Source: Chitinophaga arvensicola (GTDB lineage Bacteria; Bacteroidota; Bacteroidia; Chitinophagales; Chitinophagaceae). Taken from it: a stretch of 64,000 bases of DNA. The DNA lies in the NCBI RefSeq assembly GCF_900110835.1, contig NZ_FOJG01000002.1, positions 62,001 through 126,000 of the forward strand. Direction: 5' to 3'. Shown here piece after piece: positions 1-64,000 of the stretch. The first letter of the stretch is position 1, and every line of letters starts with the position of its first letter. The notes below the pieces were generated by a model. The model was not told the DNA's origin, did no database searches, and was given only the letters and a program-made list of their open reading frames with translations. The translations under genes and the position numbers were made by a program.

Positions 1-1771
1 GCAGTGGGGTGTTATCAAAATAGAAGGTGCTGTTGCCGGTGGTGCTTACGGTTACTACGGGAACGGTGTTACCCACGCGTATAGTAAGACTGTGCTGGCT
101 GCTGGCGCCTTCGGGGTCAGTGATTTTCAGCGTGGCCTTGTACACGCCATTTTTAGCGTAGGTATGTACAGGGTTGGCTTCTGTGGAAGCAGCGGTTTCA
201 TCGCCGAACTGCCATTCGTATGTAAGTGCCTGTCCTTCGTCGAAGTCGTAGCTGTTTTTGCTGCTGAAGTTTACTTTCAGGGGGGCGGTACCGGCAGTAT
301 CAACCGTGGTGATAGCTGCTACCGGCGCGCGGTTGCCACCGTTGTAGGATATCCGGACCAGGCGGGCATCGTCGTTGTCGATGCCATATACAGAGCCATA
401 TTCCAGCACATACAGGTCGCCGCCTTTACCGATGGCCATGTCTACGGGTCTTCTGAAATCGCCGTTTGTTTTCATGAACGGCTCCATGGATTTGAAATTA
501 TGTTGCTCATCGAGGCGCACGGCATATACCCAGTTACGCATCCAGTCGTAGATGAAAAGTGCGTTGTCGTACCATTGCGGCAAACCGGTGGGCGTTGCGG
601 TGGCTTCATTGTAATGGAACACCGGGCCGGCCATGGCACAGCGGCCGCCGTTGCCCAGTTGGGGGAATACGGCCGACGAATCATACGGATACCAGATCAT
701 GGCTTTCTGTGCGGGCGGTAATACTTTCAGCCCTGTGTTGGCAGGCGAATTATTTTCCGGTGCATCCGCTTTGAAGGGTTCACCGATCTTTTTAGTGGCG
801 AAGTCGTAGTGGGGGTATACTTTATTATCACCGACTACAAAAGGCCAGCCGTAGTTGCCGGGTTTTTGGGCCTGGTTGATTTCATCATATCCGCGTGGTC
901 CCTGATCACCGTCCTGGCCTGCATCCGGACCTACTTCGCCCCAGTATACGATGCCGGTGGCGGTATCTACCGACATGCGGTAGGGGTTACGGCAACCCAT
1001 GGTATATATTTCCGGGCGGGTGCCGGCGGTGCCTTTTGCAAAGAGATTGCCTGCCGGTACGGTGTAGCTGCCATCCGGTTCGGGATGGATACGCAGGATT
1101 TTTCCACGGAGGTCGTTGGTGTTACCGGCGGAGCGTTCTGCGTCGAAGGTGATGCGGCCGGGGATCTGATCTATGGGCGCATAGCCGTTGGAGGCAAAGG
1201 GCACGGTGTTGTCGCCGGTGGAAATAAAGAGATTGCCTTCCCTGTCCCAATCCAGTGAGCCGCCGGTATGGGCGCTTACTTCCAGTTCCAGTGGAATGGT
1301 GAGCAATACTTTTTCAGAAGCTGCGATGAGCGAGTCTTTCCCTTCCAGGGTAAAACGGGATACCTGTTGGGCTGCCGGGAGTTTGTTGGGTGTATAATAG
1401 AAATAGATATAATGATTCTTTTCAAAACCAGGATCGAGGGTCACGCCGAGTAACCCGTTACCAAATCCTTCTTTGGTATCTGGCAGTACCGGGAACGTGT
1501 ATACGACCTTTGTAGCCTGGGTGCCTGGGTCGTAGTGATACAATTTACCGCTGCGTTCAATAAAATACACGCTGCCATTGCCGGCAACCGCTAATTCCAT
1601 CGGTTCATTGAGGTCGTTGGAAAGAATGGTCTTGGTAAAACGGTTGTCTTCCGGGGCTTTGGTTGCTTTGCTTTTACTGGTGTGGGTGTTACATCCCTGT
1701 GAAATTACTGTCAGTCCGACAATCAAAAGAGCCGGTAATTTCCGGATACATAACTTAGCTTGTTCACTCAT
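1..1771 (-). CDS. PQQ-dependent sugar dehydrogenase (glucose/sorbosone type) with PKD domain, 3' end beyond window
   Basis: The frame opens at an ATG at 1771 and stays open to the window edge (about 590 codons visible). The N-terminus is a lipoprotein-like signal with Cys in SQGCN. The body is a six-bladed quinoprotein glucose/sorbosone dehydrogenase: HTGGSLDW, GCRNPYRMSVD and GEVGPDAGQDG are typical blade motifs. A PKD domain follows (YEWQFGDE then HTYAKNGVYKATLKI). Family members oxidise sugars in the periplasm with PQQ or act as sugar-binding propellers; many Bacteroidota versions continue into cytochrome c or CBM domains, which would lie outside this window. The enzyme fold is clear from the motifs; substrate and true C-terminus are unknown. 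Confidence 0.88.
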   Translation of the reverse strand, partial: MSEQAKLCIRKLPALLIVGLTVISQGCNTHTSKSKATKAPEDNRFTKTILSNDLNEPMELAVAGNGSVYFIERSGKLYHYDPGTQATKVVYTFPVLPDTKEGFGNGLLGVTLDPGFEKNHYIYFYYTPNKLPAAQQVSRFTLEGKDSLIAASEKVLLTIPLELEVSAHTGGSLDWDREGNLFISTGDNTVPFASNGYAPIDQIPGRITFDAERSAGNTNDLRGKILRIHPEPDGSYTVPAGNLFAKGTAGTRPEIYTMGCRNPYRMSVDTATGIVYWGEVGPDAGQDGDQGPRGYDEINQAQKPGNYGWPFVVGDNKVYPHYDFATKKIGEPFKADAPENNSPANTGLKVLPPAQKAMIWYPYDSSAVFPQLGNGGRCAMAGPVFHYNEATATPTGLPQWYDNALFIYDWMRNWVYAVRLDEQHNFKSMEPFMKTNGDFRRPVDMAIGKGGDLYVLEYGSVYGIDNDDARLVRISYNGGNRAPVAAITTVDTAGTAPLKVNFSSKNSYDFDEGQALTYEWQFGDETAASTEANPVHTYAKNGVYKATLKITDPEGASSQHSLTIRVGNTVPVVTVSTTGNSTFYFDNTPL

Positions 1772-1927
1772 GGAAACGGATTAAGGATTTGTTAAGCGGC
1801 TCACAAAATAATAGAATATTGTATTTTTTTCCCTGAAAAATGGATGGAAGGAAACAATATCGGATCGTCTCTTTGTTTTGATGATCCGTGAATATTGGCT
1901 AATTTAATATTATTATAGTCGGGGAAG

Positions 1928-1959
1928 TTGCCATTTTAGGGGCTGCTTTTGTATATTTG
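1928..1959 (+). promoter_or_regulatory. Bacteroidota-type promoter (TTG-N21-TATATTTG)
   Basis: TTG at 1928-1930 and TATATTTG at 1952-1959, an exact match to the TAnnTTTG -7 consensus with 21-nt spacing. It lies about 36 nt before the ATG at 1996 and would give a leader of about 30 nt. Confidence 0.6.
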
Positions 1960-1995
1960 AGGCCCACATTATACATAGGCCGGTAAATCGATAAG

Positions 1996-2283
1996 ATGGA
2001 TTTTAATGAATTTAAACAATCCTTACAGGATGCACATCCTCCAAAAAATGTTTCCGTATACCTGGAATCACTTTGGTATGAGGGTAAGGGCAACTGGAAA
2101 AAGGCGCACGACCTGGTAGATGATCTGCCGGGTACAGACGCCGCCAGTGTGCATGCATACCTGCACAGGGTGGAAGGAGATGCAGGAAATGCGGACTATT
2201 GGTATCGACGCGCAGGCACTACGAAACCTGCCGGTACCCAGCAAGAGGAATGGAATGTATTAGTCAAACGATTTTTAAAATAA
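1996..2283 (+). CDS. Small conserved cytoplasmic protein, 95 aa
   Basis: The protein has no signal peptide or membrane segment. The segment GNWKKAHDLVDDLPGTDAASVHAYLHRVEGDAGNADYWYRRAG, given here only by its landmarks (WKKAH, VHAYLHR, NADYWYRRAG), resembles a widespread small family that looks like one to two TPR/Sel1-like helical hairpins. Its biochemical role is not known to me. It stands alone between the divergent dehydrogenase and the kelch-type regulator, with its own good promoter at 1928-1959. The start ATG at 1996 is the only plausible one. The gene is confident, a function is not offered. Confidence 0.8.
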   Translation: MDFNEFKQSLQDAHPPKNVSVYLESLWYEGKGNWKKAHDLVDDLPGTDAASVHAYLHRVEGDAGNADYWYRRAGTTKPAGTQQEEWNVLVKRFLK

Positions 2284-2303
2284 GTACCAACTAAGGTTAC
2301 TGA

Positions 2304-2335
2304 TTGCCAACCAAAGCGTGTATATTTTACATTTG
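2304..2335 (+). promoter_or_regulatory. Bacteroidota-type promoter (TTG-N21-TACATTTG) for the kelch-SARP gene
   Basis: TTG at 2304-2306 and TACATTTG at 2328-2335, spaced 21 nt, an exact fit to TAnnTTTG. Predicted transcription starts near 2342, leaving a leader of roughly 105 nt before the ATG at 2449. The sequence ATTATTAGGGC at 2342-2352 sits at the predicted start and resembles the middle repeat unit of the elements at 5128 and 9747, which could allow autoregulation. Confidence 0.5.
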
Positions 2336-2448
2336 TCATTGATTATTAGGGCATAAAAAAGCACTAATTTGTTTATTATTTGTATATTCCACGTGGCGTT
2401 AGATCGATAAATATTAAACAATCAGTTATTTTAGTTTTTTAGCGGAGT

Positions 2449-5034
2449 ATGTGGAAATTTATCCTTTTACTATTTTTATCTGTTCATCTGTTTACAAATG
2501 CTGGTTATGCTCAGTCCTATGGATTACGCTTTGCCAGTCATGAAGTGGTACAGGAGAGAAGAACGACGCTGAACTTAACTTCTTCCGGTGCGCTTTGTTT
2601 CAAGAAAAACGGAGAGCTGTCTTTCGATCTTAATTTATTACCATATAAGGAAACTTATTTCGGATATGTTGTCCGCATCATTGCGGCCAATAATCAAAAT
2701 ATAGATCTCGTATATAACCAGCGCGAGCGAAATTTCAGCTTCCTCATCGGGGAAAGCTTCTCCCGTGCCTTTTCGATAGACTCTATCGCGTTATTCGGTA
2801 AATGGACCCATATCAGCATCCAGTTCGATCTGGAGCGCAACGAGGCGGCTATTCTGGTAGATAATAAATTTATTGCAAAAGGTCCGGCCAAACTCGGCAG
2901 TCCGGTTTGTACCCGGGTATTCTTCGGCGCCAATACCTACGAAGGATTTCAGACAGTGGATATTCCACCGATGAACATCCGTAATATCGTTGTAAAGGAA
3001 GGCGGAAATATTAAATATAACTGGCCACTCACCGAAAATGCGGGGGCCACCGCCACCGATCTCAAAGAAGGAAAAACAGCTACCATCCGTAATCCGATCT
3101 GGATAGGTCCGAAGCACAGCAACTGGAGCCTGGTGCAAACCTGGGAGATCTATGGTACACCGAGCGTGGCTTTTGACCGGGATAAGGAAATATTGTATGT
3201 GGTATCTTCCGATTCCCTGTATAATATCTGTTTTAAAAATGAGCAGCAACATGGATTACGGCTTGCACAACGCCTGGATAGTCTTATGCCGGGTAATCAG
3301 TCGGTGTTCAATCCTTTCCTGAACAAACTGTTTAATTTTTATATTGACCATAAAAAGGCCGGAGGCTACGATTCGCTCAACCGGAAATGGGATATTAACT
3401 ATGCGCCGGATCTGCTGACGGTTTTCTGGCAGGCCAATAAATTCATCTCCCAATCAGATTCTTCCATGTATGTGCTGGGGGGGTATGGGCAAATGCAGTA
3501 CAAGAACACAGTACAGCGTTATCATTTCCCGGATAAAAAATGGGATTCGATAACAACGCATGGAGAAAGGCTTACCCCGCGTTACCTCGCTGCTGCCGGC
3601 TCCACAGATAATGGTGATACTGCTTATATCCTTGGTGGATATGGCAGTAACAGCGGTAACCAGGTGGTGAACCCGAGGCATTATTACGACCTGATGGCTT
3701 TTTATGTGAAGGATCATGCTTTTCATAAGATCTACCAGCTGGAAGATCCGCCGGTACAATTCTGTTTTGCCAACAGCCTGGTCATCGATCCTGCCGCACA
3801 GAACTATTACGCGCTCATCTTCCCCGATGATAAATTCAATACCACGCTCCAGCTGATCGAAGGGTCGCTGAAAGAACCGAAATACAGGCCCCTGGCCAAT
3901 GCCATTCCCTATTCCTTTCATGATATCAAGTCGTTCGCTGACCTGTATTATTGCAGAGATAGTAAGAAATTAGTGGCCGTTACCCTGTATACCAATAAGG
4001 ATAATATCACAGAAGTCAAGGTATATACACTGGAATTCCCGCCGGATGTGATGCTGGATGATTATTCCGGCCTGTCCGGATTTTCTGCCTGGTATTTCCT
4101 GATCCTGTTGCCACTGGGAGCATTTGGGGTGTACATTTTCCTGCGTGGACGAAAGAAAACGCCGCCTGTAAAAGCAGCGCCCGTTCCAGCGCCGGAAGCC
4201 CCGGTAGCGGAGCCAGCAGCCGCACCTAGCCCTACAACGCCTGCTGCACCTGCAGTACCTGCACCTGTTCCGGTAGTGCTCCCGGCAGAGGAACCGGCGC
4301 CGGATGAAAATCCGAAGGGAAACATTTACTTCTTTGGTCCTTTTGAAGTACTCGATAAAGACGGGCAGGACATTACCAAATTCTTTACGCCGCTGCTGAA
4401 GGAATTATTCCTGCTCATCGCGATCAATACCATCCGCTCCGGCAAAGGAATTTCATCCGACCGGCTCTATGCTACCCTCTGGCGCGATAAATCCAGCAAG
4501 GAGGCCCAGAACAACCGTTCTGTGAATATGGTGAAGCTAAAAGCGATACTAGATAAGCTGGGCGTCTGTGCCTTTGTAAAAGAAGCCGACCGCTGGAGCC
4601 TGCAATATTCAACAGAGGAGATACGGATGGACCTGGCCGACTTCCAGCAACTGTTGCATATGCCGCGTCCGCTGCAAAAACAACCTGTAAAGGAATTGTT
4701 GCGTATTCTGCACCGTGGCTCCTTCCTGCCGGATGCCAATTATACCTGGCTGGAAGACATACAGTCAGAGATTTCCAGCGTAGCTCTCGATATTTTAACC
4801 GAAGCAGCGCACCAGTTCAGCGCAGATCCGGAGCTCCTCATTGAAATAGCCGACAGCATTTTCCTGTTTGATCCGGTCAATGAAGAAGCCTTGCGCCTGA
4901 AATGCAGCAGCCTGGTGACACTGGGCCGCCATTCTCTCGCTAAAACCGCCTTCAACAAATTCACGAAAGAATACCAGCATATGTACGGAGAGGAATTTCC
5001 GCAATCCTTCACCGCCTACTCCGGAGATAAATAA
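2449..5034 (+). CDS. Membrane-tethered regulator: LamG/kelch-like sensor, one TM helix, C-terminal SARP-like DNA-binding domain
   Basis: This 861-aa protein has a signal peptide ending near QSYG (residue 22). Residues about 25-200 look like a LamG/concanavalin-type sandwich and about 230-535 like kelch/galactose-oxidase blades (YVLGGYGQ, AYILGGYGS). A hydrophobic helix follows at about 545-563 and ends in RGRKK, placing the C-terminus in the cytosol. Then comes a Pro/Ala-rich linker (about 570-618), a winged helix of the OmpR/SARP kind (about 624-705: FGPFEVLDKDG, SSDRLYATLW, RSVNMVKLKAILDKLG) and a BTAD-like helical region. The order suggests a one-component sensor that reads an envelope ligand and regulates DNA while bound to the inner membrane. 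It lies directly upstream of the SGNH/carbamoyltransferase operon. The domain reading is from fold-like motifs; ligand and targets are inferred. Confidence 0.8.
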   Translation: MWKFILLLFLSVHLFTNAGYAQSYGLRFASHEVVQERRTTLNLTSSGALCFKKNGELSFDLNLLPYKETYFGYVVRIIAANNQNIDLVYNQRERNFSFLIGESFSRAFSIDSIALFGKWTHISIQFDLERNEAAILVDNKFIAKGPAKLGSPVCTRVFFGANTYEGFQTVDIPPMNIRNIVVKEGGNIKYNWPLTENAGATATDLKEGKTATIRNPIWIGPKHSNWSLVQTWEIYGTPSVAFDRDKEILYVVSSDSLYNICFKNEQQHGLRLAQRLDSLMPGNQSVFNPFLNKLFNFYIDHKKAGGYDSLNRKWDINYAPDLLTVFWQANKFISQSDSSMYVLGGYGQMQYKNTVQRYHFPDKKWDSITTHGERLTPRYLAAAGSTDNGDTAYILGGYGSNSGNQVVNPRHYYDLMAFYVKDHAFHKIYQLEDPPVQFCFANSLVIDPAAQNYYALIFPDDKFNTTLQLIEGSLKEPKYRPLANAIPYSFHDIKSFADLYYCRDSKKLVAVTLYTNKDNITEVKVYTLEFPPDVMLDDYSGLSGFSAWYFLILLPLGAFGVYIFLRGRKKTPPVKAAPVPAPEAPVAEPAAAPSPTTPAAPAVPAPVPVVLPAEEPAPDENPKGNIYFFGPFEVLDKDGQDITKFFTPLLKELFLLIAINTIRSGKGISSDRLYATLWRDKSSKEAQNNRSVNMVKLKAILDKLGVCAFVKEADRWSLQYSTEEIRMDLADFQQLLHMPRPLQKQPVKELLRILHRGSFLPDANYTWLEDIQSEISSVALDILTEAAHQFSADPELLIEIADSIFLFDPVNEEALRLKCSSLVTLGRHSLAKTAFNKFTKEYQHMYGEEFPQSFTAYSGDK

Positions 5035-5036
5035 TG

Positions 5037-5065
5037 GAAGGGGAAGGTGTAATGCCTTCCCCTTC
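5037..5065 (+). terminator. Hairpin after the kelch-SARP gene
   Basis: Perfect 11-bp inverted repeat (5037-5047 with 5055-5065, loop of 7) starting two bases after the stop codon. There is no T-run directly after it, though a T-rich stretch follows at 5083-5120, so it may end or stabilise the transcript. Confidence 0.5.
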
Positions 5066-5127
5066 GCTGTTACAACAGGTATCCTTTTTTCTCCTTAATT
5101 ACTACTTTCTCCTTTTTTATTTCCATC

Positions 5128-5175
5128 GTTAGTGCATTATTAGTGCTGTCATTAAGGCTGGGCGTATAAATTGCA
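5128..5175 (+). promoter_or_regulatory. Direct-repeat element, copy 1 (candidate SARP-regulator site plus weak -7 box)
   Basis: Three repeat units begin at TTAG 5129, TTAG 5140 and TTAA 5152, so the spacing is 11 and 12 bp. TAAATTGCA (5167-5175), a poor match to the -7 consensus, starts 15 nt after the third unit. A second copy with the same spacing lies at 9747-9794 upstream of SusC; over the first 34 bp the two agree at 26 positions. SARP-type activators are known to bind tandem repeats about 11 bp apart next to weak promoters, which makes the adjacent SARP-like regulator the natural candidate. If transcription starts about 7 nt after the box, the ATG at 5181 would be nearly leaderless. Confidence 0.55.
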
Positions 5176-5180
5176 ATTAA

Positions 5181-7235
5181 ATGAATAAGACTCGATTCCA
5201 CGATTATGGCACTCAGGCCGTTTTATTACGAAAAAAAAGAATGCTGGTGATTAAAGTCATCAGCATTCTTTTTCCCTTTTTAATTATTGCGGGAGTAGAA
5301 GGTGGCTTACGATTATTTAATTACGGCCACGATCTGCGTCTCTTTATTACTTCTCCCCAGGATCCGGATTATTACCAGTTCAATCCCGATGCGTCGCTTA
5401 AATATTTTTCCGATCCGGCTGTTGCCACGAAAGGCAATGTTGAATTATTTAAAAAAGTAAAGGATACCGGCACGCTCCGCATTTTTGTGCTGGGTGAATC
5501 TACCACCATCGGTTATCCTTATTTTCATAACGGCTCTTTTCATCGCTGGTTACAGTATCGCCTTATGCATACCAACCCGGACAAGCGTCTTGAAATCATT
5601 AATCTTTCACTAACGGGCGTTAATTCCTATACTGTCGAAGGTTTTGCAAAAGAATTGCTGCCTTACCAACCTGATGCAGTCCTGATCTATACCGGTCATA
5701 ATGAGTATTATGGTTGCCTTGGCGCCGGCAGCACCGATAAAATAGCCGGCAGTCCTTTTCTCATTCACCTGGTATTGAAGCTCCGGGAGTACCGGCTCAC
5801 CCAACTGATGGCGAATGCGCTGAACAGCATTACCAGCCGGAAAGCTTCCGCAGGCAGTGGGGCCGGCAAAACCCGCATGGAAATGATGGTGGCAGAACAG
5901 CAGATCCCATTCGGCTCTCCGCTGTATGAAAGAGGGATCACGCAGTTTACCACCAATATGGATAACACGCTGCGGCTGTTGCACGAAGCCAATGTACCCG
6001 TGTTTATCAGCAACCTGGTGTCTGCCGAAAAAGACCTGTTCCCTTTTATCAGTGTGGAGGCGGATAGCACAAAGTATCCGGATTTTAACCGCAACTATCA
6101 GCTGGGAGTGCAATCCATATCAAAAGGTGATTCCACTGCGGCATTCCAATATTTCGAAACTGCCCAGCATAGCTATAACACACACGCCGGTTGTAATTAT
6201 TACCTCGGTGAGCTACAGTTGCAACGCGGGGATAGCGTAGCGGCAAAAAACTATTTTGATAAAGCGAGGGACTTCGATGCACTGCGTTTCCGCGCTCCCT
6301 CCAAACTCAATGAGGTGCTTCCTCAACTGGTCAGTAAATATAAAAATGCGCACCTGGTAGATGCCAATGCGGTATTTGAAGCCAATAGCCCCGGTCGTAT
6401 TATCGGGAAAGAACTGGTACTGGAACACGTACATCCGGATCTGAAAGGCTACGCGTTGTTGTCAGATATTTTCTATCAATCGCTGAAAACACAAGGCATT
6501 TTTACGGTGTCCGAAGATGCGGAGATGAGTTTTGCGCAGCTGCAGCAAATGATGCCACTCACCGTGGTAGACACTTTAGCCGCGAAATTCAAGATCGCCA
6601 ATCTTAAAAAAAGCTGGCCATTCAATCATACCGGAGCTGCTGACACAATGCTGATTACAACTGCAGAAGAGCAGCTGGCCTACGATGTGGCTTTCAGGCA
6701 TACTTCCTGGGGAGATGCGATGAGAGAATTGTACACGACTTACAACCGTCAGGGCGACCTGGCAAAAGCGGCCATCGTAGTGGCGGCAATAGTACAGGAA
6801 CATCCGCTGGACATGGCGCCTTATGAAGAAGCCGGCAATTACTACGGCAAACTGAATAATACACCGGAGGCGATTTTCTATTTCAAAAGAGTATTCGCGT
6901 CGGCGCCATCCTTTGATGTAGCCAGAACCTTGTTTGTGCTTTGCCTGAAAGCAGACAAGACTACCGAAGCATTGCCTTACCTGAATTACGCAATAGATCA
7001 TAACGAGCGCCGGCTGAACTTACTGCCGGTGAGAGAATGCCTGTTGCAAATTGTGCAACTACAGCAGGTGGCGGCCAAAGAACCGGCGAACATAGCGGTG
7101 CTGAACCAGATCGCCGGACTGTATATCAAGATGGGAAATAAAGATGGCGCGGAATTGTATATCGCCAAAGTATTACAAACATCGCCCGGCAACCCGGAAG
7201 CACTTGCGATACAGGATCAACTGAAAAAAGTGTAG
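5181..7235 (+). CDS. Membrane-anchored SGNH/GDSL-family hydrolase with C-terminal TPR repeats
   Basis: The 684-aa protein has one N-terminal membrane anchor (about residues 21-40) and then an SGNH hydrolase domain: block I GEST with the catalytic Ser near residue 106, block III GHNEYYG near 172, and the Asp/His block as HVHPD near 416. Tetratricopeptide-like helices occur inside the domain (HAGCNYYLGELQLQRG) and over the last 170 residues (PYEEAGNYYGKLNNTPEAIFYF split by gaps). Such enzymes remove or transfer acyl or carbohydrate ester groups in the envelope. It is first in an operon with the SxtJ-like protein 2 bp downstream. The start at 5181 would be nearly leaderless if the upstream -7 box is used; an in-frame ATG at 5241 that keeps the membrane anchor is the alternative. 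Confidence 0.85.
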   Translation: MNKTRFHDYGTQAVLLRKKRMLVIKVISILFPFLIIAGVEGGLRLFNYGHDLRLFITSPQDPDYYQFNPDASLKYFSDPAVATKGNVELFKKVKDTGTLRIFVLGESTTIGYPYFHNGSFHRWLQYRLMHTNPDKRLEIINLSLTGVNSYTVEGFAKELLPYQPDAVLIYTGHNEYYGCLGAGSTDKIAGSPFLIHLVLKLREYRLTQLMANALNSITSRKASAGSGAGKTRMEMMVAEQQIPFGSPLYERGITQFTTNMDNTLRLLHEANVPVFISNLVSAEKDLFPFISVEADSTKYPDFNRNYQLGVQSISKGDSTAAFQYFETAQHSYNTHAGCNYYLGELQLQRGDSVAAKNYFDKARDFDALRFRAPSKLNEVLPQLVSKYKNAHLVDANAVFEANSPGRIIGKELVLEHVHPDLKGYALLSDIFYQSLKTQGIFTVSEDAEMSFAQLQQMMPLTVVDTLAAKFKIANLKKSWPFNHTGAADTMLITTAEEQLAYDVAFRHTSWGDAMRELYTTYNRQGDLAKAAIVVAAIVQEHPLDMAPYEEAGNYYGKLNNTPEAIFYFKRVFASAPSFDVARTLFVLCLKADKTTEALPYLNYAIDHNERRLNLLPVRECLLQIVQLQQVAAKEPANIAVLNQIAGLYIKMGNKDGAELYIAKVLQTSPGNPEALAIQDQLKKV

Positions 7236-7237
7236 TC

Positions 7238-7627
7238 ATGTGGAAGAATATCGGCAACATTACCCGGCAGCAATGCATTGAATTCGGACAGGTAGCCACG
7301 TTGGCTATGCTGGTGGCGGCGTTGTACCGGCACGACTTTCATCTGGTTGCGGCAGCATTGGTGCTGTTGGCGATCACCCTGGTACTGCCCCGTTTATTTT
7401 ATCCGCTGGCAGTGATCTGGTTTGGCCTGGCAAAAATATTGGGAGAAATAAATATCCGGGTATTACTCACGCTGGTATTCGTATTGGTGGTAGTGCCGGT
7501 AGGACTGATACGCAAATGGCGGGGCAAAGACACGTTGCAGTTACGGCGATTTAAAAAAGGAACGGCATCGGTGATGGATATAAGGAATCATGTGTATACA
7601 AAAGAAGAGCTGCGGCATACATTTTAA
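7238..7627 (+). CDS. SxtJ-like small membrane protein
   Basis: This 129-aa protein has two or three hydrophobic segments (about residues 20-35, 38-66 and 73-90) and a basic C-terminal tail containing WRGKDTLQLRRF. Size, topology and the neighbourhood match the SxtJ family, named from the saxitoxin cluster and commonly found next to NodU/SxtI-type carbamoyltransferases and DUF5989 peptides. Its role is unknown; a scaffold or membrane anchor for the carbamoyltransferase is a reasonable inference. It starts 2 bp after the stop of the SGNH gene, so the two are almost certainly co-transcribed. Confidence 0.75.
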   Translation: MWKNIGNITRQQCIEFGQVATLAMLVAALYRHDFHLVAAALVLLAITLVLPRLFYPLAVIWFGLAKILGEINIRVLLTLVFVLVVVPVGLIRKWRGKDTLQLRRFKKGTASVMDIRNHVYTKEELRHTF

Positions 7628-7647
7628 ACGATCATAATTTTCACGTA

Positions 7648-7797
7648 ATGGAATTTCTGCATGAACTACTGTACTTTTTAAAAACGCGTAAAAAGTTCTG
7701 GTTGCTTCCTTTAATTATTATGTTATTAATACTGGCCTCCCTGGTGGCTTTGACCAGTGCTTCTGCTTTAGCGCCTTTTATTTACGCCATATTTTGA
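7648..7797 (+). CDS. DUF5989-like 49-aa single-pass membrane peptide
   Basis: A short frame from ATG 7648 to TGA 7797 encodes a 49-aa peptide. It opens with MEFLHELLYFLKTRKKFWLL, then has one strongly hydrophobic helix (LPLIIMLLILASLVAL) and ends in APFIYAIF. The length, the FLKTRKKFWLLP signature and its place between an SxtJ-like gene and a carbamoyltransferase fit the DUF5989 family. It overlaps the carbamoyltransferase start by four bases (TTGA), suggesting translational coupling. The function of the family is unknown to me. It is easily lost in annotation because of its size. Confidence 0.78.
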   Translation: MEFLHELLYFLKTRKKFWLLPLIIMLLILASLVALTSASALAPFIYAIF

Positions 7798-9695
7798 GGA
7801 ATATTATTCTGGGCATATCAGCTTTTTATCACGATAGTGCGGCGGCGTTGATCATCGATGGACGGATCATCGCAGCGGCGCAGGAGGAGCGTTTTACCCG
7901 GATCAAACAGGATGCGGCTTTTCCCGTGCAGGCCATTAAATATGTATTGTCGGAAGCGGGTGTATCATTTGATGAACTCACCGCCGTGGCGTTTTATGAC
8001 AAGCCGTTACTAAAGTTTGAACGGCTGCTGGAAACGTATCATGCCTTTGTACCCCGTGGCTGGCGCAGCTTTATAAAGGCGATGCCGGTGTGGATGAAGG
8101 AAAAGATATTTATGAAAAAGATGCTTCGAAAGGAGTTCCGTGCGTTGGGCGCCACGAAAAATACGCCCCTGTATTTTCCTGAACATCATTTATCACATGC
8201 TGCCAGTGCCTTTTATCCCTCGCCCTATGAAAATGCTGCCATTCTCACTGTAGATGGAGTGGGAGAGTGGGCTACCACTACTATTTCCTATGGCAGGGGA
8301 AGAGATATAAAAATTTTACGGGAGCTGCGTTTTCCGCATTCTCCCGGTTTATTATATGCTGCCTTTACTTATTTCCTGGGCTTTAAAGTAAACAGCGGAG
8401 AGTATAAGCTCATGGGCTTATCTCCCTATGGTATAGCGGATGATCCGCAAACAGTTTCTTTCCGGGAAAAGATCCTTACAACGCTGGTGGATATACGAAG
8501 CGATGGATCTATCCTGTTGAACATGGATTATTTTGATTTTGCCACGGGTTTAAAAATGACGGTGACGCCTTTGTGGGAAGCGCTGTTTGGTATTTCCCGC
8601 CGGGAGCCGGAGTCGGAGATCACCACTGCACATATGAACCTGGCGCTGGCCATTCAGCAGGTGACAGAAGAAATAGTGGTAGCGTTAGCGCGTACAGCGA
8701 GTGAAATTACAGGTAGTACCAACCTGGTGATGGCAGGAGGTGTGGCATTGAATTGTGTGGCCAACCGTAAAATAAAGGATGCGGATATTTTCAAAAATAT
8801 CTGGATTCAGCCGGCGGCGGGTGATGCGGGTGGTTCGCTGGGTGCAGCTTATGCTGCCTATCATATAGGTATGGAGCAGGAGCGAATATATTTTCCGGGA
8901 GATGATGCGATGCAGGGAAGTTTCCTTGGCCCCGCTTACAGCGACGTGGAGGTGAAACAAATGATGGCGCGTTATGCGGCAGTGGCCGCACATTATCCGG
9001 ATATCACCGCACTCACAGAAAGGGTGAGCGCTTACCTGGCCGCAGGAAAAATAGTGGGCTGGTTCCAGGACCGGATGGAGTTTGGTCCGCGCGCACTGGG
9101 CAATCGCAGTATCCTGGCTGATCCCCGGCAACCGGATATGCAGCAGCAACTCAATCTGAAAATAAAATTCCGGGAAGGTTTCCGGCCTTTTGCACCAGCC
9201 GTACTGGCAGAAGATGCACATCTTTATTTTAAAGATGCAGCTGCTTCTCCATATATGTTATTTACTACCACGGTAAAATCTGAATGGCGTATTGCACCGG
9301 TAAAAAATGCAGCAGCATCATTTGCTGCTACGGTGGAAGAAAGTGAACCGGAATTATCGGTAGCATCTATATATGAACGGTTGCAACAGGAACGTTCTGC
9401 GATTCCTGCGGTAACACACCTCGATCATTCTGCAAGGATACAAACCGTACATCGTACACTTCATCCAAAGCTATGGGCACTTATTAATAGTTTTAAAAAA
9501 CTAACGGGTTGTAGCTTGCTTATCAACACCTCTTTTAATGTACGGGGAGAGCCGGTAGTGAACACACCGGAAGATGCATGGCTGGCTTTTATGCGGACAG
9601 AAATGGATTATGTGGTGATTGGAAATTATGTGTTCGAGAAAAGCCGCCAGCCAACGTTGCCAAAGGAGTTGTTCAAATCCTTCGAAATGGATTGA
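7794..9695 (+). CDS. NodU/SxtI-family O-carbamoyltransferase
   Basis: The 633-aa protein has the two-domain layout of carbamoyltransferases that move the carbamoyl group of carbamoyl phosphate, by way of carbamoyl-AMP, to a hydroxyl acceptor. N-terminal Kae1-like motifs include GISAFYHDSAAAL, QEERFTR, HHLSHAASAFYPSP, NSGEYKLMGLSPYG and LVMAGGVALNCVANRK. The C-terminal Carbam_trans_C domain shows WFQDRMEFGPRALGNRSIL and FRPFAPAVLAEDA. The frame has no ATG near its beginning. The start must be the TTG at 7794, which overlaps the preceding stop as TTGA, and the protein then begins RNIILGISAFYHDSAA as the family does. Last gene of the SGNH-SxtJ-DUF5989 operon; the acceptor (envelope glycan or small molecule) cannot be read from sequence. 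Confidence 0.92.
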   Translation: MRNIILGISAFYHDSAAALIIDGRIIAAAQEERFTRIKQDAAFPVQAIKYVLSEAGVSFDELTAVAFYDKPLLKFERLLETYHAFVPRGWRSFIKAMPVWMKEKIFMKKMLRKEFRALGATKNTPLYFPEHHLSHAASAFYPSPYENAAILTVDGVGEWATTTISYGRGRDIKILRELRFPHSPGLLYAAFTYFLGFKVNSGEYKLMGLSPYGIADDPQTVSFREKILTTLVDIRSDGSILLNMDYFDFATGLKMTVTPLWEALFGISRREPESEITTAHMNLALAIQQVTEEIVVALARTASEITGSTNLVMAGGVALNCVANRKIKDADIFKNIWIQPAAGDAGGSLGAAYAAYHIGMEQERIYFPGDDAMQGSFLGPAYSDVEVKQMMARYAAVAAHYPDITALTERVSAYLAAGKIVGWFQDRMEFGPRALGNRSILADPRQPDMQQQLNLKIKFREGFRPFAPAVLAEDAHLYFKDAAASPYMLFTTTVKSEWRIAPVKNAAASFAATVEESEPELSVASIYERLQQERSAIPAVTHLDHSARIQTVHRTLHPKLWALINSFKKLTGCSLLINTSFNVRGEPVVNTPEDAWLAFMRTEMDYVVIGNYVFEKSRQPTLPKELFKSFEMD

Positions 9696-9746
9696 AATAG
9701 TAGTTACAGTAAGAAATTTTAAAAAAAATATAACATTAATGCACCA

Positions 9747-9794
9747 GTTAGTTCATTATTAGCGCTCTTGTTAGGCCGGTGATGCTTACTTGCA
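9747..9794 (+). promoter_or_regulatory. Direct-repeat element, copy 2 (candidate SARP-regulator site plus weak -7 box)
   Basis: TTAG units at 9748, 9759 and 9771 (11- and 12-bp spacing) are followed 15 nt after the start of the third unit by TTACTTGCA (9786-9794). All spacings equal those of copy 1 at 5128-5175, and the GTTAGT, CATTATTAG and TTGCA parts are shared. The predicted start near 9800 would leave a leader of about 30 nt before the SusC ATG at 9832. Confidence 0.55.
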
Positions 9795-9831
9795 TTCATT
9801 ATTTTTTATCAATCGAAATATCGTTCGCGTT

Positions 9832-12822
9832 ATGAAAAGATTACTATTGCTGATGCTCCTCGCATCGGGTCTGCTGCAGGCCTATGCACAAAAGCAGTTG
9901 ACAAAAGGTAAAGTGCTGGATGAAACCGGCCAACCACTACCTGGAGCAACTGTCAGAGTAAAAGGTACCAACATTTCAAGTCCTACCAATGCTACGGGCG
10001 AATTCCAGATTGCAACCGGCGACGCGGCGTCCCCGGTACTGGTAATTTCTTATATCGGCTACATCTCACAGGAAGTAGCGGTAACCGGCGACAATCTCAA
10101 CATTACTTTAAAAACAGATTCCCGTTCTTTGAATGATGTGGTGGTAGTAGGTTATGGTACCCAGAAAAAGAGCGATGTTACCGGAGCGACCAGCTCGGTG
10201 AAAGCAGTTGAAATTGCCAAGCGTCCTTTGGCAAGAGTGGAACAGGCCTTACAGGGTACTACTTCCGGCGTTACTGTACAGAGCAACAGTGGACAGCCTG
10301 GTAAAGGTATCAGTGTAAGGATCCGTGGCGCCAGTTCTATTACAGGCGGTAATGATCCGTTGTATGTAATTGATGGTTACATCGGTGGTAACCTGGAGTC
10401 TATTGCTCCCGGTGATATCGAAAGCCTGGAAATCCTGAAAGATGCATCTGCAACTGCTATCTACGGTTCCAGAGGTGCGAACGGTGTGGTAATGGTAACT
10501 ACCAAGACAGGTAAAACCGGTAAACCAAGAGTAGATGCAAGCGGATGGATCAGTAAAGCGTCCTTACCAAGAAGAATGGGCGTGCTGAATGCTTATGATT
10601 TTGCATTACAGAGAACGAAAAAAGATATCGCTACCGGAACAGGTCGTGGTTTTACTGACGCACAGCTGGCTGCCCTCAAACAAAATCCTGATGGCACCGA
10701 CTGGCAGAGTGAGTTAACACAGAAGCCAATTGTTCAGAATTACCAGGTAGGTGTATCCGGCGGTTCTGAGAATGTGAAATACTATTTCTCCTATAACTAT
10801 CTCAACCAGCCAGGTTTGCTGATCAACTCCGGCTACAACAGACACACCCTGAGAGCAAACGTAGATGTGAAGCTGAACAGCAAAATGGATCTGAAAGTAA
10901 ATATCACCGGTCTGTTGCCATCCTCACACAATACCGATTTCTCCGGCGACATCACCGATCCGTTCGCTCAGTCCACTATGTATGATCCAACCAGCAGCGT
11001 AAGGGATGCATTGGGTAACTATATTCCCCGTGCACAATTTGCGTCACTGGCTACTAACCCGGTACAGAATATCATGACCCGTTCAGTTGATGGAAAAACT
11101 TCCAACATGACTGCAACTGGCGTATTTACTTACCGCATTATTGATCACCTGACCTTTACCTCGAATAACAGTTATGAGTTGCAGAATCAGCAAACACAGT
11201 CTGTTTTCCCTCCCGGAACAAACGAAGGATATAACGGTGGTGACTACGCGAAAATGGAAAACTCCCGCTACAGAAGCTGGCAGAACTCCAACTTCCTGAC
11301 TTATAACAATCGTTTTGGCAAGCACTCACTGACGGTAACTGCCCTCTTTGAGCAGGCTTCCAAAACCAACACCAATACTATTGCACAGGCCAACAAGCTG
11401 TCTACCTACAGCCTTGGTTACTGGAACCTTGCATTAGGTAAGAGCCAGTCAACCAGCGGTGGTTTCTGGGAAGACGCTTTGATCTCCTACATGGGAAGGG
11501 TGAACTATGCCTTTAACGATAAATACCTGTTAACGGTAGCTGTTCGTACAGATGGATCTTCCCACCTGGTTGACAAGTATTCCACTTTCCCATCCGTAGC
11601 ATTGGGCTGGGCAATCGACAAAGAAGGATTTATGGCTGGTTCTAAAACAGTAACTGGTCTGAAACTTCGCGCAAGCTATGGTCAGACCGGTAATCAGGCA
11701 GTACCTGCCTACTCCAGCATTGCGCAGGTGAGTACAGGTCTTCCTTACTATTTTGACGGTACCACACCAAGCGTAAATACGCCATTAGGATCTCCGGTTT
11801 CCAAATCACTCCGTTGGGAAAAAAATACCACCTATGACCTGGGTCTGGATATGGAATTCTGGAATGGCCGCTTAACTTTCACCGCAGATGCTTACAATAA
11901 GAAAGTAACAGACCTGTTGTACAACACTGATAACCCATTCTATTATGGTGGCGGAAGCTATCAGCGTAACATCGGTAGCGTAAGAAACACCGGTCTTGAA
12001 TTCGCTGTAGGCGGTATTCCTGTTGTAACCAAAGATTTCAAATGGAACAGTAGCTTCAATATCTCCTTCAATAAAAATGAAGTATTGGATCTGGGAGGTC
12101 AGGACAATATCATCGTAAACGGTATTGGTTCTGCACAGCAAGGCGTATCTATTATTAAAGTAGGTCAGCCGCTGGGAACTTTCTATGGTTACAGATACCT
12201 GGGAACCTGGAAAACAGAAGAGAAAGCAGAAGCTGCCACCTATGGTAAAAAACCAGGCGATACCAAATACGCTGACCTGGATGGCGATAAAAAACTCTCC
12301 GGTGGCGATCTGACTACTATCGGTAATGGTATGCCTAAATACTACTTCGGGTTTATCAATGATTTCTCCTACAAGAACTGGAGCATGAACGTAATGTTCC
12401 AGGGTACACACGGCAACCAGATCTATTCTTTCAGCCAGGCTTACACCATGGGCGGATTGGGGGATGCACGTGATGCGACCAACAGTAAGATCCTTGAAAT
12501 GTGGACACCTGAAAAACAAACAGATGTTCCTACGTATGGTAACCAGAATGAAATTAAGAGCAGCCGTTATGTATATGACGCCAGCTACATTAAGCTGAAA
12601 AACATCTCCCTGACTTACACTATTCCAACAAGCCTGCTGAGCAGAATACATGCCCGCAGCCTGGATGTGTACATCAGTGCGCAGAACATCTGGACGATCA
12701 CCAATTTCCCTGGCTATGATCCTGAAGTAACCAACGCTACCAATGCTATCACACAAGGTCTGGAAACAGGTACTATACCTAACCCCAAAACCTATACTAT
12801 TGGTCTGAGACTCGGTTTATAA
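9832..12822 (+). CDS. SusC/RagA-family TonB-dependent outer-membrane transporter (GH92 PUL)
   Basis: The 996-aa protein starts at ATG 9832, which gives a clean signal peptide (MKRLLLLMLLASGLLQAYA). After it come a carboxypeptidase-regulatory-like domain (GKVLDETGQPLPGATVRVKG), the SusC TonB-box region (NDVVVVGYGTQKK), a plug (LYVIDGYIGG, ILKDASATAIYGSRGANGVV) and a 22-strand barrel ending in TYTIGLRLGL. It lacks the STN domain, so control by an ECF/FecR pair is not expected. It pairs with the SusD 48 bp downstream and a GH92 mannosidase, so the likely cargo is alpha-mannosyl oligosaccharide. The 5' region carries the repeat element at 9747-9794. Confidence 0.95.
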   Translation: MKRLLLLMLLASGLLQAYAQKQLTKGKVLDETGQPLPGATVRVKGTNISSPTNATGEFQIATGDAASPVLVISYIGYISQEVAVTGDNLNITLKTDSRSLNDVVVVGYGTQKKSDVTGATSSVKAVEIAKRPLARVEQALQGTTSGVTVQSNSGQPGKGISVRIRGASSITGGNDPLYVIDGYIGGNLESIAPGDIESLEILKDASATAIYGSRGANGVVMVTTKTGKTGKPRVDASGWISKASLPRRMGVLNAYDFALQRTKKDIATGTGRGFTDAQLAALKQNPDGTDWQSELTQKPIVQNYQVGVSGGSENVKYYFSYNYLNQPGLLINSGYNRHTLRANVDVKLNSKMDLKVNITGLLPSSHNTDFSGDITDPFAQSTMYDPTSSVRDALGNYIPRAQFASLATNPVQNIMTRSVDGKTSNMTATGVFTYRIIDHLTFTSNNSYELQNQQTQSVFPPGTNEGYNGGDYAKMENSRYRSWQNSNFLTYNNRFGKHSLTVTALFEQASKTNTNTIAQANKLSTYSLGYWNLALGKSQSTSGGFWEDALISYMGRVNYAFNDKYLLTVAVRTDGSSHLVDKYSTFPSVALGWAIDKEGFMAGSKTVTGLKLRASYGQTGNQAVPAYSSIAQVSTGLPYYFDGTTPSVNTPLGSPVSKSLRWEKNTTYDLGLDMEFWNGRLTFTADAYNKKVTDLLYNTDNPFYYGGGSYQRNIGSVRNTGLEFAVGGIPVVTKDFKWNSSFNISFNKNEVLDLGGQDNIIVNGIGSAQQGVSIIKVGQPLGTFYGYRYLGTWKTEEKAEAATYGKKPGDTKYADLDGDKKLSGGDLTTIGNGMPKYYFGFINDFSYKNWSMNVMFQGTHGNQIYSFSQAYTMGGLGDARDATNSKILEMWTPEKQTDVPTYGNQNEIKSSRYVYDASYIKLKNISLTYTIPTSLLSRIHARSLDVYISAQNIWTITNFPGYDPEVTNATNAITQGLETGTIPNPKTYTIGLRLGL

Positions 12823-12870
12823 TTGAATTAGCGTAAGCAAAGGATTCTGTTTTTCTAAAAAATTACTATT

Positions 12871-14400
12871 ATGAACAAAAAATATTTTCTCCCATTAGCG
12901 ATTGCTGCCATGATCGGTGCATCATCCTGCGTGAAGCTGACGGAAGATCCAAAAGCCAATCTGACTCCCGGCAATTACTTCAATACCCAGAGTGAGCTGG
13001 ATGGAGCAGTAACTTCTGCCTTTAGAGCCCTGGCCGTAGATGGCGCCTGGGGTTTTACCAGCAAAATGACCGCATATTTTGGTGCGGATGACCTGACAAC
13101 ACACCCTGAGTCGAATAAAGCGGATTCACGCGAGTTCGACCGTCTGCAGGGTACCAGCACCAACTCCAGTCTCCGGGCTGGTTGGGAAGGACCATGGAAC
13201 ACCATTTACCAGGCCAATAACGTTATCAATAACTATGAGAAAGTAGCGGCTACCACACCGGATGCTATTCAGCAGCGTACTTATGCTGGTGGACAGGCTT
13301 ACTTCCTGAGAGGTCTTTGCTATTTCTATCTCGTAAGAACATTTGGTGCATTACCACTGGTTACCGGTCCTGCTGAAATTACAGTTACGCCAGCAAGACA
13401 AGAACCTGCTAAAGTATATGAGCAGATTATCAGCGATCTGAAAGCAGCAGCGGGTATGTTACCTGATAAATGGAGCAACAGTGTGGACGTAGGCAGACCA
13501 GGTGCACTGGCAGCCCGCGCGGTACTGGCCAACGTATACCTGACTATGGCCGGCTGGCCTATCAACCAGGCATCCAATTACGGTCTGGCAGCAACAGAAG
13601 CCAAAGCGGTAATGGATTCCAAAAAATATGACCTGGTACCTGACTACCTGGATGTATTCAAAACCAATAACAACATTGAGTCTGTGTTTGGTCTGCAGTA
13701 CAACGTAGCCGGTCAGCTGTTCCAGCGTTCTTTTGGTGCTACCTGTATTCCTGATGATGAAGGTGGATGGGATGACTTCTTCCCTGAAATCAATTACTTC
13801 AAGGATGCACCGGTTTGTAAACGTACTACAGAAACGTTCTATACTACTATTAAACATAAGACCTTAGGTCCTGTCAGCTGGGATGACCCAAGAACCGCTA
13901 CCAAGCACCCTTACTATAACAAATTCCGTTATGGCGTGGGTGATGGTATTGTGGAAACACCTACCAAAGTGATCAGCTTCAATGCGAGTACAGATAAAAC
14001 AACCGATGTGGTGCGTTTTGCAGAAACACTGCTGACCTATGCCGAAGCATCTGCGATGTCTGCCAACACAGTTTCTGATGATGCTTACGAAGCGCTGAAC
14101 AAGGTACGCCGCCGCGCCGGATTGCTGGATATCAAGAAAGGATTGACAGCTACCGCTTTCCGTGACTCCGTAGTAGCAGAACGTAAATACGAGTTTGCCG
14201 GTGAGTTTGGTCAACGCTGGTTCGATATCGTTCGTTTGCAGTTATTACCACAGGTAATCGCCAGACGCGACCCGAACGAATTCAAAGATCTGCCGTTAAA
14301 TCCTGCTGCGGTTGCAAACCCAGGTCCTAAATATATCGCGCCTATTCCAATCCGCGATCTGAACCTGAGCCCGGGATGGACACAAAACCCTAGTTACTAA
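12871..14400 (+). CDS. SusD/RagB-family surface glycan-binding lipoprotein (GH92 PUL)
   Basis: The 509-aa lipoprotein has its lipobox at GASSC (about residue 20) and the SusD/RagB helical fold: an N-terminal SusD-like part with LTPGNYFNTQSELDGAV, the TPR-like core (GQAYFLRGLCYFYLVRTFG, AARAVLANVYLTMAGW) and the C-terminal RagB segment with FAETLLTYAEASAM, LNKVRRRAG and ERKYEFAGEFGQRWFDIVR. It forms the lid of the SusC transporter and captures glycan at the cell surface. It lies between SusC and GH92, and a strong hairpin follows its stop codon. Confidence 0.95.
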   Translation: MNKKYFLPLAIAAMIGASSCVKLTEDPKANLTPGNYFNTQSELDGAVTSAFRALAVDGAWGFTSKMTAYFGADDLTTHPESNKADSREFDRLQGTSTNSSLRAGWEGPWNTIYQANNVINNYEKVAATTPDAIQQRTYAGGQAYFLRGLCYFYLVRTFGALPLVTGPAEITVTPARQEPAKVYEQIISDLKAAAGMLPDKWSNSVDVGRPGALAARAVLANVYLTMAGWPINQASNYGLAATEAKAVMDSKKYDLVPDYLDVFKTNNNIESVFGLQYNVAGQLFQRSFGATCIPDDEGGWDDFFPEINYFKDAPVCKRTTETFYTTIKHKTLGPVSWDDPRTATKHPYYNKFRYGVGDGIVETPTKVISFNASTDKTTDVVRFAETLLTYAEASAMSANTVSDDAYEALNKVRRRAGLLDIKKGLTATAFRDSVVAERKYEFAGEFGQRWFDIVRLQLLPQVIARRDPNEFKDLPLNPAAVANPGPKYIAPIPIRDLNLSPGWTQNPSY

Positions 14401-14420
14401 GCACTTTTGATTTGGCCTAT

Positions 14421-14463
14421 AAATAGTTTAATCATGCCTTGTGCATGATTAAACTATTTTGTT
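14421..14463 (+). terminator. Perfect 17-bp hairpin between SusD and GH92
   Basis: Arms 14421-14437 and 14443-14459 are exact complements around a 5-nt loop, and a short T-run follows. It lies 20 bp after the SusD stop and 56 bp before the GH92 ATG. It looks like a terminator or an intercistronic attenuator that lowers GH92 expression relative to the SusCD pair. Confidence 0.65.
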
Positions 14464-14515
14464 AATTCGTTCTCCAGGTCAATGACAAATTCTCCGGGAG
14501 TATAAAATTTAGTGA

Positions 14516-16771
14516 ATGAAAAAAATAAACTGGAAGCTGTGCAGCCTTCTGTGGCTGACACCCTTTGTATGCTTCTCCGGACGGGCACGCGCTGCGGTCT
14601 ATGATACCATTCCCGGTCCGAAACAGTCGATCGACCTCATTGATCCCACCATCGGAAATGTAGGCGCATTGCTGGAGCCCACCAGGCCAACCGTTCAACT
14701 ACCGAACCAGATGATCCGCTTTACGCCGCAACGTAAGGATTATATGGACGATCAGATTTCTGATTTTCCACTCAACGTAGTATCACACCGGCTCGGACAG
14801 GTGTTCGCGGTAAAACCGGCTGTAGGCGCTGTTTCAAAAGAAGCATGGCAAAACCGGCTGGCTTATGATCATAACCTGGAAATCAATCAGCCCTGGTACT
14901 ATTCCACCTGGTTACTGAATGAAGAAGTAAACGTAGAATTTACTGCCGGTAAAAAGGCGGGTTACTACCGCTTCCGTTTTCCACAGGGAAAAGAAAAATC
15001 GTTATTGTTCCATGTTTACAACGATGGCGAAGCCGCTTATAACTTCCAGCCCGGCAATGTACTCACCGGTATGGAAACCTACAATGGCTATGTAAAAGTA
15101 TACATGTACGGTGTGTTCAGCGAAGCTGGTACGCCGGGAGTAGTGGCCGACGGACAGCTAAGCACTAATAAAAATATTGCTGGTAAAGGTATCAAGGCAT
15201 TTATCAGTTTCCCTGCTGCTACCAAAGAAGTTACTTTTAAATATGCCATCAGTTATATCAGCCCTGAACAGGCAAAGAAAAACTACGAAGCCGAAGTCGG
15301 TAAGAAAGATTTCAATGCCGTAGCTGCCAATGGTAAAAAAGCCTGGGCCGATGTCATGAACCAGGTAAAAGTAAAAGGTGGTACACTGGCACAGCAACGT
15401 TCTTTCTATACGGCGTTGTATCGCTGCTATGAAAGAGCCATCGATATTACAGAAGACGGACAGTATTATAGCGGATTTGATAAACAGATCCACAAAGACA
15501 GCCGTCCTTTCTATACCGACGACTGGACCTGGGATACCTACCTCGCCCTGCATCCGCTGAGAATGATCCTGAATCCTTCCCGTGAAGAAGATATGTTGCA
15601 ATCGTTTGTACATATGTACGAGCAAAGCGGTTGGATGCCTACCTTCCCGGTACTGTTTGGTGATCATGCCTGCATGAACGGCTTCCACTCTTCCGTAGTA
15701 CTGCTGGATGCCTACAGAAAAGGGTTGAAGAATTTTGATGTGCAGAAAGCGTATGAAGGCATGCGGAAAAATGCCACCGACGCTACGATGCTGCCATGGC
15801 GCAATGGTCCTAAAACCCCGCTGGACGATATCTATCATGAAAAAGGTTATTTCCCTGCGCTGCACATAGGAGAGAAGGAAACAGAACCTGCGGTACACTC
15901 TTTCGAAAAAAGACAGGCCGTAGCCGTTACCCTGGGTGGCGCATACGACGACTGGGCAGTTGCTGAACTGGCCGGCGATCTGAATAAGAAAGACGACCAA
16001 CGCCTGTTTGCGCCAAGAGCAAAGAACTACAAAAACGTATGGAACCCGGAAAAGCAATTCTTCGTGCCGAAAGATGCAGACGGGAAATGGATTGATATTG
16101 ATGTGAAATATGATGGTGGCATGGGTGGCCGTGATTACTATGATGAAAACAACGGCTGGACTTACCTCTGGCAGGTACAACAGGATATTCCCGGACTGAT
16201 CGGTTTGATGGGCGGTAAAGATGTTTTTGAAAAAAGACTGGATCAGCTGTTCCGTGAATCACTGGACATGTCCCGTTACGCTTTCTGGAGCAAATTCCCT
16301 GACGCCACCGGTCTCGTAGGACAATACTCCATGGGTAACGAGCCTAGCTTCCATATTCCTTACCTGTACAACTACACCGGCGCTCCGTGGAAAACCCAGC
16401 AACGTATCCGTTTCCTGCTGGATGCATGGTTCAAGGATAACATCTTTGGTATTCCAGGTGATGAAGATGGTGGTGGTATGTCTGCTTTCGTGGTATTTTC
16501 TTCTATGGGCTTCTACCCGATAACACCCGGTATACCGGAATATACTATTGGTAGCCCGGTGTTTGAAAACATCAGCATCGCATTACCAAACAAAAAACAA
16601 TTTACCGTAATAGCACATAACAGCTCTGTGGTAAATAAATATATTCAGCAGGCGAAATTCAATGGTAAAACTTTGAATAAGCCCACGTTTACCCATCAGC
16701 AACTGGTAGATGGCGGAACGCTGGAACTGTTTATGGGTCCCAAGCCTAATAAAAGCTGGGGCGTACAATAA
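14516..16771 (+). CDS. GH92-family alpha-mannosidase, secreted
   Basis: The 751-aa protein has a signal peptide (cleavage near GRARA) and the full GH92 layout. There is an N-terminal beta-sandwich opening with IDLIDPTIGN, then an (alpha/alpha)6 catalytic domain with TDDWTWDTYLALHPL, GGAYDDWAVAELA, NNGWTYLWQVQQD, GNEPSFHIPYLYNY and the acid-rich GIPGDEDGGGMSAF near the active site. GH92 enzymes are calcium-dependent exo-alpha-mannosidases acting with inversion on alpha-1,2, alpha-1,3 or other mannosyl linkages. In a SusCD locus it would trim imported or surface-bound mannan or N-glycan chains. Linkage preference cannot be decided here. Confidence 0.94.
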   Translation: MKKINWKLCSLLWLTPFVCFSGRARAAVYDTIPGPKQSIDLIDPTIGNVGALLEPTRPTVQLPNQMIRFTPQRKDYMDDQISDFPLNVVSHRLGQVFAVKPAVGAVSKEAWQNRLAYDHNLEINQPWYYSTWLLNEEVNVEFTAGKKAGYYRFRFPQGKEKSLLFHVYNDGEAAYNFQPGNVLTGMETYNGYVKVYMYGVFSEAGTPGVVADGQLSTNKNIAGKGIKAFISFPAATKEVTFKYAISYISPEQAKKNYEAEVGKKDFNAVAANGKKAWADVMNQVKVKGGTLAQQRSFYTALYRCYERAIDITEDGQYYSGFDKQIHKDSRPFYTDDWTWDTYLALHPLRMILNPSREEDMLQSFVHMYEQSGWMPTFPVLFGDHACMNGFHSSVVLLDAYRKGLKNFDVQKAYEGMRKNATDATMLPWRNGPKTPLDDIYHEKGYFPALHIGEKETEPAVHSFEKRQAVAVTLGGAYDDWAVAELAGDLNKKDDQRLFAPRAKNYKNVWNPEKQFFVPKDADGKWIDIDVKYDGGMGGRDYYDENNGWTYLWQVQQDIPGLIGLMGGKDVFEKRLDQLFRESLDMSRYAFWSKFPDATGLVGQYSMGNEPSFHIPYLYNYTGAPWKTQQRIRFLLDAWFKDNIFGIPGDEDGGGMSAFVVFSSMGFYPITPGIPEYTIGSPVFENISIALPNKKQFTVIAHNSSVVNKYIQQAKFNGKTLNKPTFTHQQLVDGGTLELFMGPKPNKSWGVQ

Positions 16772-16813
16772 GAAGTTTACTGGTCTAGTGAGCCGGTAAC
16801 AATGATGAAGACA

Positions 16814-16853
16814 AAAGAAAAGGCCATCTCGTAAGAGATGGCCTTTCTTTTTT
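16814..16853. terminator. Bidirectional terminator between GH92 and the T9SS cargo gene
   Basis: Twelve-bp perfect stem (16819-16830 with 16835-16846, loop GTAA) with A-rich and T-rich flanks on both sides. It lies between two convergent genes and can serve both. Confidence 0.8.
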
Positions 16854-16869
16854 AAAGCATTTACCTGTA

Positions 16870-18402
16870 TCAGTGTGCTACTACAATGCTCTTTGTATAT
16901 ACCGTTTTACCATCGCTTACTTCCACTATATACATACCGTTCTTCAACTGTCTGACAGGGATGCTGAACTTCGTTCCGCTTCTCTTCAAAGTGCCGCAGA
17001 TAACACCTGAAACATCTGTAATCCGGATGTCGTAGGTGATAGCTGTATTGACCTTAGCCACCGGTTTTGTTTTAGCCGTGGTTTGTTTGGTAGCCGCGGG
17101 GCTTTCCTCTTCCATGGTGATGGTTAATTCATTGGAAGCCGGATTGGGCGACATCCTGAACGACCCACCGGACACGCGTACACTTTGCCAGTAGTAGGAA
17201 CTGCCGCAATCGTTAGACGCATTTACGGACAACATGCCTAAAAATCCTGGTGGTGTCAGATAGCCGCCTACATGCCTGTATCCGAGGGTAGCGGGATTCT
17301 GATTGAAAGTAATTCCTCCTGAAAACGTCCAGGTGTAATAGGTAGCACCATGCGTATCCATGCCAAAGGGAGAAAGTACATCCCCGCCATTATACGGATG
17401 TGCATACAAAGAACCGGTGGGGCCATCTACTATAATCGTAGGCGTAGTGCCCTGGCCGGGTGTAAACTGCGAGGTAGATACCGACGTGATGGGCTCCGGA
17501 TTACCTACCCACACTGTTTTTTGACCGATCACAGAAGAAGTGCCATCGGGGAAATTTGCCGTGGCTTTGACCCAGCCATTACCGGTACCATTTGCCGTGA
17601 CAGTGATAGGACAAGCCGTAGGATTGGCAGGCAACGTAATATTGGAGCTGCTGCTCCAGGTTACCGTAAAGCTGACAGGCGTACCGCAGGTGAGCGTGAA
17701 CTGTGTGCCGCTGCTGCATACCATCCGGGGACCAGATATGGCGAAGTTGGAGCCCTGGATATAGTTGGCTGTTAAAGCAGTGGTACTTTTTCTGTAGAAG
17801 GTAATCGGCACATTGGCAATGGCGTAAGGGCAATCTGTTAAGCGATGCACCACAAGCGGACCGCCGTCCCATTTTGAAATGTACCAGCCGGCATACTGCG
17901 GATAATTGGTGAGGGCCTGCGCACCAAATGCATTCGATGAATTGGTAATGCGGAGCGCTGTGTGTATGGGGTAGCTGGGCTGGCCATACACCGCTAACTC
18001 TGCTTCGCTTTCATTTAATGTTTGCACATAATAGCCGCTGTTATAGTAGATCTGCGGCGGAGAGTTGGTGAGAGAACCGGTTTGCACCCACACCGTTTTA
18101 TCATTGGCCCATGCGTACGCATGGCAGTTGTAATGACCATCGCCGGGGCCTGTAGCGAAGCTATTGGAGGTAGGGTGACTGGCCATGTACGTCGCGTAAT
18201 TATTATCCGGACTGTTTGCATAACTGCCGATATACGAATACGTGGTACCATTGAAATAAAAACTGAATGTTTTTTGTGCCTGGGCCGGAAGTGTGAGCAT
18301 GGCTGCCGCCAGGAAAAAAAACAGTTGGAAACAGCGCGCAGCCTTAGCCGCATAACTGCCGGAAAGGGGCTTCCCCTTAGTGGTAACGTGGAGTAACATC
18401 AT
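16870..18402 (-). CDS. T9SS-sorted secreted protein with possible cysteine-hydrolase (NlpC/CHAP-like) domain
   Basis: The 510-aa protein has a signal peptide ending near PAQAQ. An N-terminal region holds YNCHAYAW (Cys93), IHTAL (His147) and ISKWDGG with a later VVHRLTDCPY. This spacing of a Cys in a helix-starting motif and a later strand His resembles papain-like amidases of the NlpC/CHAP kind, although the fold is inferred only. Two Ig/PKD-like segments follow (about 210-300 and 310-410), and the last 90 residues form a type A T9SS sorting domain (MSPNPASNELTI, TDVSGVI, LKNGMYIVEVSDG). It would cross the outer membrane by the type IX system and be attached or released outside. It is transcribed convergently with GH92; no partner gene is evident. 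Confidence 0.75.
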   Translation of the reverse strand: MMLLHVTTKGKPLSGSYAAKAARCFQLFFFLAAAMLTLPAQAQKTFSFYFNGTTYSYIGSYANSPDNNYATYMASHPTSNSFATGPGDGHYNCHAYAWANDKTVWVQTGSLTNSPPQIYYNSGYYVQTLNESEAELAVYGQPSYPIHTALRITNSSNAFGAQALTNYPQYAGWYISKWDGGPLVVHRLTDCPYAIANVPITFYRKSTTALTANYIQGSNFAISGPRMVCSSGTQFTLTCGTPVSFTVTWSSSSNITLPANPTACPITVTANGTGNGWVKATANFPDGTSSVIGQKTVWVGNPEPITSVSTSQFTPGQGTTPTIIVDGPTGSLYAHPYNGGDVLSPFGMDTHGATYYTWTFSGGITFNQNPATLGYRHVGGYLTPPGFLGMLSVNASNDCGSSYYWQSVRVSGGSFRMSPNPASNELTITMEEESPAATKQTTAKTKPVAKVNTAITYDIRITDVSGVICGTLKRSGTKFSIPVRQLKNGMYIVEVSDGKTVYTKSIVVAH

Positions 18403-18764
18403 AAAGAACTTTAGCGGGATTTTCTAAAAGGATTATATCATTTAAAAGTACTCTTTTAAGCATACAGATACAATAGCTTTCCCGGGAAATATTACTACTG
18501 ATATCATATCGCAGTATCAGAAAGGCTTCATCAGCGCCGGTATTCACCTGATAAGTTGATGACCATTTTTCCCTTTTGCGTAAATCATTTTCCCATTTCG
18601 TCATACGCCACACCTTGACCACGTGTACCTTCGCCGGAATTTTGAAAAGATGGGATACTGTCCCCAACGCATCTAAACCTGAACTAATAGCAATGAAAAT
18701 TGATTGTCTTTCTATCTCATCATATTATTACCAGGTCCTATTTATTTTTAATAAGCATCGATTA
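18403..18764. other. 362-bp divergent intergenic region
   Basis: This lies between the T9SS cargo gene (minus) and the TonB receptor (plus). The upstream extension of the receptor frame has no signal peptide, so I treat it as noncoding. A minus-strand frame of about 96 codons (18377-18667) runs through it but overlaps the start of the cargo gene and shows no recognisable features. The minus-strand sequence TACTTTTA, about 50 bases before the cargo start, is one mismatch from a -7 box. Confidence 0.5.
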
Positions 18765-21194
18765 ATGAACAACATTTTACGATTAACGGTTACCATTTGT
18801 TGCCTTTTCTTTTTCTGTATGAATGTGCAGGCACAAACGAATCCATCTCTGTATGGGAAAATACTTACTTCCGACGGACAGCCGGTTACTGATGTAGCAG
18901 TGGTGATCCTGGAAACGAGGCAGCAAACTGTGACCGCCAATGACGGCAGTTACAGGTTCGACCATGTACGCAGCGGAACCTATACCATTAAAGCTTCGGT
19001 ATTGGGATTGCCCGCGATGAAGAAAATGATCACCGTTACCACCGGCGTGAGCAGTACCGTTGATTTTACGCTGAGCGAAAGCGCAGTAGGTCTCCGGGAA
19101 GTAGAGGTGGTGACCCGTACCCTCGGAAAAGAACTCAATAAGGAAAGTAAAACGGTGGCCAAGTTGCCGCTGAGATACCTGGAGAATCCACAGGTGTATA
19201 CTACTTTGTCGGATAAATTACTGACCGAGCAAATCATCACCGACCTGAGTGATGGGTTGAAAAATGCACCTGGTATCGTGAAGATGCAGGGAAGCATTGG
19301 CCGTAGCGGCGACGGTGCCGTGTATTACAATCTCCGTGGATTCCCTACCAGAGTATCTATGGTAGATGGTATCCCCGGACAAACCAATGGTGAAATCGAT
19401 ATGGCCAATATCCAGTCTGTCGAAATCATCAAAGGCCCCTCCGGTACTTTATTCGGAAGCGCGGTTACTTCTTTCGGCGGATTGATCAATGTGGAAACCA
19501 AAAAGCCACTGGATACCCTGGGAGGTGAAATTTCGTATACAGGGGGCAGTTATGACCTGAACCGTATTACCGCTGATATCTATGGTCCGATCAGTAAAAA
19601 TAAAAAACTGACGGGTAGAGTAAACGCGGCTTATCATACCCGCAACAGCTTCCAGGATGCAGGTTTCAGAAAGTCATTTTTCCTGGCGCCCGTGATTGCC
19701 TATCAATTCAATGAGCGCACCAATATCACCCTGGGAGCGGAGTTCTATAGCTATGAAGGCACTAACCCTTCCATTATTTTCCTGAACCGGGTGCGTAAAT
19801 TTTCTGCTACTTCCCCGGAGCAATTGAATTTCGATTGGGCCAGGTCTTACACCAGCAATGATATTACCCTGAAAGCGCCGTCTACCAATGTTCACGGACG
19901 CATCGATCATAAACTGGGGCGTGGCTGGGTATCCAGCACCAATTTCTCCCGTAACATCCGCAAAACAGATGGTATGTACCAGTATGAATTTGTACGCGAT
20001 TCTGCTAAGGATGATTTGCTGGAGCGTAATGTACAATTACAGAATGCAACTGCAGCAACGACCAGTATCCAGCAGAATTTTACAGGGGAATTTCGCATAG
20101 GAGGGCTTCGTAACCGCCTCATTGTGGGGCTGGATTATCTGAATCAAAGCAGCAACGTTAACAACTCCGCTATCGTTAAGTATGATTCTATCAGTGGATC
20201 AAACCCGGATGGTAAAAAGTATGCGATGTTGTCGCTGGCTTCTGCTACCAATAAAATTGCACTGAGTAAAGCAGATCCTACCAAAACATACAATTCCAAC
20301 AATGTATACGGAGTCTATGCTTCTGATGTTATCAATATTACCGACAACCTGTTGGCGATGCTTAGCCTCCGGCTGGATTACTTTGCCAGCAATGGTACAC
20401 AGGATTACGTAACCGGCAAAATTACAAAAGATAGCCGCTACTATCAGACCGCATTTTCCCCCAAATTTGGCCTTGTATACCAGGTGATCCCGGGGAAAGT
20501 ATCTGTGTTCGGAAATTATATGAACGGCTTCAGCAACGTACAGCCTGTTACACAACCAGTGCCGGGTGTTAACGGTAACTTCAAACCACAGCATGCGAAC
20601 CAGGCAGAAGGTGGTGTGAAGCTGGATCTGCTGGATAACAGGCTCACATTTACTGCCAGCTATTATGATATCCAGGTAGAGAATATTACCCGTAGCGATA
20701 AGTATAAATATAACGGTACAGACTATACGATTACTGTGCAGGATGGTACCCAACGCAGCAAAGGAGTGGAGCTGGAACTGATGGCTGCGCCGGTGAAAGG
20801 ATTGAATATCATGGCCGGTTACAGCCACAATAACAGTAAACTGAATACCAGCGGAAAAGATGTGGATGGCACAAGACCCGCTTCCGCAGGCCCGGCAGAT
20901 ATTGCCAACGCCTGGATCAGCTATACTATTCCTGCCGGTAAATTGCGCGGCTTTGGTGCCGGCGTAGGTGGTAATAAGGTAAGTGAACATGTGACCGCCA
21001 ATTCTACTGTTACCGGTAAATTTACATTTCCTGCATACACGCTGCTGAATGCCACCGCATTTTATGATGCCCGTCAGTTCAGGGTGGGCCTGAAGCTCGA
21101 CAATATTACCAATGCGGAATATTATGTTGGACAAGGCGTGATCAGTCCGCAGATGCCGTTTAATTTTTCTGCCAATGTTTCATTGAAATTCTAA
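18765..21194 (+). CDS. TonB-dependent siderophore-type outer-membrane receptor
   Basis: I choose the ATG at 18765 because the 809-aa product then begins with a proper signal peptide ending MNVQAQTN; the frame is open 189 bases further upstream without one. A carboxypeptidase-regulatory-like domain comes first (LYGKILTSDGQPVTDVAVVI), followed by a plug (VYYNLRGFPTRVSMVDGIPG, VEIIKGPSGTLFGS) and a barrel ending in PFNFSANVSLKF. The plug wording and the ferrichrome/siderophore-like ending NITNAEYYVG separate it from SusC proteins, and no SusD accompanies it. It probably imports a ferric siderophore or similar metal complex, driven by TonB. Confidence 0.88.
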   Translation: MNNILRLTVTICCLFFFCMNVQAQTNPSLYGKILTSDGQPVTDVAVVILETRQQTVTANDGSYRFDHVRSGTYTIKASVLGLPAMKKMITVTTGVSSTVDFTLSESAVGLREVEVVTRTLGKELNKESKTVAKLPLRYLENPQVYTTLSDKLLTEQIITDLSDGLKNAPGIVKMQGSIGRSGDGAVYYNLRGFPTRVSMVDGIPGQTNGEIDMANIQSVEIIKGPSGTLFGSAVTSFGGLINVETKKPLDTLGGEISYTGGSYDLNRITADIYGPISKNKKLTGRVNAAYHTRNSFQDAGFRKSFFLAPVIAYQFNERTNITLGAEFYSYEGTNPSIIFLNRVRKFSATSPEQLNFDWARSYTSNDITLKAPSTNVHGRIDHKLGRGWVSSTNFSRNIRKTDGMYQYEFVRDSAKDDLLERNVQLQNATAATTSIQQNFTGEFRIGGLRNRLIVGLDYLNQSSNVNNSAIVKYDSISGSNPDGKKYAMLSLASATNKIALSKADPTKTYNSNNVYGVYASDVINITDNLLAMLSLRLDYFASNGTQDYVTGKITKDSRYYQTAFSPKFGLVYQVIPGKVSVFGNYMNGFSNVQPVTQPVPGVNGNFKPQHANQAEGGVKLDLLDNRLTFTASYYDIQVENITRSDKYKYNGTDYTITVQDGTQRSKGVELELMAAPVKGLNIMAGYSHNNSKLNTSGKDVDGTRPASAGPADIANAWISYTIPAGKLRGFGAGVGGNKVSEHVTANSTVTGKFTFPAYTLLNATAFYDARQFRVGLKLDNITNAEYYVGQGVISPQMPFNFSANVSLKF

Positions 21195-21215
21195 CCCAAT
21201 CGCATATACGAATAG

Positions 21216-21247
21216 AAGGCCGTCTCCATGTATGAGCGGCCTTTTTA
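21216..21247 (+). terminator. Terminator after the TonB receptor
   Basis: Seven-bp GC-rich stem (AAGGCCG with CGGCCTT) followed directly by a T-run, 22 bp after the receptor stop. Confidence 0.7.
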
Positions 21248-21293
21248 TTGTTATCAAGAATTATAAAAAATTATGTATTATGATATAGTTATA

Positions 21294-21301
21294 TACTTTT
21301 G
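21294..21301 (+). promoter_or_regulatory. -7 promoter element TACTTTTG
   Basis: Exact TAnnTTTG match 31 bp before the lipoprotein ATG at 21332. No TTG is seen at the usual upstream distance, so this is a partial promoter call. Confidence 0.4.
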
Positions 21302-21331
21302 TGGTCAAACTATTTGTCTAATCCAACACCT

Positions 21332-22357
21332 ATGAAGAGATTATTATTGCTGTCCTTTGTGACCATGTCCTTGTTTGCCTGTAACAGTGACAAGAATGAC
21401 GCCCCAACTCCTGCTGTCGATTACAAAGATCCCAAAGTACTGTCCGGAGCTTTAACCGTGAAAAGTGGTACCGTCGTTACCGGTACAATGCCTGTTGGCA
21501 CAGGCGCAGCTGGTGCACCGGTATTAAGTGCGTCTTCCAATAACCAGGTACTGACCGCCATCAATGGCCGTTACGCAGTGGTAGCACCTGAACTGGAAAC
21601 CGGTAAGTTTAAGGGTTACTATGTAAAAGTAGCAGGCGCCGACAATTATTTCAAAGTGGAATTCCCTGCTAAGGCAGGCGCCCGTAAGGCAAAAAACGTG
21701 AAACACGGTTTGCTGCGTGGCAACATTCCTGATTCACTGATTCTTATCAAATTACCGGAAGGTTTGAACGTTGACACTTTCAAGCTTCAGTACGCCGTGT
21801 ACGATTCTTCCAATGTAGTTAGTAATGTAATTACTGCTTTCATCGCGGTGCTGAAACCAGCAGGAGGTGCAGATGGCGCTGCTTTTGCCGGCACCTGGGA
21901 AAACTACCGCTACAAAGGTCCCAACAGTGCTAACTGGACCTATGTGATTGCCGCAGATACCGGCTGGACACCATTTACCTGCGTAAATAACGTGCTGACT
22001 TACGACGAAAAGGGAACGCCGACCATCACCCGCATCAACAGAACGTTGAAAGATCAGGCAGCGTTCAATACTAACGGTACTTTCACCTATGAATATCATG
22101 ATCAGTATTCTTATCTCAACTATGACAGCTCAAAATGCAATAGTCTGAAATATGTTGAGAATGACGAACAATCCCTGGTATTTGGTGGCTGGTCCTATGT
22201 GCCGGCAACCAAACAGCTGATCCTCGTGGCCGACAATGATGGAAAAATAAGCGCTGACGATTTTAGCGTAGTGATAAATACCATCAAAGAAGTTACTGCA
22301 ACTAAAATTGTAACGCAGGACGAAGATGGTTACATCTCTGAGATGATAAAGAAATAA
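21332..22357 (+). CDS. Secreted lipoprotein of unknown function, 341 aa
   Basis: Starting at ATG 21332 gives a short lipoprotein signal with lipobox LFAC (Cys16); the frame is open 33 bases further upstream without a better start. The mature protein is beta-rich, with an Ig-like N-terminal half (GALTVKSGTVVTG, KGYYVKVAGADNYFKV) and a C-terminal half from GTWENYRYKGP that contains many Thr/Tyr strand-like segments, resembling lipocalin-like or HmuY-like barrels in composition only. It follows the TonB receptor but is separated from it by a terminator and has its own -7 box. I do not recognise the family. Confidence 0.75.
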   Translation: MKRLLLLSFVTMSLFACNSDKNDAPTPAVDYKDPKVLSGALTVKSGTVVTGTMPVGTGAAGAPVLSASSNNQVLTAINGRYAVVAPELETGKFKGYYVKVAGADNYFKVEFPAKAGARKAKNVKHGLLRGNIPDSLILIKLPEGLNVDTFKLQYAVYDSSNVVSNVITAFIAVLKPAGGADGAAFAGTWENYRYKGPNSANWTYVIAADTGWTPFTCVNNVLTYDEKGTPTITRINRTLKDQAAFNTNGTFTYEYHDQYSYLNYDSSKCNSLKYVENDEQSLVFGGWSYVPATKQLILVADNDGKISADDFSVVINTIKEVTATKIVTQDEDGYISEMIKK

Positions 22358-22372
22358 GCAATTGTTTTAAGT

Positions 22373-22410
22373 AAAAAGTCAGGCCGGATTATTCCGGCCT
22401 GACTTTTTTT
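22373..22410 (+). terminator. Strong terminator after the lipoprotein gene
   Basis: Sixteen-bp perfect stem (22373-22388 with 22393-22408, loop TTAT) followed by T residues, 15 bp after the stop codon. Confidence 0.88.
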
Positions 22411-22438
22411 ATGCTTCTCCGTGCCTATCTTCGTGGCG

Positions 22439-22942
22439 ATGCAACCAGCACCACATATCATCACCCTGGAACTTCACCCGGAAGCGATGGCCTTCTTTAA
22501 CCAGTTGCGGCGGGAGTACTATCCTGCCAACCGGGTAAAGGCGCATTTGACCTTATTTTACCGCCTGCCGGCAGATGCAGACCGCCTTGTTACTTCCCTG
22601 GAAGCAATTACCGCCCGGTCGCCTTTTACCATGCAGGTGAGCGGTTTACAGCCGTATCCTAACGGCCTGGCCTATACGGTTATCTCACCGGAATTGCTGG
22701 CATTACATCAGCTGCTGCAACAGGAGTGGGCACCCTGGCTCATTCCGCGCGACAGGCAACCACTCCGGCCGCACATCACCATTATGAATAATGTTACTGC
22801 GTTTAAAGCACAACGTATACATGAAAAGTTGCAGGCAGACTTCCGTCCGTTTGAAGTAACCGCCAACGGTATCAGCAGCTGGCGCTATCGCAGAGGGCCC
22901 TGGGAGCCGGTAGGGGAGTACCCGTTCAGAAATGAACTTTAG
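22439..22942 (+). CDS. 2H phosphoesterase / 2'-5' RNA ligase-like protein
   Basis: The 167-aa protein carries two H-x-T/S-x motifs about 75 residues apart, HLTL (near residue 36) and HITI (near residue 112). This is the hallmark of the 2H superfamily that hydrolyses or forms 2'-5' and cyclic phosphodiester bonds in RNA or nucleotides. The length and the internal symmetry of two similar lobes fit the LigT/ThpR group. I start at ATG 22439; an in-frame GTG at 22421 exists but would lie almost inside the preceding terminator. TATCTTCG at 22426 is one mismatch from a -7 box, which may mean a short leader. Single gene; substrate unknown. Confidence 0.85.
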   Translation: MQPAPHIITLELHPEAMAFFNQLRREYYPANRVKAHLTLFYRLPADADRLVTSLEAITARSPFTMQVSGLQPYPNGLAYTVISPELLALHQLLQQEWAPWLIPRDRQPLRPHITIMNNVTAFKAQRIHEKLQADFRPFEVTANGISSWRYRRGPWEPVGEYPFRNEL

Positions 22943-23108
22943 CAGGTTTTTACAAATAGATATGTGGGCTGTTTTCTGGATTATTGCATGAAAACGTATC
23001 ACTTTGAAATGAAGGATTGGGTGGTTAAACTCCGGCACACACTCGTACCACCATGATAAAATCTATTGTACGGAGGACTACTGCTACGTCTGAATATTAC
23101 ATAAAAAT

Positions 23109-23333
23109 CTATATCTGGTCTTCCATCAGTTCTTTCACCGGAACGTTGAGTGCGTTTGCCAAAGCAATGATTAAAAAGAGGCCCGGTTCTGATTTACCAC
23201 TTTCCAGTTTTGAAATATAGTTGGGATAACTGTCTACTTTTACCGCGACATCCATCTGTGTAAGTTCCCGCGACGTACGAATTTTTCGCAGCCTATTGCC
23301 AAAATCAATTAATATTTGTTCTTTCGATCTCAT
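23109..23333 (-). CDS. Small XRE-family helix-turn-helix regulator, 74 aa
   Basis: The protein consists of little more than one Cro/C1-type HTH: GNRLRKIRTSRELTQMDVA forms the first helices, NYISKLESGKSEPG the recognition helix and turn, and LANALNVPVKEL the closing helix. It binds DNA as a dimer, probably as a repressor. No partner domain or effector region is present. It is divergent from the 83-aa gene at 23463, with the two promoters about 90 bp apart, so control of itself and that neighbour is possible. Confidence 0.88.
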   Translation of the reverse strand: MRSKEQILIDFGNRLRKIRTSRELTQMDVAVKVDSYPNYISKLESGKSEPGLFLIIALANALNVPVKELMEDQI

Positions 23334-23342
23334 TATTAATCA

Positions 23343-23350
23343 CAAACATA
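23343..23350 (-). promoter_or_regulatory. -7 promoter element TATGTTTG for the XRE gene
   Basis: Exact TAnnTTTG on the minus strand only 9 bp before the ATG at 23333. Transcription would begin within a few bases of the start codon, giving a nearly leaderless mRNA. Confidence 0.45.
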
Positions 23351-23435
23351 TAGATAAGATGCACAATAACACAGCCTTTATAAAGTATGTCTGATAGAAT
23401 ATGCTCTATGGTGTATATTTATTGTATTTTTTTCC

Positions 23436-23443
23436 TATATTTG
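23436..23443 (+). promoter_or_regulatory. -7 promoter element TATATTTG for the 83-aa gene
   Basis: Exact TAnnTTTG 19 bp before the ATG at 23463. A TTG at 23422-23424 is too close (11 nt) to be a standard upstream element. Confidence 0.45.
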
Positions 23444-23462
23444 TGGCCTAACCAACCGTAAT

Positions 23463-23714
23463 ATGACGTCGAGAATTGATTTTTCAGGCCCTGGAAACCA
23501 CTTGTTATATTCTGCCAGCTGTGAAACAGAAGCGGCTGCGGAAGAGTTGATTGAACAGGTACTGGTAGATGACTGGTATGATGAAAACGGTCCCTATGCC
23601 ATGAGCTGGTATAGCACATCCGGAGATACGGATGTTGTTATTCATATTTACCGGTTCCGCCAGGAGCCTCCCTATGCACGTATCGCATTTGAGACGTTTA
23701 ACAGCCGTCAGTAA
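23463..23714 (+). CDS. Small protein of unknown function, 83 aa
   Basis: A soluble acidic protein rich in Tyr, Trp and Glu (LVDDWYDENGPYAMSWY, VVIHIYRFRQ). No signal peptide, no membrane helix and no motif I can name. Its coding character is supported by a clean promoter before it and a strong terminator right after it. It is divergent from the small XRE regulator. Confidence 0.65.
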   Translation: MTSRIDFSGPGNHLLYSASCETEAAAEELIEQVLVDDWYDENGPYAMSWYSTSGDTDVVIHIYRFRQEPPYARIAFETFNSRQ

Positions 23715-23718
23715 TGAT

Positions 23719-23762
23719 AAAAAGGGGAAGCCTTCTTTCAAAGAAGGCTTCCCCTTTTTTTT
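23719..23762. terminator. Bidirectional terminator
   Basis: Seventeen-bp perfect stem (23721-23737 with 23741-23757, loop TCA) with A- and T-runs on either side, between the convergent 83-aa gene and the DUF5007-like lipoprotein gene. Confidence 0.9.
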
Positions 23763-23777
23763 AACAGAACGATGAAA

Positions 23778-24752
23778 TCAGAGCCTGTTTACGTGCTTGA
23801 TCGTAACGGTCACCTCATAAGTTCCTTCCTGGAAAATCTGGAACTGGAACCGTGGATTTACGTTGTAAATCGGATCCGCAGTAGGAGCGTAGCCGGCATC
23901 TACTTTTACAAACTGGCTGGGGATACGATAATAGATCAGGTATCCGTAAGCGCTTTGTAACAGGGGAAAGGGAGTGGTTTCAAAGTTGCAGACCATGGAG
24001 GTATCCGTTTTTTCAAGCGGATGAAACTGTGCATAGGTCTGGAAATCACTACGATCGCCTCTCCGGATGATCTCTCCTTTGGACGGATTAAAATAGCGCC
24101 CGTTCTGATCGGCTATTTTTAGAATGATATTGGTACCCTCATCGGATATTTTTTTGATGGTGACGATCGGCGCACCGAGATCACCACTGGTGGTAGTGCC
24201 GTCTTTAAACCAGGCAGCACCGCCATCGCCCACATGATAGGGCGGTTCATCCACTAAGGTAATGGTTCCGATGTTTTTGTATTCTTTGGTGCCATTCTGA
24301 TTGGAGGCGGAAATATCAAATTCATAAGTTCCAAGCGGTACTTTAACGGAGGTACCGTAAAAAGTAAAGGCGCCGGTATGTTCATTGAATTCAAAGCATG
24401 GGGTTGTTACCTTTTGCCTTTTGGTATTCAGCAATGCTATTGTCGTATCCTTCTGAGGATCGAATTTTCCAATCCATTCATAACGGTCAAACTTGGCAAA
24501 CATGGAATCCGCATGCACGTGTTTATCTGCGGTGCGTATATCCAGCAGTTTATACACCACCGGGGCGCTGGAACCATCGTTGCTTACAGGATTGGTTTGT
24601 TGTACCTGTCCGCGTTTTATCTGTATGGGATTATCGACATAGCGTATCTGGGTGCTGAGAAAACCGTTTTCCACTTTAGCACAACCGTACATGGCTCCCG
24701 TAAGGGCCATTACTACTGCACCGATGACTTTTATATTTCTTTTCATGATCAT
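23778..24752 (-). CDS. SusCD-associated lipoprotein, DUF5007-like
   Basis: The 324-aa lipoprotein has its lipobox at AMYGC. It may start at 24752 or six bases later at the second Met (MKRNIKV). The protein has an Ig-like centre (LGTYEFDISASNQNGTKEYKN) and a C-terminal jelly-roll-like part, and it ends FQIFQEGTYEVTVTIKHV. It is the last gene of the operon SusC-SusD-fasciclin-this gene, with a 17-bp gap. The order and general pattern fit the DUF5007 family found in such loci, but I place it from memory of context rather than a decisive motif. It probably binds ligand at the cell surface. Confidence 0.75.
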   Translation of the reverse strand: MIMKRNIKVIGAVVMALTGAMYGCAKVENGFLSTQIRYVDNPIQIKRGQVQQTNPVSNDGSSAPVVYKLLDIRTADKHVHADSMFAKFDRYEWIGKFDPQKDTTIALLNTKRQKVTTPCFEFNEHTGAFTFYGTSVKVPLGTYEFDISASNQNGTKEYKNIGTITLVDEPPYHVGDGGAAWFKDGTTTSGDLGAPIVTIKKISDEGTNIILKIADQNGRYFNPSKGEIIRRGDRSDFQTYAQFHPLEKTDTSMVCNFETTPFPLLQSAYGYLIYYRIPSQFVKVDAGYAPTADPIYNVNPRFQFQIFQEGTYEVTVTIKHVNRL

Positions 24753-24769
24753 TGCGTAAGGGTGAATAC

Positions 24770-25459
24770 TCAGTTAAACTTGTCCGCGAAATAAGTGAAC
24801 GTATGATTGTTGTTCAATACGTGCAAAATGCCGTTGGTAGTCAGAATACCCGTTGTCTGGCAAACCGCCTGCAGGTATTGTTCCGGTATCGTACCTGCCA
24901 GGTCAGCATCTGTGGTGGGCACCGGATGTCCGGGTTTGGCCACCAGCTTGGTCAGGTAGAGGTACACCGGGTATTGTGTAAATACACTGCCATCTGTGTA
25001 AGCGGTGTTTGGAATGCCCTGTACCAGTCGTAGTTCCCCATCATTGGATTTATACAGTTTACCTGTTTTCGTCGCTTTGTCCAGGGTGATCAGGTCTTTG
25101 AAAAGATAGGCGCGCAGCGAATCTTTCATCAGCCTGAAATCCAGGGAGTCGAACGTGAACTTATAGTTGGGATCTACCCTTATTGTACGTTCCTGTTCCT
25201 GTCTTTGAATGATATAATTATCGATATCATAGTCGGTGATGGAAAAGAAAGTGCCGGTAGCATTTACTTCTTCCTTTAAACCTGTTTTATCGATGAGCAA
25301 CACCACGGTATCAAACAGCGGGTTGGTTTTCAGATAGTCGTAAGTGGTCATGTTTACATGCGGATCATGCACACTGCCGCCAATCGTATAGTCCTTTTTG
25401 CAGGAGAATAAAGCGACCGCCAGAAGCGCCATGAAAAAGAGATAGAGCGTATTTTTCAT
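24770..25459 (-). CDS. Fasciclin (FAS1)-domain lipoprotein
   Basis: The 229-aa lipoprotein has its lipobox at LFSC followed by KK. The mature part is a single FAS1-like domain: TYDYLKTNPLFDTVVLLI as the opening helix, GTFFSITDYDIDNYI as the conserved FAS1 entry to strand H1, and TNGILHVLNNNHTFTYF as the closing strand. FAS1 domains mediate adhesion or protein and glycan contacts outside cells. Placed 18 bp after SusD in the SusCD operon, it is likely an accessory surface-binding protein of the transporter. Confidence 0.82.
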   Translation of the reverse strand: MKNTLYLFFMALLAVALFSCKKDYTIGGSVHDPHVNMTTYDYLKTNPLFDTVVLLIDKTGLKEEVNATGTFFSITDYDIDNYIIQRQEQERTIRVDPNYKFTFDSLDFRLMKDSLRAYLFKDLITLDKATKTGKLYKSNDGELRLVQGIPNTAYTDGSVFTQYPVYLYLTKLVAKPGHPVPTTDADLAGTIPEQYLQAVCQTTGILTTNGILHVLNNNHTFTYFADKFN

Positions 25460-25477
25460 ACAACTGATTTTAATGGA

Positions 25478-26950
25478 TTAAAGTTTACCTCTCCAGTAAG
25501 GAGTTTGTACCAGGGTGAAGTCGTCTTTGAACATATTCGGATCGATAGGCCATAACCAGCCGCCATTTCTGAACTGATCATCCGGGAAATGTTCGTTGTA
25601 ACCATTACCTGCGCCGAGTTTTTTATTGCGCACCAGGTCATAATAAGCCTGACCTTCATAGAAGAGTTCCCGAAGGCGTTCTTCCAGGATGGTGGTTGCG
25701 AGATCATCACCGGTACCGGTGTAAGGATCCAAACCGGCTCTCTTGCGCACCAGGTTAAGCAGTGGCAGCGCGTCTCCGTCTTTATGCAATTTGTTCAGCG
25801 CTTCTGCTCTCAGGAGCATGATATCTGCCAGGCGGAAGATGTTCAGGTTATTGGTCATGCGCGGATCTTTTTTGGTAGCGCCATCTGCATAGGCAATGTT
25901 GGCGTACTTGATGATCTGGCCCTGGTTACCACCCAGTCCGTAAAAGATATCTTTAAACCGGACATCTTTATCAGCGTCGGTGTATATTTTAGAGAGATAA
26001 AATTCACTTACCGGCCACTCGATATAGTTTTTGCCATCGATGAAGGGCATCATCAGCGTTTTACCTGCGCCGGAATTATCCGCCAGGGAAAGGCCTTCTG
26101 ATTGACCATCATTGATATTGATTTCAAAAATCCCTTCGAGTGTTTTGCCGATGAATATTTTCATGTAGTTGGTAGAATCTACTAAACTGTAGCCACCTTT
26201 GGTGATCACTTCATTGGCCGCTGCCTCGCAACCGGCGTAGTCGCCTTTCCACGCCAGAATATGTGCCTGGAGGGCCAATGCAGCACCTTTATTCGCTCTT
26301 ACTGCGCGGTTTGATTCGTCATCGTAGCCAAAGTCAAGATTGGTTTTCGCGATTTCCAGATCGGCCAGGCATTGTCTCCATACGCTGTCGGCCGGACTTC
26401 TCGGAATGTTCTTTGCGCTGGATACATCCAGGTCCGGCGCCAGTTTCAGCGGCACATCTCCCCAGATCCGGCTCATATAGAAGTAAGTATATGCGCGGAG
26501 AAAATAAGCTTCTCCGATCACATGCCTTTTGGTATCGATATTTACAAATTTGTTATCGGCAATGCCCGGCACTTTATTGATGATCAGGTTGATTTGTTGG
26601 AGCAGTTGATAATACTGCTGCCAGTTCCAGTTTTCACTACCCACATTCAGCCCCACAAATTGCCCGTTGGAGATATTGAACATCCCGTTGTCGCGGCTGC
26701 CATCAATGGCCAGTTCACCGGATACTGCATCGCCGTATTTATGCCAGGAATTATCCCGGATCAGGATATTACGCAGTATCGCGTAGGCGCCGGCGAGCGA
26801 TGTTTTGGCATCTGTTTCTGTAGAAAAGTAGGCATTGGTGAAAGTGGAATTATGCGGTTCCTGATCCAGTATTTTTGAACAGGACGACACCAGCGTTGCT
26901 ACTAAAATAACAGCAGCTGCACAAGCGGTATATAAGCGTTGTTTTTTCAT
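25478..26950 (-). CDS. SusD/RagB-family lipoprotein (fasciclin-type PUL)
   Basis: The 490-aa lipoprotein has its lipobox at LVSSC and the SusD fold: NAYFSTETDAKTSLAGAYAILRN near the N-terminus read in two parts, GEAYFLRAYTYFYMSRIWGD in the TPR core, ALQAHILAWKGDYAGCEAA, and the RagB part with LADIMLLRAEALNKL, LVRKRAGLDPY and LEERLRELFYEGQAYYDLVR. It caps the SusC encoded 17 bp upstream. No catalytic gene in the operon reveals the ligand. Confidence 0.95.
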   Translation of the reverse strand: MKKQRLYTACAAAVILVATLVSSCSKILDQEPHNSTFTNAYFSTETDAKTSLAGAYAILRNILIRDNSWHKYGDAVSGELAIDGSRDNGMFNISNGQFVGLNVGSENWNWQQYYQLLQQINLIINKVPGIADNKFVNIDTKRHVIGEAYFLRAYTYFYMSRIWGDVPLKLAPDLDVSSAKNIPRSPADSVWRQCLADLEIAKTNLDFGYDDESNRAVRANKGAALALQAHILAWKGDYAGCEAAANEVITKGGYSLVDSTNYMKIFIGKTLEGIFEININDGQSEGLSLADNSGAGKTLMMPFIDGKNYIEWPVSEFYLSKIYTDADKDVRFKDIFYGLGGNQGQIIKYANIAYADGATKKDPRMTNNLNIFRLADIMLLRAEALNKLHKDGDALPLLNLVRKRAGLDPYTGTGDDLATTILEERLRELFYEGQAYYDLVRNKKLGAGNGYNEHFPDDQFRNGGWLWPIDPNMFKDDFTLVQTPYWRGKL

Positions 26951-26967
26951 GATTTTCTTTTTAATAA

Positions 26968-29900
26968 TTAAAGGCTAATATCCAGTCCCAGTGTGAATTT
27001 TCTGGGAATGGGATAACCACTGCCGCTGTATATTCCAAAAGCATCTACCTGTTCAGGATCAGGTATGTTTTTAGATTGTTTGAAGATGTACACGTTATCT
27101 GCCAGCGCATAGATCCTTAAGCGTCTGAAATGGATCTTATCCAATACTGCCTGATTAAAGGAGTAGGAGAGCGACACATTTTTTACACGGAAATAGGAAC
27201 CGCTTTCAATCCAGGCAGAACTCACCATAGCGTATTTGTAGTGCGTACCATTTACAGAACTGAGACTAGGGAATTCTGCTTTATCGCCCGGATTGCGCCA
27301 GTAGTTGATATTGCTCAGGTCAGGCATCGCGTGTGTGGACAGCGAGTGATACGGATCGGGGTCGCCATCGTCTGTTGGTACCAGTTGGGACAGCTTTCCA
27401 GCGAGGTAATCGTTGAATATTTTACGGCCACCGGTAAAGGTACAGAACACATACAGGGTAAAGCCTTTATAGCTGAACGTGTTACCCAGACCACCGGTTA
27501 TTTTTGGATTAGGATTGCCTGCAGGTACGTAGTCGGTGGCGTCAAGAATGCCGTCGCCGTTGGAGTCCTGCCAGATAGGATCGCCTCCTTTAAACGGATA
27601 GTTATAAAAACTGAGTGGCTGGCCGGTCACCTTGTTTACCGGTACATCTGCATCGGTCAGGTAAATCCCTGTTTTCTTGAACACGTTGTAGGAGTTCAGT
27701 GGTTGTCCCTGGCGCAGCAGGAATTTGTCCAGGTATATATCGCGTCCGCCATTTGGCAGGGAGGTGATGAGGTTATCGTTGTGTGCAAGGTTTAATAAAG
27801 CCTGCCACTGGAATTTGGAAGATGGTTTCAGCACGTTGGCAATCAGCTGCAATTCTATCCCGGTGTTGCGTATGCCAATAGCATTTGCCGTAAGCACGGA
27901 ATAGCCGGTGGTAACAGGTACATTCAGATTGAAGATACCGCCGTTGGTATTCTTGATATAGGCATCGGCTACGATGTTGAAGCGCCCGTTGTAGAGGGTG
28001 GCATCCAGCCCGACGTTGGTTTGCGTGTTCTTTTCCCAGCTGAGGCTATTATTGGTCAGGCCTTTGTTAAAGTCGAGCGATACCGCAGGTATGCCGTTGT
28101 AAGCAAAGGCGTAGTTGTTGCCGGTAGCAGGATTGTTACTGCCAGGGAAGTTACCCGCACCGATGCGGTAAGTGTTATAGGAAAGATAGTTATCTCCTCC
28201 ATCCGGTTGACGGCCGGTTACACCATAGCTGGCGCGTAATTTCAGGAGGGTAAGCCAGTTGCTGGCAGATTTCAGGGCTGGTTCATCGCTGATTACCCAA
28301 CCACCGGATACAGAAGGGAAGTAGCCCCAACGGTTATTCTTACCAAAGCGGGAAGAGGCATCTGCCGTAATTACAGCCGATAACAGGTAGCGTTCTTTAT
28401 AACCATAGTTGGCTCTTAAGAAGAGCGACTGGATACCACTTTGTAACAGATCGGAGCGGGTATCCGCCAGGTTCCTGTTCAGTACTGTTACCGTACGGAT
28501 CTGATCATTGGGTATACCAATGGCAGACGACTGGGTAGCCCTGTATTCCCAGTACTCCGTGTTTTGGCCTGCGAGGAAGTTGAACCGGTGGTCGTTATTT
28601 AAGGTAGTAGTGTACTGGATGGTATTGCTCATCAGGTAGTTGTTGGATTTATCCACAAAACTGCTGGCCTTACCGGTACCATCTCTTCTTACTGCACCAG
28701 GTGTATAGGAATCCATCCGGCTGTTGGTTTGCGTAAAGGAGATGACGGTAGTGAAGTTGAATTTATTGGAGATCTTCCATTCAATGATAGGACTGATAGA
28801 CAGGTTATCATTGCTGTTTTGATCGGTATTGTTGGTATTGTTTCCGAAGATAAAATCTTTATTCGCCGGTGTCATGTACAGCAGGCTGGTAGGTAATGCA
28901 TTGGAGGCATAATACCCGCCGTTAAACGGACCAAAGCCGCCGGAGAGATCATTGATAGATCTGGGACGGTCTATCCTTGAATAACGGATCTGTGTGTTGA
29001 TCTGTACGTTGGGAGAGAGGGTAAGCCCGGTGCTGCCGCTGAAGCTATAACGTTTCAGACCGGATTTCCGGATGATACCCTGTTCATCGTAGTAGTTGAG
29101 GCCATAACGGTAATTGATCAGGTTATTACCACCGGAAATAGAGAGATCGTAATTATCTACGCGACCGGTCTGGTACATGCCGCCCTGGTAATCGTTGGCG
29201 TTATTGAAGGCCGGATTAAGACTGTCGGTCAGTACCTGCGGAATATTCCTCATATTGCCCCAGTTGCCATAGTGCTGGATCAGTTCCATTTTTGCGCGGC
29301 GCTCTTCTGCGCCAATCAGCACTTTGCTCAGTTGCGGCATTTCGGTGAAACCGTGGTAGGTAGCAAAGTCCAGTTTCGGTTTGCCGGAAATACCTCTTTT
29401 TGTTTTGATGATGATGACCCCGCCGGCGCCTCTGGAACCATAGATCGCGGCAGCAGAAGCATCTTTCAGGATATCTATACTTTGAATATCGTTGATGGAT
29501 ATACCGGCCATTACATCGGTATTGGTACCGGAGCCGTAGTTGATGGCGGCAATGTCTTCCGTGGTTTGCGGTACGCCGTCGATCACATAGAGGGGACCGC
29601 TCAATGCGCGGGCCAGGCTGGTTTTACCATCTGCACTGGTGAAGTCGCTGTTGATGTTACGGCTTACAGCGGTATTACCGCGCATCACCACATTACTTCT
29701 GATACCGGGTTCGCCGGAGTAGTTCTGTACATCCAGACCGGGTGCGCGTCCCTGCAGCAAGGCGTCAAAAGTAGGGGTGGGTACGTCCATCAATGTTTTC
29801 GGATTAATGGAAGTAACCGCTGCAGTTACCGTCTTCCGGGAAGCTTCCTGGTAACCGATGATCACCACATCTTTCAGATTTTTTTTGTCGACAGGTAAAG

Positions 29901-30228
29901 TCACACGAAGATGTGCATTGCTTTCCTTTACCGCAACAGAATAAGGCAGATAACCCATCATACTGAAGGTGAGGGTGGCGCCCGGGTTCATTTTAAGCGT
30001 GAAACTACCATCTGTGGTGGTAATGGCGCCGGATTTGGTATCTGAAATGCTGACAGATACGCCCGGCAGGGGATTGCCATCTGAGCCATCCTTCACGATG
30101 CCTGATACGGTGATCTGCGTGGAGGCAGATTTTACCTGTGCATTGCCTGCAAGACACAGGAAGGTAAGGCAGAACGTTAACAACATAACAGCGCCGTTAC
30201 GGCTGTTTTGTGTAAAATTAACAGTCAT
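26968..30228 (-). CDS. SusC/RagA-family TonB-dependent transporter (fasciclin-type PUL)
   Basis: The 1086-aa protein has a signal peptide (ending LAGNAQV), a carboxypeptidase-regulatory-like domain (SGIVKDGSDGNPLPGVSVSI), a TonB-box region (LKDVVIIGYQEASRK), a plug (SGPLYVIDGVPQT, IDILKDASAAAIYGSRGAGG) and a long barrel ending RKFTLGLDISL. It has no STN domain. First gene of the minus-strand operon SusC-SusD-FAS1-DUF5007-like. Its 5' flank is an unusually long 678-bp noncoding stretch with degenerate repeats. Confidence 0.95.
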   Translation of the reverse strand: MTVNFTQNSRNGAVMLLTFCLTFLCLAGNAQVKSASTQITVSGIVKDGSDGNPLPGVSVSISDTKSGAITTTDGSFTLKMNPGATLTFSMMGYLPYSVAVKESNAHLRVTLPVDKKNLKDVVIIGYQEASRKTVTAAVTSINPKTLMDVPTPTFDALLQGRAPGLDVQNYSGEPGIRSNVVMRGNTAVSRNINSDFTSADGKTSLARALSGPLYVIDGVPQTTEDIAAINYGSGTNTDVMAGISINDIQSIDILKDASAAAIYGSRGAGGVIIIKTKRGISGKPKLDFATYHGFTEMPQLSKVLIGAEERRAKMELIQHYGNWGNMRNIPQVLTDSLNPAFNNANDYQGGMYQTGRVDNYDLSISGGNNLINYRYGLNYYDEQGIIRKSGLKRYSFSGSTGLTLSPNVQINTQIRYSRIDRPRSINDLSGGFGPFNGGYYASNALPTSLLYMTPANKDFIFGNNTNNTDQNSNDNLSISPIIEWKISNKFNFTTVISFTQTNSRMDSYTPGAVRRDGTGKASSFVDKSNNYLMSNTIQYTTTLNNDHRFNFLAGQNTEYWEYRATQSSAIGIPNDQIRTVTVLNRNLADTRSDLLQSGIQSLFLRANYGYKERYLLSAVITADASSRFGKNNRWGYFPSVSGGWVISDEPALKSASNWLTLLKLRASYGVTGRQPDGGDNYLSYNTYRIGAGNFPGSNNPATGNNYAFAYNGIPAVSLDFNKGLTNNSLSWEKNTQTNVGLDATLYNGRFNIVADAYIKNTNGGIFNLNVPVTTGYSVLTANAIGIRNTGIELQLIANVLKPSSKFQWQALLNLAHNDNLITSLPNGGRDIYLDKFLLRQGQPLNSYNVFKKTGIYLTDADVPVNKVTGQPLSFYNYPFKGGDPIWQDSNGDGILDATDYVPAGNPNPKITGGLGNTFSYKGFTLYVFCTFTGGRKIFNDYLAGKLSQLVPTDDGDPDPYHSLSTHAMPDLSNINYWRNPGDKAEFPSLSSVNGTHYKYAMVSSAWIESGSYFRVKNVSLSYSFNQAVLDKIHFRRLRIYALADNVYIFKQSKNIPDPEQVDAFGIYSGSGYPIPRKFTLGLDISL

Positions 30229-30906
30229 GTAATTTGGTTTGAACTGATGAAATGATACTGGAATGCTGATTAACCAGTTGTTGTTACGATATTGGCTGAA
30301 TTAAAAATTGGTTGAATAATGATACAGGCTCGCTCTTTCCCGGAATGTCCGCTATAGCAGGCAGACTCGCCGGAATGAATTAGCAATAAATAAAGCCGGA
30401 AGAGCAGGTATAAAATGACTGCTTCCTGCATACTTTGGTTGACTGTGTTTAAGTAAATCTGATAATGCTCTGCTGTTGGTATTTAAATTTTGGTTTGTTA
30501 TAATCTGGTTGAATGTGTTTAATGCAATGCCGTTATAATCCCGTTAAATTGTTTAATCCGAATAAAAACCAGTGCTCAGCTGTCGGTAAATTTTGGTTCG
30601 ATCCCGTATTTGTGCTAAATCGATTTTATAAATAAGTCACAGGCGTTGAATATGAGGATGAAATTAGTATGAAGGAGAAAAATAACTTGTTAATGAAATT
30701 TAAAAGATTGTAAACAATGTTAAAAGCAGCTGTTTTTGGAGAAGGGGTAAAAGATACACTTGCAGCGGATTTGCGGTGGTAAAGATAATATTTTTCGGGT
30801 TAGCGGAGGCCGTATTTTCCGTAAAGCGGAAACTGCTTTTTTAATAGACGTTTAATACATTGTTAAAATTATATATATTTACGGGTAGTTAATACACCTA
30901 TCCTAA
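30229..30906. repeat. 678-bp AT-rich gap with degenerate TTTGGTT-type repeats
   Basis: No credible gene on either strand. The motif (A/T)TTTGGTT or a close variant recurs near 30231, 30305, 30432, 30488, 30502 and 30590. Two longer pairs are visible: GGTTGACTGTGTTTAA (30435) with GGTTGAATGTGTTTAA (30504), and TGCTCTGCTGTTGGTA (about 30467) with TGCTCAGCTGTCGGTA (about 30573), the latter each followed by AATTTTGGTT. The region separates the divergent SusC gene from the secreted protein at 30916 and may hold regulator sites or decayed sequence. Confidence 0.45.
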
Positions 30907-30915
30907 ATGATACCT

Positions 30916-31419
30916 ATGAAAAAATGCTACTTACTTTTCAGCATACTGCTGATCATCTGGGGTATTCCCACTTTTGCGCAACAAGGACCCAACCCGGGCA
31001 GCAGGGCCAAAGCGGCGGCTGTTTTCACAAAACTGCTCAATGATGCAGCCAGCGCTTATCCGCCGGAGTTATCAAATTTAACGGAGTCGATGGCAAAAAT
31101 TGAATCGTCTTTCCGCGTAAACGAAGAAGGGATCTTATCGGTTACCTTCCGCTACCCGGTTGAAAACAGCTACAGCCTGTACCGGCTAACGGCGCCCGTC
31201 AGCGCTATTAAAGGCATTTTCTATGATTACTATATCGGGCTGGAGTTCGCCGCCAACGTGGTAAAAATAGAAGAGAGCGACAAGGGAAGCAGGGAACTGA
31301 AAGAGAACAACACACTGGCGCTTTTCCATATTGCCCGGCCGGGCGACGGACCAGAAGGAGAAAAGCTTAAAATAAAGATGGAACAGGCCCTGCAGGTATT
31401 CCAGGAAAATTATAAATAG
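30916..31419 (+). CDS. Secreted protein of unknown function, 167 aa
   Basis: Starting at ATG 30916 gives the signal peptide MKKCYLLFSILLIIWGIPTFA; an ATG nine bases earlier is in frame. The mature part is short and soluble: an amphipathic helix (SRAKAAAVFTKLLNDAASA), several strands (ILSVTFRYP, YSLYRLTAPVSAIKGIFYDYYIG) and a C-terminal helix (KLKIKMEQALQVFQENYK). I do not recognise the family. It stands alone and is followed by a strong terminator. Confidence 0.7.
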   Translation: MKKCYLLFSILLIIWGIPTFAQQGPNPGSRAKAAAVFTKLLNDAASAYPPELSNLTESMAKIESSFRVNEEGILSVTFRYPVENSYSLYRLTAPVSAIKGIFYDYYIGLEFAANVVKIEESDKGSRELKENNTLALFHIARPGDGPEGEKLKIKMEQALQVFQENYK

Positions 31420-31442
31420 CCGCCTGCCACCTTTGAGAAAGT

Positions 31443-31484
31443 TATGTTAAAAAAACGATCCTGTTCCAACAGGATCGTTTTTTT
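31443..31484 (+). terminator. Strong terminator
   Basis: Stem CGATCCTGTT/AACAGGATCG with a 2-nt loop, flanked by A-run and T-run, so it extends to 17 bp when the A/T pairs are counted. It follows the 30916 gene by about 25 bp. Confidence 0.88.
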
Positions 31485-31523
31485 AATAGCGCCAGCTTAT
31501 ATTTATCCGGTAAACACGGTAGC

Positions 31524-31826
31524 ATGAAAATCCTGTTCCACTATTATAAATCCCTGCATAGTTTCAATATCCCATTTTCTCTTCTGGTAAGTTTGTTTGG
31601 GCTGATAGGACCCAATAAACTGGAAAATGTGATGCAGAATTTTTTCATCTCCCTCATGACCGGTGGCTTCCTGCTGTCTGTATTTTTTTACGGATTGGTA
31701 TTTGAAAACAGGTATTATTTCTATTACAATAAAGGTTATTCCAAAATGCGGCTGATCACCTGGTCGTATCTCCTGAACCTTTTACCACTCCTCGTTTACG
31801 CGCTGATAAAAATTTTCGGGCTATGA
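31524..31826 (+). CDS. Small membrane protein coupled to an ABC ATPase, 100 aa
   Basis: This protein has three hydrophobic segments (about residues 14-28, 39-58 and 77-97) separated by short polar loops (GPNKLENVMQN, YYNKGYSKMR). It overlaps the ABC ATPase gene by four bases (ATGA), so the two are translationally coupled. It may be a minimal permease subunit or a membrane anchor for the ATPase; normal ABC-2 permeases have six helices, so it would need to oligomerise. I do not recognise the family. Confidence 0.7.
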   Translation: MKILFHYYKSLHSFNIPFSLLVSLFGLIGPNKLENVMQNFFISLMTGGFLLSVFFYGLVFENRYYFYYNKGYSKMRLITWSYLLNLLPLLVYALIKIFGL

Positions 31827-32515
31827 TTAAAAATGAGTTACATGCTGATAGTGTTTTTAAGTATATCAATGGCAGGGAGCTGCTGACCGATTGTTTTTTG
31901 CGATGTGAAACCGGCGAAGTGGTGGGTATTTTAGGGAGAAATGGTTGCGGGAAATCTACCTTTCTGAAAATCATTTTTGGTACCGTCGACTGCCACCATA
32001 AATATGTTAGTATCAATGGCAAAAGATATGAGGCGCCCTACAAAACCGCAGGATTGATGGCCTATCTGCCACAACAGCCATTTTTACCAGGAACTTTAAC
32101 GGTGAGGGAAGTGATTGATGTATTTACAGACAGTGAGGACGAAAAAAACAACGTGTCAGATGATGAATATATCAGGCCGCATCTTTCCCAGAAAGTAAAT
32201 GCACTTTCCGGAGGAGAGCGACGCTACCTGGAAATATTGCTGCTGGTAAATTCTGCTGCCGCGTTTATATTGCTGGATGAGCCTTTCAACGCCCTCGATC
32301 CGTTAACCAAAGAGCGCGTGATGCTACTGATCCACGCATACAGAAGCAAGAAAGGATTTATTATTACAGACCACGACTACCGGCATATTATTGCTGCCAG
32401 CGACCGCATCATCCTGGTAGCAAACGGGAGTTTTCAGCATATTCATGCCTTAACGGAACTGGAAGACAAGCATTATCTTCCGCCGGGGAGCCTGGCGTTT
32501 TCCGGGTTGATATAA
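31823..32515 (+). CDS. ABC transporter ATP-binding protein
   Basis: The 230-aa ATPase has Walker A GRNGCGKST (about residue 37), Q-loop LPQQPFLPG, signature LSGGERR (near 128), Walker B FILLDEP (near 150) and the switch His in ITDHDYRH. The size is that of a stand-alone nucleotide-binding domain. It begins inside the stop codon of the 100-aa membrane protein gene, its only candidate transport partner here. Substrate cannot be told; small ATPase/membrane pairs of this kind in Bacteroidota are often peptide or antibiotic exporters. Confidence 0.9.
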   Translation: MIKNELHADSVFKYINGRELLTDCFLRCETGEVVGILGRNGCGKSTFLKIIFGTVDCHHKYVSINGKRYEAPYKTAGLMAYLPQQPFLPGTLTVREVIDVFTDSEDEKNNVSDDEYIRPHLSQKVNALSGGERRYLEILLLVNSAAAFILLDEPFNALDPLTKERVMLLIHAYRSKKGFIITDHDYRHIIAASDRIILVANGSFQHIHALTELEDKHYLPPGSLAFSGLI

Positions 32516-32598
32516 AACTGGCCGGTATACGATCACGCCTATACGGGGGCAGAAATGATACTGCCCGCAATACATTTATCAGTAAAAAAGCAAAGTAT

Positions 32599-33762
32599 AT
32601 GAATAAAAAGCGTGTATTGACAAGCATGTTGGTATGGTGTTGTTTGATAGCATCCGGACAGGTGAAGCCAACGCCCGTATTTGTTTCGGGACAGGATGGA
32701 CATGCCAGCTACCGGATTCCGGCTATCGTTTCTTTACCCGGAGGGCAGCTGCTCGCCTTTGCAGAAGGCAGGGTAAAAGACTCGGACGATTTCGGTGATA
32801 TTAATATCGTCATGAAACGCAGCAGCGACCACGGTAAAACCTGGTCGGCTTTAACGCAGGTGGCGGACTACGATACGATGCAGGCCGGTAATCCGGCTCC
32901 GGTCGTGGATCTCACCGATCCTGATTTTCCCGGTGGCCGCATTTTTCTGTTCTATAATACAGGCAATAATCATGAGGGACAGGTGCGCAAAGGAAAAGGG
33001 TATCGGGAAGTATGGTACATTACCTCCACAGACGGAGGGGGTACCTGGTCTGTACCGGTGAATATTACCACGCAGGTACATCGTCCGCTTCAACCGGCAG
33101 TGAATCCGGCCTGGAATTTTCCGGAAGATTGGAGAAGCTATGCCAATACACCGGGACATGCGATGCAATTTAGCCGTGGACAATACAAAGGGCGTATCTA
33201 TGTAGCAGCCAATCACTCTGCGGGCACGCCCAAAAAAAGATTTGAAGATTATCAGGCGCATGGTTATTATACCGATGATCACGGGAAAACTTTTCATCTC
33301 GGGGCTTCCCTGCCAATGCCTGGCTCCAATGAGGCTACTGCCACGGAGTTATCTCACGGAAAATTAATGATCAATACCCGTAATCAGCGTGGTGATGTAA
33401 AAGCCCGGTTGGTGGGTATCAGCGCCGATGGCGGCGCCAGCTGGGAACGTACTTATACCGACCCGCAGCTGCCGGACCCGGTTTGCGAAGGAAGTTTGCT
33501 CAACATCGGCTGGAAAAAGAACAAAGCCATACTGGCTTTTTGTAATGCGGCAGACACAACAACCCGCGATAACCTTACCCTGCGTATCAGTTATGATGAA
33601 GGACGCACCTGGCCGGGCAAATATGTGATAGCTGCCAGTGGTAAAGCTATACCCAGCTATGCTGCCTATTCAGATATTGTGAAAATAGATGAACAGCATA
33701 TCGGGGTATTGTATGAAGCAGATAATTATACGAAGATTGTTTTTGTACCACAATCACTGTAA
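32599..33762 (+). CDS. GH33-family exo-alpha-sialidase, secreted
   Basis: The 387-aa protein has a signal peptide (ending IASGQ) and a six-bladed sialidase propeller. The first of the arginine triad lies in YRIPAI; four Asp-box repeats are seen (SSDHGKTW, STDGGGTW, SADGGASW, SYDEGRTW). Further triad arginines are likely in NTRNQRG and LTLRIS. The nucleophile Tyr is likely in AAYSDI and the partner Glu in GSNEATATEL. It would release terminal sialic acid from glycoconjugates in the periplasm or outside. It stands outside the SusCD loci, 83 bp after the ABC gene, and no sialic-acid catabolic genes are visible. Confidence 0.92.
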   Translation: MNKKRVLTSMLVWCCLIASGQVKPTPVFVSGQDGHASYRIPAIVSLPGGQLLAFAEGRVKDSDDFGDINIVMKRSSDHGKTWSALTQVADYDTMQAGNPAPVVDLTDPDFPGGRIFLFYNTGNNHEGQVRKGKGYREVWYITSTDGGGTWSVPVNITTQVHRPLQPAVNPAWNFPEDWRSYANTPGHAMQFSRGQYKGRIYVAANHSAGTPKKRFEDYQAHGYYTDDHGKTFHLGASLPMPGSNEATATELSHGKLMINTRNQRGDVKARLVGISADGGASWERTYTDPQLPDPVCEGSLLNIGWKKNKAILAFCNAADTTTRDNLTLRISYDEGRTWPGKYVIAASGKAIPSYAAYSDIVKIDEQHIGVLYEADNYTKIVFVPQSL

Positions 33763-33770
33763 AACGTCCA

Positions 33771-33799
33771 TGGGCTGACCCTGATGAAGGGTCAGCCCA
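33771..33799. terminator. Bidirectional hairpin between sialidase and XRE-S24 genes
   Basis: Twelve-bp perfect GC-rich stem (33771-33782 with 33788-33799, loop of 5) followed by TTTT, eight bases after the sialidase stop, between convergent genes. Confidence 0.78.
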
Positions 33800-33825
33800 T
33801 TTTCCGGGTAGCATCCGTCCGGAAA

Positions 33826-34572
33826 TTAGTTCAGCTCGGGCAGTTGCTTGCTCAGGTAGCCGATGAAAGTCCAGATCTCCAGTACTTCATCTATGTTCAC
33901 CACCGTCGTTTCATATTGACTGTTCAGCGAATGCAGCGATAACGTACCATTCTTTTTGATATGGTTGCCTACTACTTTGAAAACGATTTCTTCTTCTCCG
34001 CCTTTCAGCACCAGTACACAGGCCGTATTGTTTTTTAAATGCGACCAGTCCTGCAGGTACTGTGCAATGATATGGCTGCCATCCGGGATGGGTTCCATAG
34101 AATCGCCGCTGATGGGGAACATGCGGATGGTTTTTCCTCTTGGCAGATCCGGCAGGGTAAACTTCGGCAATCCGGCTATAAAGGACGGATCGCTGAATCC
34201 ACTACGGTAGCCTGCTTTGGCACGTGCCGGCACAAACTCCATATTTTCTTCGTTGCTGTTATCTACCGTAATCGGAAGAATCCGTATATGCCTGCCCGTG
34301 AGATCTATTTTGTTGCCGGCTTCCAGCTCCATCAATTGCCCTTCGGGCAGCTGCGACAGATCTGTTTTTACCAGCAGATCGATGTCTATTTTGAAGTAGC
34401 CGGAAATCAATACCAGGTCTTCCATCCGTGGGTTGCGCGTTTTACCGCTTTCCTGGGCGGTGATCTTGTTGCGGTTCAGCCCCAGCAGGTCAGATAAATG
34501 CTGTTGTGAGATCTTTTGTCGTGTCCGTAATAATTTAAGATTAGCGGCCCAGAAAAGGGGCTGTTTGTCCAT
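33826..34572 (-). CDS. XRE-type regulator fused to a LexA/UmuD-like S24 peptidase domain
   Basis: The 248-aa protein has an N-terminal Cro/C1 HTH (LKLLRTRQKISQQHLSDLLG, residues about 12-65) and a C-terminal S24 domain. The catalytic Ser158 is in SGDSMEP and Lys199 in EIVFKVV. An Ala-Gly pair at 120-121 (KAGYRSG) sits where LexA/UmuD-like proteins cleave themselves. Such regulators are inactivated by RecA-stimulated or spontaneous self-cleavage. It has its own promoter (34616-34623). No phage genes are near, so the target is unknown; self-control is likely. Confidence 0.88.
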   Translation of the reverse strand: MDKQPLFWAANLKLLRTRQKISQQHLSDLLGLNRNKITAQESGKTRNPRMEDLVLISGYFKIDIDLLVKTDLSQLPEGQLMELEAGNKIDLTGRHIRILPITVDNSNEENMEFVPARAKAGYRSGFSDPSFIAGLPKFTLPDLPRGKTIRMFPISGDSMEPIPDGSHIIAQYLQDWSHLKNNTACVLVLKGGEEEIVFKVVGNHIKKNGTLSLHSLNSQYETTVVNIDEVLEIWTFIGYLSKQLPELN

Positions 34573-34615
34573 GTATTATATATTTACAATAAGTTATATT
34601 TATAATTAACAAGGA

Positions 34616-34623
34616 CAAATGTA
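34616..34623 (-). promoter_or_regulatory. -7 promoter element TACATTTG for the XRE-S24 gene
   Basis: Exact TAnnTTTG on the minus strand, 43 bp before the ATG at 34572, directly after the stop of the TlpA gene. The leader between is very AT-rich with imperfect palindromes, a plausible place for the repressor itself to bind. Confidence 0.45.
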
Positions 34624-34630
34624 GGGCTTT

Positions 34631-35776
34631 TTACTCACTCTCTTTCTTCAGCAAACTGTTTAATTGCTGGTAGAGTGCTTCTCCGCTGAGGTCTTTGTTA
34701 AAGATCATCCCGGTAGAATCGATCAGGAAATTCTGGGGGATTGCTTTGATCCCGTATACTTTGGCCGCCTGGTTTTTATCTTTTTTAGGATCAGAGAGAT
34801 TGGTCCATACGAGGCTGTCTTCTTTGATAGCATCCAGGAGATATTTTCTATCTGCCGGTGGGTCGAGTGCGATGCTGATGATAGTAAAGTTTTTATCCTT
34901 GAACGCGCGGTAAGCTTCCAGGATCTTGCGGTGTTCGCGCCTGCAGGGTTCACACCAGGAGGCCCAGAAATCGAGCAATACCGTTTTGCCTTTGAAGTCG
35001 GAGAGCTTCACTGGCTTGCCGCTGATATCGGGTACTTCAAAGTCGGGCGCATCGGATCCCACCGTAAGATTACGGGTGCGTTCAATTTCTTCGGCAAATG
35101 CTTTTCCTTCCGGTGTATTGCGGATTTCCTCAGAGAGTTTTTTAAAGAGCGGTTCGATCTGGTCGGGGTTCAGATCCATACCCGCGAGTTCTTCCAACGC
35201 CATCAGACTGAAAAAGGAGTTGGGGTTTTCTGCGATGTATTTATGTTGCAGGAGCTTCTGTGCTTCATAAGACACCTGGTAGCGCAGGGCCATTTGCTGT
35301 TTGAAAGCAGGATCCTCTTTTTTGGTGGCAGATGCCCGTTTATATTCACGGGAAAGTTGCCGGATCGATTTCAGCACCGATTTCATGGAGGTGTTGAAGG
35401 TAATCTCTTCCTGGTTAAGGGGAGAAGAGATGCGGGCCTTGCTGATCAACTCATTGCCGGTTACTTTGGTATCACCTTTTTCCAGGAAGAAAATCCGGGT
35501 GTCTGCATTGGGAGGCAGCTGCATAAAATCCATGCCTGCGCCGCTGGGATCAAGGATCAGCATAGCGCGCATAGGTCCTTCCAGCGTCCCTTCAAAATGA
35601 AATTCACCGTCTTTGATCTCAGAAGAGTCGACCACCAGTGCGTCGTTCACTACCTTGTTCAGGTAAACTTTGGCCGGACTGTTTTGCTTAGTCAGTTTGC
35701 CATTCAATACGTATTTTGCAGACTGGGCATTTATGAATGCGGGCAAACACAATGCGAGAAGTGTTATTTTTTTCAT
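34631..35776 (-). CDS. TlpA/AhpC-TSA thioredoxin-like protein with DUF4369 domain
   Basis: The 381-aa protein has a signal peptide (ending FINAQ). An N-terminal DUF4369-like beta domain follows (YVLNGKLTKQNSPAKVYLN), then a helical linker and a C-terminal thioredoxin fold with WASWCEPCRRE, the redox pair C-x-x-C near residue 273, then KAIPQNFLID with the cis-Pro. It acts in the periplasm as a thiol-disulfide reductase. Proteins of this layout are common beside SusCD loci, but this copy stands alone next to the XRE-S24 gene. Confidence 0.9.
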   Translation of the reverse strand: MKKITLLALCLPAFINAQSAKYVLNGKLTKQNSPAKVYLNKVVNDALVVDSSEIKDGEFHFEGTLEGPMRAMLILDPSGAGMDFMQLPPNADTRIFFLEKGDTKVTGNELISKARISSPLNQEEITFNTSMKSVLKSIRQLSREYKRASATKKEDPAFKQQMALRYQVSYEAQKLLQHKYIAENPNSFFSLMALEELAGMDLNPDQIEPLFKKLSEEIRNTPEGKAFAEEIERTRNLTVGSDAPDFEVPDISGKPVKLSDFKGKTVLLDFWASWCEPCRREHRKILEAYRAFKDKNFTIISIALDPPADRKYLLDAIKEDSLVWTNLSDPKKDKNQAAKVYGIKAIPQNFLIDSTGMIFNKDLSGEALYQQLNSLLKKESE

Positions 35777-35864
35777 AAGATATGCTATCAGTACCCTAAA
35801 CTATCAACAAAATGTATTCAATTCGTGGTGCAAGGATTTTGTTAATTACGGAATAACAAAAAAA

Positions 35865-36167
35865 ATGGAGAATCAGAATAAGTCCCCCCACATCCTCAAC
35901 ACCTCTTCCAATTTACTGGGCTTTTGCCTGATTGTACTTACGTCAATCCGGGTTGCACGGTTTAACAATGCTACAATTATTGACGACTGTACCGGCGTGG
36001 CCGCCATCCTCCTGATGGCCAGTTGCCTGTTGTCGTTCCTGTCGCTGAGAAGCGCAGAGGGTATTACCAGCGAGCGCCTCGAACAGATCGCTGATTATAC
36101 TTTCCTGGTGGCATTGGTATGTATAAGTATCACAATTGTTTTTGTATCTTTTAATCTGCTGAGTTAG
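35865..36167 (+). CDS. Small membrane protein of unknown function, 100 aa
   Basis: Starting at ATG 35865 (MENQNKSPHIL) the protein has three hydrophobic stretches (about residues 15-30, 40-58 and 78-97). The frame is open for 195 bases upstream, but that part overlaps the opposite-strand TlpA gene and reads like noncoding sequence. The motif ITSERLEQIADYTFL separates the last two helices. The layout resembles small inner-membrane proteins common in Chitinophaga-type genomes; no function is known to me. It precedes the PAS-LuxR gene by 47 bp. Confidence 0.7.
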   Translation: MENQNKSPHILNTSSNLLGFCLIVLTSIRVARFNNATIIDDCTGVAAILLMASCLLSFLSLRSAEGITSERLEQIADYTFLVALVCISITIVFVSFNLLS

Positions 36168-36214
36168 CAGATGACCATTGTGCGTGTTTGGTAGATTGGT
36201 AATATCCCTGTATC

Positions 36215-36979
36215 ATGAAGATTCGTATATATGAAGAAGCCAGAAAGGTCTGGAATATTCTGGCGGACCGTGCCGACCCGCCAGATCTCGCCATGGAGCT
36301 GGAGATTCACCGGAAGGTCCTTAATTTTTTCCAGGTAGGGGATTGTTACTACTTTATATTTAATGCGGTAAAAGGAGAGTTTGATTATATGCATCCCGGT
36401 GTTCAGGAGGTGTTGGGATATAATGCACAGGAATGCACCATACCCGTGATGATGGGCTTCATTCATCCGGAAGACCTGGGCTGGTTCCTCGAATTTGAGC
36501 AGGCCACGGTGAATTTCTTTTCTGCCCTGCCGATAGAAAAAGTACTCCGGTATAAGGCGCGTTATGACCTGCGGCTCAGGAAGGCAAACGGAGAGTATGT
36601 GCGGATGCTCCAGCAGGCTACCTGTATACAGCACGATGAAAACGGGGCGGTATTGCGTACCCTCTGCGTGCATACCGACATTACACATCTGAAACCCACC
36701 GGGCAGCCGGTGTTGTCTTTCGTGGGATTGGAAGGAGAACCCTCTTTCCTGAATGTGGATATTAAAAAAGGATTTACACCCAGCCGGGAAGTCATTACCA
36801 GGAGAGAAAAGGAAGTACTGCGTTTAGTCCTGGCAGGTATCCCCAGCCGGGAAATTGCCACACAACTTAATATCAGTAAACTGACGGTAGATAAACACCG
36901 GAAAAATATGCTAAAGAAAACGGGCATCAAAACCGCTGCTGAACTGGTAGTGAAGGCCCTCCGCGAAGGCTGGGTGTAA
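36215..36979 (+). CDS. PAS-domain LuxR-type transcriptional regulator
   Basis: The 254-aa protein has a PAS fold at about residues 35-165 (YYFIFNAVKGEFDYMHPGVQEVLGY read in two parts, GFIHPEDLGWF, HTDITHL) and a LuxR/FixJ HTH at about 190-250 (REVITRREKEVLRLVLAGIP, REIATQLNISKLTVDKHRKN). It lacks a receiver or kinase domain, so the PAS domain probably senses a signal directly. The gene converges with the MFS exporter gene and leaves only a 12-bp gap; its target genes are unknown. Confidence 0.9.
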   Translation: MKIRIYEEARKVWNILADRADPPDLAMELEIHRKVLNFFQVGDCYYFIFNAVKGEFDYMHPGVQEVLGYNAQECTIPVMMGFIHPEDLGWFLEFEQATVNFFSALPIEKVLRYKARYDLRLRKANGEYVRMLQQATCIQHDENGAVLRTLCVHTDITHLKPTGQPVLSFVGLEGEPSFLNVDIKKGFTPSREVITRREKEVLRLVLAGIPSREIATQLNISKLTVDKHRKNMLKKTGIKTAAELVVKALREGWV

Positions 36980-36991
36980 AAAAGGCCACGA

Positions 36992-38212
36992 CTACTTTTC
37001 TGCGATGGCCGTGGCATACACATTTCTCCGCCTTACCCCCACGATCGTTACACCGGCAGCCAGCAGTAAGCTGACAGCTCCGGCCCAGGGCGTTGCCGCC
37101 AGTCCGGCTGAAGAGGCCACAATCACACCGCCCGCATAGGCTCCTATAGCGGCTCCCGCATTAAAAGCTGCAATATTCAGCGCAGAGGCCACATTCGCCG
37201 TAGCGGGTGCCATTTCTTCGGCACTTTGCACCACATATAACTGGGAGGCCGGTACGGTGGCAAATGATAATCCGCCGATAATAAACAGGTTGATGATAGC
37301 CGGCACCGGTGAATGCATGGTAACAGTAAACGCTACCAGTGCCACTGCCTGCAACAGCAATATATAACGGAGGGAGCGGAGCGGATTTTTGTTGGCCAGC
37401 TTTCCTCCGGTTACATTGCCAATGGCTACCGCGATGCCATAGATCAATAGCATAATACTGACCAGGGCAGGGGCTATGCCGGTGATGGAGGTCAGTAAGG
37501 GCGACAGGTACGTAAATACCAGGAACACCCCTGCATAATTTAATACGGTTGTCAACAGGCCAAGTAAGACTTTCTTATTCCGGAATACCAGCAGCTGTTC
37601 TTTCCAGTGACCGGCAGGTTCATTCGGAATATTACCCGGTAGCAGCAGCATATTGGCAGCCAGACCAATGGCGCCAAGCAATGCTACGCCCATAAAAGTA
37701 GCTCTCCAGCCCAGTTGCTGTCCGATGAAGGTGCCCAGCGGTACTCCGGTGACCATGGCAATGGTGAGGCCGGCAAACATCAGTGCGATGGCAGAAGCCC
37801 TTTTGTTGGGTGGTACAATCGCAGCGGCAATGGTAGCGCCTACGGAGAAAAAGACCCCATGTGCAAACCCGGTGAGCATACGGGCTGCCACCAGCAGATA
37901 GTATCCTTTTGCAAATACGGCTAAGGTATTACCGGCAATAAATAAGATCATCAGTGATATCAGCAGTTGCTTCCGGGGAAGTTTGTTGGTCATGGCAGTG
38001 AGCACAGGAGCGCCGATCGCCACGCCGATGGCATAAAAACTGACCAGCAGTCCGGCTGCCGGAATGCTCACCCCAAGATCGCCGGCAATTACCGGTAATA
38101 ATCCTACAATGACAAACTCCGTAGTCCCAATCCCGAAGGCGCTGATCGTTAATGCCCATAATGCAGCGGGCATGCGGCTTTGGGCCGCTGTTGCCCTTAA
38201 TGTAGTATCCAT
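36992..38212 (-). CDS. MFS transporter, DHA1/AraJ-like drug or sugar efflux
   Basis: I start at ATG 38212 (MDTTLRATAAQ), giving about 406 aa; an in-frame start at 38257 adds a charged stretch without support. Twelve hydrophobic helices are visible. MFS signatures include GIGTTEFVIVGLLPVIAGDL in helix 1, the loop 2-3 motif TNKLPRKQ, motif GFAHGVFFSVGA in helix 4 and motif C-like TGVPLGTFIGQQLGWRATF. The opening helix with TTEF is typical of the AraJ/YdhP-like group that exports arabinose-like sugars or drugs. Single gene, divergent from the ECF sigma locus. Confidence 0.9.
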   Translation of the reverse strand: MDTTLRATAAQSRMPAALWALTISAFGIGTTEFVIVGLLPVIAGDLGVSIPAAGLLVSFYAIGVAIGAPVLTAMTNKLPRKQLLISLMILFIAGNTLAVFAKGYYLLVAARMLTGFAHGVFFSVGATIAAAIVPPNKRASAIALMFAGLTIAMVTGVPLGTFIGQQLGWRATFMGVALLGAIGLAANMLLLPGNIPNEPAGHWKEQLLVFRNKKVLLGLLTTVLNYAGVFLVFTYLSPLLTSITGIAPALVSIMLLIYGIAVAIGNVTGGKLANKNPLRSLRYILLLQAVALVAFTVTMHSPVPAIINLFIIGGLSFATVPASQLYVVQSAEEMAPATANVASALNIAAFNAGAAIGAYAGGVIVASSAGLAATPWAGAVSLLLAAGVTIVGVRRRNVYATAIAEK

Positions 38213-38459
38213 ATTATTGTTGTTTGAAAAATCACGATGCAAAGATGGCATTAACACTTATATAAAATAAATAAGGTGATTTAGAGATAGCTATAAAGTA
38301 ATTTATACCAGAAAATAGATTATTGTTTATGTTGTTCCTTTTTTATATCATTGTTATGGTAATACACCACCAACTTTTAGGCAATAAACAACCAGATCGA
38401 ATAAGAGCAACAGCCGCTCGTTTTTTTTGTCCACTAAGCAAAAACGTTTTAGCATACTC

Positions 38460-39074
38460 ATGAACATAGAGGAGATCAGTGAATGGCAGATACAGATATC
38501 GCGTTATGATGATGAACAGGCTTTTGCGCGTTTGTTTCGTCACCTCTACGACCGGTTACTGCATTTTTGTATCCGGTATGTACACATCCGGGAGGCCGCT
38601 GAGGAAATTGTATCGGATGTTTTCGTGAAACTCTGGAACCGTCGCAGCGAACTCGAAAAAGTGGAAAATCTGCAGGTCTATCTTTTTGTAGCGGTAAAAA
38701 ATCACTCGCTTAATTACCTGGAGCAATATTCCCATCTGCGTATCGTACCGTTATCCGGCTCCGATACGGCCGACCTGCGCAACAGTATCGACCTGGAACG
38801 CGACCTGGAATGGAAAGAGATGCGCTTCAGAATGGACCAGATCGTAGCTGCCCTGCCGGCTCAATGCCGTCGTATCTTCCAGCTGATCAAAGAAGATGGG
38901 TTTAAATATAAAGAAGTAGCCGAAATCCTCAACATCTCCCCGAGAACCGTGGAAACACAGCTGTTCCGCGCCATGCGCCGCCTCAACGAAGGACTCGGCA
39001 GCCTGGGTAAAAATAAAGGCGTATTACCGCCGCTGATTGTGCTCCTGGCACTGTCTTTCCCCGCCATCTGGTAA
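38460..39074 (+). CDS. ECF-family RNA polymerase sigma factor (PUL-type)
   Basis: The 204-aa protein starts at ATG 38460. Sigma region 2 runs from AFARLFRHLYDRLLHF to AEEIVSDVFVKLWNRR, and region 4 has LPAQCRRIFQLIKEDGFKYKEVAEIL and SPRTVETQLFRAMRRL. It ends in a hydrophobic tail (PPLIVLLALSFPAIW) beyond region 4, a trait of several Bacteroidota ECF factors. It is followed by its FecR anti-sigma factor (124-bp gap) and an STN-type SusC, so it should switch on this alpha-mannan PUL when SusC signals substrate. Confidence 0.93.
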   Translation: MNIEEISEWQIQISRYDDEQAFARLFRHLYDRLLHFCIRYVHIREAAEEIVSDVFVKLWNRRSELEKVENLQVYLFVAVKNHSLNYLEQYSHLRIVPLSGSDTADLRNSIDLERDLEWKEMRFRMDQIVAALPAQCRRIFQLIKEDGFKYKEVAEILNISPRTVETQLFRAMRRLNEGLGSLGKNKGVLPPLIVLLALSFPAIW

Positions 39075-39198
39075 CGCTGATGTTGTCATCTCCCGTAAAA
39101 TAATACCCACCTCCATCTTCCCTCAAAATTTTTTTTCTCCGCTTGTAAGTAATTCCTGCCCCGTTACCTGTCCTACTATCTGAACACGATTCCATTTT

Positions 39199-40218
39199 AT
39201 GATAAACGAAGAACATTTCGTCTTACTGGTGACCCGTAAACTGGCCGGGGCAGCTACTTCCGCAGAATTGGCGGAACTGGACGCCCTGCTGGAACAGCAT
39301 CCGGCGTTAAAAGAAAGATACCATCATCTCCACCACTACTTTGAAGATCCGTTACACCTTTCTGCAGAAGATACAGAACAGGCCCTGCAACGGACACTGT
39401 CTAAAATAAAATCACCACAAACGGGCATCATTGTACACGCGGATCTTACTAAGAAAACAAGGAGATGGAAATGGCCGGCAGCAGCTGCGGCAGCTATTCT
39501 ATTGATCAGCGGCGCCTTATGGTTCGGTAATCATTCCCGCAACACCAAAGATCCCGGCAAAGAGCAATGGGTGAAAAGAAGTAACGGCAAAGCTACCCGG
39601 TCGTTTATAGAACTGGCCGACGGTAGCAAAATCTGGCTCAACGCCCAGAGTGTACTCACTTATCCGGAAAAATTCAAGGGCGACAGCCGCGAAATTTTCC
39701 TGGAAGGAGAGGCTTTCTTTGATGTGGCCACCAACGCTAAACGCCCGTTTATTATACATCTGAAAAAAGGAACCATCAAAGTACTGGGCACCTCTTTTAA
39801 TATCCGGGCCTACGAAAATGAACCTGTACAAACGGCAGTGGTAACGGGTAAAGTAGCTTTCATTCCCCGTTATGAAGGCACTAAAAAAATCAGTGATACC
39901 ATCCTGGTAACACCGGATGTGAAAGTGACGTACACCGCCAGCAGTGGCACCCTGATCAAAGGCAATACCATCGGGTCGGAAGATAAAGCCTGGACAGAAG
40001 GACGACTCATTTTCAGGAACGCCACCCTGGAAGAAATCGGCGCCAGTTTGCAGCGGAACTTCAACAAACAGGTAGAGTTTGAAGCAAATGCACCTAAGCA
40101 ATACCGCCTCACGGGATCGTTTCACAATAATTCACTCGAAGATATTATGTACTATCTCAGCAAATCAAAAGCATTCCACTACCGCATCACCGATTCAACA
40201 CTTGTAATAGGAGAATAG
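39199..40218 (+). CDS. FecR-family anti-sigma factor
   Basis: The 339-aa protein has a cytosolic N-terminal helical part (about 1-85) that would hold the ECF sigma, one membrane helix (about residues 91-107, WPAAAAAAILLISGALWFG) and a periplasmic FecR domain (RSFIELADGSKIWLNAQS, REIFLEGEAFFDVA, VLGTSFNIRAY). The C-terminal DUF4974-like segment (FRNATLEEIGASLQRNF to ITDSTLVIGE) contacts the STN domain of SusC. It relays substrate binding at SusC to sigma release. Confidence 0.95.
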   Translation: MINEEHFVLLVTRKLAGAATSAELAELDALLEQHPALKERYHHLHHYFEDPLHLSAEDTEQALQRTLSKIKSPQTGIIVHADLTKKTRRWKWPAAAAAAILLISGALWFGNHSRNTKDPGKEQWVKRSNGKATRSFIELADGSKIWLNAQSVLTYPEKFKGDSREIFLEGEAFFDVATNAKRPFIIHLKKGTIKVLGTSFNIRAYENEPVQTAVVTGKVAFIPRYEGTKKISDTILVTPDVKVTYTASSGTLIKGNTIGSEDKAWTEGRLIFRNATLEEIGASLQRNFNKQVEFEANAPKQYRLTGSFHNNSLEDIMYYLSKSKAFHYRITDSTLVIGE

Positions 40219-40264
40219 CATAAGCCAACATTAATATTTATTCATTTTTAATCACCACTACGTT

Positions 40265-43200
40265 ATGAGAAAGGAACTATACCAGTCTTCTTTTCGTCCG
40301 CCTTTCCTGTCGCTGATCATCTGTTTATCGCTGCTGAGCGTGCTGGATCTGCATGCGCAGGTAGCCTATGCGTCTGGTTCGCGCCGCCAGGTGCAGCATC
40401 AGCCGGCGAAGGAACGGGAGAGGCCACCATCAATGAATTACCTCGTTAGCCTGCAGGTAGATAATGCCAGTCTTGCTAAAGTGCTGGAACAGATTGAAGC
40501 ACAAACTTCCCTCGTATTTGTGTATTCCAACGATGATATCAAAACAGCACAGAAAATATCCCTGAATGTAAAGGATAATAAACTGGATGATGTATTACAA
40601 ATGATCCTCTTACCACTGGAGATCAATTATGAACTCATCGCCAATAAAATCATCCTGAAACGTGGTAACATGGCCACCACCGGCGACCAGCAACAGGACA
40701 TCACCGTTACCGGCCGTGTAGTGGATAATAAAGGCCAGACCATTCCCGGCGCCAATGTGCGTGTAAAAGGAATGAGTGTTGGCACCGTTACCAATGCAGA
40801 AGGTAATTATACCCTGAAAATACCTGCCAGCGCAGCTAACGGCGTACTGGTATTTTCTTCCGTAGGATATGTTACTTCAGAAATCACCATCAGTGGCAGA
40901 ACAAGCATCATTGCCATGCTCACGGTAGATTCCAAAGATCTCGGGGAGATTGTGGTAACGGCTTATGGCCAACAGAAAAAAACACAGGTAACCGCCTCTA
41001 TCAGCACTATTAACGCTAAAGACATTACCAGCAGACCTTCTGTGAATATGTTCCAGGCCTTACAAGGTCAGGCGCCCAATCTCATCATGCAACAGAATAC
41101 CGCCGAACCCGGTGCTGCTATGACCATGAACATCCGTGGCGTAGGTAGCTTAACCGGCAACGCGCCGCTGGTGATCATCGATGGTGTGCAGGCCGGTAGT
41201 AATGGTTTGCAGAACCTCAATCCTTATGATGTGGAAACCATTTCTGTATTGAAGGATGCCGCTTCGGCCGCCATCTATGGTTCACAGGCCGCTAACGGCG
41301 TCATTTATATTACTACCAAAAGAGGTAAGAAAGATGAACGCCCAACGGTACAGTATAATGGCATGTATGGCTGGCAAACGCCAACCACCCTGCCCCGGCA
41401 GGTAGAAGGCTGGCAGTACATGACACTGAAAAATGAAGCGCTGGTAAACTCCGGTAAAACACCGCAGTTTACCCCGGAAAATATCCAGTACTGGCAGCAG
41501 CGCGGTTCTGAACCGTCGATCCTGCATGAGATGATCCGCAAATATACCCCGCAGCAAAACCATAGCTTAAGTATGACCGGCGGCGGCAAAACCAGCAGCT
41601 ACCTGTTTTCCCTCGGCTACCTGGATCAGGGAAATATGTTGCAGAATAAATATGTACCGCAGGATTTCTACTACAAACGCTACAACGCCCGCCTCAATGT
41701 ATCTGTAGATGTAAGCAAGTATGTAAAGGTGAGCGGTAACGCCGCTTACACCCGTTCTACTTTCCGCACACAGGTATCTGATATGGGCTTCCTGATCCGC
41801 GATGCGATGCGTGTACCACGCACCACGGCGGTGAAAGATACCCTCGGTAACTGGGTAGTACCACCATTAACGAGCAACAGCGTATTTGCATTGCTGGCAC
41901 AGGGTGGTTACAACATGAGAACAGTAGATAACCTGATGGGTGGCGTAGATGTAGTGATCACACCGGTGAACCATTTCAAGATTAACCTGAATGCCTCCGG
42001 TAACTACAACATCGATAATACCTTCCGTCGTAATAATAAATTTACCTACGCACCTTATTATACCACTGCTACGCCTCCGTTGTATAACCAAACCTATAGC
42101 GCTGAGAACAAAGACCTCACCACGAACGTATACGCTACCGCAGAGTATGAGAACACTTTCCGTAAGCACTATGTAAAAGGTCAGGTGGGTGTGCGCAGTG
42201 ATGCCGTAAATGAAGGCTATGGCTTCCGTGCAGAAAGATACGGTACCACTAATCTGGATAACGACTGGTCTATCGGTGGCGGCTATATCCCCAAACCGGA
42301 TGGCACTTTCGACTACCGCGATCTCAATACTTACAACGATATCACCAACCCTAACCTGTATGCGTTGAACTCTCTTTTCGGCAGGGTGAACTACGTATAC
42401 AATGATAAATACCTCGCAGAGTTTACCTGGCGTTATGACGGATCCTCCAAACTGGCTCCCGGACACCGCTGGCAGTTCTTCCCGGCATTTTCACTGGGAT
42501 GGCGGCTCACCGATGAAAACTTCATGCAATATGTGAAAGATAACATCGGTAATTTCAAACTGCGCTATTCCTGGGGACAGGTGGGTAACTCCAATATCGG
42601 CGGCTTTAACTACCTGGCCAGGGTACGACTTACCGACGACAGGAATTCTCCTTATACCACCGGTAACTACTCCTTTAACAATACACCGGCTAATGGTGCT
42701 ACTTTCTCCACTTACAACGACCTGTTGCAATGGGAAATTTCTACCATGAGCAACTACGGCGTAGATGCAGAGTTCTTTAAAGGTAAGCTGACTGCATCTT
42801 TCGACTACTTTAACAAGATGACCGACGGGATCTACCTGTTCCAGACCGTACCGGGTACCGCAGGTACTGCCGCCCCACTGGAAAACGTAGGTAAAGTGAA
42901 TAACAAAGGATGGGAACTGGCGGTCAACTATCGTATGACCACCGGTCAATTCCACCACAACTTTGGTTTCAATCTGGCGGATAACCTCAACAAGGTGATC
43001 AAATTTGGCCAGGAATCTATACGAGGTTCCGATGTAACATTCATCATCAAAGAAGGATTCCCGATCGCTTCCTACTATGGTTACAAATCTGATGGACTCT
43101 ATCAGAACCTGGACGACATCAAGAATGCGCCCAAAGTGCCATTTGCCTATAACCAGCAGGTGATGCCGGGAGATGTGAAATATATTGACCGTAACAAGGA

Positions 43201-43771
43201 TGGTGTAATCGATGAAAACGACCGTTATATCTTTGGTAATCCTTTTCCCCGTTACACCTTTGGTTTTACATATAACGTAAGCTGGAAGAACTTTGACCTC
43301 ACTATGTTCTGGCAGGGTGTAGGCAAACGCTCCCAGTTCCTGAGAGGGGACATCGTAGAGGCCTTCCATAACAATGAAGACCATGCCATGATCCAGCATC
43401 TCGACCGCTGGACGCCTACCAATCCGGGTGCTTCTTATCCACGCCTCACCATCGGCTCTGCAGATGCGAACAACTTTGCTTATTCCGATTACTGGTTGTT
43501 TGATACCAAATACCTGCGACTGAAAAACTTCCAGCTGGGCTACAACCTCCCGGCAGCGCTGGTAAGCAGGGCACGTATCCAGGGTGTAAGGGTATATTTC
43601 ACCAGCCAGAACCTGATCACGATTATGCCTAAACGATTCCGTGAAATTGGTGTAGACCCTGAGTTTACTCAGTTTGATGATAAGTTGTCCATGTCTAATT
43701 ACAATCCTATTGCAGGACGTAATTACCCGAATGCGGCCACTTTTGCCTTTGGTCTGGATGTTAAGTTTTGA
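40265..43771 (+). CDS. SusC/RagA TonB-dependent transporter with STN signalling domain (GH76 PUL)
   Basis: The 1168-aa protein has a long signal region, an STN domain (about residues 60-138: VDNASLAKVLEQIEAQ, SLNVKDNKLDDVLQMIL, YELIANKIILKRG), a carboxypeptidase-regulatory-like domain (GRVVDNKGQTIPGANVRVKG), a TonB box (DLGEIVVTAYGQQKK), a plug (APLVIIDGVQAG, VLKDAASAAIYGSQAANG) and a barrel ending NAATFAFGLDVKF. The STN domain signals to FecR, matching the ECF/FecR genes upstream. It likely imports alpha-mannan fragments, given the two GH76 genes downstream. Confidence 0.97.
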   Translation: MRKELYQSSFRPPFLSLIICLSLLSVLDLHAQVAYASGSRRQVQHQPAKERERPPSMNYLVSLQVDNASLAKVLEQIEAQTSLVFVYSNDDIKTAQKISLNVKDNKLDDVLQMILLPLEINYELIANKIILKRGNMATTGDQQQDITVTGRVVDNKGQTIPGANVRVKGMSVGTVTNAEGNYTLKIPASAANGVLVFSSVGYVTSEITISGRTSIIAMLTVDSKDLGEIVVTAYGQQKKTQVTASISTINAKDITSRPSVNMFQALQGQAPNLIMQQNTAEPGAAMTMNIRGVGSLTGNAPLVIIDGVQAGSNGLQNLNPYDVETISVLKDAASAAIYGSQAANGVIYITTKRGKKDERPTVQYNGMYGWQTPTTLPRQVEGWQYMTLKNEALVNSGKTPQFTPENIQYWQQRGSEPSILHEMIRKYTPQQNHSLSMTGGGKTSSYLFSLGYLDQGNMLQNKYVPQDFYYKRYNARLNVSVDVSKYVKVSGNAAYTRSTFRTQVSDMGFLIRDAMRVPRTTAVKDTLGNWVVPPLTSNSVFALLAQGGYNMRTVDNLMGGVDVVITPVNHFKINLNASGNYNIDNTFRRNNKFTYAPYYTTATPPLYNQTYSAENKDLTTNVYATAEYENTFRKHYVKGQVGVRSDAVNEGYGFRAERYGTTNLDNDWSIGGGYIPKPDGTFDYRDLNTYNDITNPNLYALNSLFGRVNYVYNDKYLAEFTWRYDGSSKLAPGHRWQFFPAFSLGWRLTDENFMQYVKDNIGNFKLRYSWGQVGNSNIGGFNYLARVRLTDDRNSPYTTGNYSFNNTPANGATFSTYNDLLQWEISTMSNYGVDAEFFKGKLTASFDYFNKMTDGIYLFQTVPGTAGTAAPLENVGKVNNKGWELAVNYRMTTGQFHHNFGFNLADNLNKVIKFGQESIRGSDVTFIIKEGFPIASYYGYKSDGLYQNLDDIKNAPKVPFAYNQQVMPGDVKYIDRNKDGVIDENDRYIFGNPFPRYTFGFTYNVSWKNFDLTMFWQGVGKRSQFLRGDIVEAFHNNEDHAMIQHLDRWTPTNPGASYPRLTIGSADANNFAYSDYWLFDTKYLRLKNFQLGYNLPAALVSRARIQGVRVYFTSQNLITIMPKRFREIGVDPEFTQFDDKLSMSNYNPIAGRNYPNAATFAFGLDVKF

Positions 43772-43790
43772 TGCCTAAACAATCACTTGT

Positions 43791-45398
43791 ATGAAGAAAT
43801 TACTTTTATCAATATTACTGGCAGGCGGATTATTCGGTTGTCGTAAACTGGATCAGCCTATCACGCGGGAGTTTACCGAAACGGCTTACTGGCGCGATTC
43901 ACAGGATGCCCTCGATGCACTCACCGCCTGCTATGAGCATCTTTCAAAAGATGATTATTTCTTTGGAGATGAAGCGCTGAGTGACAACGCCTATAACAGC
44001 GGCGGCGGTCTGATTAACGTTAATGCTATTGCCAATGGCGGCTACGACGCAGCCAACGGTCGCGTGGCAGATACCTGGAATTACTATTACACCACGATCC
44101 GTCGTTGTAATACCGTTACCACCAACATTGACCGGGTGCCCAATATGGATGCCACACTGAAAGCGCGTATTGTGGCAGAAGCCCGTTTTATCCGCGCCTA
44201 TGCTTACTTTCAGCTGACAGCCTGGTATGGTGATGTGCCTTATTACACGAACCTGATTTCCATTGACGAGTCCCGCACCATTGCGCGTACAGATAAAAAC
44301 CAGATCCAGCAGTTTGTGCTGGCAGAACTGGCAGCGATCCAGAAAGATCTGCCAACCAATGTGCAACAGGCACAGAACGATCGTGGCCGCGTTACCCGTG
44401 GTGCAGCTATCGCCCTCAGCGCCCGTGTACACCTGTTCCGCAGCGAATGGCCCGGTGTAGTAGCCGACTGCGAACAACTGATCACCAAAACAGATAACGG
44501 TACCTATTCACTGTTTCCAAGCTATAGCAACCAGTTTACCGTAGCCAACGAATACAACAGTGAAGTGATCCTGGACCTGCAATACGGTGGTGGCAGAACG
44601 TACGACAAACAACGTTCCTTTATGCCGCAGACTATTGCTGCCTTAAGAAGCGTACTGGTACCTACGCAAGACCTGGTAAACGATTATATCATGACCAACG
44701 GAAAGGCCATCGGTGACGCAGGTTCCGGTTATGATGAAAACAATCCGTATGTGAACCGCGATCCGCGTTTCGAAGCCACCATCCTGCATGATGGCTCCAA
44801 GGTGATCGATTTCACCGGTACCGTACAAACCATCCTGACGAAGCCAGGCTCCGTACCGGCTACCAATACCGTGGATGACCAGGGTGCATCTCCCACCGGT
44901 TACTATTTCTATAAATATTACGACCGCGCCGCTGCCAATTATGCTTCCAGCCTGAACCTCATCATGATCCGTTATGCGGATGTATTGCTGATGTATGCAG
45001 AAGCAAAGAATGAACTGGCACAGATGAATGAAGCGGTGTGGAATCAAACTATCCGGCCGATCCGCGTACGGGCTGGTTTTACTGATGCAGGCGCTACCCA
45101 GTTTAACGCTGGCCTGACTCAGGATCAGCTTCGTACCGGGATCCGTCGTGAAAGACGTGCTGAGTTCGCGTTTGAAGGACTGCGTGTATACGATATCCGC
45201 CGCTGGAAAACGGCAGATGCTGTGATGAACAGACCTGTAAGAGGTATTAAAGTGACTTCCGGCGCATTCAACAAAGATCCGAACGGTTATATCATCGTGG
45301 AAAACAGGTTGTTTACCAATCCCAAACACTACCTGTGGCCGGTGCCAACCGTAGAACGCGATCAGAATAAAAATCTTTCACAAAACCAAGACTGGTAA
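43791..45398 (+). CDS. SusD/RagB-family lipoprotein (GH76 PUL)
   Basis: The 535-aa lipoprotein has its lipobox at LFGC. The SusD fold shows TAYWRDSQDALDALTACYEHL at the front, AEARFIRAYAYFQLTAWYGD and RGAAIALSARVHLFRSEW in the TPR core, and the RagB tail with IRYADVLLMYAEAKNELAQ, RVRAGFTDAG, RRERRAEFAFEGLRVYDIRR and YLWPVPTVERDQN. It captures mannan at the surface together with SusC, whose gene ends 19 bp upstream. Confidence 0.97.
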   Translation: MKKLLLSILLAGGLFGCRKLDQPITREFTETAYWRDSQDALDALTACYEHLSKDDYFFGDEALSDNAYNSGGGLINVNAIANGGYDAANGRVADTWNYYYTTIRRCNTVTTNIDRVPNMDATLKARIVAEARFIRAYAYFQLTAWYGDVPYYTNLISIDESRTIARTDKNQIQQFVLAELAAIQKDLPTNVQQAQNDRGRVTRGAAIALSARVHLFRSEWPGVVADCEQLITKTDNGTYSLFPSYSNQFTVANEYNSEVILDLQYGGGRTYDKQRSFMPQTIAALRSVLVPTQDLVNDYIMTNGKAIGDAGSGYDENNPYVNRDPRFEATILHDGSKVIDFTGTVQTILTKPGSVPATNTVDDQGASPTGYYFYKYYDRAAANYASSLNLIMIRYADVLLMYAEAKNELAQMNEAVWNQTIRPIRVRAGFTDAGATQFNAGLTQDQLRTGIRRERRAEFAFEGLRVYDIRRWKTADAVMNRPVRGIKVTSGAFNKDPNGYIIVENRLFTNPKHYLWPVPTVERDQNKNLSQNQDW

Positions 45399-45425
45399 TA
45401 TCCTTCCACCTAAAACTGTAATAAC

Positions 45426-46550
45426 ATGCAAAAATATTTGATCATCATACTCAGTGTTTTATTCTTCAGTTGTAAGAAAGACGACTATAATCTTAACACC
45501 AATATGCAGCCGGTGCCAAAACTCACTGCCCCGCTGGATAATAAATATATCAAGCTGCAACCTACCACCAGCGCTACTGTCAGCTTTGAATGGGATCAGG
45601 CCCGCGCAGAAGATGGCTCCCTCGTACAATACGAGGTGGCCTTTGATAAAGAAGGAGGCGACTTTTCCGCACCAGTTGCCAAATATGCCTCCGACGGTGG
45701 TGGCGTACAAAACAAACTGACGCTGTCGCACAAAGACCTGAACAGCATTGCCGGTAAAGCAGGCATTGCCTCTCTTGCTACCGGCAAACTGAAATGGACC
45801 GTACTCGCTGCCAAAGGATATAACATCCAGAAAGCAGCGGAAACAAAACTGATAGAAGTAGAAAGACCTAATGGTTTTGCAGAAATTCCGACAGATGTGT
45901 TCCTGACAGGAGATGCTACAGAAGCCGGAGCCGACCTGTCGAAAGCACTGAAACTGAAAGCGACCACCCCTGGTGTATATGAAATTTACACTTCTCTCAA
46001 GAATGGTAAATACCATTTCGCGAGCAGAAACACCGGTACACCGAATATCTATTCCCTGAGCGGTACCGCCGTTAAAGAAGGTGGTGAAAACGAACAAACT
46101 GCAGGTACCAAGGTATACCGCATCCGCCTCGATTTCAACAATGCGGCTGCAACGGTAACGGAACTGACAACGATCGGTCTCTGGTTTGCCCCGCTGAATA
46201 AATTCTTATTTGAAATCAGTTATGCCGGCAATGGTACCTGGAAAGCTCAGAACCAACTGATCACCTTCAAACAGGAATCATGGGGCCGTGATGAACGTTA
46301 CAAATTCCGCCTGAATGTAAAAGATGCCGATGGCGTTGCCGGTGAAGAATGGTTTGGAAGCGCCAACAGCGATAACAACCGTCCTACTTCCACCACGCCG
46401 CTCAGCTTCTGGGAACTGCGTCCTATTGCGGGTAACGACCAGTGGGGCTACTGCTACAAATTCGCTACAGAAGCAGATACCAAGAACTGCGACATCAATG
46501 TTTACTTTACCACCGACAAGAACTACACCCACGAAATCATCGTAAAATAA
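45426..46550 (+). CDS. SusE-like surface glycan-binding lipoprotein
   Basis: The 374-aa lipoprotein has its lipobox at FFSC followed by KKDD. The N-terminal SusE/Ig-like domain (LTAPLDNKYIKLQP, VSFEWDQARAEDGSLVQYEV) carries the SusE hallmark of an SFEW-type strand. Two starch-binding-like beta domains follow (VFLTGDATEAGADLSKALKL, KFLFEISYAGNGTWKAQNQ). Its place after SusD fits SusE, which helps retain glycan and tune product size. Encoded in the operon 27 bp after SusD. Confidence 0.9.
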   Translation: MQKYLIIILSVLFFSCKKDDYNLNTNMQPVPKLTAPLDNKYIKLQPTTSATVSFEWDQARAEDGSLVQYEVAFDKEGGDFSAPVAKYASDGGGVQNKLTLSHKDLNSIAGKAGIASLATGKLKWTVLAAKGYNIQKAAETKLIEVERPNGFAEIPTDVFLTGDATEAGADLSKALKLKATTPGVYEIYTSLKNGKYHFASRNTGTPNIYSLSGTAVKEGGENEQTAGTKVYRIRLDFNNAAATVTELTTIGLWFAPLNKFLFEISYAGNGTWKAQNQLITFKQESWGRDERYKFRLNVKDADGVAGEEWFGSANSDNNRPTSTTPLSFWELRPIAGNDQWGYCYKFATEADTKNCDINVYFTTDKNYTHEIIVK

Positions 46551-46558
46551 AGACCGCT

Positions 46559-47704
46559 ATGAAGCTGATACGATATTCCCTTTTATTGCTTTCCCTGGCC
46601 TTCACTGCATGTTTGAAAGAACCTGTAGATGATGGCCCGGGTCCGGGCGCCAATAAGGCTCGCTATGTTTTCGACTGGGCGCAGATTGCAGATTCATCGC
46701 TGCAGGGCGTTACCGGTAACTTCTGGAACGCAGAGAAATATTTCAATGCCAACAGTGGCGGTAGCAATACCTTTAATTACTGGCCCAATGCACACGCACT
46801 GGATGTGCTAACGGATGCCTATATACGTAAAAATGACCCTGCTATCAAAGCCCGTATGGACGATCTGCTGGCTGGCATGAAAGTGAAGAACGGCGGCACT
46901 TATATCAACCATTTCTATGACGACATGGAATGGATGAACATTGCCTGTTTGCGCGCGTTTGAAGCCACCGGCGATACTAAATACAAAGATGTGGCCGTGC
47001 TGCTCTGGAATGATATCAAAGGCGGCTGGGATGATGTTTGGGGTGGTGGTATCCACTGGAATAAGGATAAATCAAAGAACTATAAAAATACACCTGCCAA
47101 TGCACCGGCCTGTATTATCGCCTGCCGCATGTATGCGTTGACCCAAAACGCAGATGATATTGCCTGGGCAAAAAAGATCTACGACTGGCAGAAAGCCACG
47201 CTGGTAGATCCGGCTACCGGCCTTGTATGGGATGGTATTAACCAGGACGGTAGTGGCCAGGTGACCAAGAACTGGAACTTCACCTATAACCAGGGTGTGT
47301 TTATTGGCGCTGGCGTGGAGTTGTATAAACTCACCGGTCAGAATATCTATCTCAATGATGCACTGAAAACCGCCAACAATGCGCTTGCCGGTGGGTTTAC
47401 CAATGCCAATATCCTGAAAGATGAAGGCGCAGGCGATGGTGGCCTGTTCAAGGGCATCCTGGTGCGTTACCTGATGTTGCTCATCACCGACGGCAGCATC
47501 AGCAGCACAGACGCTGCCAAATATGCCGCGTTCCTGCAACTGAATGCAGAAACATTATGGCAGAAAGGAACCATGAAGCCACAGGTATTATTTAATAAAG
47601 ACTGGACCACTACGGCTACCAGCACAGATCTCACAACCCAGCTGAGCGGCGCTATGCTTATTGAAGCAGCCGTGAAACTGAAAAGTATGGGACTGCTCAA
47701 GTAA
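46559..47704 (+). CDS. GH76 alpha-1,6-mannanase, lipoprotein
   Basis: Starting at ATG 46559 (8 bp after SusE) gives a lipoprotein with lipobox FTAC; the open frame further upstream overlaps SusE and is not used. The 381-aa product has the (alpha/alpha)6 GH76 fold with the catalytic double Asp in YDDMEWMNIA (about residues 120-121) and the aromatic NWNFTYNQGVFIGA segment. GH76 enzymes are endo-acting alpha-1,6-mannanases that cut the backbone of fungal mannan. As a surface lipoprotein it would produce fragments for SusCD import. Its stop overlaps the next ATG by one base. Confidence 0.93.
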   Translation: MKLIRYSLLLLSLAFTACLKEPVDDGPGPGANKARYVFDWAQIADSSLQGVTGNFWNAEKYFNANSGGSNTFNYWPNAHALDVLTDAYIRKNDPAIKARMDDLLAGMKVKNGGTYINHFYDDMEWMNIACLRAFEATGDTKYKDVAVLLWNDIKGGWDDVWGGGIHWNKDKSKNYKNTPANAPACIIACRMYALTQNADDIAWAKKIYDWQKATLVDPATGLVWDGINQDGSGQVTKNWNFTYNQGVFIGAGVELYKLTGQNIYLNDALKTANNALAGGFTNANILKDEGAGDGGLFKGILVRYLMLLITDGSISSTDAAKYAAFLQLNAETLWQKGTMKPQVLFNKDWTTTATSTDLTTQLSGAMLIEAAVKLKSMGLLK

Positions 47705-48786
47705 TGAAAACAGGAAAGATGGGGAGGAAAACGACGCTTACTTTATGGTGTTTACTGGTAGCCGGCAGTATATTGGCCCAAAGCAACCGGCAAAAGGCTG
47801 AGGCATTGCAGAAAGCAGTAGACCGGTATCTCTATGAAAGTAAAACCGGGTTATATATTCAGACCAGTGACCGCACAAAGAATCATAATCCGCATGCCGA
47901 TCTGTGGGGCCTCTGTGGCCTTATCCAGGCGGCCAATGAAATGGAACGGATGATTCCTGGCAAAGCATATATGGCGCCTGTAATAGGGGCGATCAATCAA
48001 TACTATGATCCCATTCCTCCTGCACCCGGCTACGCTTCCTACGTGCTGAAGGAAAGAAGGGAAGACCGTTACTATGACGATAACCAGTGGATCGGTATTG
48101 CCTACCTCGACGCCTATACGCGAACCGGTAAAAAATGGTACCTGGAGAAAGGGGAGGAGATCTACCGTTTTATGATGACAGGATATGATACCGTGAGCGG
48201 AGGCGGTTTGTACTGGAAAGAAGGAGATAATACAACAAAGAACACCTGTTCAAACGGGCCGGGTATCCTGCTGGCGTTGCAACTTTATGATGCCACCCAT
48301 CAGCAGGCCTATCTCGACACGGCGTTGTTGTTGTATCACTGGGTGAACCGTTATCTGCGCAGTGCCGACGGCGTATACTGGGATGCCATTAAGCCGGCAG
48401 AGAACAACCGCATCGATTCCGCTGCCTATACTTATAATACCGGTACCATGCTGGAAGCCAACGTAAAGCTGTACCAGATTACAAAGCAGGGGGCATATCT
48501 AAAAGAAGCGCAGCATATAGCCGAAGGAAGTTACCGGCATTTCTTCCGGAATGGCCGCTTCCATTCTTCCTATTGGTTCAATGCGGTATTGCTCCGGGGC
48601 TATGAGGCATTGTACAGAGCTGATAGTCAGCCGAAATACATCCGTGCCATGCAGGATTACGCGGACAAAGTATGGGCGCAGGACCGCAATCCCGGCAACA
48701 ATATGCTGGGCACCCGCCCGGAAAAGGAGTTGCTGGGACAGGCAGGTATGATGGAGATTTATGCAAGACTGGCCGTTATTCAGTAA
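47704..48786 (+). CDS. GH76-family glycosidase, second copy, periplasmic
   Basis: The 360-aa protein begins on the last base of the previous stop (TAATG), which implies coupled translation. It has a cleavable signal peptide (ending GSILAQ) rather than a lipobox, so it should stay in the periplasm. GH76 features: YYDDNQWIGIAYLDAY with the catalytic Asp pair near 124-125, GGGLYWKEGDNTTKNTCSN, AYTYNTGTMLEANVKLY and RPEKELLGQAGMMEIYARL. It probably shortens imported alpha-1,6-manno-oligosaccharides, complementing the surface GH76. Confidence 0.92.
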   Translation: MKTGKMGRKTTLTLWCLLVAGSILAQSNRQKAEALQKAVDRYLYESKTGLYIQTSDRTKNHNPHADLWGLCGLIQAANEMERMIPGKAYMAPVIGAINQYYDPIPPAPGYASYVLKERREDRYYDDNQWIGIAYLDAYTRTGKKWYLEKGEEIYRFMMTGYDTVSGGGLYWKEGDNTTKNTCSNGPGILLALQLYDATHQQAYLDTALLLYHWVNRYLRSADGVYWDAIKPAENNRIDSAAYTYNTGTMLEANVKLYQITKQGAYLKEAQHIAEGSYRHFFRNGRFHSSYWFNAVLLRGYEALYRADSQPKYIRAMQDYADKVWAQDRNPGNNMLGTRPEKELLGQAGMMEIYARLAVIQ

Positions 48787-48804
48787 GGCCTGTTTATATT
48801 GAAA

Positions 48805-48833
48805 AAGCCCGCAACGATCATCGTTGCGGGCTT
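48805..48833. terminator. Bidirectional terminator after the GH76 PUL
   Basis: Thirteen-bp perfect stem (48805-48817 with 48821-48833, loop TCA) between convergent genes, 18 bp after the GH76 stop, with an A-run on the left. Confidence 0.85.
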
Positions 48834-48856
48834 CGTTATTTTAAGGAGAAAGCGTA

Positions 48857-49909
48857 TTAATATCTTGTGACCAGTGCAATACCCTGATAAGCATTGAGCG
48901 TGTTTTCATCCATAAACACTACTTTACCGCCTTTACTGAGTACGGTGTCTATCACCACCAGGGAAACATCTTCCGCTCCTGGTTTACCGGATTCCGCTAT
49001 AGTACCGTTATCGATAGCGCCCTGGAAGAAATAATTTTTTTCCAGGTACAGTGTTTCAGCAGCGCCGGCTTCCGCAGCCCGGTAAATATCGCCCAGGTCG
49101 TTCAGCACCTTCTGTTTGGATTGCGCAGCTTCAATGTCGTTCAGATCTCCCTGTTGTTTATCCGCCATATGCTGTTGGATCAGGGGGAAGGTGACTTTCA
49201 GAATTTCGTGAGCAGTTGTATCGTCGTAGCTGCCTGGCGCCGTGGCGATGACTATATTTTTGATATCCATCTGTTCCTGGTAGTAGGCGATGCTTTTGGT
49301 GTCGCCCAGGAGGATGACCGGGAGTGGATTTTCATGATAATATGGTTTGAACTTTTTATCCGCCACATTGAAATACTCTTTCAGCAGATCGTCTACGATA
49401 GCGTCCTGTTGCAGTTTCATGGGATCTGTGGTGAAATATTGGTTAGCCAGCGGGAAGTCGGCGTTATTGATCTCCCGGATCAGGGTATCATTATATGCTT
49501 CCAGCAGACGGATTTTTTGTTTCGCGATGGTGAGGATGTAATAATGTTCCTGTTGTTGCCATGCTTTCAGTAACGGCCTTATTTCAAAACGATCGCCTAT
49601 TACTACCCGGTCGGTGGTGGCAATGGGCAGTTTAAAAACCTGAACCCCATCTGTATTTGCAAAGATGGCGAGGCTTTCGAGATTATAGTCGTGATTGATT
49701 TCCGCTTCTGCGGCTTTTATTTTATCAAGTACGGGCCATACTTCTCTTTTATCATACAGCTCATAGAGCCTGGTTTCCGCTTCCGTTGTCAGTTTTTTTA
49801 GCTGGATAGGATCCTGTTTATTATCAGGATGTGTTCTATGGGTAGACAATAATATCGTCACAGCCGGTGCTCCGTGGTATTGACTCAAAGTCATAAGTGC
49901 TTGTTCCAT
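48857..49909 (-). CDS. baeRF3-type (bacterial eRF1-like family) protein
   Basis: The 350-aa soluble protein has no signal peptide. It resembles the bacterial archaeo-eukaryotic release factor (baeRF) families, especially baeRF3: an N-terminal segment with VTILLSTHRTHPDNKQDPI, a middle eRF1-like domain (YILTIAKQKIRLLEAYND) and a C-terminal L7Ae-like part (AAEAGAAETLYLEKNYFFQG, VVIDTVLSKGGKVVFMDE). These proteins are thought to act on ribosomes or tRNA, but the role in bacteria is not settled. Single gene, divergent from the CBM-like gene. Confidence 0.82.
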   Translation of the reverse strand: MEQALMTLSQYHGAPAVTILLSTHRTHPDNKQDPIQLKKLTTEAETRLYELYDKREVWPVLDKIKAAEAEINHDYNLESLAIFANTDGVQVFKLPIATTDRVVIGDRFEIRPLLKAWQQQEHYYILTIAKQKIRLLEAYNDTLIREINNADFPLANQYFTTDPMKLQQDAIVDDLLKEYFNVADKKFKPYYHENPLPVILLGDTKSIAYYQEQMDIKNIVIATAPGSYDDTTAHEILKVTFPLIQQHMADKQQGDLNDIEAAQSKQKVLNDLGDIYRAAEAGAAETLYLEKNYFFQGAIDNGTIAESGKPGAEDVSLVVIDTVLSKGGKVVFMDENTLNAYQGIALVTRY

Positions 49910-50153
49910 GATTTCCGTTTTTTATCCTTAACAAACTGTTGAATACAATGTTTAATTCGTTCTTAAAGGTAACACGGAAGGGGAGGCTGGCACCTGATAT
50001 AAGTCACTTTACTGGCTGATACTGATCAGTTCACGTTATTATTTTGCTATAATATTACATAATTCCTTAATTTTAGCTTTTTTATTATTAATTTATCGCC
50101 GGGAAAACCATTCCTGACCATATAACAGAGAAGAAGACAACTATCCTATCCCT

Positions 50154-50558
50154 ATGAGGCTGATGTTATTGCTGCTTTTTGCTTTTGTGCCGGTGTCTGT
50201 TTACGGACAGACAGCTGCGCCGGCGGCTAAAAAGGGGAATCGTGCCACAGAATTCCAGATGAAGGAGGGGAGTTATCTTGCTTTTGCGCAGGTAAATCTG
50301 AGTCTTGGTGAAATAGGTTTCCGGGTGGAAGTGGCTTCCGAACATAAAAAGAGCAATGCCCGGTTAGAATTCCGGATCGATAAACCCAAAGGAAAGATTA
50401 TTGGTACGCTGGATATTCCTTATACAGGCGATAGCACCTATGCGCTCAAACTGACCGGTAATCTGCGTCATGCAGAAGGAGTACACGACCTGTACCTGGT
50501 TGCAAAGGGTGGAATGCCATTCAGCATTACTGCTTTCGGTTTCATTTTTAATTATTAG
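50154..50558 (+). CDS. Secreted stand-alone CBM6-like module, 134 aa
   Basis: The product is a signal peptide (ending VSVYGQ) followed by one jelly-roll domain. The segments RLEFRIDKPKGKIIGTLDIP read in part, YALKLTGNLRHAEGVHDLYLVAKGG and FIFNY match the CBM6 pattern, in which G-H/V-D-L-Y-L-V follows a Gly-rich turn. There is no catalytic domain, so it may act as a free carbohydrate-binding protein or have lost its enzyme partner. It lies between a divergent baeRF3 gene and tRNA-Leu. Confidence 0.75.
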   Translation: MRLMLLLLFAFVPVSVYGQTAAPAAKKGNRATEFQMKEGSYLAFAQVNLSLGEIGFRVEVASEHKKSNARLEFRIDKPKGKIIGTLDIPYTGDSTYALKLTGNLRHAEGVHDLYLVAKGGMPFSITAFGFIFNY

Positions 50559-50580
50559 TGTATCCGTTTCCGTTATTTTT

Positions 50581-50611
50581 TTTGGAAAAAAGAAATAGGT
50601 GATTATCTTTG
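50581..50611 (+). promoter_or_regulatory. tRNA-Leu promoter (TTTG-N19-TATCTTTG)
   Basis: TTTG at 50581-50584 and TATCTTTG at 50604-50611, a full match to the Bacteroidota consensus with 19-nt spacing, 24 bp before the tRNA. Confidence 0.75.
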
Positions 50612-50635
50612 CGCTCCCTGACACGAATATCAGTT

Positions 50636-50719
50636 GCCCAGATGGCGAAATTGGTAGACGCACTGTGTTCAGGTCGCAGCGCCCGCAAGGGTGTGCTGGT
50701 TCGAATCCAGTTCTGGGCA
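50636..50719 (+). tRNA. tRNA-Leu (anticodon CAG)
   Basis: An 84-nt cloverleaf. The acceptor stem GCCCAGA pairs with TCTGGGC. The D-arm holds GCG...CGC around a loop with TTGGTAGA. The anticodon stem CTGTG/CGCAG encloses the loop TTCAGGT with anticodon CAG. A long class II variable arm follows, then a T-arm with the TTCGAAT loop. The discriminator is A and CCA is not encoded. It reads leucine codon CUG. Confidence 0.96.
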
Positions 50720-50724
50720 CTAAC

Positions 50725-50757
50725 AAAGGTTGTAAGTTTCGGCTTGCAACCTTTTTC
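50725..50757 (+). terminator. Terminator of the tRNA-Leu gene
   Basis: Twelve-bp stem AAAGGTTGTAAG/CTTGCAACCTTT (one G-T pair, 6-nt loop) followed by T residues, starting 6 bp after the tRNA. Confidence 0.82.
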
Positions 50758-50855
50758 ATTTATGCCTTACCTATTTTTTCGCACCATTTTCGACACATAA
50801 TTGACACACTACACCCAAAATTTATATCTTCCGCAAATATTATCCCTGATAACTT

Positions 50856-51251
50856 ATGGACCTGGTAACGCATATACCCGATATCCTTGGTGAAGAACGT
50901 TTCGCAAATGCCGGCCTTGTATTGGCCTCCTATGACGATTATTCAGATTATGGCCCCTATCAGATCTGGAGCAATAACGATTTTAGCCTTGAACTGTATT
51001 TCAACAGACACAGCTTCGTTAACGATAAATTTCTTGTCATTAATCTGGATACGATCAGCCCAACAGCTGACTATTGGAAGTATAAATCATTGATACCACC
51101 ATTATTAGCGGAATTTAACGGACAGGAAGAACGCTATATCCTGACCAGTGTCCGCGAAAACCTGAAAGAAAAAGCTATAGAGCAAACCTGGGAATACCCG
51201 GAAGAAGAAATAACGGTCCTGATGTCCGGTTCTATGACAGTAAAAGAATAA
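50856..51251 (+). CDS. Unknown protein, probable first part of a gene split by an in-frame stop (131 aa)
   Basis: A soluble acidic protein starting MDLVTHIPDILGEE with no signal or known motif. The stop TAA at 51249-51251 is followed in the same frame by 218 more open codons (51252-51908) that read like coding sequence but have no ATG for more than 300 bases. The simplest reading is one gene of about 350 codons with a nonsense mutation at codon 132; a natural two-gene arrangement with a TTG start downstream is the alternative. It lies between tRNA-Leu and an ABC-F/TetR operon. The family is not recognised. Confidence 0.55.
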   Translation: MDLVTHIPDILGEERFANAGLVLASYDDYSDYGPYQIWSNNDFSLELYFNRHSFVNDKFLVINLDTISPTADYWKYKSLIPPLLAEFNGQEERYILTSVRENLKEKAIEQTWEYPEEEITVLMSGSMTVKE

Positions 51252-51908
51252 GTTTGGAGATACGAAGAAGGAGGAAACGCTGTTAAAGCAATTTATACAC
51301 CCGAATGCAAGCTAAGAGAGAAAAGTAAATTGTACCATGAAAACCGTATTCAGAAAGAGTACTACTATTCTAATGGGCAACGATCCACTTTGTTGGTAGT
51401 AGACCGGGATGATATCCCGGTAGGAACAACCACCATTTACCGTGAAGATGGGGCTGTTGCAGCCGTCTTCGACGAACATCCATACCACAAAGCGAAAGAA
51501 CCTCAGGACCAGCTGGCCACGCCAATCAATTATGTACTGGAAAAATACCACTTGTTAAAACAAGGAGGAGATTTGGGGCTTGCTGATAATGGACAGTCCC
51601 CGCGTTTTTTTTACGAGTTCCTGAGAGATATGTTAGGCGCTGATGGGATGTACTATGAAGCACACGATACCTTTGAAGGGGCCAACGAATATATCACCTG
51701 CTTTAAACGCTGGGTTACCTTATCTGATTCACCTGTTATCACACAGGAAATCACTGCCAGTGAAACCGCTGACGAGGTATACACCTTTGATATCAGCATC
51801 AATGGTGCAGCAGGACAGTTCACCATCAACGGAAGCATGGGCGATTGGATGGATATGAGTTTTCTCAGAAAAGTTAATAATGTGATGAGAAGAAGCGGTG
51901 TTTCCTAA
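51252..51908 (+). pseudogene. Second part of the split frame; contains a YwqK/MORN-like repeat region
   Basis: The frame is continuous with 50856-51251 apart from one TAA. The first codon after the stop is GTT, so no start exists there; a TTG at 51330 would give 192 aa. The text before that TTG (VWRYEEGGNAVKAIYTPECK) still looks like protein. It continues with KEYYYSNGQ and TTIYREDGAVAAVF, the pattern of YwqK/MORN-like antitoxin-type repeats, and then an uncharacterised C-terminal half ending NVMRRSGVS. Whether it is expressed is unknown. Confidence 0.5.
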
Positions 51909-52106
51909 AGTTTCTACTTAATCTGGGATGCTGCCTTTGGTTGCGACTTAGTCGTCGTATGCCTTCATGATGCGCTGGCAATGGCTATTTCCGAGATGCT
52001 GCGAAGATTGAACCTCGGCTACAGATGGGGAGCGATCGACAATATGCTGGATCACAAAACACCACAATCTGAAGCGCCTTTTTAATGAGAAATAAAGCTA
52101 GTGACA

Positions 52107-52700
52107 TCACTGACTTTTAAATAACAAACGGATAATAATTTTTGCACGCTCGTCTATCAATGCTTTAAAATCTTTCCCGGATAACCGGAATAACTTTTTG
52201 TATAGCGGCGCCATGATCAATGGATATGATAAAAGGGAAAATAAGTTCATCAGAAAATGGGCGGGATTCATTTTCTCAATTGTTCCTTTCTCCATTTCCT
52301 CAGCTGCTTCTTTTAAATAGGATTTTACAGGGTTTGACTGGATATTGTCAATCAGTTTGGTACCTAAGGTATTGATTTCGGTGACCAGGAATGTTTCCTG
52401 GTAAGGAAAAGCAATCATATGCCGGAGGAAAAGAGCGATAATGTTTTCTGTTTTGGTTTTAAAAGATTCCGGGGCGGTCATACATTCGTTGAGGCGTTGG
52501 CTCAGATCCTGCATCGCATCCTGGAATATAGCAGCAATTAACAGATCTCTTGATCGGTAATAATAATGCAGGGCTGTTCTGTTAACACCAGCGGCATCTG
52601 CTATTTCCTGTGTAGTGGCATGAAGTTTTCCTTCTGTAAAAATCAACCGTTTTGCAGTGTCTTTTATAAGTTGTTCCGTTCCCGTATTTTTTATTGGCAT
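52107..52700 (-). CDS. TetR-family transcriptional repressor
   Basis: The 197-aa protein has a TetR HTH at about residues 8-55 (LIKDTAKRLIFTEGK, TTQEIADAAGVNRTALHYYYRSRDLL) and an all-helical ligand domain. It is encoded 5 bp after the ABC-F gene in the same operon. The likely site of action is the perfect inverted repeat at 54357-54377 upstream of that operon, which would make the pair self-regulated and induced by the ligand. Confidence 0.92.
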   Translation of the reverse strand: MPIKNTGTEQLIKDTAKRLIFTEGKLHATTQEIADAAGVNRTALHYYYRSRDLLIAAIFQDAMQDLSQRLNECMTAPESFKTKTENIIALFLRHMIAFPYQETFLVTEINTLGTKLIDNIQSNPVKSYLKEAAEEMEKGTIEKMNPAHFLMNLFSLLSYPLIMAPLYKKLFRLSGKDFKALIDERAKIIIRLLFKSQ

Positions 52701-52705
52701 ATCCT

Positions 52706-54295
52706 TTAAGTTAAGTTTATTCTGCGGTCAATTCCTATTTCGCTGATGAAATAATCATCATGCGAAATTACGATCAACGTACCGTCATAATTTTTTACAG
52801 CCAGGGTCAATACATCGAGACTTTTAATGTCGAGATTATTTGTCGGTTCATCAAGTATCAGCAGATCCGGTGCCTGGTTGCTGACTAATAAACAACTCAA
52901 AGATAGTTTCATTTTTTCACCGCCGCTTAGTACTGCACATTTTCTGTCGAAGGTTGCCGGGTCAAACTGTGAAGAAACCAATAATTCCTTTAGGTCATGT
53001 TCTTCCAGCCCATGTTTGTTATATGATTGTATCTGTTCATAAACATTTAGTTTAGGATCTATCATTGAATAGTGCTGATCGAGATAAAAATAGTTGAATG
53101 GGGCACTGTTGTAATCACCTTCAAAGGGTGTCAACTCCCGTGTAAGGATTCTCAGTAAGGTAGTTTTCCCGCAGCCATTTTCGCCTTCGATCTGTACCCG
53201 CTCGCCGGATTTAATCTGGAAGCGCAGATTAGTCCATAAAAATTTATCACTGTACTTAAAATTGATATCTGCGATATCGATAAGCAATTGCCCCGGAGTG
53301 AATGCGGGCGTCCTGATATCGATTTTAAGAATTTCGTATTCCTGGATCTGGGCTTTGGTGTTTTCAATATCCTGCAGCAGGGTGGCGATCTTTTCCTCAT
53401 GTGTATTGATCATTCTTGCAGTACTGCGTTCCGCTTTATTCTTTAAGCCACCGGCAATAATACGCGGTATTGAATGGCTTAATCCTGCCGACCTGCCTTT
53501 GAACTCCTGCTGGGCTCTTTGGCCGGCCATATCTGTCGCTTTTTTTTCAGATGCTTTCAATGCTTTGGATTGCTCGTTCAACCGGGCGCGCAATGCATTT
53601 ACTTTTTCCATTTTTTTTTGCTGATAAAAATCAAAATTTCCACCAAATACTTCAATTCCCTTTTCATTCAGCTCCAGGGTTTTATTCATGAGATTCAATA
53701 GTGTTCTGTCGTGACTCACAATAAGCATGGTTGATTTGCTTTGAAGGATCATCGTATATAGCTGCTTCCTGGTTTTGCTATCCAGGTGATTGGAGGGCTC
53801 ATCCAGTAAAATGAGCTGCGGACTGTTCAGCTCCATTGCTGCGAGAAATGCTTTGGTTTTCTGACCACCGCTCAGGCTTCCCAATGGCCTGTTTTCACTT
53901 ATGTTTCCAAGGTCCCATTTTTCCAGGGCTCTTTTAACTTTATTTTCGATATCCCAGTCTTCATCCAACTGTGAAAAATGTCTTGCATCAGTGTCTCCTC
54001 CCAATATGGCATAAAGTGCCTTCAGTTTCTTATCTGCTTGTAATGCCTTCGCAACAGACCAAGTGTCAAACTCTCCCAGATGCTGTGGCACATACCAGGG
54101 GAGTGCTGAAGAGAGAATTTCTCCTGATGTTAATTCAATCTTTCCTGAAAGAATGCGAAGCAATGTTGATTTGCCGGCGCCATTTATTCCCACCAATGCG
54201 GCCTTTTCTCCATTATTCAGGATGAAATTCAGGTCATAAAATAACTCTTCATTATCAGGATGCACGTAACTCAATGATTTTATAATTAAGCCCAC
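52706..54295 (-). CDS. ABC-F family ATPase (ribosome protection or translation factor)
   Basis: The protein of about 529 aa has two ABC domains on one chain and no membrane helices. Domain 1: Walker A GINGAGKST, signature LSGGQKTK, Walker B LILLDEPSNHLD. Domain 2: GENGCGKTT, LSGGEKMKLS, LLILDEPTNNLD. They are joined by a long charged linker (the P-site tRNA interaction arm, around FYQQKKMEKVNALRARL). Members bind the ribosomal E site; some confer resistance to macrolide, lincosamide, streptogramin or pleuromutilin drugs. No ATG exists near the start; I choose GTG at 54295 (product begins GLIIKSLSYVHP), while TTG at 54340 would add 15 unlikely residues. The linked TetR gene suggests drug-inducible expression. 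Confidence 0.9.
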   Translation of the reverse strand: MGLIIKSLSYVHPDNEELFYDLNFILNNGEKAALVGINGAGKSTLLRILSGKIELTSGEILSSALPWYVPQHLGEFDTWSVAKALQADKKLKALYAILGGDTDARHFSQLDEDWDIENKVKRALEKWDLGNISENRPLGSLSGGQKTKAFLAAMELNSPQLILLDEPSNHLDSKTRKQLYTMILQSKSTMLIVSHDRTLLNLMNKTLELNEKGIEVFGGNFDFYQQKKMEKVNALRARLNEQSKALKASEKKATDMAGQRAQQEFKGRSAGLSHSIPRIIAGGLKNKAERSTARMINTHEEKIATLLQDIENTKAQIQEYEILKIDIRTPAFTPGQLLIDIADINFKYSDKFLWTNLRFQIKSGERVQIEGENGCGKTTLLRILTRELTPFEGDYNSAPFNYFYLDQHYSMIDPKLNVYEQIQSYNKHGLEEHDLKELLVSSQFDPATFDRKCAVLSGGEKMKLSLSCLLVSNQAPDLLILDEPTNNLDIKSLDVLTLAVKNYDGTLIVISHDDYFISEIGIDRRINLT

Positions 54296-54649
54296 TGGAT
54301 TTTCGGTTTTGAATATGAATACTGCCTTTCGTGAAGGCAAATATGCATAAAATATTCATTTTTGTTAGACAAAAATGTTAAGATAAAATAATGGACAGAT
54401 CAGGGTTTCGGGTAACAGGCGCCCTTTTTTTAGATATATTGCTGTTTTATAATTTATTATACCTGTCAATTAATTTAAAAGCGGCTGTAAGAATGTTTTT
54501 TACACCACGTATACTTTTCTTATAGAGAAAGGAAGGACTGGGGTTTAATGATTTTTTAGGACCGGCTTTATGACAGGGGTTCTTTATTGCCGGCAGCCTG
54601 AAAACAATTGTATATTTTATTTCTTTGGGCTATGTGTTTGTTTCCATCT
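54296..54649. other. 354-bp intergenic region with the ABC-F/TetR control site
   Basis: The part next to the ABC-F gene holds a near-consensus -7 box and the inverted repeat listed separately. The rest (54378-54649) is AT-rich, has no credible gene on either strand and no clear terminator for the peroxidase gene that ends there. Confidence 0.6.
54338..54377 (-). promoter_or_regulatory. Promoter and perfect inverted-repeat operator of the ABC-F/TetR operon
   Basis: Arms CATTTTTGT (54357-54365) and ACAAAAATG (54369-54377) are exact complements around the spacer TAG. On the minus strand CATATTTG (54338-54345), one mismatch from TAnnTTTG, follows 11 bp downstream, so the repeat covers the upstream promoter region. 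Size and symmetry suit a TetR dimer. Confidence 0.6.
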
Positions 54650-56461
54650 TTAGCGGCTATCCAGCGCATGCATAAACGCAATCACCTGCCTGATCTCCTC
54701 TGCATTCAGCTGCAATTTCTTTTCACTTAAACTCTGGTTGTGAACCAGGAAACCATTCCCCACACCACCGCCTTCATTATAAAAGTCCATTACTTCTTCC
54801 AGCGTGGCGAACACCCCATTGTGCATATACGGCGCCGTTTTCGTCATGTTCCGGACGGTAACTGTTTTAAATGCGTGATCAAACGCCGACAAGCGGCTGC
54901 TGTCAAAATAATTATAGCCCAGGAGCGTTTTGAAAACGCCTCTGTCGTAGTCGATATTTTTAGTGCCTTGTTTTTCAGGAACACCCAGTATTTCCGCATC
55001 CTGCGTGATGAATTTCGGCGGCAGTACGCCACTGAACAACGGCATATAATGACAGGTACCACAAGCGGCCTTGCCCATGAATAAATTGAAGCCTTTTACC
55101 TCTTCGTCGGTAAGGGCCGTATCATCACCGGCCATATAATCATCAAAACGGCTGTTCATGCGTACAAGGCTTCTTACATACGCCGCCAGCGCTTCTGTTA
55201 CCGCTAGGGAGTCTGGTTGGGCTTTGCCCGGAAAGGCTGCGGCAAACAGTTGTTCATATTTGCCTGAACCGTTAATCGCCTGCAGGGCTGTATGAATCTG
55301 GCCACCCATTTCTTTGGGATTATGTACTACATCATTTATCTGTTCTTCCAGGGTTTCTGCGCGCTGGTCATAAAATTGCTGGGGCTGTAGGGCTGCGTTC
55401 AGTAGTGATGGCACATTCCTGTCTATCAGCCCTGTGCCGTTCACATCAGGATGTTTGGCCAGGTTTTCTGCGAATGCGGTTTGCGGATGATGACAGGAAG
55501 CGCAACTGATACTGCGGTTGCCCGAAAAAGCGGTTTCTGTAAACAAAGCCTCACCCAATGCGGCTTTGGCGGCTTTATGCTCCTGGTTAAGAAAAGGGGA
55601 GTAGGCATCTGCATTAAATGCATCCTGATCGAACAGGGTGAACACGTCCTGCCGCAATAAACGGTTGTAACGATAACCCTGGAAATCCAGTTGCCTGCGG
55701 AGCTGCTCTATGGCGGTCGTTAACGGATTGGCGTAATGGCGGATGAAAAGAGCCCTGTCGAACTGGTCGAAATCCCGGTTTGCCAGCAGAAAGGCGCTGC
55801 TCCGGTTCAGCTGTTGCAGTGAAGCGTTGCCGGCTGTACTATAAGGTGCGAGTGCATCCCGCAAAGCTTGCAGGGCAGTGGCGCATTCCTCCATGCTATT
55901 CCTGCTCAGTGGATTATCATAACCGGTGATGCCCAGTGTTTCTATCCGGAAGACTTCCAGTTTTGCTGCATCGAGTATCTGCCAGCCGGCTATAGGGATG
56001 CCTGAAAAATAGGATTTGAATACCGTAAGTTTATCAAGGATGATGTCTGTCTGGCCAAGCAGCAGGTTCCGGGAGCTGCTGTCAAATGCGGGAAAGATAT
56101 GTTCTTCCATCACCTGCAGCCCTGTTGGGTTTAAGATCATATACCCGGGCAGCTCTGCTTCCGCTTTAGGGGCGCCATTAATAAACCTGGCGGAGGCATA
56201 GGCGAAGTATTCCGCAGCCCACTCTATCCGTTTGTAATATTTCCTGGCAGTGAGGAAGGAGTGCCGGAGGTCTTCTTCCGAACCCGATCTGATGGCGGGT
56301 TGCAGGGAATCCCTGATGTAAAATGAAAAGGCGTCTATATCACGGCAAAGCATTCCCGCAACTTCTTTCGCAGGATCATTGGTTCTGATGGCGAAAGAAG
56401 ATAACAGCTGTATCATCCCCACCATCAACATAACCACTATTACTATCCGGGAATGCTTCAC
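54650..56461 (-). CDS. Di-haem cytochrome c peroxidase (MauG/CcpA family)
   Basis: The 603-aa exported protein has a signal peptide (about residues 1-24). Two c-type haem sites are visible: CASCH near residue 320 (ISCASCHHPQTAFAE) and CGTCH near 466 (AACGTCHYMPLFSG). The usual C-terminal motif TAPYMHNGVFATLEEVMDFYN is also present. The first 280 residues are an extra helical domain absent from short CcpA proteins. It reduces peroxides or performs MauG-like oxidation in the periplasm. It is encoded 12 bp after the phosphoesterase gene and so shares its transcript. Confidence 0.93.
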   Translation of the reverse strand: MKHSRIVIVVMLMVGMIQLLSSFAIRTNDPAKEVAGMLCRDIDAFSFYIRDSLQPAIRSGSEEDLRHSFLTARKYYKRIEWAAEYFAYASARFINGAPKAEAELPGYMILNPTGLQVMEEHIFPAFDSSSRNLLLGQTDIILDKLTVFKSYFSGIPIAGWQILDAAKLEVFRIETLGITGYDNPLSRNSMEECATALQALRDALAPYSTAGNASLQQLNRSSAFLLANRDFDQFDRALFIRHYANPLTTAIEQLRRQLDFQGYRYNRLLRQDVFTLFDQDAFNADAYSPFLNQEHKAAKAALGEALFTETAFSGNRSISCASCHHPQTAFAENLAKHPDVNGTGLIDRNVPSLLNAALQPQQFYDQRAETLEEQINDVVHNPKEMGGQIHTALQAINGSGKYEQLFAAAFPGKAQPDSLAVTEALAAYVRSLVRMNSRFDDYMAGDDTALTDEEVKGFNLFMGKAACGTCHYMPLFSGVLPPKFITQDAEILGVPEKQGTKNIDYDRGVFKTLLGYNYFDSSRLSAFDHAFKTVTVRNMTKTAPYMHNGVFATLEEVMDFYNEGGGVGNGFLVHNQSLSEKKLQLNAEEIRQVIAFMHALDSR

Positions 56462-56473
56462 CTGGTATTAAAA

Positions 56474-57841
56474 TCAGTTTTTAAAATTAAAGGCGCCCTG
56501 CAGCGGATTGGCATTTCCATCCCTGCTGTTGAGTGGTTTCAGACCCCAGCGCTTTTCAATAAATGAAAGGATACTGACGGTTTCGTATGGTGTCTGATCT
56601 ACATAACCTTTTTTGGCAAACGGGGAAATGATAATGGCAGGAATGCGGCTGCCTGGTCCCCATTTATCGATTACGGGCGGTGCCACGTGGTCCCAGAATC
56701 CTCCGTTTTCATCATAGGTGAGTATGATCACGGCGTCTTTCCAGTTAGGGCTGTTACGCACCGCATTAATCAGGCTCAAAGCATGCGTTTCTCCCGCAAT
56801 AACACTGGAATAGCCGGGGTGCTCATTCTGAACGCCCAACGGCTTGATAAAGGATACTGCAGGCAGTGTACCGTCTTTGGCTGCTTTCAGGAAATCTTCT
56901 TCATCTTTAAGGTGTTCCTTTTTGGCAGCAGTGCCGTCAGCAAATGACTTGTAGTATATAAAGGGCTGATGGTGATATTGGAAAAATTCATCCGGTTTGC
57001 CGGCTATAGCGTCGTTCCAGCCACCGGAATACCAGGCCCAGGAAACATTTTTTTCGCTGAGGCGGTCACCGATAGTAGGATTGGTTTGGTTGGTGACCAG
57101 GTTTTCTTTCTTCGAGCCGGCCGGATAAGGCTGGTTTACAGAGTAGATGGTGTTTACCGCATAGCCATCGGGTGTTACCAGACCATCTTTTTCCATCTTG
57201 CCATCACTGTTTACTACCGCCCTTATCTCTTTTGGCGCATCCGGGAAATAAGGTGTGGCGGCTGCTATCAGCCATTGATGGTTCAGGAAGGAACTACCGA
57301 ATGCACTATGAAAGAAATGATCACAGAGTGTAAATTCTTTTGCTACAGGATATAAAGGCAACAACGAGGTTTTGTAATAACCCATGGCAAGACCCGCAGT
57401 ACTGTTGTAAGCTGCAAAAAGGTTCATCTTCCCGTTATTGATCTGGTTACGCTCCTGGTAATACCGGTGCGTAACATCAGGCGTTTCTTTATCGGCCGGA
57501 ACATACTGGTCGATGTTGAAATAGCCATTGGGAATATTAGTCGGAAACTCACTTGAACGGGGTATAGCCGGAAGATATTTATAAGGCTCACCCTTGCGAT
57601 CCAGCTGCAATGCAGATTCTTTTGAAGCATTGGCCTGGCCTTCTGCGCCTTCAAACTGTCCGTAAAGGTTATCAAAACTATGGTTCTCCATATAGATCAC
57701 TACTACATGGTTCACTTTTTCGATACCGTCCAGTGCCGGTAATTTCGCCGTTTGGGTTTGTCCGGCCTTGCGACTGCCGGAACAGCCTGCCAGAAGGCCC
57801 GCCACGACAACAGCGCATAATTTAGCATTCCTTTTCATCAT
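56474..57841 (-). CDS. Acid phosphatase / phospholipase C-like phosphoesterase, lipoprotein
   Basis: The 455-aa protein has its lipobox at LLAGC. It belongs to the AcpA/PLC phosphoesterase family: ENHSFDNLYG near the N-terminus, LCDHFFHSAFGSSFLNHQW, VSWAWYSGGWNDA and ILTYDENGGFWDHVAPP carry the metal-binding and catalytic residues. Such enzymes release phosphate from phosphate esters or phospholipids in the periplasm or at the surface. Here the gene leads an operon with a di-haem peroxidase. Headgroup specificity cannot be told. Confidence 0.92.
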   Translation of the reverse strand: MMKRNAKLCAVVVAGLLAGCSGSRKAGQTQTAKLPALDGIEKVNHVVVIYMENHSFDNLYGQFEGAEGQANASKESALQLDRKGEPYKYLPAIPRSSEFPTNIPNGYFNIDQYVPADKETPDVTHRYYQERNQINNGKMNLFAAYNSTAGLAMGYYKTSLLPLYPVAKEFTLCDHFFHSAFGSSFLNHQWLIAAATPYFPDAPKEIRAVVNSDGKMEKDGLVTPDGYAVNTIYSVNQPYPAGSKKENLVTNQTNPTIGDRLSEKNVSWAWYSGGWNDAIAGKPDEFFQYHHQPFIYYKSFADGTAAKKEHLKDEEDFLKAAKDGTLPAVSFIKPLGVQNEHPGYSSVIAGETHALSLINAVRNSPNWKDAVIILTYDENGGFWDHVAPPVIDKWGPGSRIPAIIISPFAKKGYVDQTPYETVSILSFIEKRWGLKPLNSRDGNANPLQGAFNFKN

Positions 57842-58034
57842 TGTTGTAACTGTTATCCGGTAAAAATAGGGACTGGATTTTTATTTTTCGAATGATATTT
57901 TACCAGGAGTCGGTTTAACAGGTATGAACGGGAATGAGTTTTATGAATTAATTTTTGATGAAACTTGCTACAGGAAAGGAAACTGCTGCAGCTATTAGTG
58001 AAAGGGAAGGGCGCTGTTAAAGCAGGTATGCCTC

Positions 58035-58580
58035 TCACCAGGCATTCCCCATCCCCATGAAAGGGGAAGACATAGGCCCATAGAAAGGAGAATACCCACC
58101 ATAGGTTCCTCTGCTGACACCAATGCTGCCGGAGATAGAAAATGTTTTGTCGTTATTGATATACATCACACCTATTCTGGCATCCGCATTGGCGGAAAAG
58201 TTGTTATTGTTAGTCTGCATGAAACCATTTCCCTTGTTCATCACAGGCTGAAAGGGGCCTCCGTTGTAACGGAAAACAGCCGGTGCTACCGACACATCTC
58301 CAAAGGCAAACAGGTTCGGCGTCAACTGCCGGTTAAGCTGTAAACCCAATGGCACCGACAAAAAGGACCCACCGCCGCCTTTAAATGCCACAAAACCGGT
58401 AGAAACACCGGCATATTTTGTAACAAACCATTTCTTATGAATAGTATTGGTATCGCCCACCTGCTGTGGACGTTTGTAGGCGGATTCCATACCGTTCATG
58501 GATCCGAAGGAAGGCGCTGTCTGCGCTTTAGCAGCCATGCCCGACAATAAAATAGCGGCAAAAATGATTGTCCGTATCAT
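58035..58580 (-). CDS. Exported beta-barrel-like protein of unknown function, 181 aa
   Basis: Starting at ATG 58580 (MIRTIIFAAILLSGMAAKAQ) gives a clean signal peptide; an upstream in-frame start at 58598 adds six residues before it. The mature chain is rich in Gly, Asn and aromatic residues with alternating strands (GVSTGFVAFKGGGGSFLSVP, LFAFGDVSVAPAVFRYN, DARIGVMYINNDKTFSISGS), resembling a small outer-membrane barrel. The C-terminus is unusually Gly/Pro/Phe/Met-rich. It has no operon partner. The family is not recognised. Confidence 0.7.
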   Translation of the reverse strand: MIRTIIFAAILLSGMAAKAQTAPSFGSMNGMESAYKRPQQVGDTNTIHKKWFVTKYAGVSTGFVAFKGGGGSFLSVPLGLQLNRQLTPNLFAFGDVSVAPAVFRYNGGPFQPVMNKGNGFMQTNNNNFSANADARIGVMYINNDKTFSISGSIGVSRGTYGGYSPFYGPMSSPFMGMGNAW

Positions 58581-58653
58581 ACCGATAAAGATAAGCATCC
58601 TTTTTTTATTAAAATGCTAACATAATCATAATATGTAAAACAGCGATAGGTTC

Positions 58654-59682
58654 CTATCTGATCCAACGCCGGATATCGTTCATCAGCTGGTCTTCACTCA
58701 CTGACGATGAATCTGTATACTGATCCGGGGAGATAGGGCCGGGATAGGAACGCCCTTTACGGTCGCAGGTAACGCTGCTGGCCAGGGAAATAAATGCGCT
58801 GTCTGCCAGGAAAATATTGCTTTTGCCGGTGGCTACACCATAAGTCGGTGTCCCGAATGTTTTTACCTGCGGCAATCCGAGGAATGAAATAAGTATCATT
58901 TCGCCTGCACTGGCCGTGTAGTGGCCCATGATAATGGCAATAGGCTTGCGGGATAGCTTAAGCGGCGCAAAGGAAGACAAATACCCAAGCCGCGCGGTTT
59001 TATGTCCGCTTTTGGTATAGATGCCATTTTTGTAACGTGTGATATACGATACATGCCCTTTTTTGTCAACATATTTCAATAATATATCCTGGTTAATCAG
59101 CGGCGCAAATCCAGTCAGGAAAGGCACCGTGGATCCTCCCTCCATCTTCCGGAAATCAATGATAAGGCCTTTGATATTTTCATCGTCCATCTTTTTCAGG
59201 GCGGTATAAAGACTATCGGCTATCCGGTGTTGATCAGCATGATCCACTGAGTTGTACGACTTTAATTCCAGTATACCGTATCCCCCGTCTATCCTGGCGT
59301 TGAAGGGAATGCTGCCTGTTTTGTTACTTAAGATACTGGTAAGGGAGCTTCCTTCTTTTGCGGGAGGATGGAAGAAACTGTGATGGTCGTTGAGGCCTGC
59401 CAGCAGGTATTGAATGGCGGGATAGGTGTCCTGCCAGGATACGGCCTTTCCCATTTGCGCAAGGGAAGCCTGATACAACTGTTTGAAATCAATATCCTTT
59501 TTCCGGATGCTCTGGTTCCTGACCTGCACAAAGGCATCGTTAAAATAATGGAGCGCTGCAGGCGAGATGTTTTTCCGGGCAGCCTCCCGGTCGTCCAGTA
59601 AATAGGTAGTACTGCATCCGGTAAACAAGGCGGCCAGCAGCGCCCCGAAGAATAAAACATGCGTGTGTCTTCTTCCCGTCAT
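58654..59682 (-). CDS. S41-family (C-terminal processing) peptidase, lipoprotein
   Basis: The 342-aa protein has its lipobox at LFTGC. The tail-specific protease core is present: GLIIDFRKMEGGSTVPF, then GHYTASAGEMILISFLGL with the catalytic Ser in TASAGE (near residue 257) and the strand KTFGTPTYGVATG. There is no PDZ domain, so substrate choice differs from the large CtpA-type enzymes. It is encoded 12 bp after the DUF6010-like gene, probably in one operon. The substrate is unknown. Confidence 0.87.
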   Translation of the reverse strand: MTGRRHTHVLFFGALLAALFTGCSTTYLLDDREAARKNISPAALHYFNDAFVQVRNQSIRKKDIDFKQLYQASLAQMGKAVSWQDTYPAIQYLLAGLNDHHSFFHPPAKEGSSLTSILSNKTGSIPFNARIDGGYGILELKSYNSVDHADQHRIADSLYTALKKMDDENIKGLIIDFRKMEGGSTVPFLTGFAPLINQDILLKYVDKKGHVSYITRYKNGIYTKSGHKTARLGYLSSFAPLKLSRKPIAIIMGHYTASAGEMILISFLGLPQVKTFGTPTYGVATGKSNIFLADSAFISLASSVTCDRKGRSYPGPISPDQYTDSSSVSEDQLMNDIRRWIR

Positions 59683-59694
59683 AGATTCAAAGGA

Positions 59695-60144
59695 TTAGGA
59701 AATAGGCTTCAATGTACGCCGGTTTTGTAATTTTTCACGCATAACGACCCATACATTTGGTGCCCCTGAAAAGAACCACAACGCCAGAATAGGATCACAG
59801 ATGGCACAACCAAATGACGAGGTGGGATCCATCGGCACAATGGCATCCGCTTTTAAATGGTGCACCAGGTCCCAGCAGGTATGTAGTATCCATCCGATAC
59901 CGATCATATAATTCCGGGTTAAACCCTTATACGCCACAAAGGTCATCAGTGCACAGAAAGCAAACTCCCATGGCCCAAGACCGCTGCTCAGGTAAGCGGC
60001 GCCGGCTCCCGCCAATACGATGGCATTTAATCTTGTGCGGTTTTCTTTTTTTACAAGGGAGAATATACCAATATAAAGCATGGCGATAACAACGGCGCCA
60101 ATGATCTGAGGCATCCCAACCTCAGGAACAACATGATCCTGCAT
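59695..60144 (-). CDS. DUF6010-like small membrane protein
   Basis: ATG at 60144 (MQDHVVPEVGMP) is chosen over a TTG 15 bases earlier. The 149-aa product has four hydrophobic segments and the conserved patch GWILHTCWDLVHHLKAD followed by PTSSFGCAICDPILALWF, typical of the DUF6010 family. His, Cys and Asp residues in these motifs sit at membrane edges and could bind metal or a small molecule, but no activity is known to me. It precedes the S41 peptidase gene by 12 bp. Confidence 0.8.
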   Translation of the reverse strand: MQDHVVPEVGMPQIIGAVVIAMLYIGIFSLVKKENRTRLNAIVLAGAGAAYLSSGLGPWEFAFCALMTFVAYKGLTRNYMIGIGWILHTCWDLVHHLKADAIVPMDPTSSFGCAICDPILALWFFSGAPNVWVVMREKLQNRRTLKPIS

Positions 60145-60229
60145 AATTTTTTTCTTCAAAGATCATGGGAAAACAAATCTGCCACCAGGATCTTTAAGGG
60201 CTTTTTCAGGATGTTTCAATCATTGTTGA

Positions 60230-61288
60230 TCACAACGGAAATAATACCATACAGATACCACCGGCCAGTTGCAGTGCCAGGTTGTAAAGGGCTACGCCCT
60301 GGCCTATCTGCTTCCCTTCCAGTTGAGATAACGCGAAGGTATCTATCGACAGGAATAATGAAGTAACCGCAATTCCCCGGATTGTCAGCCGCCAAAGGAA
60401 ATCGACGGACCCGCCCTGGTATGTCAGATAGCAGGCGATCAGTAACAGTAGTAAACCTGCTGCGATCATGTATTTCATTGCCATCCCTTTTTCCATAAGG
60501 AAAACGGTCAGCAGGAGCGTCCCTGTCAACACAGCGATCGCCAGCCACACCGGGTTGATCACTGAGGCTGTATGCTGGCTTAATGAGGGTATATCGGTAA
60601 AGGAGGAACATACTCTTCCAAGGGCGGCGACAAATGACAATAAAATGCCAATACGCAGCTGCGTGTTTTGCCATACGCCTGACGCATATTCCTGCTTTTC
60701 ATACCGGACATTTCTTACAGACATGAATGCCAGTAAGCCAATTATAATACCTGCCGGAATATTGGCAAAGAAAACAAAAGGCCAGGAATAATTATCTGTC
60801 AGATAGCCTGCGAAAGGTGCTGTCAATGCCGGTCCAACAAGCATAGCGAAGATCACAAATGCCTGTGAGGTAGCCCTTTTTTCTACAGGCCAGCTTTCGG
60901 TAATAGTAATGTGCGATAACACCAGCATACCGCCACCACCGAGTCCCTGCAGAAAACGGAAAATTGTCAGTTCGTAGATACTGGCGGCATTACCGCAGAA
61001 AAAAGAACAGACCGTAAAAAGTAAAATGGCGCCAACAAGATAATTTCTTCTGCCCAGCTTTGATGAAAGCAGGTTGCTAAAAGGTATAATAATTATTTGG
61101 CCAAGAACATAGGCTATCGTTACCCAATGGACCTGGTAGGCCGGTACGCCCAACTGGCCCTTTATGTCGGCAAAGGCTACGTCGGCGACAGTGATATTCA
61201 TTACTGGCAGCAGGATACAGATAATCGCAGTAAGCGTAATAAACGCGCGCCGGAATCCATATTCAACCAAAGAGGATACTTGTTTCAT
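60230..61288 (-). CDS. DHA2-like MFS efflux protein, shortened
   Basis: The 352-aa protein begins like a 14-helix EmrB/QacA-type exporter: helix 1 with PVMNITVADVAF, loop SSKLGRRN, FRFLQGLGGGGMLVL and the antiporter motif GPALTAPFAGYLTDNYSWPFVF. About 200 residues in, after MSVRNVRYEKQ, it jumps to the segment that normally follows two further helices. It ends at GQGVALYNLALQLAGG plus a few residues, where family members continue through two more helices. About 11 helices remain. It may be a degraded gene or a divergent short form; the frame itself has no internal stop. No terminator or partner gene is evident. Confidence 0.75.
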   Translation of the reverse strand: MKQVSSLVEYGFRRAFITLTAIICILLPVMNITVADVAFADIKGQLGVPAYQVHWVTIAYVLGQIIIIPFSNLLSSKLGRRNYLVGAILLFTVCSFFCGNAASIYELTIFRFLQGLGGGGMLVLSHITITESWPVEKRATSQAFVIFAMLVGPALTAPFAGYLTDNYSWPFVFFANIPAGIIIGLLAFMSVRNVRYEKQEYASGVWQNTQLRIGILLSFVAALGRVCSSFTDIPSLSQHTASVINPVWLAIAVLTGTLLLTVFLMEKGMAMKYMIAAGLLLLLIACYLTYQGGSVDFLWRLTIRGIAVTSLFLSIDTFALSQLEGKQIGQGVALYNLALQLAGGICMVLFPL

Positions 61289-61368
61289 AGGAATACAGGG
61301 ATATTTTCAGCAGACGAAGGTAATACGGCAGTACGTAATTTCAAACCTGCCGGTCATCCAGCTATCAT

Positions 61369-61407
61369 AAAAAAAGTAGCCTCCCGGTGAAGGAGGCTAC
61401 TTTTTTT
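61369..61407 (-). terminator. Terminator of the SusD-TlpA operon
   Basis: Nine-bp GC-rich stem (61376-61384 with 61392-61400) extended by seven A-T pairs, with runs of A and T on the two sides, 21 bp after the TlpA stop. Confidence 0.88.
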
Positions 61408-61427
61408 ATTAACATTATCGACACTAC

Positions 61428-62594
61428 TTATTTCCCAAATACTTCCGCCAGCTTCACATCCAGCTCCTTTGCCTCGCCGCCTATCCATCTGCCGATGATC
61501 TTTCCTTCCTTATCCAGCAGGATTTTGGTCGGGAATGCAGAGATACCGTAGGCACTCACTGCATCAAAAGATTCAATGCCTTCGTTGTTCAGCACATTTA
61601 CCCAGTTGATATCATCTGTTTTAATGGCTTCCAGCCATATCTTCCTGTTCTTTTCAAGATCATGGCTGTTTTCGGAGGCAATGCCTACGATCTCAAGTCC
61701 CATGGGTTTATATTTACCATACACCTCTTTCAGGTGAGGATGGGACGCGCGGCAGGGATGACACCAGCTACCCCAGAAATCGAGCAGCACATATTTTCCT
61801 TTCAGTGTAGCCAGACTAACTTCCTGTCCGTTCATATCTTTTTTGTGCAATGGAATGGCAGGTTGGCCTACAGCAGTGGCTTCCAGGCTGGCAATTCTTT
61901 CGCTGATCACCTTCGCATACGCGTTTTTCTTTGCGGCACTACCCATTCTGTTGTAGGTAGCTTTTAAAGAATCCAGTTCCATAATAGCTTGCATGCGATA
62001 CAGCATATACATGCTGTAAGGGGAATTAGGGTGACTGTCGAAGAACGACTTTTCCAGTTCCTGCATAGCCTTGCCTCTTGCGCTGTTTGTTTTGTTGATG
62101 GACGACATCAGCACTTTATTTTCACAGGATTTGCAGCTATCGGCTATTTTCCTGGTGGCCATCCAGCTTTCCTGGTCCATTTTACTTCCTTTGATTCTTA
62201 GATCTGTCCAGTCGGCGTTAGCTTCACCACCCTGTACTTCGGCTGCATACACTTTGTCTGCATCGCCTTTAATGGTGATTACGTCGTTGGTCAGAAAGAA
62301 GCGGAGAGCAGGAGCGGTCAGCGTCTGTTTTTCGGTGACCACTTCCAGCGCAGGGTTTCCTTTTACGGTGAAACTGGCCATCGTAGCGGTATTCACCGTT
62401 CCTTTCATGATCAGCCAGCCTTTTTCAGTAGTGTAGGTGGAGTCGATGCTTAATTTCCCGTTACTTACATACGACAGTCTGGGCTGATAATTTTTAACAT
62501 GACTGAGTTTGATCCTGAGGGTATATCCCTGCTGGGCGAAACTGCCGGATGCAACAAGAAAACTGCACAACAGTATGGCATACTTCTTCATCAT
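61428..62594 (-). CDS. TlpA/AhpC-TSA thioredoxin-like protein with DUF4369 domain (SusD-linked)
   Basis: The 388-aa protein has a signal peptide (ending GSFAQQ), a DUF4369-like N-terminal beta domain (YTLRIKLSHVKNYQPRL), a helical linker and a C-terminal thioredoxin fold with the redox pair in WGSWCHPCRASHPH (near residue 276) and the cis-Pro in ISAFPTKILLD. It is encoded 21 bp after the SusD gene. TlpA-type reductases next to SusCD pairs are common in Chitinophagaceae and Sphingobacteria and may keep envelope proteins of the locus reduced. Confidence 0.92.
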   Translation of the reverse strand: MMKKYAILLCSFLVASGSFAQQGYTLRIKLSHVKNYQPRLSYVSNGKLSIDSTYTTEKGWLIMKGTVNTATMASFTVKGNPALEVVTEKQTLTAPALRFFLTNDVITIKGDADKVYAAEVQGGEANADWTDLRIKGSKMDQESWMATRKIADSCKSCENKVLMSSINKTNSARGKAMQELEKSFFDSHPNSPYSMYMLYRMQAIMELDSLKATYNRMGSAAKKNAYAKVISERIASLEATAVGQPAIPLHKKDMNGQEVSLATLKGKYVLLDFWGSWCHPCRASHPHLKEVYGKYKPMGLEIVGIASENSHDLEKNRKIWLEAIKTDDINWVNVLNNEGIESFDAVSAYGISAFPTKILLDKEGKIIGRWIGGEAKELDVKLAEVFGK

Positions 62595-62615
62595 ATGAAT
62601 GGTTGGTTTTTGTTT

Positions 62616-64000
62616 TTACGGATTATTGGACATTGTGGGATTGGCATCCATTACATAGATGGCAAACCGCAGGGTAAGCCGCTCCGGTTTCATGGTGTAG
62701 GTGCCGGTTACCTTGCCAAAATCATCATATACTTTATGCGTGTTTCCCACTGTGCCGGCATAGGATGGTTCCACCGAGATGCGGCGCATATCCAGCCAGC
62801 GGTTGCCTGTCAGTGCAAATTCACGGATCCTTTCTTCCAGGATGAATTTTACCAGTGCCACTTTATCACCTGCAATAGCGGTGGGTACCGGTGCATCCGA
62901 TGATGCTACCCTGGTGAGACGGAAATTTTTAAGATCCTCCGCTGCTGCGGGCAACTGACCGAGGCGTGCTTTGCATTCTGCTATCAGAAGATATATATCC
63001 GTTACCGTTACGCCCATATTTGCGTACGACTGCCCCCAGGCTCTTCTCATGTTGGAAGGATAACTCGCACCGGTTAACCAGGTCTGGGTGCTGAAAAATT
63101 TCAGTCGTTCATCGTCGGTAGTGAAAAGTGCGGCTGTCTGAGAACTCATCACCACGCCATCAAGCCCTGCACCATACAGTCTTGCAGCAGAGCGCATATA
63201 CGCTACTTCATTGTCCATATCAGCATAGAGCCGGTTAGGTCCGTTCATCGGATCAATAGGGAGGAAGGTGCCGTTTGCAGCAAATTCTTTATGATAGTCG
63301 TACAGCCCAACTTTTATGGTGGAGCGGGACAAGGAGGTCGTAAAGGCCTGCAGGAGCGGCAAAGCCGTATCCCATTGCTGCATGAATACATATACTTTTC
63401 CTAACAGCGCCTGTGCTGTTGGTTTGGCGCCCCTCGCTCTGTTGGTGATGGTTTCGGGCAGTAAAGGAATAGCTTCGTTCAGATCGGCTACAATCTGGTC
63501 GTACAGCTGCTTCACGGTGGCCCTGGTGAAGGTAGTTTGTGTAACATCGGCGGTCATAAATAAAGGCGAAGCCAGGTCGGTAGCTGCGGTGGCTGCATTA
63601 TAGGGCTTGCCGTATAAATTTACCAGCAGGAAATGTACCCAGGCCCGTCCCATCAATGCTTCTGCCCGGAGCGCATTTTTTTGTGCATCCGTGCCATCGG
63701 ATGCTTTCATCACTTCTGCAATGATTTTATTGTAGATATAGACCTGCTTTACAAACATCGTTATTTCCGACTCGGTGACGTTGGGGAGATAGATATCATC
63801 CGACCATTTGAATGCCTCCTGGTCGGCCATGGAAGCGGCGCCAAATCCTACTACATTGAAACTGCCACTGCCTGCTACTTCATCTCCCATAACAGCAGGA
63901 GAAAAAAGCGAGAACTGGTGGAGAGAGGCGGCATTCAGCATCATATCATAGTCCCCTGTTTTTTGTGCAATCAGTACGCCTTTGGGTGTTACTTCCAGGA
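62616..64000 (-). CDS. SusD/RagB-family lipoprotein, 5' end beyond window
   Basis: The frame runs from the stop at 62616 through the window edge. The first visible residues (LEVTPKGVLIAQKTGDYDMM) match the start of the mature SusD/RagB fold, so only the signal peptide and a few residues are missing. The Met at 63944 is internal. The SusD pattern continues with AEALMGRAWVHFLLVNLYGK, AQALLGKVYVFMQQWDTALP, VTDIYLLIAECKARLGQ and LEERIREFALTGNRWLDMRR. It is followed by the TlpA gene; its SusC partner should lie just outside the window. Confidence 0.93.
   Translation of the reverse strand, partial: LEVTPKGVLIAQKTGDYDMMLNAASLHQFSLFSPAVMGDEVAGSGSFNVVGFGAASMADQEAFKWSDDIYLPNVTESEITMFVKQVYIYNKIIAEVMKASDGTDAQKNALRAEALMGRAWVHFLLVNLYGKPYNAATAATDLASPLFMTADVTQTTFTRATVKQLYDQIVADLNEAIPLLPETITNRARGAKPTAQALLGKVYVFMQQWDTALPLLQAFTTSLSRSTIKVGLYDYHKEFAANGTFLPIDPMNGPNRLYADMDNEVAYMRSAARLYGAGLDGVVMSSQTAALFTTDDERLKFFSTQTWLTGASYPSNMRRAWGQSYANMGVTVTDIYLLIAECKARLGQLPAAAEDLKNFRLTRVASSDAPVPTAIAGDKVALVKFILEERIREFALTGNRWLDMRRISVEPSYAGTVGNTHKVYDDFGKVTGTYTMKPERLTLRFAIYVMDANPTMSNNP

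Follow-up and report, generated by a model that had tools for sequence, protein, structure and literature searches.

A membrane-spanning kelch-SARP regulator and its probable heptamer-array operators at a putative alpha-mannan locus of Chitinophaga arvensicola

The window analysed here is the whole stretch of 64,000 nucleotides from Chitinophaga arvensicola (contig NZ_FOJG01000002.1, positions 62,001 to 126,000 of the forward strand). The following features, numbered from its first letter, are considered (profile matches in parentheses):

2346..2367, no strand: inverted operator-like heptamer pair (TTAGGGC-N8-GCACTAA) upstream of the regulator gene
2449..5034, + strand: regulator (Pfam kelch matches, hydropathy, AF2 models, fold searches)
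5129..5175, + strand: operator/promoter A, three heptamers and a putative promoter box; recurring in 13 of the 14 loci compared
5178..5280, + strand: putative short transcript of A, with approximate ends, that overlaps the 5' end of SGNH
5181..7235, + strand: SGNH/GDSL-like protein with TPRs (PF13472, TPR)
5234..5273, + strand: hairpin of an intrinsic terminator, within the opening codons of SGNH; 5 covarying pairs
7238..7627, + strand: SxtJ-family protein (PF19588)
7648..7797, + strand: DUF5989 small protein (PF19451)
7794..9695, + strand: carbamoyltransferase (PF02543, PF16861)
9736..9794, + strand: operator/promoter B, four heptamers and a putative promoter box; recurring in 12 of the 14 loci compared
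9832..12822, + strand: SusC-type TonB-dependent transporter (TIGR04056)
12871..14400, + strand: SusD (profile match)
14516..16771, + strand: GH92 (alpha-mannosidase family) enzyme (PF07971, TIGR01180)

With a SusC/SusD pair and a glycoside hydrolase, the right-hand part is a PUL. A hairpin with a 17-bp stem lies between SusD and GH92 (14421-14459) and is possibly an attenuator or processing site.

Sites A and B are built of direct repeats of the heptamer TTARNNC. Site A has three units (TTAGTGC 5129-5135, TTAGTGC 5140-5146 and TTAAGGC 5152-5158) spaced by 11 and 12 bp, and site B has four (TTAATGC 9736-9742, TTAGTTC 9748-9754, TTAGCGC 9759-9765 and TTAGGCC 9771-9777) spaced by 12, 11 and 12 bp. 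In both, the last heptamer is followed after a gap of 8 nt by a box ending in TTGCA (TAAATTGCA, 5167-5175 in A; TTACTTGCA, 9786-9794 in B), presumably the promoter box. The first-pass annotation had described two look-alike three-unit elements in which 26 of the first 34 positions agree and every spacing is conserved. The elements do lie where it placed them, the best ungapped alignment of the two upstream regions pairing 5128 with 9747 (33/48 identical). On recount 25 of the 34 positions agree; the conserved spacing stands, with 15 nt from the start of the last unit to the start of the box at both sites; and the count of three units is right for A and wrong for B, where the unit at 9736-9742 had been overlooked. 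The partial match reported at the regulator's own start is present as well, as one half of the inverted pair at 2346-2367, and because its heptamers are inverted it does not count as a further copy of the A/B promoter. The pair may serve autoregulation of the regulator gene. Similar pairs precede this gene in close orthologs, and in L078-L080 the pair is exact (TTAGTGT/ACACTAA).

A strict pattern (GTTAGNNCATTATTAGNGCNNNNNTTA) allowing up to three mismatches was matched twice in the window, whereas 100 shuffled versions averaged 0.02 matches; without mismatches it finds only A and B in the 8.3-Mb genome. At up to three mismatches the genome holds 4 matches and the reversed control also 4, so only the perfect ones count, and across the genus three-mismatch matches did not outnumber those of the reversed control, so that weight was placed on 0-2 mismatches. 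Since this pattern was derived from A and B themselves, conservation is the stronger test. Among the genome's SusC genes, which number at least 56 (56 of 287 candidates scored), a single one is preceded by the strict operator. A general pattern of three heptamers plus box gave 50 matches in 79 genus genomes and 1 for the reversed pattern (kinship among genomes inflates this and all other counts given here). Sorted by hand, the 50 comprise 24 occurrences of A or B, 9 matches next to a paralogous regulator, 16 upstream of GH99-like genes (421-aa type, 10; 553-aa type, 6) and one (G068) that is unassigned. Thus the motif is not frequent in this and related genomes, where the first-pass annotation had proposed to scan for it, and 33 of the 50 matches lie in the regulator locus or beside a paralog. 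A chance origin of A and B is ruled out by the shuffles, the genome-wide count and the reversed general pattern.

A homolog of the regulator is present in 58 of the 79 genus genomes, its own included, and the 14 loci of the closest homologs were compared. Both operators stand beside the regulator ortholog in 12 of them and A alone in G065; neither was found in the stretch read of G033, whose regulator is a 50% homolog and whose locus carries a different SusC. Genes for SGNH, carbamoyltransferase, SusC and SusD lie downstream of the regulator in 9/14 loci, an SxtJ homolog was called in 7/14 and GH92 is found within the stretch in 11/14. The SGNH-SxtJ-DUF5989-carbamoyltransferase cassette (5181-9695) is absent from G058, G039, G013 and G065, where regulator and GH92 remain (in G065 GH92 directly follows the regulator). 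In L075 (G073) the regulator ortholog is broken by an in-frame TAG and both operators are kept. When 61 loci were searched with a 26-site matrix, a site of at least 13 bits was present in 40 of the 52 regulator-bearing loci, many of these being training sites and a few others not exceeding the best control (reversed loci, maximum 16.3 bits). The other 12 regulator loci were judged by eye: 10 have arrays, often spaced 12/12 with three or four units, and none was seen in the stretch inspected of L084 and L145. The genome itself has four regulator paralogs, three with arrays judged by eye (L086-L088) and one scoring 16.5 bits (L089). The sequence GATTCCACGA at 5194-5203 recurs in leaders behind the operators in L086, L087, L170 and L171; RATTCCACGA was rejected as a mark of the regulon, 28 genome matches against 12 reversed being too weak.

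Beyond the genus, 251 relatives of the regulator were found. The best 80 of the 251 are labelled as Chitinophagaceae, Mucilaginibacter, Pedobacter, Sphingobacterium, Larkinella, Spirosoma and Dyadobacter, with a few oddly labelled metagenome bins (L182, L209, L244). Up to 600 bp from the gene, triplets of TTAR with a spacing of 11-12 bp occur in 22 of 23 genus loci, one of the 23 being labelled Flavihumibacter (mirrored control 3), and in 41 of 57 non-genus loci (control 5). Farther from the gene the non-genus loci hold 69 such triplets in 517 kb against 10 in the control, AT-rich sites matching on both strands being counted twice, so the wider flanks carry some too. With the heptamer matrix at 18 bits, 44/80 loci have a site within 700 bp and 36/80 stay under the threshold, compared with 0/80 reversed loci and 1/69 distant chunks. 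The best gap to the box is 8 in 16/22 and 16/24 arrays, 9 in 4 and 4, and another value in 2 and 4, respectively. That arrays and regulators go together in different genomes is shown by computation, as are the make-up of the operators, the regulator's fold and the kind of targets.

The regulator begins with a signal peptide and a beta-rich N-domain, perhaps lectin-like, followed by a kelch propeller (residues ~227-530), a TM helix (547-566), a disordered linker (568-619) and a SARP domain (624-861). The SARP-like C-terminus proposed in the first pass was borne out at the level of the fold: in the AF2 model an ODB winged helix is followed by a BTA helical domain, and no PDB entries other than AfsR and EmbR matched this part at E <= 0.001. 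The alignments span 227-230 of its 238 residues with an rmsd of 5.3-5.5 A and are remote, at 14-16% identity. Sequence profiles do not identify the protein as a SARP: Trans_reg_C and BTAD have no match in the window regulator at E <= 10 and match weakly in 9/68 and 8/68 relatives (best E 0.025 and 0.0023). No SARP came up either when PDB sequences were searched with a profile. Classical SARPs have an N-terminal SARP domain and no membrane anchor. Here the domain closes the chain, behind the signal peptide, the kelch part and the TM helix, and we therefore speak of a SARP-domain receptor and not of a classical SARP.

Membrane-bound one-component activators of the CadC/ToxR type combine a sensor, a TM helix and a wHTH within a single polypeptide, as predicted here; this regulator differs from them in a C-terminal DNA-binding domain of SARP type and in its direct-repeat arrays. 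Known regulators of PULs, encoded beside SusC/SusD operons, include SusR-like proteins, hybrid two-component systems and ECF sigma/anti-sigma pairs. The present gene likewise adjoins such an operon; unlike those regulators, it shows no kinase or sigma domain and has a SARP-type operator. With the SARPs of Actinobacteria (AfsR, EmbR, PimR) it shares the predicted wHTH and BTA fold; the C-terminal position of its SARP domain behind a kelch sensor and membrane helix, the Bacteroidota host and the glycan-use targets set it apart. According to excerpts of PMC10936776, AfsR repeats are spaced by 11 or 22 bp, with the 3' repeat 8 bp from the -10 element and the box overlapping the -35; excerpts of PMC5930380 give three heptamers with four-base spacers for PimR. 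Sites A and B resemble these operators, as excerpted, in direct repeats that follow one another at one helical turn (11 or 12 bp), the last of them 8 bp from the presumed promoter box, and differ in their spacers of 4 or 5 nt and their heptamer TTARNNC (PMC10936776, PMC5930380).

The small regulon put forward in the first-pass annotation, joining the SGNH/carbamoyltransferase operon to SusC-SusD-GH92, holds by computation and gains unlinked genes. Operators precede two unlinked GH99-like genes, the L132 and L090 types, which are homologous to each other (36-38%). The 421-aa type lies below the Pfam GH99 gathering score of 33 bits (L132, L133 and L158, 19.2-26.5 bits), L090 has no Pfam GH99 match, and GH99-like relatives inside loci reach 31 and 32.5 bits; a joint profile placed nine GH99-type endo-alpha-mannosidase sequences first (~110 residues, E 4.7e-5 to 4.5e-4). 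The name 'GH99-like' reflects these sub-gathering scores and joint-profile matches. In G043, G061 and G032 such a gene sits inside the locus behind SusD; in the window's clade they lie elsewhere in the genome, each with its own operator. The search gave 147 GH99-like matches in 58 of the 79 genomes, and the top 49 were examined using a matrix whose training set was limited to cis sites. An operator no more than 500 bp upstream is present in 18 of the 49, scoring at least 20.8 (next 11.6; reversed maximum 15.9). All ten closest 421-aa genes have it, degraded in G028 (L158), a genome in which no kelch-SARP gene was found; the picture suggests decay that set in once the regulator was gone. Twelve further short-type genes include one with an operator (G073, 40 kb from its regulator), the other 11 lying inside the locus (three) or less than ~10 kb from a paralogous regulator (eight). 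The 553-aa type carries an operator in 6 of 7 genomes with the ortholog (G032 without) and in 1 of 20 others (G033). GH92 or GH99-like genes occur in 42 of 64 regulator loci of at least 12 kb; with 11 GH92 and 5 GH99-like matches in the window's own genome, even scattering, a crude baseline, would give ~3% chance per locus. GH99 and GH92 jointly attack yeast alpha-mannan in Bacteroides, as excerpts of PMC9213526 describe; the present set resembles that system, as far as excerpted, in its GH92 and GH99-like enzymes and SusC/SusD and differs in that its GH99-like genes are unlinked yet operator-bearing. The GH99-like targets are coherent with GH92 and thus indicate an alpha-mannan regulon.

Site A would also drive a separate transcript of ~100 nt. 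Of the 14 A regions aligned, 11, the window's among them, have such a stretch, closed by the terminator, after box A; it is missing from G043, G061 and G032. Five pairs of the stem are changed on both sides and 98.1% of the cells are paired, a percentage reached by 0/500 shuffles; the number of further pair types is unexceptional (43/500) and the other four measures are exceptional. That the hairpin only attenuates the SGNH operon and does not end a functional small RNA is the main rival reading and quite possible, if short of probable: in seven genomes, the window included, it lies within the SGNH reading frame, whose translation could melt it. Yet the three SGNH-less genomes G058, G039 and G013 keep the RNA unit at 90-95% identity, compared with 71-81% in the next spacer, and G065, also SGNH-less, keeps a stem with changed pairs. 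The unit has a putative promoter of its own and a terminator stem that persists where the overlapping gene is lost, as a small RNA would. A dispersed RNA family was rejected, since model R1 gave E < 1e-15 only at its 11 source loci (next 6.2e-5; 49 candidates scored per genome), as was a known Rfam family (four sub-threshold matches only). Base-pairing with the starts of seven locus genes gave no clear signal, the SusD energy being reached by 5% of plain shuffles. A short overlapping frame (MALRPFYYEKKECW, 5206-5250) lies at the SGNH start, with similar ones in several close relatives.

For the operators themselves, the likeness of A and B over 48 bases at a distance of 4.6 kb could reflect duplication of a promoter without shared regulation, which we hold to be very improbable: each site is kept with its own features in relatives whose regulators are ~53-80% identical, and the unlinked GH99-like genes bear the same kind of element. 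Some other, unlinked transcription factor or special sigma factor might instead read the repeats, the kelch-SARP gene being a mere neighbour. In favour of this, the degraded operator of G028 persists where no kelch-SARP gene was found; but arrays adjoin the regulator in several families, with genes divergent or tandem, and their geometry fits SARP sites as given in excerpts of PMC10936776, so that we regard this alternative as unlikely. A and B are real, conserved switches and probably belong to the adjoining membrane-spanning regulator.

We consider it likely that a one-component membrane receptor with a SARP domain reads the heptamer arrays and activates an alpha-mannan regulon from A, B and the GH99-like sites. 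The beta-rich and kelch parts would form an outside sensor, joined by one membrane helix and a flexible linker to the cytoplasmic SARP domain. On binding a presumably alpha-mannan-derived ligand, SARP domains would align on three or four TTARNNC heptamers spaced 11-12 bp. Bacteroidota promoters have -33/-7 elements; the last heptamer, ending 8 bp before a poor -7 box, would cover the place of the missing -33 element and RNA polymerase would be recruited as in AfsR. From B, with putative start sites near 9798-9803, SusC-SusD-GH92 would be switched on, and from A, with those near 5179-5185, the short RNA and the SGNH/carbamoyltransferase operon, along with the two unlinked GH99-like genes. Against this reading speak the remoteness of the structural match and the sequence profiles that do not recognise a SARP, the degraded operator of G028, the operator-less 553-aa-type gene of G032 and most further short-type GH99-like genes, the stretch read of G033 and the 36/80 loci under the matrix threshold.

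Literature searches, covering part of the literature, found no paper on such a kelch-SARP regulator, and PMC11892949 contains no word beginning regulator, SARP or kelch. We lean towards an undescribed receptor class (kelch sensor, one TM helix, SARP domain) in several Bacteroidota families, controlling alpha-mannan use via SARP-type operators that follow the 8-bp rule of Actinobacteria and driving a small RNA in part of Chitinophaga. In many soil Bacteroidota, regulators of this little-known type appear to activate genes for the digestion of mannan. If so, PUL control would gain another mode with a readable operator code, by which regulons including unlinked enzymes could be predicted from sequence; the 11/12-bp and 8-bp rules make the proposal directly testable. 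SARP activation, known from antibiotic genes, would then be carried into a different phylum, with a different type of sensor and a different promoter system.
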